Virus record (IMG/VR): IMGVR_UViG_3300050011_000062
Coordinates: 1-24,939 of that record
Length of the DNA: 24,939 nt
Direction: 5' to 3' (one strand)
Origin: a virus
In this document: positions 1-24,939 of the stretch, piece by piece
Position numbering within the stretch: the first letter of the stretch is position 1
Layout: each line of letters begins with the position of its first letter
Notes under the pieces: generated by a model
Seen by the model: the letters and a program-made list of their open reading frames with translations, nothing else
Databases searched by the model: none
Told to the model about the DNA's origin: nothing
Translations under genes and position numbers: made by a program

Positions 1-1
1 G

Positions 2-385
2 TTATTGGGAGATGAACGACTTTTATTTGCCAATCAATGCGTCGGGCTTGAAGAATTATATACAGAGTTAGAGAAATTTGACACCGCTGCTGCGACACAT
101 GACGACATTGTTTCTGCTTTATCGATCCTCGTAGATCAGTTCTCAAGTTATGCGGAAATGGAAGGCCGAATGTCATCAGTCGCGCCTGACTTTTGTTCTA
201 ATCCGCAAATGAAACAACAGTACGATCATATTTATGGCGCTGGCGTTTTCGAAAAGATGATCAGTCAAAAGAATTTTGAATCTTCGTTAGATCATCCGGA
301 ATTGTCGAGCGGCGAAGCGCTGAAAGCCGCGCAACAAGATGCAGCGCAAGATTATGATCCGTTACAAGAAGCAGGTTTGTGGTAA
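2..385 (+). CDS. Terminase large subunit, C-terminal fragment (partial)
   Basis: The reading frame is open to the left edge of the window, so this is the 3' end of a longer gene; the apparent TTG start at position 5 is unlikely to be real. The fragment contains a leucine-rich stretch followed by HDDIVSALSILVDQF. That His-Asp-Asp then Ala-Leu pattern resembles the last acidic motif of the RNase H-like nuclease domain of phage terminases, which cut concatemeric DNA and power packaging through the portal. The tail after the motif is hydrophilic and ends in EAGLW. The position directly upstream of a portal gene is the usual one for a terminase. It could instead be another virion gene end, since only about 127 residues are visible and the ATPase motifs lie outside the window. 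Confidence 0.62.
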   Translation, partial: LLGDERLLFANQCVGLEELYTELEKFDTAAATHDDIVSALSILVDQFSSYAEMEGRMSSVAPDFCSNPQMKQQYDHIYGAGVFEKMISQKNFESSLDHPELSSGEALKAAQQDAAQDYDPLQEAGLW

Positions 386-407
386 ATGTGTTTAGGAAGG
401 AGAGCCA

Positions 408-560
408 GTGGCAGACGAACAGATAAACGGCATGGCAGTTCTGGAATTTCCGAGTCCGGGCACTTATTACATTGATTGGGATGCGATAATGGCCGATATT
501 CGCGGTAAGAATTTTGCGATTGACAAACAATACGTAAAAATAGTTGACAAGAAAGTCTAG
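408..560 (+). CDS. Small 50-residue protein of unknown function
   Basis: This short ORF starts with GTG at 408, a few bases after a strong AGGAAGGAG ribosome binding site, and ends with TAG at 558-560. It lies between the terminase and portal genes with short gaps on both sides. Its N-terminus, MADEQINGMAVLEFPSPG, closely matches the portal N-terminus MEEQINGMAVDSVGFPSDG, so the two starts share a common origin. The rest (YYIDWDAIMADIRGKNFAIDK) matches no family I recognise. It has no membrane segment or cysteine motif. The ribosome binding site and the conserved N-terminal peptide support translation; the role is unknown. Confidence 0.6.
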   Translation: MADEQINGMAVLEFPSPGTYYIDWDAIMADIRGKNFAIDKQYVKIVDKKV

Positions 561-576
561 AAAGCGATGGGGGTAA

Positions 577-777
577 ATGGAAGAACAGATTAACGGAATG
601 GCAGTTGATTCCGTTGGTTTTCCGAGTGATGGCAATCCTAGCGCACCGCTTGTAGCAAATGATTTTAATCAAGCTGGCGAAACGAAAACAGTAAGTGCTG
701 ACCTTTCCTTAGTTTGTGGATCAGCGCAAGCCGCTAGAGATTACTGCGCGAACAACCAATGGAATCTCTTATGGCGT
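577..777 (+). CDS. Portal protein, exon 1 (residues 1-67)
   Basis: This is the first coding part of an intron-split portal gene. It starts at ATG 577 after a G-rich but non-classical leader (GATGGGGGTAA) and runs in frame to TGG CGT at 772-777. The unspliced frame would stop at TGA 778-780. The last six exon bases, TGGCGT, pair with GCGCCA at 788-793, leaving a U-G pair at the exon end, as in a group I intron P1 helix. Joining base 777 to base 975 continues the frame as ...QWNLLWR|VDADLLFQSPRPL. The spliced protein would be 710 residues. Residues ARDYCANNQWNLLWRVDADLL would then form an uninterrupted N-terminal region before the conserved portal body. Confidence 0.72.
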
Positions 778-974
778 TGAGAGTATTGCGCCAGTAAAAT
801 CTTCTCTGATTGACTTGAACCCTGAAATGGCAACAAGGGCGAAGCCGTAAGGCACGCTGAGAGACTAAGTGAGAAGACACTCTTCGAGTGATGCGATAGT
901 CCGACCATACGGGAATTGAACCGTATGAGGTAGACAGAAATGTTCTACCCTGTATGATTGATACAGTAACATCG
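778..974 (+). ncRNA. ORF-less group I intron in the portal gene
   Basis: This 197-nt insert has the parts of a self-splicing group I intron. P1 pairs exon 772-777 with 788-793. P3 pairs CTTCTC 801-806 with GAGAAG 871-876. P7 pairs GACTA 863-867 with TAGTC 897-901 in the context GCGATAGTCC. P8 is CACTC/GAGTG (878-882 with 886-890). P9 is CATACGG/CCGTATG (906-912 with 921-927). A further hairpin, GGTAGA/TCTACC (929-934 with 944-949), carries the loop CAGAAATGT. The intron ends in G at 974. It closely resembles the introns at 7709-7909 and 7956-8156 and encodes no protein. The pairing is read by eye; no covariance model was run. Confidence 0.88.
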
Positions 975-2906
975 GTGGATGCCGATCTTCTTTTTCAATC
1001 GCCGCGCCCTCTCAGCGTATATGAAAATACGTATGTCATGGAACCGAACGTACAACGGTTCACCGTCGCGAAAATCGTTAACGCGATCATTCCACAATTA
1101 TATAAGGGTCTTTTTTACGACGATCCGCCGATGCTTATGCGCCCGCGACCGGGAACTCCGCAAGCAATTGTAGACGCAAAACAAGCTCTCTTTTCTTACA
1201 TTCTCGACGAATGTAATTTCAAACAACAGACGAAGTGGGGCATGGAAACAATGGCCACTTTCGGGACTGGTATTTGGAAGTGGGGAATTGATTGGAAAGA
1301 TATCACGACTTGGAAGCGAAAAGCATCTGTCGTCAGCGTTGAAGTCGGCCCGGATCAAGCGACACAGAGTTCAGTAGTCGTTACGAATGAAGCGCCGAAA
1401 GTCACGCCGACTATAACAACGATGCGACTTCCGTTTTTTGAGCACAGACCGCTAGATAAAGTCCTTGTCGATCCACATCTTGAAGTCAGCGATATTCGTA
1501 AAGCTGATTGGGTTGTAGATGTTCATTACATGGACTTTTATCAACTCGAAGAGATTCGCCAAGCGATTGAAGATTCTACAGACAAGACCGCTACTGAAGG
1601 GTGGTCAATTCCGAAGAATCTTCGCGATACGTGGATCAAGACTACGAGTACAGTCACAAATCTTCAACAAGAACAAAATATTTACGCAACTGGCGCGGTT
1701 CATCATTCGAAAGACATGCCAATTCAGGCCGGACCCGATCCGCTGCGCAAGAAATTAGAAGTTCTGGAATATTGGGATAAGAAACGAAAGATCATCGTCA
1801 TTAACGGCGAGACTGTACTTTATACAGGTACAAACGAATTTGACCAACTTCCATTTTTGTCATGCAATTGGTGGAGTCGGCCAAAAGCGTTCTTCGGAAT
1901 GGGACTTGGGTTAGTCATCGGCCAGAATCAACGCGTCGATCAAGGCGCGATTAATGCCATATTAAAGATTCTGTCTTTTGGCGTTAATCCGATTTATCTC
2001 CAGAAACGCGAAGCGAATACCGCGACACAAATGATCCGAACCGGACTCGGCAAGATTATGAAAGTCGATGGACCTGCTGATGAAGCATTCCATCTTCTTG
2101 AACAGCCGAAAGTTCCGTCTGATGTTTGGTCCGCGTTAAAAGAATCACAAGATAGTTCAGAATCCGCTTCGGGGGCCGATCAACAACTCGTTCAGGGTTC
2201 TACTGCTGGTCCTCGGTCTGGTATGGGTCGAACATCGGGCGGCGCTGCAATTCAGGCATCAGCGTCTGCAACTCGATTAGACGGCCCGCTAGACAATTTT
2301 ATTGAACAAGTATTCAAGCCGTTTCTGTCTATTCTTGACATGTTAGTTTTTCGATTTATGCACGACGAATGGATTTTGCACATTCTTGGTGAATTACTCG
2401 GTAGAAAGTTGACTCAGGCTTTTCCGATGCAAGATTATTGGGATTCAAATATTGAATTCGAAATTCTTGCAGGCGCGTCGATGTCGGCTCGTCGAACGAT
2501 GGCGCAATCGATGGTCATGTTGACACAGATTTTTGACAATCCGCAAATTGGCGAACAGTTAGCCGATATCAACGAAGAATATATCGACTATGATGCGATT
2601 CTTCGAATGTGGATGGAAGCTTCGGAATGGAAGAACAATGCCGATATCATTAAAAAAATGACTCCGCAGATGATTGCAAAGCGCCAAGCACAATCGAAAG
2701 CCGCGCAAATGCAAGCACAAGTCCAAGCGAAGCAGCAAGACTCTGTCCAGAAGTTCCAGCAAAAGAGTGATCTTGCCGATCAATCGAGCAACAATCGAAT
2801 CAAAGAAGATTTGGTTGTTGCAGCCGCGAAGGGTTCCGGATTGGATGAAACCACTCTTGGCGAACCAAGCGCCATCGGACTTCAGGGTCAAACTCCTTCG
2901 GTGTAG
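975..2906 (+). CDS. Portal protein, exon 2 (main body)
   Basis: This is the body of a large portal-like protein, the dodecameric ring at the capsid vertex through which DNA passes. An ATG at 954 opens the same frame but lies inside the intron, so the spliced product should start at 577. Visible features are the region ENTYVMEPNVQRFTVAKIVN, a middle section with FFGMGLGLVIGQNQRVDQGA, and a Gly/Ser/Ala-rich stretch (QGSTAGPRSGMGRTSGGAA) followed by the LDNFIEQVFKPFL helix. The C-terminus is rich in Gln, Ala and Lys and likely forms a coiled coil. The architecture and the position after the terminase support the portal call. The spliced length of 710 residues suits the larger podovirus-type portals. 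The family was judged from pattern only. Confidence 0.75.
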   Translation: MDADLLFQSPRPLSVYENTYVMEPNVQRFTVAKIVNAIIPQLYKGLFYDDPPMLMRPRPGTPQAIVDAKQALFSYILDECNFKQQTKWGMETMATFGTGIWKWGIDWKDITTWKRKASVVSVEVGPDQATQSSVVVTNEAPKVTPTITTMRLPFFEHRPLDKVLVDPHLEVSDIRKADWVVDVHYMDFYQLEEIRQAIEDSTDKTATEGWSIPKNLRDTWIKTTSTVTNLQQEQNIYATGAVHHSKDMPIQAGPDPLRKKLEVLEYWDKKRKIIVINGETVLYTGTNEFDQLPFLSCNWWSRPKAFFGMGLGLVIGQNQRVDQGAINAILKILSFGVNPIYLQKREANTATQMIRTGLGKIMKVDGPADEAFHLLEQPKVPSDVWSALKESQDSSESASGADQQLVQGSTAGPRSGMGRTSGGAAIQASASATRLDGPLDNFIEQVFKPFLSILDMLVFRFMHDEWILHILGELLGRKLTQAFPMQDYWDSNIEFEILAGASMSARRTMAQSMVMLTQIFDNPQIGEQLADINEEYIDYDAILRMWMEASEWKNNADIIKKMTPQMIAKRQAQSKAAQMQAQVQAKQQDSVQKFQQKSDLADQSSNNRIKEDLVVAAAKGSGLDETTLGEPSAIGLQGQTPSV

Positions 2907-2931
2907 CCAAGGAGATTAAAAATTAACTATT

Positions 2932-2950
2932 CGTAGCTTTATAACCTACG
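2932..2950 (+). other. Small hairpin with CTTTATAAC loop, copy 1
   Basis: CGTAG and CTACG pair over five bases around the nine-base loop CTTTATAAC (2937-2945), just after the portal stop and just before a terminator hairpin. The same loop recurs at 15524-15532 with a compensatory stem change. TATAAC also resembles a -10 promoter box, so this could be promoter sequence rather than an RNA structure. Confidence 0.4.
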
Positions 2951-2955
2951 GAACG

Positions 2956-2979
2956 GGGGCGATCATAACGAATCGCCCC
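2956..2979 (+). terminator. Probable intrinsic terminator after the portal gene
   Basis: GGGGCGAT (2956-2963) pairs perfectly with ATCGCCCC (2972-2979) around an eight-base loop. The hairpin is followed by AATTTATTCT, a modest T-rich tail. It separates the portal from the glycosyltransferase. Confidence 0.6.
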
Positions 2980-3007
2980 AATTTATTCTGGCCCGAAGCA
3001 GGAGATG

Positions 3008-3985
3008 ATGAAAGTTCTGTTCGTATTAAAGAAAAGCGGATACGGTTGCAATTATAACTATGGAACAAGCGGATTGTTAAATTCTTCGAAGTTCATCGTT
3101 GATATGTTAAATAAGAACAGCGTGGACGCGAAGTTGGTAGTTGTGAACGACAACAATAGTATCGACCGGGAAGTTTTTAACTTCCGGCCTGATACAGTTG
3201 TAATCGAAGCACTTTGGGTCGTGCCCGAGAAATTTGACGTATTGAAGAATTTACACCCAAACGTCAAATGGGTTGTACGTATACACAGCGATTTACCGTT
3301 TCTCGCGTCTGATTCAATCGCAATGTCTTGGACGTTCGAGTACTTAAAACGCGGAGTATTCGTTGCATTTAACGATAAACGGACGTTTGAAAGTATTAAA
3401 GATATCTCATCGGAAGATGGCGTGTTATATCTTCCGAATTTTTATCCGGTCGAAAGTCGGCATCGTAAAGAAAGTTTTGAGTTAAATATTGGTTGTTTCG
3501 GGGCAATTAGGCCGTTGAAGAATCAACTGATCCAAGCAGTCGCCGCAATACAATATGCTGATTCGGTCAACCGACAGTTAAATTTTTATGTCAACGGAAC
3601 TCGTTGTGAAGATGGCGGCGAACGCGTTCTTAAGAATCTTCGGGCGCTGTTTGAAAACACCGGGCACAACCTGATCGAAATAACTTGGCTTGACAGAGAT
3701 GAATTTCTAGAGATTATGTCGAAGATGAGTTTGGCGATGTGTGTCTCTTTTACAGAGACATTTTGTATCGTCGCCGCAGACGCGGTTACAGTCGGAACGC
3801 CATTGATCTGTTCTTCGCAAGTACCTTGGACAGTCAAGTCTTCTGTTGTTTCGACAACAAACGTCGATGAGATTGCTAAACGAATTGGAGAGTTGATCGG
3901 ATCAGAGACGAACGCCGAAGATAATCGTATGCATTTAAGAGGATATTCAAGACACAGCGAAGAGATTTGGTTAAACACTTTATAA
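3008..3985 (+). CDS. GT-B-fold glycosyltransferase
   Basis: The 325-residue product resembles family 1/4 GT-B glycosyltransferases, which move a sugar from a nucleotide donor to an acceptor. The N-terminal half begins MKVLFVLKKSGYG, a beta strand and glycine-rich turn. The second domain opens with IGCFGAIRPLKNQ (about residues 161-173). The donor-site region is SFTETFCIVAADAVTVGTPL (247-266), where E250 and the G-T-P turn match the usual E...G.P pattern. ATG codons occur at 3005 and 3008; AGGAG ends at 3004, so 3008 is the more plausible start. It lies alone between hairpins on both sides, like a cargo gene. It might modify virion proteins or host surface sugars; neither acceptor nor donor can be inferred. 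Confidence 0.75.
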   Translation: MKVLFVLKKSGYGCNYNYGTSGLLNSSKFIVDMLNKNSVDAKLVVVNDNNSIDREVFNFRPDTVVIEALWVVPEKFDVLKNLHPNVKWVVRIHSDLPFLASDSIAMSWTFEYLKRGVFVAFNDKRTFESIKDISSEDGVLYLPNFYPVESRHRKESFELNIGCFGAIRPLKNQLIQAVAAIQYADSVNRQLNFYVNGTRCEDGGERVLKNLRALFENTGHNLIEITWLDRDEFLEIMSKMSLAMCVSFTETFCIVAADAVTVGTPLICSSQVPWTVKSSVVSTTNVDEIAKRIGELIGSETNAEDNRMHLRGYSRHSEEIWLNTL

Positions 3986-4178
3986 CAAGGTCTGTACAGC
4001 GTCTGACCATACGTTAATGTGTCGGTACCCGGTTGTGTATCCCATTAAAGGCGGTCTTTGGGCCGCTAACAACCCTAATTTTACTGCCCTTCGTTGAAAA
4101 GTAGGCTTGCTCCGGACCCAGAGTAACGGGCGTCTGTCGTGATACGAATAGCGACGGTTTTGTCTTCTTGGAGGAGAA
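3986..4178 (+). other. Intergenic region with nested hairpins, possible terminator
   Basis: No ORF is supported here. GCGGTC (4051-4056) pairs with GGCCGC (4061-4066) with one G-U pair, and an outer stem GGTTGT/ACAACC (4031-4036 with 4069-4074) encloses it. CTAATTTTA follows, so this may terminate the glycosyltransferase transcript. Downstream, GCCC...CGTTG can pair with TAACGGGC. A copy of the nine-mer CTTTATAAC overlaps the stop codon upstream (3978-3986), without a hairpin. The region ends at GGAGGAG before the next gene. Confidence 0.35.
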
Positions 4179-4514
4179 ATGCTTGCAGTTAACGACGCAG
4201 TAAAAGGTATTGACGTTGATATCGTGTTGACCGAAATAGAACGGTCTTTACTTGCTGCTTACGTCAAGACTGAAGCGTTTGACGTTCTTCAGAGATTGAT
4301 GGAAAATGTCGTGGTTTCATACAATGTCAGATTGACAAATACTGATCCGACGAAACCTGAAGACGTTCTTGTAAATCACCGACTCGCGAACGCAGTTGGC
4401 GGATTTTACACAAGTCTGATCGCCCGGTTGAAAGAAGAACTCACGGTCGAGAATTACAATAATCGGGCCAGAACTGAGCCGGAAAATAATATGCAGTTAG
4501 ACGGATTGAGATAA
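4179..4514 (+). CDS. Small phage protein of unknown function (111 residues)
   Basis: ATG 4179 follows GGAGGAGAA, an excellent ribosome binding site. The product is mostly alpha-helical in appearance: an acidic N-terminal part, then a helix around FDVLQRLMENVVVSYNVRL and another around LANAVGGFYTSLIARLKEEL. It has no cysteines, membrane segment or recognisable motif. The stop codon TAA overlaps the ATG of the next gene by one base, so the two are translationally coupled. Its place between portal and scaffold genes suggests an assembly or packaging accessory role, which is inference only. Confidence 0.75.
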   Translation: MLAVNDAVKGIDVDIVLTEIERSLLAAYVKTEAFDVLQRLMENVVVSYNVRLTNTDPTKPEDVLVNHRLANAVGGFYTSLIARLKEELTVENYNNRARTEPENNMQLDGLR

Positions 4515-4810
4515 TGGCGAACGCATTTCCGATTTTACCTGGACAAACTAACGAAGCTTACGAGGCTCGCCAGAAGCGTATTTCATATCCGCGTGCCGTG
4601 TCGTGGGACTTAGTTAAAGACCATGAGAAACAAGCGTATGCTAATCACTATCAATCACTAACACGATTGGCTGAACGAGGCGGTCTTAGTCCGCTGGAAT
4701 TGTGGTGTGTGGTTAACGATACGAAGTGGTACGACAAAGGCGATATGACCGAGACAAAAGCAATTGCATGGCTTCGTGATCTTAATGATGTAGAATGGCA
4801 TAAATTTTAA
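4514..4810 (+). CDS. Small phage protein of unknown function (98 residues)
   Basis: The gene starts at the ATG in the TAATG overlap with the preceding gene and ends at TAA 4808-4810. The protein is rich in Trp and Tyr, with the C-terminal stretch LSPLELWCVVNDTKWYDKGD followed by AIAWLRDLNDVEWHKF. I recognise no family. Coupling to the 111-residue protein upstream and the scaffold gene 22 bases downstream places it in the capsid-assembly operon. Confidence 0.72.
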   Translation: MANAFPILPGQTNEAYEARQKRISYPRAVSWDLVKDHEKQAYANHYQSLTRLAERGGLSPLELWCVVNDTKWYDKGDMTETKAIAWLRDLNDVEWHKF

Positions 4811-4831
4811 TGGTTTTTAGGAGGAGAGTAA

Positions 4832-5779
4832 ATGACAGAAGAAGTTATTGTACAAGATATAATCGAACCGGAAGTAATCGAAGCGCCGCCCGAACCTGAA
4901 TTGCGATACGAATATCAGCCGACAGACGCAGAAGGTCGATCAATCGGCGGAAAACAAGTCATCCTTTATCGAACGCCCGACGAACTGGCCGAGAAGTTGC
5001 GTGACCAAAATATTAGTCTCGTGCGGAAACTACGTCAAGTTACGAAAGAAGCAAGACTTGGTCGAGGTGAAGATTCGATTCCTGATGACGCAGAACGTTT
5101 CGCGCAGCCTGTTGACTTTCAACCTAAGCCATTGTCTGCTGGCGAACGTTATGCGATTTCACAAGATTTGAATGACCCGGAGAAGTTCGAAGCGGCCCGA
5201 GACAGACTGTTAGAATCGGCCATTGGCGCTTCGCCCGAAGATTTACGTAAGACATTAAATCAGCAACAGATTACAACGATGCAGCTTTTAGCCCGTCAAA
5301 ACGCGGCTATCTTTATGGAAAAGCATCCAGAGTTTTATTCTGTGACTGAGAACTTAGAAGTTTTGACGAATTGGATGATCAAGAATAGGCTATCACCAAC
5401 CGTCGCAAATTTTGAACGAGCCAATTCAACGATGAACGAAGCCGGATTGCTTCTTTCACCTCCTATCGTGCGTGAGGACGCTCCTGTGACGCGAGTCCCG
5501 GAGAACACGGTTCCTAATGCGGAACCAGTAGCACAAGTCACTCGGATTAGTGATTCTGTGCAACCGCAACAACCAAGCCAACCTGCAAGAATACCCTCGG
5601 GATTGAATTCTCGTGTTGCTTCTAACACCGGAGTTCAGCCGCAGACGGGCGCTCTTACATTGGCTGATATCGACCGCATGTCTTCTGACGAGTACAAACG
5701 GCGACTATTGACAGACCCGAAGTTTAGTGAGAATGTCGATAAACTCGAAGCAACTCGTCCCGCAAAGACACGTCGATAA
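4832..5779 (+). CDS. Scaffold-like capsid assembly protein
   Basis: This 315-residue protein directly precedes the MCP gene by 13 bases, the usual place of a scaffold. GGAGGAG precedes its ATG. The N-terminus is very acidic and Pro/Glu-rich (EPEVIEAPPEPELRYEYQ). The middle is helical and charged (residues about 50-200, with AEKLRDQNISLVRKLRQVTK). A Pro/Gln/Val-rich low-complexity linker follows (about 215-270). The C-terminus is a short helical unit with basic residues ending ATRPAKTRR. Acidic N-terminus, helical core, flexible linker and basic C-terminal tail are typical of scaffolds that hold MCP subunits during procapsid assembly and then leave. No protease motif is visible. Confidence 0.65.
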   Translation: MTEEVIVQDIIEPEVIEAPPEPELRYEYQPTDAEGRSIGGKQVILYRTPDELAEKLRDQNISLVRKLRQVTKEARLGRGEDSIPDDAERFAQPVDFQPKPLSAGERYAISQDLNDPEKFEAARDRLLESAIGASPEDLRKTLNQQQITTMQLLARQNAAIFMEKHPEFYSVTENLEVLTNWMIKNRLSPTVANFERANSTMNEAGLLLSPPIVREDAPVTRVPENTVPNAEPVAQVTRISDSVQPQQPSQPARIPSGLNSRVASNTGVQPQTGALTLADIDRMSSDEYKRRLLTDPKFSENVDKLEATRPAKTRR

Positions 5780-5792
5780 AAAGAGATGACAA

Positions 5793-6429
5793 ATGTCATT
5801 TTCACCCTCGGGGAATCAACTCTCTAACCTCCCGCAATCTACTGTTAAGTTTTACGACAAAAAGTTCCGGGAAAATTTAAAGGCTCAGACGCCATTCGTG
5901 GCCTGCGCCGAACGTCTCAATCTGCCAACCAATAGTGGTAACCAGTACGAGATGTTTATGTACGTGCCTTTAGCTGCAAACACTAATCAGACTACCGAAG
6001 GAACTGTCGGTTCGTCTCTGAGTGTTAGCGTGCTAACTACCACGGCCACAATCGGTGAATATGCCGATTACGCCAATTTCAGTTCGCTAAGTCTTGCGAC
6101 TGCGATTGACAATACCGTAGAGAACGTCGCGAAGGAAATGAGTTATCGCCTTGGCGAAAGTCTGTCCGCTCTCGTCCGTGCAACTTGCGACGGCGCGAAC
6201 AGCATCGATTCTAGCGTGCTGACTCAGTTGGCCGCGACTTCGACTTCGAGCTTTACTGCTCTGTCGTTGTCCCAGATTCGAAATAGCGTCCAGTCACTTG
6301 CTGGCCGCAGCGTTCGTCCTTTTGACGAAGCGAGTAAGAGTTTCATCGGAGTAATTCATCCCTTCGCCCTTGGCGATGTTTTGGCTGATAACTCCAACGA
6401 TTCGCCTATCGACATCCTGAAGCACACTT
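5793..6429 (+). CDS. Major capsid protein, exon 1 (about 212 residues)
   Basis: This is the 5' part of an MCP gene in four exons. ATG 5793 lies 13 bases after the scaffold stop. The coded part contains NQYEMFMYVPLAANTNQTTEG, a long spine-helix-like region, and SKSFIGVIHPFALGDVLADN, a region typical of phage capsid proteins of the HK97-fold class. The unspliced frame runs into the intron and stops at 6450-6452. The exon end CACACT(T) pairs with GGGTGTG at 6441-6447, giving a P1 helix with U-G pairs at the splice site. The boundary may be 6428, 6429 or 6430; 6429 joined to 7348 gives the most natural protein, ILKHT|LGQAKMDELV. MCP subunits form the icosahedral shell. Confidence 0.75.
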
Positions 6430-7347
6430 TAATTCTATTGGGGTGTGTATAAACTTAACTATATCGGGGAACATCAAGATTTCTCTTGACAATCCCGAGA
6501 TAACTTCTTATAATTAAGGAACATATGAAAGACCATTCTATAGCGTATATGGCGGGTCTGATTGACACAGATGGAACTCTTGGTATTTATTACAAGGGCG
6601 AGTCTGGATATCAGGCAAGTTTAGAGTTTTACAATGATGATGTGCAACTCATGAAATGGGTTGTTGAACACTTTGGCGGGCAGTTTAAACCAAAGAAAGA
6701 CCCAAGACGCGAGACTATCGGCTATCGATGGACTCCGCAAGGGCGACTTCATCTGTGTAGAATTCTTGATACATTAATTCCTTTCCTTGTCTTAAAGAAA
6801 TCTGAAGCAGTAATAGTTCGTCAATTTTTGAGTATATCGGGAGAAGCCCCGGACTTACGAAAGTATCTGGCGAACACTTGCAGATTCATTAAAGGCAAAA
6901 GAAGCATCGTAGAGACTGATACGTTAAGAAGTCTCTTAACAAGAAAACCAAACTTAATTCAAGCATACGTTGCAGGACTTATAGACGGCGATGGAAACAT
7001 CGACACTTATGAGTCTAGCGTTGTGATTGGGTTTACAAATATGTGCTATTCGCTTATAGATGAGTTAGTTACGCTCTATGGCGGCGGATGGTATCAATGT
7101 AAGCCGACAACACGACGATGGCAACTTAGCGGAATGAAATTTCAAGAAGCGTTTTTATTGAAGATTATTCCTTATCTTGAACTTAAGAAACAGAGAGCAA
7201 AGGATGCTCTTGAGTTTGTACGGAGTAGAATTAATACTCCGAGGCAATTTGGCAGACCTTGTAAAGAACTTATGATACAGTCCGATCTCATGGGCGACCA
7301 TGAGTGTGATTCTAACGGAAGTTAGAAATCCTAAACAATAATACCAG
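6430..7347 (+). ncRNA. Group I intron carrying a LAGLIDADG endonuclease gene
   Basis: About 918 nt interrupt the MCP gene. P1 pairs exon 6423-6429 with 6441-6447. P4/P5-like arms are visible as CGGG/CCCG (6465-6468 with 6494-6497) around TCAAG/CTTGA (6474-6478 with 6485-6489). At the 3' end, GATACAGTCC (7274-7283) looks like the S strand of P7. It is followed by a perfect hairpin CTCATGG-GCGA-CCATGAG (7287-7304), a P9 with a GNRA loop, and by TCTAAC-GGAA-GTTAGA (7311-7326). I could not place the partner strand of P7 or P3, so the core is incompletely resolved. It is not obviously related to the three small introns. The 3' end could also be 7351 or 7355. Confidence 0.75.
6525..7325 (+). CDS. 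LAGLIDADG homing endonuclease, intron-encoded
   Basis: This 266-residue protein has two dodecapeptide motifs, MAGLIDTDG (residues 9-17) and VAGLIDGDG (149-157), so it is a single-chain, two-repeat enzyme. The acidic residues D16 and D156 at the motif ends would bind the metal ions that cut DNA. Such enzymes cleave the intronless allele at the insertion site and so spread the intron by repair. Some also help the intron fold (maturase activity), which cannot be judged here. AAGGA lies about six bases before the ATG. The C-terminal codons (ELMIQSDLMGDHECDSNGS) overlap the P7/P9 hairpins of the intron, a compact arrangement that constrains both RNA and protein. Confidence 0.92.
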   Translation: MKDHSIAYMAGLIDTDGTLGIYYKGESGYQASLEFYNDDVQLMKWVVEHFGGQFKPKKDPRRETIGYRWTPQGRLHLCRILDTLIPFLVLKKSEAVIVRQFLSISGEAPDLRKYLANTCRFIKGKRSIVETDTLRSLLTRKPNLIQAYVAGLIDGDGNIDTYESSVVIGFTNMCYSLIDELVTLYGGGWYQCKPTTRRWQLSGMKFQEAFLLKIIPYLELKKQRAKDALEFVRSRINTPRQFGRPCKELMIQSDLMGDHECDSNGS

Positions 7348-7708
7348 TAGGACAGGCAAAGATGGACGAACTCGTAAGTGTTGATCTGACTGAAGTAATC
7401 GAACTGCCGAGTTCTGGCGTTCAGTTCTTCCAGACCAACCTCGTCACTCAGTCCAACAACTATAAGTCAGTTGCCGGACTAGTCGGTCTTCGAACTTATA
7501 TCTTCGGGCGCGATGGAGTTTTTGCCATCAATCTCGGAGCTAAGGGCGATACCGGATACGGTGACGGCGAATGGCGAAATATTGAGTGCAACATTATGCA
7601 GAACGTTGCACCCACGGTCGCTGATCCTAACCCCTTTGGGATCAAGAAGATACAGCAGATCATTTAGTTTTTGGAAGGGCTGATCCCCGGCTGGACTTCT
7701 TACAGAGT
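7348..7708 (+). CDS. Major capsid protein, exon 2, containing an in-frame TAG
   Basis: This exon encodes the central and C-terminal MCP parts: MDELVSVDLTEVIELP, VQFFQTNLVTQSNNY, LRTYIFGRDGVFAINLG and GDGEWRNIECNIMQN. The ATG at 7362 is internal, not a start. The frame meets TAG at 7665-7667, yet the same frame continues after it with LIPGWTSYRV, a typical MCP C-terminal segment, up to the splice site at 7708. The exon end ACAGAGT (7702-7708) pairs with GCTCTGT (7721-7727), with a U-G pair at the junction. Splicing to 7910 completes the GTA codon and gives YRVHFTTSLGPDTT. The stop lies in a 39-nt insertion described separately. Confidence 0.75.
7641..7679 (+). other. 39-nt in-frame insertion with stop, candidate translational bypass element
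   Basis: The stretch lies between two identical GGG codons, 7638-7640 and 7677-7679, in the same frame, and contains TAG at 7665-7667. If ribosomes left the first GGG and resumed after the second, the protein would read ADPNPFG|LIPGWTSYRV with no stop, as in the T4 gene 60 bypass between matching GGA codons. GGGATCA (7638-7644) can pair with TGATCCC (7681-7687), bringing the take-off and landing codons together. Alternatives are stop readthrough (adding about 13 residues), a truncated MCP, or a sequence error. Confidence 0.4.
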
Positions 7709-7909
7709 AGACCAAAAATTGCTCTGTATAAATTTTCTCTGATTGACTTGGAAGCTGAGATGCTAACAGGGCGGAAGCCGTAAGGCACCGTGAACGACTA
7801 AGCGAGAAAACACGCGCAAGCGTGATGCGATAGTCTGAACTGCACGGAAATGAATGTGCAGAGGTAGACAGAAATGATCTATCCCGTTGAAAAACGAGTA
7901 ACAATATTG
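7709..7909 (+). ncRNA. ORF-less group I intron in the capsid gene (second)
   Basis: The 201-nt insert has P1 with exon 7702-7708 and 7721-7727. P3 pairs TTTTCTC (7733-7739) with GAGAAAA (7804-7810). P7 pairs GACTA (7796-7800) with TAGTC (7831-7835). P8 is CACGC-GCAA-GCGTG (7811-7824). P9 is CTGCAC/GTGCAG, and the next hairpin is GGTAGA/TCTATC with the loop CAGAAATGA. It ends in G at 7909. It shares the order and much sequence with the introns at 778 and 7956, while the helix sequences differ in a compensating way. Confidence 0.88.
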
Positions 7910-7955
7910 ACATTTTACCACGTCTCTGGGTCCTGATACTACGATCCGTCAGCGT
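7910..7955 (+). CDS. Major capsid protein, exon 3 (46 nt)
   Basis: This micro-exon finishes the GTA codon begun in exon 2 and encodes HFTTSLGPDTTIRQR, a strand typical of MCP C-termini. It ends at CGT 7953-7955, where CAGCGT pairs with GCGCTG (7968-7973) to form the P1 helix of the next intron. Without splicing, the frame would stop at a TAA only a few codons on. The exon is recognised from the reading frame and P1 pairings together. Confidence 0.78.
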
Positions 7956-8156
7956 TTTCGATAAATGGCGCTGTATAAATTTTCTCTAATCAAGCTGAAC
8001 CCTGAAATGGTAACAGACTGGAAGCGAAAGCACCAGTAGAGACTAAACGAGAAAACGCAGAAATGCGATGCGATAGTCCGAACTTATACGAATAAAAGTA
8101 TAAGAGACAAACAGAAATGATTTGTCTCAACAATGTAAGTTGTTGATAACATTATG
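7956..8156 (+). ncRNA. ORF-less group I intron in the capsid gene (third)
   Basis: The 201-nt insert has P1 with exon 7950-7955 and 7968-7973. P3 pairs TTTTCTC with GAGAAAA (8049-8055). P7 pairs GACTA (8041-8045) with TAGTC (8074-8078). P8 is CGCA-GAAA-TGCG (8056-8067). P9 is CTTATAC/GTATAAG, and the next hairpin is AGACAAA/TTTGTCT with the loop CAGAAATGA. It ends in G at 8156. It begins only 46 nt after the previous intron, so two self-splicing reactions must occur close together. Confidence 0.87.
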
Positions 8157-8186
8157 CAAATCGATGCTGCCAGCGCAATTAGCTAA
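8157..8186 (+). CDS. Major capsid protein, exon 4 (30 nt, C-terminus)
   Basis: The last micro-exon encodes QIDAASAIS followed by TAA (8184-8186). Joined to exon 3 it reads TTIRQRQIDAASAIS, resembling the ...IDAxSAI ends of related capsid proteins. The full joined frame is 1074 nt (358 codons with the stop), or 344 residues if the 39-nt insertion is skipped. The preceding intron base is G, as expected for a group I 3' splice site. Confidence 0.75.
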   Translation, partial: QIDAASAIS

Positions 8187-8187
8187 T

Positions 8188-8217
8188 TTGACAAAAGTTA
8201 ACTTATTGTGCTAAAGT
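8188..8217 (+). promoter_or_regulatory. Possible promoter after the capsid gene
   Basis: TTGACA (8188-8193) is a perfect -35 box. It is followed after 17-18 bases by CTAAAG or TAAAGT, a weak match to a -10 box. It could drive the endonuclease and Ig-like genes downstream, although a hairpin lies between. Confidence 0.3.
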
Positions 8218-8241
8218 GGTAGTGTAGTAAATTTCGATGAA

Positions 8242-8266
8242 GGACGGATGCCGTAATCATCCGTCC
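8242..8266 (+). terminator. Strong hairpin after the capsid gene, probable terminator
   Basis: GGACGGATG (8242-8250) pairs perfectly with CATCCGTCC (8258-8266) around a seven-base loop. The following sequence TGATTCGATTCTCT is only moderately T-rich, so it may terminate weakly or stabilise the 3' end of the capsid mRNA. Confidence 0.5.
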
Positions 8267-8296
8267 TGATTCGATTCTCTATTACGGAGAGAAAAA

Positions 8297-9064
8297 ATGA
8301 AAAAGTTAGAATTAACGGGAGTTAAAATTGGGCGTTTAGAAGCATTGATGCCTGCATGGGTAAACAATAAAGGGCAGCAAGTATGGATGTGTGTTTGCGA
8401 TTGTTTGCAGATACGCTTTATTACTGCTGGTGCATTTAAAAGTAGAAACCGCGAAAGTTGTGGATGCCTTCATAGTGAAGTGTCTAGCAGAGTTATTAAA
8501 GAGTTAAACGCCGACCGTAAAGGCAAGCCTTTAACGTCAGAAAAGGCGTTAGCAGCCGTTCGTGATGCATGTAAAATTATGAACGCGGTTAGACGGTCAA
8601 AAGCACGCCACGTATTATCTAACATCGATCCTGAAAAACTTACGGCAGAATGTCATATATGTGGAAAAGTCCCTATAAAGGTAATGAAGCATAGGGCGAA
8701 GGCAGTATTACGTGATCAATATTTATGTTGGGTTGGTTCTTTACGCGTAAATAATACATATGATAATGCAAAGGTGCTTTATCGTGATCATGCGTTAGAG
8801 ATGTTTGAACAACAGCATAACATGTGCGCCATTTGCGGCGGTTTAATGATAAGAGGAGATGCGTTAGCAAATGACGGTATGGTTTTAGACCATTGTCATA
8901 AAACTGGATTTATACGTGGTTTTCTTCATCAAGGTTGTAACAAAGGTTTAGGTTCATTTAAAGATAATCCAGATAGTTTGCAAAATGCTTCTGAATATAT
9001 TCTTAGAAGTGTTAAAGAATTAGAATTACAATTAAGTCGCGGCTTGTCCGCAGAAATGAGTTAA
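8297..9064 (+). CDS. HNH endonuclease, endonuclease VII type, with N-terminal zinc-ribbon-like domain
   Basis: GGAGAG precedes ATG 8297. The C-terminal part (about residues 165-240) has the endonuclease VII pattern: C177xxC180 (CAICGG), then LDHCH (D198, H199, H201), then RGFLHQGCNKGLGSF (207-221, C214). These Cys residues would bind zinc and the His/Asn residues would cut DNA. The N-terminal part has MCVCDC (C32, C34, C36) and SCGCLH (C55, C57), resembling DNA-binding cysteine domains found on phage HNH enzymes. CHICG (119-123) may be a further zinc site. It sits directly downstream of the intron-rich capsid gene and ends two bases before the next virion gene. It probably acts as a free-standing homing nuclease and may mobilise the ORF-less introns; that is inference. 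Confidence 0.85.
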   Translation: MKKLELTGVKIGRLEALMPAWVNNKGQQVWMCVCDCLQIRFITAGAFKSRNRESCGCLHSEVSSRVIKELNADRKGKPLTSEKALAAVRDACKIMNAVRRSKARHVLSNIDPEKLTAECHICGKVPIKVMKHRAKAVLRDQYLCWVGSLRVNNTYDNAKVLYRDHALEMFEQQHNMCAICGGLMIRGDALANDGMVLDHCHKTGFIRGFLHQGCNKGLGSFKDNPDSLQNASEYILRSVKELELQLSRGLSAEMS

Positions 9065-9066
9065 AT

Positions 9067-10302
9067 ATGCCTTATCCCGCACAAACAACGGGTCTTGGTG
9101 TCGCTGTTGCTGTTTCGTTGGCCGGAACGGGCGTTGTACAGGAGAAGACGCCTGTCGTTGGAACACAAGGAATCTCGCACTATAATGTCACTCTGTCTCT
9201 CTCTGGCGCGCATGGGCCGAGTACGGTCGCTGTCTCCGCTTCGACTATTGATGTCGCCGGAAACGTCGTCTCAAATGGCGGCGCTTCAGGGACTTCACAG
9301 CTTGGAACAGCCGCTGCGAATTATGCGATTCTTGCCGCTGCTGGAATTACGAATACAGGCGCGACACTGATTACAGGTGGAAATATCGGTTCTTATCCGA
9401 CCGCGACTGAAACCGGATTTACCGGGGCGAATTTTGTTCCTCCGGCGACGACTGATAACGCCGACGCACAAGCGGGATTAGCTGCGGCTCTAGTGACGTA
9501 TAACGCTTTAGCGGCTTTGACTTTCACTTCTCTATCCGGATCGTCTGCCAATCTTTCCACTCTCGGTAACGGCGCGACTGCCGCGACTTATCTTCCCGGT
9601 AATTATTCTGCCGGAAGTTCGATGGACATTCCGACGAGTATTACTCTTGATGCTCAAGGAAATGCCAATGCAGTTTTTATTTTCAAGGCCGGATCGACTG
9701 TAACGCTTGAATCGAATGCGTCTGTTCTTCTCGTCAATGGCGCTCAAGCCGCAAATGTTTACTGGCTTGTCGGCAGTTCGTTTACGTCAGTCTTCGGTTC
9801 TGTGTCCGTTATGCAAGGAAATATTCTTGCGAATACGAGTATTACTCTTGGCGGCGGCGTATTGAATGGCCGCGCCTTGGCCGGAATCGTGACTTCGTCC
9901 GGCGCAGTAACTATTGCGACCGCTGAAGCTATTACAGTTCCCGGATTTGCTCAAGGAACAGCTTCTGGCATGAGCGCAGTCAGCTATAACGCATGGCCGC
10001 GTAAAGTTGCTGGCGTTATCCAGAACAAAGACGGCGCTGCTCGTAATCAGCAAGATGTGACCGTTAGTTATCCCGCGCCCACTTCTGGTCCGGGCGGTGT
10101 TGCAGATGTCGTAGGAACGGGAAGTCCAGTTGGCAATCCGTTTACTGTTACATCTTATCGTGTTGGTCAAGCTTGGGTCGAGTTTTTTGCGCCCACTTTC
10201 GGGAATACCGAAGGTGTTGGCGACACGCACAGCGTTGATGAAGATTTCGACTTTCCTATCGACAAGATTCAGGCGCAGCTTCTCGTTAATGTTATTGCTT
10301 AA
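9067..10302 (+). CDS. Ig-like virion protein with an inserted DUF3494 (ice-binding type) domain
   Basis: The 411-residue protein starts two bases after the endonuclease stop and has only a weak ribosome binding site, so it is probably translationally coupled. Residues 1-75 (AVAVSLAGTGV, HYNVTLSLSGAHG, STIDVAGNV) and the C-terminal part (VTSYRVGQAWVEFFAPTF ... DFPIDKIQAQLLVNVIA) match the neighbouring protein at 10332. Residues about 78-295 are absent from that neighbour and look like a DUF3494 beta-solenoid: LGTAAANYAILAAAGITNTG, SSANLSTLGNGATAATYLPG, AVFIFKAGSTVTLESNASVL and NVYWLVGSSFTS. Some members of that family bind ice and others are adhesins. The location after the MCP suggests a capsid-decoration or fibre role. 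Confidence 0.72.
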   Translation: MPYPAQTTGLGVAVAVSLAGTGVVQEKTPVVGTQGISHYNVTLSLSGAHGPSTVAVSASTIDVAGNVVSNGGASGTSQLGTAAANYAILAAAGITNTGATLITGGNIGSYPTATETGFTGANFVPPATTDNADAQAGLAAALVTYNALAALTFTSLSGSSANLSTLGNGATAATYLPGNYSAGSSMDIPTSITLDAQGNANAVFIFKAGSTVTLESNASVLLVNGAQAANVYWLVGSSFTSVFGSVSVMQGNILANTSITLGGGVLNGRALAGIVTSSGAVTIATAEAITVPGFAQGTASGMSAVSYNAWPRKVAGVIQNKDGAARNQQDVTVSYPAPTSGPGGVADVVGTGSPVGNPFTVTSYRVGQAWVEFFAPTFGNTEGVGDTHSVDEDFDFPIDKIQAQLLVNVIA

Positions 10303-10331
10303 GTAGCGGTTATTCCGCAGAAAGAGTTTAT

Positions 10332-10856
10332 ATGGCTAATCCTTCCCCCGCTCATAACCCTACTGATGGTTTGGGTTCTGCGGTATATGTACAATTAAGT
10401 GGCACAAATGTTACTCCGTATCTCACACCATCTGCAAATCACCCTAATCCGGCGCACTATAATGTCACTTTGTCTTTGAGCGGTGCAGGCGGATTTGCAT
10501 CGTCTGTTGTAATTACTCCGTCACTCGTAGACGTGTCTGATGCAGCTTATGCTGCGACTGCCGCTTCTTGGGTCTATAATTCGTATAATAATCCACAAGT
10601 GACAGAAGCTAGTTTTCAGACTGGCCCGGGCAATCCGACTAATCTTGATCCGAAGCCGACACAGACCGCGAAACTCTGTTCTGTCAGTGCGTCGGGTGCT
10701 TCGACTGTTACTGTCACAGGACTTTCTTATGGTAAAGCCGTGATAGAAGTCGTGTATCCAACATTTGACGGGTCTGAAGGTTTTATTACTGCTGGCGGAA
10801 CGTCTTATCCTAAAGATAAGATTTTCGCGCTATTGGACGTAAAGATCGTAACGTAG
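10332..10856 (+). CDS. Ig-like virion protein, paralogue of the upstream gene
   Basis: The 174-residue protein shares its start (GLGSAVYVQLSGTNV, HYNVTLSLSGAGG, VDVSDAAY) and its end (VTVTGLSYGKAVIEVVYPTF, DKIFALLDVKIVT) with the gene at 9067, but lacks the DUF3494 segment. It is therefore the plain form of the same protein. The beta-rich sequence with a VTV.G..YG.A.IEV pattern suggests a bacterial Ig-like fold, common in phage decoration and tail proteins. AGAAAGAG precedes its ATG. A terminator hairpin follows the stop. Confidence 0.7.
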   Translation: MANPSPAHNPTDGLGSAVYVQLSGTNVTPYLTPSANHPNPAHYNVTLSLSGAGGFASSVVITPSLVDVSDAAYAATAASWVYNSYNNPQVTEASFQTGPGNPTNLDPKPTQTAKLCSVSASGASTVTVTGLSYGKAVIEVVYPTFDGSEGFITAGGTSYPKDKIFALLDVKIVT

Positions 10857-10863
10857 TCTTAGT

Positions 10864-10891
10864 AAGGGTCGATTCATCCGAGTCGGCCCTT
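10864..10891 (+). terminator. Intrinsic terminator
   Basis: AAGGGTCGA (10864-10872) pairs with TCGGCCCTT (10883-10891) with one G-U pair, followed by TTCTAT. It closes the unit holding the two Ig-like genes. Confidence 0.65.
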
Positions 10892-10921
10892 TTCTATACA
10901 CAATATAAAAATAGGAGGAGT

Positions 10922-11257
10922 ATGACTTTTTCGCAAAAGCAGCAAGATTTGCAGTTAGTGATTCAAGGTTTAGAAGAAGCACTCGAAGATGTCATTGACG
11001 ACAATCTTAGATTGAAGAACACGAATCGAATTCTTCGGGCCGTAAATTCAGGACTTCGGTCGAAACTCGCAATTGCGCATAAGAACGACGAAGCGTTTGT
11101 TTCGGCGTGTCAATGGGACGACGAAATCGACGCTCATGCCGCGCAAATTGATTCAGAGTCTGATGCAACTGGATATGCGCCAATATTTTGCGAACCTTGG
11201 GATGAAGAAAAACAAGATTATCCTGCTGCATTTCGAGAACAGTGGGATATTACGTAG
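10922..11257 (+). CDS. Small acidic coiled-coil protein of unknown function
   Basis: ATG 10922 follows AGGAGGAGT, an excellent ribosome binding site. The N-terminal half (residues about 5-55) is a leucine-repeat coiled coil (LQLVIQGLEEALEDVIDDNL, then LRLKNTNRILRAVNSGLRSK). The C-terminal half is very acidic with several aromatic residues (WDDEIDAHAAQIDSESD, EPWDEEKQDYPAAFREQWD). No family is recognised. It could be an oligomeric accessory protein. Confidence 0.72.
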   Translation: MTFSQKQQDLQLVIQGLEEALEDVIDDNLRLKNTNRILRAVNSGLRSKLAIAHKNDEAFVSACQWDDEIDAHAAQIDSESDATGYAPIFCEPWDEEKQDYPAAFREQWDIT

Positions 11258-11432
11258 AAATTGTGAACATGCGTCCGAAGAGATGGATTATCAAATCGGG
11301 CGCTAATCGAACATAGGGTCTAGAACTTATGCAAGATGTTAGTAGTCGATATGCCTGATCCGCATGTAAAGACGCTGATTTCACCAGCATGGGGCTTCTC
11401 TTAGTAGATGCCTGATCGAACGGAGGAGCGAC
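11258..11432 (+). other. Intergenic region with a partial direct repeat
   Basis: No ORF is supported in these 175 bases. TTAGTAG ... TGCCTGATC occurs at 11339-11360 and again, more compactly, at 11401-11417. Between the copies lies GCTG-ATTTCAC-CAGC, which resembles an anticodon arm, but no complete tRNA can be folded. The region ends with GGAGGAG before the next gene. Its function is unknown. Confidence 0.35.
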
Positions 11433-12083
11433 ATGCCAACGCAAGCTGAAATAATGAAAAGTCAGGGCACGCGCCTTAATACTTCGAAGGCACCTTGGGA
11501 AACATATAGCGAAGAGTTGGATGTTAAAATGACGCCCGAACTTGCCGCCGATGTCGCAGATTATGCGACTCGGTATCACGATACGAGTTCAAATCAGAAT
11601 AAAGAAGAACTCGCCCGATGGCAAGAACAAAATTATGATGCAATGGGTGAATATCGGTGGTGCTCAGAAACTGAGTATGCAGATATTGAAGCGCGTATCG
11701 GGCGGATAATGCACCACAGTGAGTTCGTAACCCGGCTAAAGAAGATCGGTGTTCGATGTGCGCTTCGTGATCACCCCCAACATGACAAGTTGACGCTACT
11801 TGTACAACGTGGAAACGACGTTCTAAAGCCGTATGAAGTCGGATGTTGGATCAAGAATGGATTCGCCCCAGAATTTTCGGTCCTAGGATTCGATGAACAC
11901 GGTGTTCCGCTTGCAGAGCGATATCGCGGCTGGCGAACTTGTCTTTTGCAGCTTATTTTAAAGCAAGTATTGACCGAAGAACAAGCGCATAAAGAATTTG
12001 GAAGTACAGATCGGTGTTGTTCCGGAAGATATAATTCAATACTTCACGGAATTCGAAACACAGTAGACAAAGAGGAGGAGTAA
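11433..12083 (+). CDS. Phage protein of unknown function (216 residues)
   Basis: ATG 11433 follows GGAGGAGCGAC. The acidic, mostly helical protein has MTPELAADVADYATRYHDTS near residue 30. A central part, FVTRLKKIGVRCALRDHPQH, runs into LTLLVQRGNDVLKPYEVGCW. The C-terminal part is RYRGWRTCLLQLILKQVLTE. Two adjacent Cys (DRCCSG) occur near the end. I recognise no family with confidence. The stop TAA overlaps the next ATG (TAATG), so it is co-translated with the coiled-coil gene downstream. Confidence 0.72.
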   Translation: MPTQAEIMKSQGTRLNTSKAPWETYSEELDVKMTPELAADVADYATRYHDTSSNQNKEELARWQEQNYDAMGEYRWCSETEYADIEARIGRIMHHSEFVTRLKKIGVRCALRDHPQHDKLTLLVQRGNDVLKPYEVGCWIKNGFAPEFSVLGFDEHGVPLAERYRGWRTCLLQLILKQVLTEEQAHKEFGSTDRCCSGRYNSILHGIRNTVDKEEE

Positions 12084-12733
12084 TGTCAGACGAAGTAAAA
12101 GATATTAAGAAATCATCTGCGACAGAAGAATTAGCGCAGTTAGAATTACAGATTAAGCGCGAAGAACTTGAACAACTGAAACTTAGTCGTCAAGAGCGTG
12201 AATATTCGATCAAAGATTTGAAAGGCCGATTAGCCGAGCGCGATGTCAAAGAACTTCAGAAGAAAGAAGATCGCGAAGCACAAGGCCGGACTTTCGCGCA
12301 ACAGCGGGGAACTGACGAAGCTCGTTGGAAAGTTTGTACACATAAAAAGGGCGGAAATGTCAGTCAGCGCGATATGCGCGTCCTGTCAACAGGTGGAAAC
12401 GCCACGCAATATGCGGTCATGAAGCACCAAATGATCAACGGCGATATTTGGGTTCGTTGTCTGCGATGTGGTAAGACTTGGTCGCCGCCTTTGAAGTCAA
12501 AGTTTTATTTCGACGTAAAGGGCAAGCAAGTTCCTTTGCATATGGGCGAATTTGATCGTATCCGATTCGAAAATGCCGTCATCGATTATAATCGGGCTGT
12601 CGCTTTTGAAACGAATAATACGATGTCCGGTTCGGTCCAAGTTCGGTTTTCGCGATGGGATGAAAAGAGTCAGCAACTTGTTGATGCGTCGAAGGATTAC
12701 GCCGAGAGCATCGCGGACACGACCCTGAGGTAA
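12083..12733 (+). CDS. Coiled-coil protein with a zinc-site-like motif
   Basis: The start overlaps the preceding stop, with GGAGGAG just upstream. Residues about 10-70 form a long charged coiled coil (ELAQLELQIKREELEQLKLS). The central region has CTHKKGG and later CLRCGKTW, a CxH...CxxC arrangement that may bind zinc. The C-terminal part is beta-rich with VQVRFSRWDEKSQ. No known family is recognised. It forms an operon with the gene before and an HNH gene four bases after, which appears to be an insertion. Confidence 0.7.
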   Translation: MSDEVKDIKKSSATEELAQLELQIKREELEQLKLSRQEREYSIKDLKGRLAERDVKELQKKEDREAQGRTFAQQRGTDEARWKVCTHKKGGNVSQRDMRVLSTGGNATQYAVMKHQMINGDIWVRCLRCGKTWSPPLKSKFYFDVKGKQVPLHMGEFDRIRFENAVIDYNRAVAFETNNTMSGSVQVRFSRWDEKSQQLVDASKDYAESIADTTLR

Positions 12734-12737
12734 CCAA

Positions 12738-13187
12738 ATGCATCGCGATAAAGAAAAATGGAATGCTTATATGCGGGAGTATCAACGAACGCACAAAGAA
12801 GCTAAGAAGAAACGCGATGTTGAATTTTATCAACGTAATAAGACGCGGTTACAAGCTACGAGTCGGCAGTATCACGCCGATCATCGGGAAGAACGCAAAG
12901 CGTATTCTCAAGAACACTATTACCAGACTAAATACGGTATTTCTGTCGAAGACAAGCAAACCATGTTTAAAGATCAGCACGGTTTATGCTATCTTTGCGG
13001 TAAATCAATGCCGTCTTGGGAAGAGTCATACGTTGAACATAATCATGTTACAGATGAAATTCGCGGGCTAGCTCATCCAGTTTGTAATACTCAGTTAGGT
13101 GTTATTGAAACTCTTGTTTCTGAAGACATTAATACACTTAACAAAATGCTTGGCGTAGCCGGATATTTGGATACGAATCTTCGCTAG
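12738..13187 (+). CDS. HNH endonuclease, endonuclease VII type, variant motif
   Basis: The 149-residue protein has a basic, Tyr/Arg/His-rich N-terminal DNA-binding region (residues 1-65), then KYGISVEDKQTMFKDQHGLC, C84xxC87 (CYLCGK), VEHNH (E100, H101, N102, H103) and RGLAHPVCN (109-117). This is the endonuclease VII HNH layout. The usual D-H-x-H is here E-H-N-H, and the second Cys pair is reduced to a single Cys (C116) with Pro where the first would be. The metal site may be altered and the enzyme weakened. GAGG lies eight bases before the ATG. It is followed by a structured spacer and a strong terminator. Confidence 0.78.
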   Translation: MHRDKEKWNAYMREYQRTHKEAKKKRDVEFYQRNKTRLQATSRQYHADHREERKAYSQEHYYQTKYGISVEDKQTMFKDQHGLCYLCGKSMPSWEESYVEHNHVTDEIRGLAHPVCNTQLGVIETLVSEDINTLNKMLGVAGYLDTNLR

Positions 13188-13277
13188 AGTAATAGACCCG
13201 CACGCATCTTAACAATGCGCATAGTTGTGGGTCGTTTCGCCGCAGAGCGCGGTTTGGGCCTGAAAAGGAACGCTCAT

Positions 13278-13314
13278 TCGGGCTAGCAGATTAAAATCAC
13301 TAGCCCGATTTTTT
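13278..13314 (+). terminator. Strong intrinsic terminator
   Basis: TCGGGCTAG (13278-13286) pairs perfectly with CTAGCCCGA (13300-13308) and is followed by six T residues. It is the clearest terminator in the window. The spacer before it (13188-13277) has no ORF but contains a stem GACCCGCA/TGTGGGTC enclosing CGCAT-CTTAACA-ATGCG. Confidence 0.85.
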
Positions 13315-13337
13315 ACTTATACAAAGAAAGGAGATTT

Positions 13338-13352
13338 ATGTCAGAATATTAG
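13338..13352 (+). other. Four-codon mini-ORF (MSEY) ahead of the next gene
   Basis: AAAGGAG precedes ATG TCA GAA TAT TAG, and a second AAAGGAG then serves the gene at 13368. It could be a tiny leader that affects initiation, or the remnant of a duplicated start. Confidence 0.25.
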
Positions 13353-13367
13353 TAAAGGAGAACTGAC

Positions 13368-13715
13368 ATGAGTCGAAGTTATAAAAAGCAACCGTTTATG
13401 GCGATTTGCGGCAACGGTTCCGCGAAGCAAGACAAAATCCAAGCGCATCGCGGCGAACGCGCGGCGCACAAACGAGCAATTCATAAAGCGATGAAAGAAC
13501 AGGATTACGATGTTCTTTTGCCGCACAGATACGAATGTTCTTGGAATAATACTTATTCTTGGGGCAGAGATGGCAAACAAATGTATCAATCGTTAAGTGA
13601 TCGTGCATGGCAATGGCATTTAGAAGCACTATATGATCCGAATTCTATCTGGTACGGCGATGAGCATTATATGATTTGGCCCCCGCAATGGTTTGTTCGT
13701 GCGATGAGAAAGTAG
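13368..13715 (+). CDS. Small basic protein beginning MSRSYKK (115 residues)
   Basis: ATG 13368 follows AAAGGAGAACTGAC. The N-terminus, MSRSYKKQPFMAICGNGSAK, is a pattern I associate with small uncharacterised phage and bacterial proteins. The first half is rich in Lys, Arg and His; the second is rich in Trp and Tyr (SWGRDGKQMYQSLSDRAWQW, then IWYGDEHYMIWPPQWFVRAM). It may bind nucleic acid, but this is guesswork. It stands between two terminator hairpins as a single-gene unit. Confidence 0.7.
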   Translation: MSRSYKKQPFMAICGNGSAKQDKIQAHRGERAAHKRAIHKAMKEQDYDVLLPHRYECSWNNTYSWGRDGKQMYQSLSDRAWQWHLEALYDPNSIWYGDEHYMIWPPQWFVRAMRK

Positions 13716-13745
13716 AATTTGTTCCCGTTAAATCGGGCCTGAAAC

Positions 13746-13799
13746 CTCAGATTAATTACCTGAGTTAGGGCCAAGACGACCTTTCATCGTTCTTGGCCC
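13746..13799 (+). terminator. Hairpin pair and probable terminator
   Basis: CTCAG/CTGAG (13746-13750 with 13760-13764) encloses a nine-base loop, ATTAATTAC. It is followed by GGGCCAAGACGA (13768-13779) pairing with TCGTTCTTGGCCC (13787-13799) with one bulge. A short T-run follows (GCCTTTG). The layout, a small nine-base-loop hairpin then a terminator, matches those at 2932 and 15519. Confidence 0.55.
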
Positions 13800-13818
13800 G
13801 CCTTTGAAAGGAAGGAAT

Positions 13819-14391
13819 ATGAGTCAGTCATCACTAGAGTCCAAGAAGAAGTGGTTAGCCGCGAATCAGCATAAACGTCCAAAGATTAATAGAGATTGGA
13901 AGTTACGCGCAGTTTATGGTATTTCTCCCGAAGAACAAGAAGAGATGTTTGTAAAGCAAGATTATAAATGTGCGATTTGTAAAGAAGAATTTGATTTTTC
14001 TGTTCGTAATAACCCAAAATATCCGCACCTTGATCATGAGCATTCTTCAGGTTGGGTTCGGGGTATTTTATGTCATAATTGCAATCATGGAATCGGTCAA
14101 TTTCATGAAGATATAAACAAGATGAGCGCGGCCATTGAATATCTTATTTCGAATGCGCCGCCTACTGAATTTAATTTTAATGCCGCAGTTGCACAATGTA
14201 GGTTAAGTTTACGGCGCAGTAGGTGGAATGATCCAGAGCGAGTTGATGAATATCGAAAAGCCACAAGTGAACAGATGACAGGTAATACATTTCGGGCAGG
14301 AAAAGAACCTTGGAATAAAGGTAAATCTTGGGGTGAAGCAACTAAGGCCAAGATGAGTGTTTCGCAAAAGAAGCGATTTAGTAAAGGATAG
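13819..14391 (+). CDS. HNH endonuclease, endonuclease VII type, with a NUMOD3-like tail
   Basis: I start this gene at ATG 13819, which follows AAAGGAAGGA, rather than at the TTG at 13804. The 190-residue protein has WKLRAVYGISPEEQEEMF, C51xxC54 (CAICKE), LDHEH (D72, H73, H75) and RGILCHNCNHGIGQF (81-95), a complete endonuclease VII site. The C-terminal GKEPWNKGKSWGEATKAKMS (161-180) resembles the NUMOD3 DNA-binding module of homing nucleases. It ends five bases before the GTG start of the adaptor-like gene, so it probably inserted at the front of that gene. Confidence 0.88.
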   Translation: MSQSSLESKKKWLAANQHKRPKINRDWKLRAVYGISPEEQEEMFVKQDYKCAICKEEFDFSVRNNPKYPHLDHEHSSGWVRGILCHNCNHGIGQFHEDINKMSAAIEYLISNAPPTEFNFNAAVAQCRLSLRRSRWNDPERVDEYRKATSEQMTGNTFRAGKEPWNKGKSWGEATKAKMSVSQKKRFSKG

Positions 14392-14396
14392 ACACC

Positions 14397-15473
14397 GTGG
14401 GGAACAGTACAATTCAGCTTCAAGAACTTTGTGATGACGCAAAATCTATGGCCGATCTCGCGCCCGCGTTAGCGACAGGCGGTTATTCCGATCAACCCGC
14501 ACTTTCAATCGCTAACGATGTGATGCAAAATATGGTCGCGGGCGGGCCTGAAGGTCAGCCGTTTAATTGGAAATGGAATCGGATGGTCGAGACTCCGTTT
14601 TTCATCAACTCGTGGCAGCAAGATTATTTCATTCCAAATCTTGTCACTCTCGGATGGCTTGAAAGCTGTACAGCGTCTTGTTATTCTACAACTCAATTTC
14701 CCAAGCCGATTCTTCCGATTGAAGTTCGACGAGACTTGCTGATTGTCAGTCTTCAGACTTCACAAACTGCAAAGATTTGTTGGATGCAAAATGATACAAT
14801 GTTAGCCGGAACTTGGGGCCAAACCGAGCAAGCATCTGCAACAGGATTGGCGAATCCCGGCCCGGGCGTTATAATTACGAATCCGGCCAATCAGCCATCA
14901 ATGCCGATTAATCCGACGACACAAGTCAAAGACGCTTTTGGTAATTTATGGGTCGTGACGACTTACGGGACTTGCGGATCGTCTAACCCATTTCTGACGA
15001 ATCTAAACCCCACATTTCCGACGTTACAGAATCAGACAATCGTATCAACGACTGTGACCGATGGAACTGTCGTTTGGACCGCAATTAATCCCAAGGGCCA
15101 AGGCTTTCGAATCAATCCTATTCCGGGCCAAACCGGGCCAGTTTGGTTGATCCAACCAGTCGGCCAAAACCGCGTTCAAAGATTAACAAGTTACGCGCAA
15201 TTCCTCGACCCTGTTCCGGACGATTTTTATACATTTTTCAAACAGGGCTTTTTCGCCCAATGTTATCGCCGCTCGCCCGATCCTAAGACCCGGGCCAAGT
15301 TCGAAATGGAATATCAGTTATGGCAGAAAGCTCTTGTGAACGCCGTCAGACAAGGCGGACGTGAGCTAGAGGACTGGGGTTTTTATCCTTCTTCTAATGT
15401 AATGGATCGATCCGCTTACGGCAGTTGCTTTAATTCACCAGCAGCCCCGTTCGGCCCTTGGAGTTCTTATTAG
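14397..15473 (+). CDS. Adaptor/tail-tube-like virion protein with an inserted beta module
   Basis: The gene starts with GTG at 14397. The 358-residue protein has PFNWKWNRMVETPFFINSWQ in the N-terminal half and RLTSYAQFLDPVPDDFYTFF plus a helical C-terminus (FEMEYQLWQKALVNAVRQGG). This layout, beta barrel then PxPDDF and C-terminal helices, recurs in the gene at 16152 and resembles head-tail adaptor proteins of short-tailed phages. Between them (about residues 165-245) lies a beta module, DAFGNLWVVTTYGTCGSSNP ... DGTVVWTAINPKG, of a kind also found in the 1633-residue protein. The adaptor would join the portal to the tail nozzle. A hairpin and terminator follow. Confidence 0.5.
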   Translation: MGNSTIQLQELCDDAKSMADLAPALATGGYSDQPALSIANDVMQNMVAGGPEGQPFNWKWNRMVETPFFINSWQQDYFIPNLVTLGWLESCTASCYSTTQFPKPILPIEVRRDLLIVSLQTSQTAKICWMQNDTMLAGTWGQTEQASATGLANPGPGVIITNPANQPSMPINPTTQVKDAFGNLWVVTTYGTCGSSNPFLTNLNPTFPTLQNQTIVSTTVTDGTVVWTAINPKGQGFRINPIPGQTGPVWLIQPVGQNRVQRLTSYAQFLDPVPDDFYTFFKQGFFAQCYRRSPDPKTRAKFEMEYQLWQKALVNAVRQGGRELEDWGFYPSSNVMDRSAYGSCFNSPAAPFGPWSSY

Positions 15474-15518
15474 ACTTAGAATTAATAACTTACCGACAAA
15501 TAAAAATAGTTAATACCT

Positions 15519-15537
15519 TGCAGCTTTATAACCTGCG
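15519..15537 (+). other. Small hairpin with CTTTATAAC loop, copy 2
   Basis: TGCAG (15519-15523) pairs with CTGCG (15533-15537) around CTTTATAAC. Relative to copy 1, one stem pair changes from T-A to C-G and the outer pair from C-G to T-G, so pairing is kept. It again sits between a gene end and a terminator. Confidence 0.42.
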
Positions 15538-15540
15538 AGC

Positions 15541-15565
15541 GAGGGTGTGCTAAGTCCACACCCTC
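15541..15565 (+). terminator. Probable intrinsic terminator after the first adaptor-like gene
   Basis: GAGGGTGTG (15541-15549) pairs perfectly with CACACCCTC (15557-15565) around a seven-base loop, followed by ATTTCTAG. Confidence 0.6.
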
Positions 15566-15589
15566 ATTTCTAGACTTAGGAGAAAAGAT

Positions 15590-16183
15590 ATGGCGTTTCA
15601 GAAACAATTTCAATGCCAGAACGGGCATGAGCTATCTGCAAATAATCTTATATTAGAATTGCGTGATGGTAAAGAGCGGCGGCGCTGTAAAACTTGTCGT
15701 ACAGCACAAGTATTAGCCGATCAACAAAAAGCAAGAGATAAAACAGGCAGATTTCCGAAGAAGACGCACTGTAAGTATGGACATGCTTATGTCGAAGGAT
15801 CGTTCTCTGTTGTATATAGAAAGCCGCAAGACTATTCGTATCGATGCTGTTTGATTTGTCGTCGCGCTCAAGTGAAAAATGCGCATCAAAAACGTCGCTA
15901 TAATATAACAAATGAAGATCGCGCTGCGATGTTTATTGCGCAAGGTAGCCGTTGCGCGGTTTGTAAAGCGATAGTGCCTAATAGTAAACGAGGGTGGAGC
16001 ACTGATCATGATCATGCCTGTTGTCCCGGTAAGTCTTGCGGCAAATGTGTTAGAGGAATTTTGTGCTATAACTGTAACATAGCTCTTGGTCAAGTTGACG
16101 ACAATATAGATACTTTATACGCTTTGATTGAATATTTGAAAAGGACTAAGAATGGCGGCTATAAGCACGGTGACGATTTCTAA
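15590..16183 (+). CDS. HNH endonuclease, endonuclease VII type, with two Cys-rich N-terminal modules
   Basis: The 197-residue protein follows AGGAGAAAAG. Two similar zinc-site-like modules open it: CQNGH (C9) with C33xxC36, and CKYGH (C61) with C87xxC90. The nuclease domain has C122xxC125 (CAVCKA), TDHDH (138-142), an unusual extra Cys loop (CCPGKSCGKC, 144-153), then RGILCYNCNIALGQ (155-168). The extra Cys-rich insertion between the two halves of the active site may bind another zinc ion. The last ten codons overlap the start of the next gene (from 16152) in a different frame, so the two are coupled and the C-terminal tail KNGGYKHGDDF is largely written over adaptor codons. Confidence 0.85.
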   Translation: MAFQKQFQCQNGHELSANNLILELRDGKERRRCKTCRTAQVLADQQKARDKTGRFPKKTHCKYGHAYVEGSFSVVYRKPQDYSYRCCLICRRAQVKNAHQKRRYNITNEDRAAMFIAQGSRCAVCKAIVPNSKRGWSTDHDHACCPGKSCGKCVRGILCYNCNIALGQVDDNIDTLYALIEYLKRTKNGGYKHGDDF

Positions 16184-17123
16184 CACGATGGATTTTTGTA
16201 AGCGATTGAGTTTTAATCGTAACTTCGGAATCGGCAATTCTCTCGAACCCGCGCTTACAGCCGCAAATTTGACGGCCCAAATCATACTCTCTCCTCCGTT
16301 CGATTGGTGGTGGAATTCACAAGAGATTAGTTTTACGTGTTCGACTGTTTTTCCGACAGCGCCGATTACGAATGTCGCTTTGACTGCTAATATAGTCACT
16401 TTAGCGATGGTCAATACGTTTAATGTCAATGATCAGATTCTTATCTCTGGATTAACAGGTGCGGCGTTTTTGAATGGCGCGGTCCTGACAATTCTGACGA
16501 ATACAGGTACAAGTATAACCGCGTTCTTTAACGCGCCGAACTATACTTCGACCGCCGACTCTGGAACTGCGACAAAAGGCACGACACAAGACTATACGAT
16601 TAATATTCCTCAGTTTTCGCATATTGAACATGCGTCTGTATACGACATATTTACAAAGAACACATCGACAGGCGCGACAGGCCAGAAATGGTTTGAGTTG
16701 ACCGTTGAAGATAATCTGTCTCTCGACTCTACTCTTGCGCGGCCTCAGTTTATCAATCCTCAATTTGAAGATACGAGCGGGAATGTCACTTTTCGCGTTA
16801 TGCCCGCGCCGAGCAATAATTATCCAATCTCTATTCATTGCCAACTCGCCCCGCCACTGTTTACAAGTTTGAATCAAACATGGTCGCCCCTCCCCGACTT
16901 TATGCAGCATATTTATACTTGGGGGTTTATGTCGTTAATGTGGTTTTTCGCAGATGATCCTAGAGCCGCGTATGCCGGACAGAAATTTACTGCCGGACTT
17001 CTCGGTCGCGCAGAAGGATTGACTGAAGAAGACAGAAACATCTTCCTAAACAATTGGAACATGCTGACAGGACAACAACAGACGAAGTTCCAACAAGGAA
17101 CTCAAGCGCGGTCTTCACAGTAA
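16152..17123 (+). CDS. Adaptor/tail-tube-like virion protein, second paralogue
   Basis: ATG 16152 follows AAAAGGACTAAG within the end of the endonuclease gene. The 323-residue protein begins MAAISTVTISNTMDFCKRLS and has PPFDWWWNSQEISFTCS, the counterpart of PFNWKWNR in the gene at 14397. Residues about 75-150 form a small beta module (NVALTANIVTLAMVNTFN, FLNGAVLTILTNTGTSITAF) that recurs in the 1633-residue protein and looks inserted. The core continues QKWFELTVEDNLSLDSTLAR, FRVMPAPSNNYPISIHCQLA, WSPLPDFMQHIYTWGFMSLM and a C-terminal helix. It is probably an adaptor or tail-tube ring protein that follows the portal, with moderate support. Confidence 0.5.
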   Translation: MAAISTVTISNTMDFCKRLSFNRNFGIGNSLEPALTAANLTAQIILSPPFDWWWNSQEISFTCSTVFPTAPITNVALTANIVTLAMVNTFNVNDQILISGLTGAAFLNGAVLTILTNTGTSITAFFNAPNYTSTADSGTATKGTTQDYTINIPQFSHIEHASVYDIFTKNTSTGATGQKWFELTVEDNLSLDSTLARPQFINPQFEDTSGNVTFRVMPAPSNNYPISIHCQLAPPLFTSLNQTWSPLPDFMQHIYTWGFMSLMWFFADDPRAAYAGQKFTAGLLGRAEGLTEEDRNIFLNNWNMLTGQQQTKFQQGTQARSSQ

Positions 17124-17128
17124 ATTTA

Positions 17129-17242
17129 TGCTCATTTCGGGAAGAACCGCTATGGGCAAAGCGGCGTACGCGTCAATGATGTCGCACGAATAATATTCGA
17201 TCTTACCTAGCCCGGAAGGGTCAGAAGGCACCGAAATGAGTA
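17129..17242 (+). ncRNA. Structured RNA element closed by a long stem, before the next tail gene
   Basis: CTCATTTCGG (17131-17140) pairs perfectly with CCGAAATGAG (17231-17240); adding a G-U and a T-A pair gives twelve pairs. Inside lie CCGCT/AGCGG (17147-17151 with 17160-17164), CGAAT-AAT-ATTCG (17187-17199) and CCC-GGAA-GGG (17211-17220, a GNRA-type loop). The closing stem ends a few bases before the AAGG ribosome binding site of the gene at 17255. It could be a regulatory leader, a small RNA or a ribozyme; I match it to no known class. Confidence 0.5.
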
Positions 17243-17254
17243 GCCCAAGGACTT

Positions 17255-17569
17255 ATGGCCCAAAGACAGATCATAAATGGTGGATTTCAGCTTCCGAACG
17301 CGCTGCCGTTAGCTCTCGGGTATTTGAAGATGCGGCTTAATACTGATGCGACAACTGGTGTTGATCAAATAGTTGCGGGCCGAATTGTTACAGTTCCGCT
17401 TGACGCGAATGGAAATGTCGCGGGAACAGTTCTCGTCTGGCCGAATGATCAATTGACTCCGGCGAATACGGTTTATGTAACGCAGGCATTTAGCGCATCA
17501 GGTCAACTTTGTTGGAGTGAAGAATTAAGTATTCCATCAGGCGCGGGATCATATAGTTTGTCAGGGTAA
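17255..17569 (+). CDS. Small tail protein, repeat module of the fibre-anchor type (104 residues)
   Basis: CAAGGACTT precedes ATG 17255. The protein consists of a single module: QIINGGFQLPNALPLALGYL, LNTDATTGVDQIVAGRIVTV, LDANGNVAGTVLVWPNDQLT and AFSASGQLCWSEEL. The same layout opens the next gene, whose first 110 residues read GGHFQDLSGNVLANGYLRMF ... LDSNGSIASS ... FVWSNDVMTPVNSYYRVFGY. It is therefore the stand-alone form of the next protein's N-terminal domain, which probably anchors it to the tail. It is beta-rich without membrane segments. Confidence 0.65.
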   Translation: MAQRQIINGGFQLPNALPLALGYLKMRLNTDATTGVDQIVAGRIVTVPLDANGNVAGTVLVWPNDQLTPANTVYVTQAFSASGQLCWSEELSIPSGAGSYSLSG

Positions 17570-17585
17570 TCAGGATAGGAAATAA

Positions 17586-18767
17586 ATGAGTGCTACGAAA
17601 ACTCAACTTTTAGGTGGTCATTTTCAGGACCTTTCCGGAAACGTTTTAGCAAATGGTTACCTTCGCATGTTTCTTAGTTCTGACGAACTTGTAGCAGGTG
17701 TAGGTTTTATTTGCAGCGGAATTTATGTACAAATACAATTAGATTCGAATGGAAGTATTGCGAGTTCGTCTTCTACACCGCCCGCAACGAATCAGTTTGT
17801 CTGGTCTAACGACGTAATGACGCCAGTCAACAGCTATTATCGCGTTTTCGGATATACTGCGAACGGACAATTAGCCTTCGGCCCTGATAATCAGCAAGTC
17901 GTATTTGGCGCAGGAACATTCGATGTCGGCACTTGGGTGCCGAATTCCGTCATTAGTTGGCAACCGCCGATTCAGCCGTTGACACTTCAGGTCAACGGGG
18001 CGAATAACGGTTCGCAGACGCTACTTGACTTGACTGCCGGATCGGGCGTTACACTCGTCGATAATGGATCGGGCGGCGTAACAATTTCCGCAGGCGGATC
18101 GACAACTTTTGATGTCAATAGTACGCCGCTTACATCGTCTTCGACAGTCAATTTTGAGTCAGGATCAGGAATAACCGTCACGAACCCGAGCGCGGGAAAT
18201 GTACTTATTACCGCGAATATTCCTGCCGCGTCGTTTCCAGTTGGGGCGAATTTTATTGCGCCACTGCCGCCTTTGAATAATGGGGCTGTCCCCGAGTTAA
18301 ATGGCAATACCATTGTTTTAAAAATCCCTGCTAACTTTGTGGAAGCTTTTACAGCGGCAGGTTTTAGAGTTGGAATACTTACAGCAGCAGTGACCGGGTT
18401 AGTAGTCAACACAGCTACTGTCGGTAAAACGCTACCCGGGAGCACAACTTGGTCAACTTCGCCTGTTACATTTACGTTTCCGGGCGGATCGTTTGCTTCT
18501 GCCAACACATTATATTTTAGCAATATATGCGCTTTGGCGGGCGATGCGAGCCACGATTTTTACATAACGATTTATTTTGACCCTACGTCTGCATATGGAA
18601 ATGCGTATACAGCGCAAAGTACAACATCCGGCCCTTGGACCCAATTTCTAGGAATAGCAGGCTGGATATCGGGTAACCATGCGAATGATGCGGACGCCAC
18701 GGCGTTACAGACTTTGGTCGGCGGCGGCGTTGATGTTTTTTGTATTCAGCAAGTTATAACAGCGTAG
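17586..18767 (+). CDS. Tail-fibre-like protein
   Basis: AGGAAATAA precedes ATG 17586, and the gene follows the preceding one by 16 bases. The 393-residue protein has an N-terminal anchor-like module (about residues 1-110) paralogous to the 104-residue protein. A repetitive region follows (about 130-215) with GSGVTLVDNGSGGVTISAGG and GSGITVTNPSAGNVLITANI, resembling fibre shaft repeats. The C-terminal domain (about 220-393) has FVEAFTAAGFRVGILTAAVT, TTWSTSPVTFTFPGGSFASA and DFYITIYFDPTSAYGNAYT, and is probably a receptor-binding or trimerising head. Anchor, repetitive shaft and tip suit a host-recognition fibre. Alternative: a baseplate decoration. Confidence 0.62.
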   Translation: MSATKTQLLGGHFQDLSGNVLANGYLRMFLSSDELVAGVGFICSGIYVQIQLDSNGSIASSSSTPPATNQFVWSNDVMTPVNSYYRVFGYTANGQLAFGPDNQQVVFGAGTFDVGTWVPNSVISWQPPIQPLTLQVNGANNGSQTLLDLTAGSGVTLVDNGSGGVTISAGGSTTFDVNSTPLTSSSTVNFESGSGITVTNPSAGNVLITANIPAASFPVGANFIAPLPPLNNGAVPELNGNTIVLKIPANFVEAFTAAGFRVGILTAAVTGLVVNTATVGKTLPGSTTWSTSPVTFTFPGGSFASANTLYFSNICALAGDASHDFYITIYFDPTSAYGNAYTAQSTTSGPWTQFLGIAGWISGNHANDADATALQTLVGGGVDVFCIQQVITA

Positions 18768-18782
18768 TTTTGGAGAACAGTA

Positions 18783-21700
18783 ATGTCGAATGCTTTACAA
18801 GCCGGGGGCGCACAGCCGGATAAACAAACCCGCTTTGCCCCTCTTTATACTGGCCGTTTCTTTTCGGGCATATGGACAAACCGATCTCCTTTACGTGACG
18901 CAGCTTCGACACGAATTGAAGAGAAATTTTACGGTCCTCGGGGTGATGCGCTAATCGCTGGATCGAACGTAGAGATTACGAATAGATTGACATTAGGCCG
19001 CAGACCCGGAAATCCGGTTTATGATAATGTCAATACTTTTACCGATGTTCTGAGTTTTGATGACTTTCGAATTAGTAAAGGCCTGTCCGATGTTTTCGGA
19101 ACAGTAACCGAACAAGTCGATACGATGATCGACACGAGTACGGCGCTTTATGCTGAGAATAGTGATTTCGTTCTCCAAGGCGGCGTTAATCCGACGACTG
19201 TATTTACTAAATCTCCCGGCGCGGGCCAAAGTTACGGCATTCAAGTTGGAAATGAATGGTACTTCGGAGACGGTGCAGATAATAAGAAATGGCTACAGTC
19301 TTTATTTGTCCGAACAAGCGCAAGCAATAACGCAACACTAAATCTCAATTCGTATCCATTTATGGATACGTTTTTAATCAGCAATCCGACTACGAATCCA
19401 CAGATTCAACAACTGATCGGTGCGGCTGTACAATCGGGTCCGTCTTCAGCAGTCAATAATATCAACGTCATAGATGTCGTTCTTTCAGATGAAATATTGA
19501 CTCTGACGACTTCTGCCGCGCCCTTTACGACACAACCTATTGGTACGCAGTTTATGCTATGGGGCTTTACTAATCCTGCAACGACATTTTTGAACGGATC
19601 GACGATCACTCTGACCGTTGCTTGGTCTGGGACGACGATTACCGCGAATTGGGGCGGAACGCACGAGAGTATGTCGCAAGCGGACACTGCTGTTATTCAA
19701 ATTGAAAGTGGCGGTACTAATTCTGTCACTAATACGCTCGTTTTAGGGCCAACTGTTCCAACTTGGGGAACAGTCGCGCCATCTGCTTCGAATGATTTTA
19801 TGGGCAGTGTTACGATTGATGGACAATCGATTTGGGTAAATCGTGGGATAACCGTTGAAAATTGGGGTTTAGCAGCGCCAACCGAAGACCTGATTTCCGG
19901 CGCAGGCGGCATTTCGCTTACGGGTGCGGCTTCAGGATTTTCGCCGAATACGTTTTATGCGCCTGCAAGTGTGTTTATTGATCCGAATGGAAATTTGTGG
20001 GAAGTTACAACTGGAGGAAAATCCGGTGCGACTGAACCCGCTTGGCCCGCGTCTCCGACGTTTAGCGTCAAACATGATATCTTTGCAGTCTCCGTTGCAG
20101 CTAACGTTGCTACTGTTTATTGCACGACTTTGCCGAGTCCGGGGCAGAGTGTAACTCTTTTCGGGCTGCAACAAGCGAACGGAACTGGTGGAGCACCTGA
20201 TCTTAACGGCGTGACGCTGACCGTTGCAACAACCGGAGCGAATTTCTTTACCGCGCCTTTTACGTTCTCGGGAAATTACCCGCTGACTGGCGACGGCGCT
20301 GATCAGGGATATGCGATATTTTACGGCACGACACAAGCAGATGGAAGTGTAATCTGGACGAGTCTGCAAAGTGCTGCTTCGATGGTTTGGACGGCGCACA
20401 CACATTATCATCAAGATGATTTTTTGGTCAACCCTGTCGGATCAAGTACGTCTTTATTCCAATTGAGTAAGAATACTCAGCCATTTATTCAATCGGACGG
20501 GGCTTTATATAGCGCCCTTTATCCGACGTATAATTCCAGTCCGACAGTCGGATCGTTTAATCCGATTGCAAATCCAATAACGATTAACGCGTGGGACGAT
20601 AATTCTAATCCCGCCCGAGGTTTCAATGGCGCATTTAGTCAATCGTTTACCGCAGTTCCGACATCTGGATCAGTCGCCGTTTCAACGCCTGTCCCGGGGT
20701 CTTTGTACGCTGTAACTAACTCGACTGCTGGCGGTGGACCCGAACAAAGCGGACCTGATGTCTATTTCTTTGCTATCAACGGCGCGGGCGAAATCGGCGC
20801 ATCAACAGACAGCGGGCAGCGCGAGAATTGGGAATCTTCGTTTATCTGTAAGATTTACATTCCTGCCCCCGGTACATATACATTTACGTTGTTACACGAC
20901 GATGGCGCGTTCTTTTCGTTCGACAATACGACTACGTCTGCTTATAAGACTAACGGTTCAGGAACTAACATTCCGCCGACTTTCTCCGGATCAGGCGGCA
21001 AGACCGCGATTCAAGGTTATACCGGAGTCGCGGGTAATAACAATTCAGGCGTAAATACCGATTCAGCAACTTGGGTCTTTCCGACAGCGGGCGATTATAC
21101 ATTAGAGATTAACTGGAAAGCTTGGGAAAATCAGCAAGAAATGATTTTTACCTGCCAGAGCTTTAATCTCGCCTCGAATCCTGATGAATCAGGATCAAAT
21201 CAACCCGCATGGCCCGCGTTTACGACTGCTGGCGCGACTGGTAATGTCACTACGGGCCGGATTACGTTCGGGACTGCCGATACTGTACTTGACGCGGGCG
21301 GTCAATATACGTGGAGTAATTTAGGGCCGAGTAGTGCTTACAAAATCTGGTATGCGAATACATTTTATACTGTCTCAGGAACGCCCGTTATTGACACGAA
21401 CGGAAATGAACAACTTCCGATTCAACCCGGCGTAACAGGTACGACCGCGCCGATCTTTAACGGTACATTGAATGGGATTACGACGTTGTCCGGATCGACG
21501 TTACAATTTATTAATTCCGGAAGTGTGCCTATTCAGCCGAATACTCTCGGAAAGATTACTGCGACGAGCGCTCAAGGCTGGGTTTACGGGATCGCTTTAG
21601 TCAACACACTTGATAACACAGTTTCGAATATCGGACCTGTTGGCCCGCCGAATAGCGCGGGCGGTGTGGGAACAGGACCGCTAATCAGCGGTCAAGTTAC

Positions 21701-23684
21701 GTTCTCCCCGGGCGCGGGACTTCCGTCTGATCTGACGCAAATTGACCCGCAAGCTGATTATGTCGCGATCTTTAGAACGACAGATGGTTTTTCGACTTTA
21801 CTTCTTATTCCGAGCAATGGGAATACTGATTATACTGTACCACTGACTCAATATATCCAGAGTGGTTATGTCGATATTACACCCGATACGGGATTAGATA
21901 CGCTTATCCAAGCTGCCGCAGCCGGAGAAAACACTCCTCCGCTTCCCGGCGCTGTCAATTTGACGTATCATCTTAACCGTATTTGGTACTCAATCGGCAA
22001 TACGGTTTACTATACAACAGGGCCTTTAGCTCCGGTCGGTAATGGAATTAACGGAACTTCGCCGTTAAATTTTGATCCAATGACTTCGACTGTCACTCGG
22101 TTATTTCCGACGAGTATCGGGTTAATCGTCTTTACGATTTCTGATATATATATAATCGCAAACTCGGGCGGAACTATTCTTCCGAGTCTCCCGTATGTTC
22201 CGGGCGTCGGCTTGTCGAGTTATAACGCGTTTGACTCATCCGGGCCATTGGCAGGTTTCTTTTCAACCGATCATCAGTTCATCAACTTCAATCCGAGCGC
22301 GGGCGTCAATATCGTTTCGATGCCTATTGGTGATCAATTCCGCAAAAATACCGGAGTCGCGCCGACAGCTTGGGACCCAAAGAATGTTTACGTCGCTTGG
22401 TACGTCAACGGCGAAGATATGGGCTGGTTTGTCGCAGACGGCGTTAACGGCTGGTTCAGGCTAATTAACAATCCCGCTCCTGATTTTGGTCAAAGCTGGA
22501 GTCCGTTTGCAACGATTGCTAACGGTGTGAAAGCTATTAAAGCGGTCGAAACTTCTCCGGGAGTGCATAATTTACTTCTAGGCCCAGCCGCGAATACTCC
22601 GGTCAATCCGTCACAATTAGGAGTTGCCGGAAATTATGCGCTACTCGCGTATTCCGGAATTACAAATACAGGATCGTCTGTCATTTCTGGCGGGAATGTT
22701 GGAACGGTTACCGCAACGGTAACTCCGGGTGCGTGGACGCTTGTTCCGCCATCAGTCATTGATAATGCAGATGCAGCAGCCGCTGAAGTTGCCGCAGTCA
22801 CAGCGTATAATTTTTATGCCGCAATGACTCCGACGAAATCAGGCCTATCTAATTTATCGGTAGGCGGAAACGGGAGTACAGCTTCGACTTATACAGCCGG
22901 AGTTTATGCCGGAGCGTCGAGTCTGTCGATGCCGACAGGAATCATTCTCGACGGCCAAGGCAATACGAATTCTATGTTCGTATTTCAAGCCGGATCGACT
23001 GTCAATCTTGCGTCCGGTCAATCGGTAACTTTGATTAATGGTGCTCAAGCAAGTAACGTATTCTGGGTTGTCGGCAGTTCTTTGACGACTGTCGCAACAT
23101 CAACGATGGTCGGAACGATTCTCGCGCAAGCGTCTGTCACTTTGGGCGGCGGCGTGTTTACAGGACGAGTGCTCGCAGGCATTAGCGGTTCGAGCGGGGC
23201 AGTAACTATTTCTGCCGCGACTACGATTACTGCTTCAAGCGGACTGCCGACAGGATCAGGGTTTATTCGATATCGTAATCTTGATGCGTCATCAGATGGT
23301 GGAACAGGATTGATGAACGGATTGACTTATCCTGCTTATGCCGTATTCGGGTCATACGTACTCGCGCAACCCGGTCAAGTTGCCGAAGTCATGTTTATCA
23401 CGACCGATTCGGTCAACGTTGGTAGTCCTTTGATCTTAGGACTTTTGATAGATGAGGCTTTACCGTATTATACTGGAAGTTTCGAAATGCTCAAAAACTG
23501 GGTTTCCGACCCTCCGGGCCTTCCACCAAGCAAATCGATTCTCGGACAGCGCTTTTATTTGGCTGAGACTGATCAACCTGCGGCTCTGCGACATCTACAG
23601 GTGATGTGCCAATGGCCGTCTGAGGCCGCTTTGAATGAACTTCAATCGTTTACAATCTATGGAGCTTTTGTCCAAGAAGCCTGA
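18783..23684 (+). CDS. Giant nozzle-like tail protein with PA14-like and DUF3494 insertions
   Basis: GGAGAACAGT precedes ATG 18783. The 1633-residue protein begins YTGRFFSGIWTNRSPLRDAA (about residues 22-41), with RRPGNPVYDN near 72-81. That opening resembles podovirus tail-nozzle proteins. Beta modules follow near 226-309 and 430-516; the second interrupts another module (NLWEVTTGGKSGATEPAWP ... DGSVIWTSLQ). A PA14-like domain spans about 638-796 (TYTFTLLHDDGAFFSFDN, GDYTLEINWKAWENQ). The presumed propeller core is about 930-1275 (LTYHLNRIWYSIGNTVYYTT, VAWYVNGEDMGWFVADGVNG). A DUF3494 domain occupies about 1276-1487 (LGVAGNYALLAYSGITNTG). The C-terminus resumes with YPAYAVFGSYVLAQPGQVAE. It probably forms the tail tip and binds cell-surface sugars. 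Confidence 0.62.
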   Translation: MSNALQAGGAQPDKQTRFAPLYTGRFFSGIWTNRSPLRDAASTRIEEKFYGPRGDALIAGSNVEITNRLTLGRRPGNPVYDNVNTFTDVLSFDDFRISKGLSDVFGTVTEQVDTMIDTSTALYAENSDFVLQGGVNPTTVFTKSPGAGQSYGIQVGNEWYFGDGADNKKWLQSLFVRTSASNNATLNLNSYPFMDTFLISNPTTNPQIQQLIGAAVQSGPSSAVNNINVIDVVLSDEILTLTTSAAPFTTQPIGTQFMLWGFTNPATTFLNGSTITLTVAWSGTTITANWGGTHESMSQADTAVIQIESGGTNSVTNTLVLGPTVPTWGTVAPSASNDFMGSVTIDGQSIWVNRGITVENWGLAAPTEDLISGAGGISLTGAASGFSPNTFYAPASVFIDPNGNLWEVTTGGKSGATEPAWPASPTFSVKHDIFAVSVAANVATVYCTTLPSPGQSVTLFGLQQANGTGGAPDLNGVTLTVATTGANFFTAPFTFSGNYPLTGDGADQGYAIFYGTTQADGSVIWTSLQSAASMVWTAHTHYHQDDFLVNPVGSSTSLFQLSKNTQPFIQSDGALYSALYPTYNSSPTVGSFNPIANPITINAWDDNSNPARGFNGAFSQSFTAVPTSGSVAVSTPVPGSLYAVTNSTAGGGPEQSGPDVYFFAINGAGEIGASTDSGQRENWESSFICKIYIPAPGTYTFTLLHDDGAFFSFDNTTTSAYKTNGSGTNIPPTFSGSGGKTAIQGYTGVAGNNNSGVNTDSATWVFPTAGDYTLEINWKAWENQQEMIFTCQSFNLASNPDESGSNQPAWPAFTTAGATGNVTTGRITFGTADTVLDAGGQYTWSNLGPSSAYKIWYANTFYTVSGTPVIDTNGNEQLPIQPGVTGTTAPIFNGTLNGITTLSGSTLQFINSGSVPIQPNTLGKITATSAQGWVYGIALVNTLDNTVSNIGPVGPPNSAGGVGTGPLISGQVTFSPGAGLPSDLTQIDPQADYVAIFRTTDGFSTLLLIPSNGNTDYTVPLTQYIQSGYVDITPDTGLDTLIQAAAAGENTPPLPGAVNLTYHLNRIWYSIGNTVYYTTGPLAPVGNGINGTSPLNFDPMTSTVTRLFPTSIGLIVFTISDIYIIANSGGTILPSLPYVPGVGLSSYNAFDSSGPLAGFFSTDHQFINFNPSAGVNIVSMPIGDQFRKNTGVAPTAWDPKNVYVAWYVNGEDMGWFVADGVNGWFRLINNPAPDFGQSWSPFATIANGVKAIKAVETSPGVHNLLLGPAANTPVNPSQLGVAGNYALLAYSGITNTGSSVISGGNVGTVTATVTPGAWTLVPPSVIDNADAAAAEVAAVTAYNFYAAMTPTKSGLSNLSVGGNGSTASTYTAGVYAGASSLSMPTGIILDGQGNTNSMFVFQAGSTVNLASGQSVTLINGAQASNVFWVVGSSLTTVATSTMVGTILAQASVTLGGGVFTGRVLAGISGSSGAVTISAATTITASSGLPTGSGFIRYRNLDASSDGGTGLMNGLTYPAYAVFGSYVLAQPGQVAEVMFITTDSVNVGSPLILGLLIDEALPYYTGSFEMLKNWVSDPPGLPPSKSILGQRFYLAETDQPAALRHLQVMCQWPSEAALNELQSFTIYGAFVQEA

Positions 23685-23700
23685 TGAAAATAAAGGACTT

Positions 23701-24288
23701 ATGAGATATAAACTTAAAGACCGCGAACAAGAAGTTGTTGATGCTTATCTTAACGGAGCGTCGTCTACCGAAGTCGCGGCTTTATTTGATGTCTCACATG
23801 CATCGATTTTACAATGTTTGGAAAAGATGGGCGTTGCGAGACGAGCCACTCGATCTTTAAAAACACACTGTAAACGCGGCCATGAACGAAATGCGGAGAA
23901 TGTTACACGATTCGGACAATGTAGATTGTGCGCCAATGAGAAGGCGATAGAATGGCGCAAAGATAATCCAGAGAAGAATAAAGCAACTATGGATAAGTCT
24001 CGTAAAAAATGGGCCGATAAAAACCCTGAGTATCATAAATATCATTGGCTTATGCGAAAGTATGATATTTCTAAAGAAGACTATGATGCGAAATTAACGG
24101 CACAAGAGAATAAATGCGCCATCTGTCAAAGATTGATGGATAGACCTAACGTAGATCACGACCATGAAACTGATCAGGTTCGCGATTTACTTTGTTATAA
24201 TTGCAACAGCGGGCTAGGACAATTTATGGACGATCCATTAATCGTGCAAGCAGCTACTGATTATCTTAAATGCTGGAAGGCGGTTTAA
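23701..24288 (+). CDS. HNH endonuclease, endonuclease VII type, with N-terminal helix-turn-helix
   Basis: I start at ATG 23701, which follows AAAGGACTT, rather than at 23635 inside the preceding gene. The 195-residue protein has a helix-turn-helix-like start (EQEVVDAYLNGASSTEVAAL, residues 10-29), a zinc-site-like CKRGH (C57) with C74xxC77, and then the endonuclease VII domain: C139xxC142 (CAICQR), VDHDH (151-155) and RDLLCYNCNSGLGQF (161-175). It is the fifth such gene in the window. Its stop overlaps the start of the next virion gene (TAATG), so it is inserted precisely at a gene boundary. Confidence 0.9.
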   Translation: MRYKLKDREQEVVDAYLNGASSTEVAALFDVSHASILQCLEKMGVARRATRSLKTHCKRGHERNAENVTRFGQCRLCANEKAIEWRKDNPEKNKATMDKSRKKWADKNPEYHKYHWLMRKYDISKEDYDAKLTAQENKCAICQRLMDRPNVDHDHETDQVRDLLCYNCNSGLGQFMDDPLIVQAATDYLKCWKAV

Positions 24289-24939
24289 TGCCAACTATCG
24301 CACAAGCACAAAACGCTGATCTTTCAGGTTACACACCAGTAGCTAACTTGCCAGTGACCTACGAAATGGTCAACAATAATAAGCCTCGGGCGAATCCGGC
24401 TATCCGTTGTCCGCTTCCGCCGTTCAATCTTGATCCGGATACATTACGGCAATTTGAAACGGGGAATTCGGCCCCGCAAATTCGTGTTATGCCTGTTCCG
24501 ATGCAAACCGGGAATTCAACAACGATATTGAATGGCGGCGGATTTATTGGAAACGCGGGAACTTCAGCGAGTTCTGGATCATCCGGAGGTTCTGGCGGAG
24601 GTTCCGGAGGTTCGGGATCAGGATTAGGATCAGCATTGACATTGAAAAGTGTTGTTCTGACAACCGGATCGATTGCAGTCGGCGGAAGTTTCCTTGGGTC
24701 TGTTTCGATGGCGAAGTCGTTTCAGTTAATTTCTTTGACGACGAACCAACCTTGCGATATTATATTATATGGGACAAATGCAATTCAAGCATTTGATGCA
24801 ACACGCGCAGTTGATGCCCCGGTGCCCGCAGAGATTTCAGACAATATTATATGCGATGTTATATTTGATACGACGCCTTTTACATGGGGGTGTCAAAACC
24901 TTTGTGGAGCAAATCAAGATACTCCGCAGAGTACGAATG
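24288..24939 (+). CDS. Virion protein with a Gly/Ser linker (partial, runs off the window)
   Basis: The frame opens at ATG 24288, overlapping the endonuclease stop, and stays open to the last base. At least 217 residues are visible. Residues about 1-85 are Pro/Asn-rich (DLSGYTPVANLPVTYEMVNN, CPLPPFNLDPDTLRQFETGN). A flexible linker, SSGSSGGSGGGSGGSGSG, follows (about 99-116). The next part is beta-rich (LKSVVLTTGSIAVGGSFLGS, FQLISLTTNQPCDIILYGTN, FDTTPFTWGCQNLCGANQD). Location after the nozzle-like gene suggests a tail or fibre part. I recognise no named family. Confidence 0.65.
   Translation, partial: MPTIAQAQNADLSGYTPVANLPVTYEMVNNNKPRANPAIRCPLPPFNLDPDTLRQFETGNSAPQIRVMPVPMQTGNSTTILNGGGFIGNAGTSASSGSSGGSGGGSGGSGSGLGSALTLKSVVLTTGSIAVGGSFLGSVSMAKSFQLISLTTNQPCDIILYGTNAIQAFDATRAVDAPVPAEISDNIICDVIFDTTPFTWGCQNLCGANQDTPQSTN

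Follow-up and report, generated by a model that had tools for sequence, protein, structure and literature searches.

Cellular DUF3494 domains (PF11999, Ice_binding) are shuffled with Ig-like and adhesion domains in bacteria (PMC9957290), and the ice-binding sites of the family share no conserved motif (PMC7966756). In viruses, three PF11999 genes in contigs from the Arctic surface microlayer have been read as auxiliary genes for cryoprotection of the host (PMC11515562). Synechococcus phage S-SKS1 was named there as holding homologues (PMC11515562); a search of its record gave no PF11999 match. Among phage capsid proteins, T4 Hoc and the Ig-domain capsid adhesins have variable modules for which binding to environmental surfaces is known or proposed (PMC10385173, PMC11853027). 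No paper on DUF3494 as a virion component was found in the open library searched, although other literature may hold one.

The nearest isolate to the soil phage analysed here is Tunturiibacter phage Tunturi_3 (PP885686), a 97.6-kb podovirus from Finnish soil whose host is the acidobacterium Tunturiibacter psychrotolerans X5P2 (PMC11924767). The window, that is, the whole stretch of DNA analysed (24,939 bases), is the complete virus record. Its portal and adaptor proteins fall into SU10-type families (Pfam) and its capsid protein into phrog_1357 (PHROGs), and within INPHARED only Tunturi_3 has a similar portal.

954..2906, plus strand, portal protein of SU10 type (Pfam; 60% identical to the Tunturi_3 portal)
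5793..7667, plus strand, major capsid protein (MCP) in two pieces, 5793-6452 and 7362-7667, which flank a LAGLIDADG endonuclease ORF (6525-7325)
16152..17123, plus strand, adaptor protein of SU10 type (Pfam)

Gene order from portal to tail, including a protein in the scaffold position, is common to the window and Tunturi_3, with identities of 60% for the portal, 72-81% for the MCP, 40% for the adaptor and 38-53% for the tail protein. Hence, the window is a Tunturi_3-like podovirus of SU10 type, with homologous structural genes in the same order. Its host is probably also a member of the Acidobacteriota, judging from kinship to one isolate with a portal just 60% identical.

Further ORFs lie among these genes. 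The LAGLIDADG ORF interrupts the MCP gene of the window (5793-7667), and in relatives the gene is broken at other and more positions (L005 6898-8715, in several pieces; L010 6919-8401; L011 6809-8401), whereas it is continuous in L007 and Tunturi_3. An Rfam search of the window and L005 gave no hits, and thus no known intron family where the MCP gene is interrupted. Dispersed among the structural genes are five endonuclease VII-type ORFs (PF02945; 8297-9064, 12738-13187, 13804-14391, 15590-16183 and 23635-24288), the first just upstream of the 411-aa gene described below and the last beginning before the tail gene ends. A glycosyltransferase group 1 gene (3005-3985), with 76% conservation in L004 and L005, separates the portal gene from the gene in the scaffold position.

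Downstream of the capsid gene, a placement given by the split MCP pieces, are two tandem genes that the first-pass annotation had described as encoding Ig-like virion proteins of 411 and 174 residues with common N- and C-terminal parts, the first alone holding about 215 residues of DUF3494-like sequence.

9067..10302, plus strand, 411-aa platform protein (likely Ig-like N-part, residues 1-76; DUF3494 insert, 77-292; likely Ig-like C-part, 293-411)
9328..9918, plus strand, DUF3494 (PF11999, Ice_binding) copy 1, stop-free, 124.9 bits in the genome search
10332..10856, plus strand, 174-aa sibling platform protein without insert (ORF and flank homology)

Both ORFs are present as described, and the shared ends were borne out by local alignment of the 174-aa protein with the N-part (score 130 vs 31±6 for shuffled sequences) and the C-part (last ~119 residues; score 67 vs 31±5.5) of the 411-aa protein, neither score being reached in 500 shuffles. 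The insert spans residues ~77-292 (216 aa) and was identified by Pfam as PF11999 (residues 88-284, E 1e-34, profile positions 1-203 of 208), with 120.5 bits against a curated cut-off of 28.7 bits, while the Pfam search of the 174-aa protein gave no match. A phmmer search of the PDB with the 411-aa protein matched 5uyt (E 4e-28) and 6eio (1e-17). By reading, this protein lacks a signal-peptide-like start. The 411-, 174- and 1633-aa proteins (the last being the tail protein below) had no PHROGs match. A tblastn search of INPHARED with the full 411-aa protein and with two DUF3494 domains gave no match, and the sole match in a scan with the 174-aa protein was a contig near-identical to the window.

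The predicted fold agrees with the domain assignment, including the beta-solenoid with accompanying helix expected of DUF3494. For DUF3494 in the 411-aa protein, AF2 predicts a beta-solenoid with a long helix (residues 134-149) alongside, at a pLDDT of mostly 75-96. Every significant Foldseek match was a DUF3494 ice-binding protein (best 6eio, 4.1e-11), and VIA-align superposed the model on AnpIBP, an Antarctic fungal protein (7bwx), with Z 30.2 and an rmsd of 1.6 over 198 residues. The viral domains have fewer charged residues (3-5%) than the cellular set (8%), together with raised Thr and Ser, a composition that fits ice binding and equally any extracellular solenoid. Because DUF3494 has no conserved ice-binding motif (PMC7966756), sequence cannot decide the ligand.

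Tunturi_3 illustrates how the insert relates to its carrier. The gene directly after its major capsid gene encodes gp7, which shares with the 411-aa protein a homologous N-part (E 1e-4 by tblastn) and, by reading, a similar C-end. Two ~60-residue repeats occupy the loop that holds DUF3494 in the window. An iterated profile of the N-part, applied to loci gathered with the capsid protein, collected 66 distinct platform proteins with four states of this one loop: no insert (about 160-220 aa), one to three ~60-aa repeats, DUF3494, or repeats plus DUF3494 (L188, with two repeats and then DUF3494). DUF3494 occurs in the 411-type protein in 15 contigs, one near-identical to the window and most from separate samples. 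An uninserted sibling gene is present in 15 of the 16 loci with a DUF3494 platform and two platform genes in none of the 50 without (several loci are related or overlapping and some truncated), which suggests that platform gene duplication accompanied capture of the domain. In L004 (10001-12404), three platform genes are arranged in tandem, one with DUF3494 and two without. The Ig-like character of the platform is likely rather than proven, since Big_2 matches in the C-part of relatives were below the cut-off (E 0.005-0.02) and the modelled platform, with a pLDDT of 56-69 for the N-part and <50 over much of the C-part, matched phi29 capsid protein 8f2n_E (residues 344-439) at a VIA Z of 6.0, below the caution level of the tool.

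A second DUF3494 domain, overlooked in the first-pass annotation and about 57% identical to copy 1, is encoded in the tail gene.

18783..23684, plus strand, 1633-aa tail protein, homologue of Tunturi_3 gp19, carrying DUF3494 copy 2
20496..21179, plus strand, PA14-like (sugar-binding-type) region of the tail protein, by predicted fold
21945..22499, plus strand, region like a phage portal-tail complex chain (cyanophage A4, 9k09_U), by VIA fold match
22644..23219, plus strand, DUF3494 (PF11999) copy 2, residues 1288-1479, near the C-terminus

Copy 2 matched PF11999 with E 5e-32 (111.7 bits, profile positions 2-205 of 208; Pfam) and is inserted at LLLGP^PTGSG. This site is filled in four phages (the window, L073, L079 and L088), whereas 15 related loci, which encode 13 distinct proteins, lack the insert; among them are Tunturi_3 gp19 and L077, the closest relative with an empty site. 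In the distant podovirus-like contigs G007 and G010, DUF3494 is found in a protein related to the tail protein of the window. The tail model has a mean pLDDT of 55, with most of its DUF3494 part at 80-87, and that part aligned to DUF3494 proteins with Z 17.7-20. The protein is also modelled with a PA14 fold: at the moderate confidence of the model, this region matched PA14 structures of the Marinomonas primoryensis ice adhesin MpAFP (VIA Z 10.4-10.6) and yeast adhesin PA14 (Z about 10), and by sequence the PA14 chain 6qdi reached E 0.28. The resemblance to 9k09_U (Z 10.1, 160 residues, rmsd 4.7) comes from the same model with mean pLDDT 55, on which a podovirus tail nozzle beta-propeller is a tentative candidate fold.

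Synteny suggests that the 411-aa and tail proteins are probably virion components. The virion assignment in the first-pass annotation thus stands as far as gene position goes (a gene after the MCP in a cultured podovirus, and a second copy in a tail protein) and reaches beyond what sequence can show. Its description of DUF3494 as an unusual virion decoration needs qualifying, given 15 contigs of the group plus other phages.

To place the domains, a first tree of 78 DUF3494 domains was built. It grouped the podovirus platform and tail copies, G007, L006 and the 223-kb record G011 in a virus-only group (SH-aLRT 100), recovered again in a careful tree (support 100/100). Approximately unbiased (AU) tests on groups set by protein context rejected a single clade of all podovirus platform and tail copies (p-AU 0.0007) and a single clade of platform copies (p-AU 0.0024), these values being somewhat optimistic as the test was picked after the first tree. 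The rejections point to repeated movement of DUF3494 between phage proteins. Hence, the domain seems to have been acquired by podovirus proteins at least twice, out of a pool shared among phages and not by copying within one genome. Low dN/dS ratios of the domain in the platform (0.08-0.09) and in the tail protein (0.09-0.15), with synonymous sites near saturation in some segments, indicate that both copies are maintained by purifying selection. The best cellular matches, with 40-45% identity over most of the domain, lie outside the viral clade, and no cellular donor is named; the scan depends on exact 8-residue peptides and may have overlooked others.

Other viral records carry the domain in further contexts. 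L013/G011 (223,506 bases) encodes five DUF3494 proteins with six such domains in total, two of them in a single protein (loci 55312-55878, 99770-100336, 175447-175998 and 199139-202613). One of its DUF3494 proteins (2070 aa) has putative Ig domains, and one also matches tail-fibre PHROGs. Terminase PF03237 was not found in three of the other contigs, so for G011 the evidence of viral status is its place in IMG/VR together with matches to helicase and tail-fibre PHROGs. Viral contigs L018-L021 and L023-L025 carry DUF3494 in ~400-500-aa proteins with apparently fibronectin-like ends, on a tree branch separate from the clade of the window.

The identity of the domain, where it is inserted, the empty sites, the purifying selection on it and its repeated exchange among phages are directly supported. 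On this basis, the best reading as a whole is that DUF3494 serves as an exchangeable, surface-exposed adhesion module of the virion, to which we assign a rough probability of 0.68. An Ig-like platform protein, encoded after the MCP gene and probably head-associated in Tunturi_3-like podoviruses, offers one loop that accepts different modules, occupied in the window by a predicted DUF3494 beta-solenoid, and a second DUF3494 lies near the C-terminus of the tail protein, which also has the PA14-like region. The solenoids would most likely be displayed on the particle, at head and tail, and we infer that they act as multivalent adhesion modules holding virions on an ordered surface, for which ice in freezing soil, glycans of the host envelope or matrix, and mineral are candidates.

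Ice is the leading single candidate ligand, held tentatively and at less than even odds. True ice binding, in which the solenoids bind ice or inhibit recrystallisation and virions attach to ice-water interfaces or survive freeze-thaw near their hosts, has in its favour that solved ice-binding proteins are closest by both fold and sequence, that charge is low and Thr and Ser are raised, that the tail protein has DUF3494 together with a PA14-like region, much as MpAFP pairs PA14 with an ice-binding domain, and that the host of the nearest isolate is psychrotolerant and from Finnish soil (PMC11924767). However, fold and composition are no proof in a family without a conserved motif (PMC7966756), the tundra phage Tunturi_3 itself gave no PF11999 match in a profile search of its genome, and the group need not be cold-restricted, since Tunturi 3 and 4 show IMG/VR similarity to soils of Indiana, Colorado and Washington (PMC11924767). 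The stronger version, in which soil podovirus virions are decorated at head and tail with true ice-binding domains and concentrate at ice-water interfaces or in liquid veins, by means of a module mobile between unrelated phages, appears doubtful.

Adhesion to the host surface or matrix, with the solenoid as a receptor-scanning module that recognises envelope or extracellular-matrix glycans, is likewise a serious possibility short of even odds. It would suit the predicted PA14-like fold of sugar-binding type in the tail protein, the gain and loss of the domain between close relatives, which resembles swapping of receptor modules, and the G011 protein that matches tail-fibre PHROGs; the copies are, however, under purifying and not diversifying selection. 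We also know of no DUF3494 structure with a glycan ligand, which counts against this alternative. A ligand-free role, with a stable solenoid as passive stabiliser or spacer on capsid and tail, is quite improbable: unrelated repeats fit the same loop, so bulk or rigidity may count, but a filler would not need to be one and the same domain, captured repeatedly by proteins of unrelated context. An auxiliary role in cold protection of the infected host, in line with the published annotation of the three Arctic viral genes (PMC11515562), is very unlikely, as the domains occupy defined positions inside structural-type proteins, two per phage, and without a signal-peptide-like start. An assembly or annotation artefact, for which only the metagenomic origin speaks, was rejected because the architecture recurs in 15 contigs, mostly from separate samples and assemblies, with low dN/dS.

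The insertion of DUF3494 at defined positions of structural-type proteins speaks for a function of the virus particle itself, as in the virion adhesion module that we favour. DUF3494, its shuffling and viral PF11999 genes were already known; what appears to be new here is a probable modular phage adhesin platform that uses an ice-binding-type domain. If virions do adhere to ice or another ordered surface, this would bear on phage persistence and host encounter in frozen soils; with Tunturi_3 in culture, parts of the model are open to testing.

Compared with known systems, the phage domain resembles FfIBP (4nu2), SfIBP_1 (6bg8), AnpIBP (7bwx) and a Flavobacteriaceae ice-binding protein (5uyt) in profile and predicted solenoid-helix fold, and cellular DUF3494 proteins are likewise combined with Ig-like domains (PMC9957290). 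In contrast to the cellular proteins, the phage domains sit within a loop of a structural-type protein and form a separate virus-only clade, with ice as a candidate ligand. Tunturi_3 shares the gene order and has homologues of the platform (gp7) and tail (gp19) proteins but differs in carrying other repeats in gp7, a single platform copy, an empty gp19 site and no PF11999 match. The 66 platform proteins recall T4 Hoc in joining a conserved anchor to variable outward modules (PMC10385173), whereas their anchor is different, their module in the window is a solenoid and not an Ig domain, and their capsid position is suggested by gene order. Arctic viral PF11999 genes also place DUF3494 in viral sequence, although they were read as auxiliary genes (PMC11515562). 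The giant virus Hyperionvirus has a DUF3494 protein too (A0A3G5A745), 261 aa in length. The ice-binding domain of MpAFP is a Ca2+-dependent beta-helix and not a DUF3494 domain. This bacterial adhesin resembles the phage tail protein in uniting PA14 and an ice-binding-type domain in one large protein, and differs from it in the kind of ice-binding domain used.
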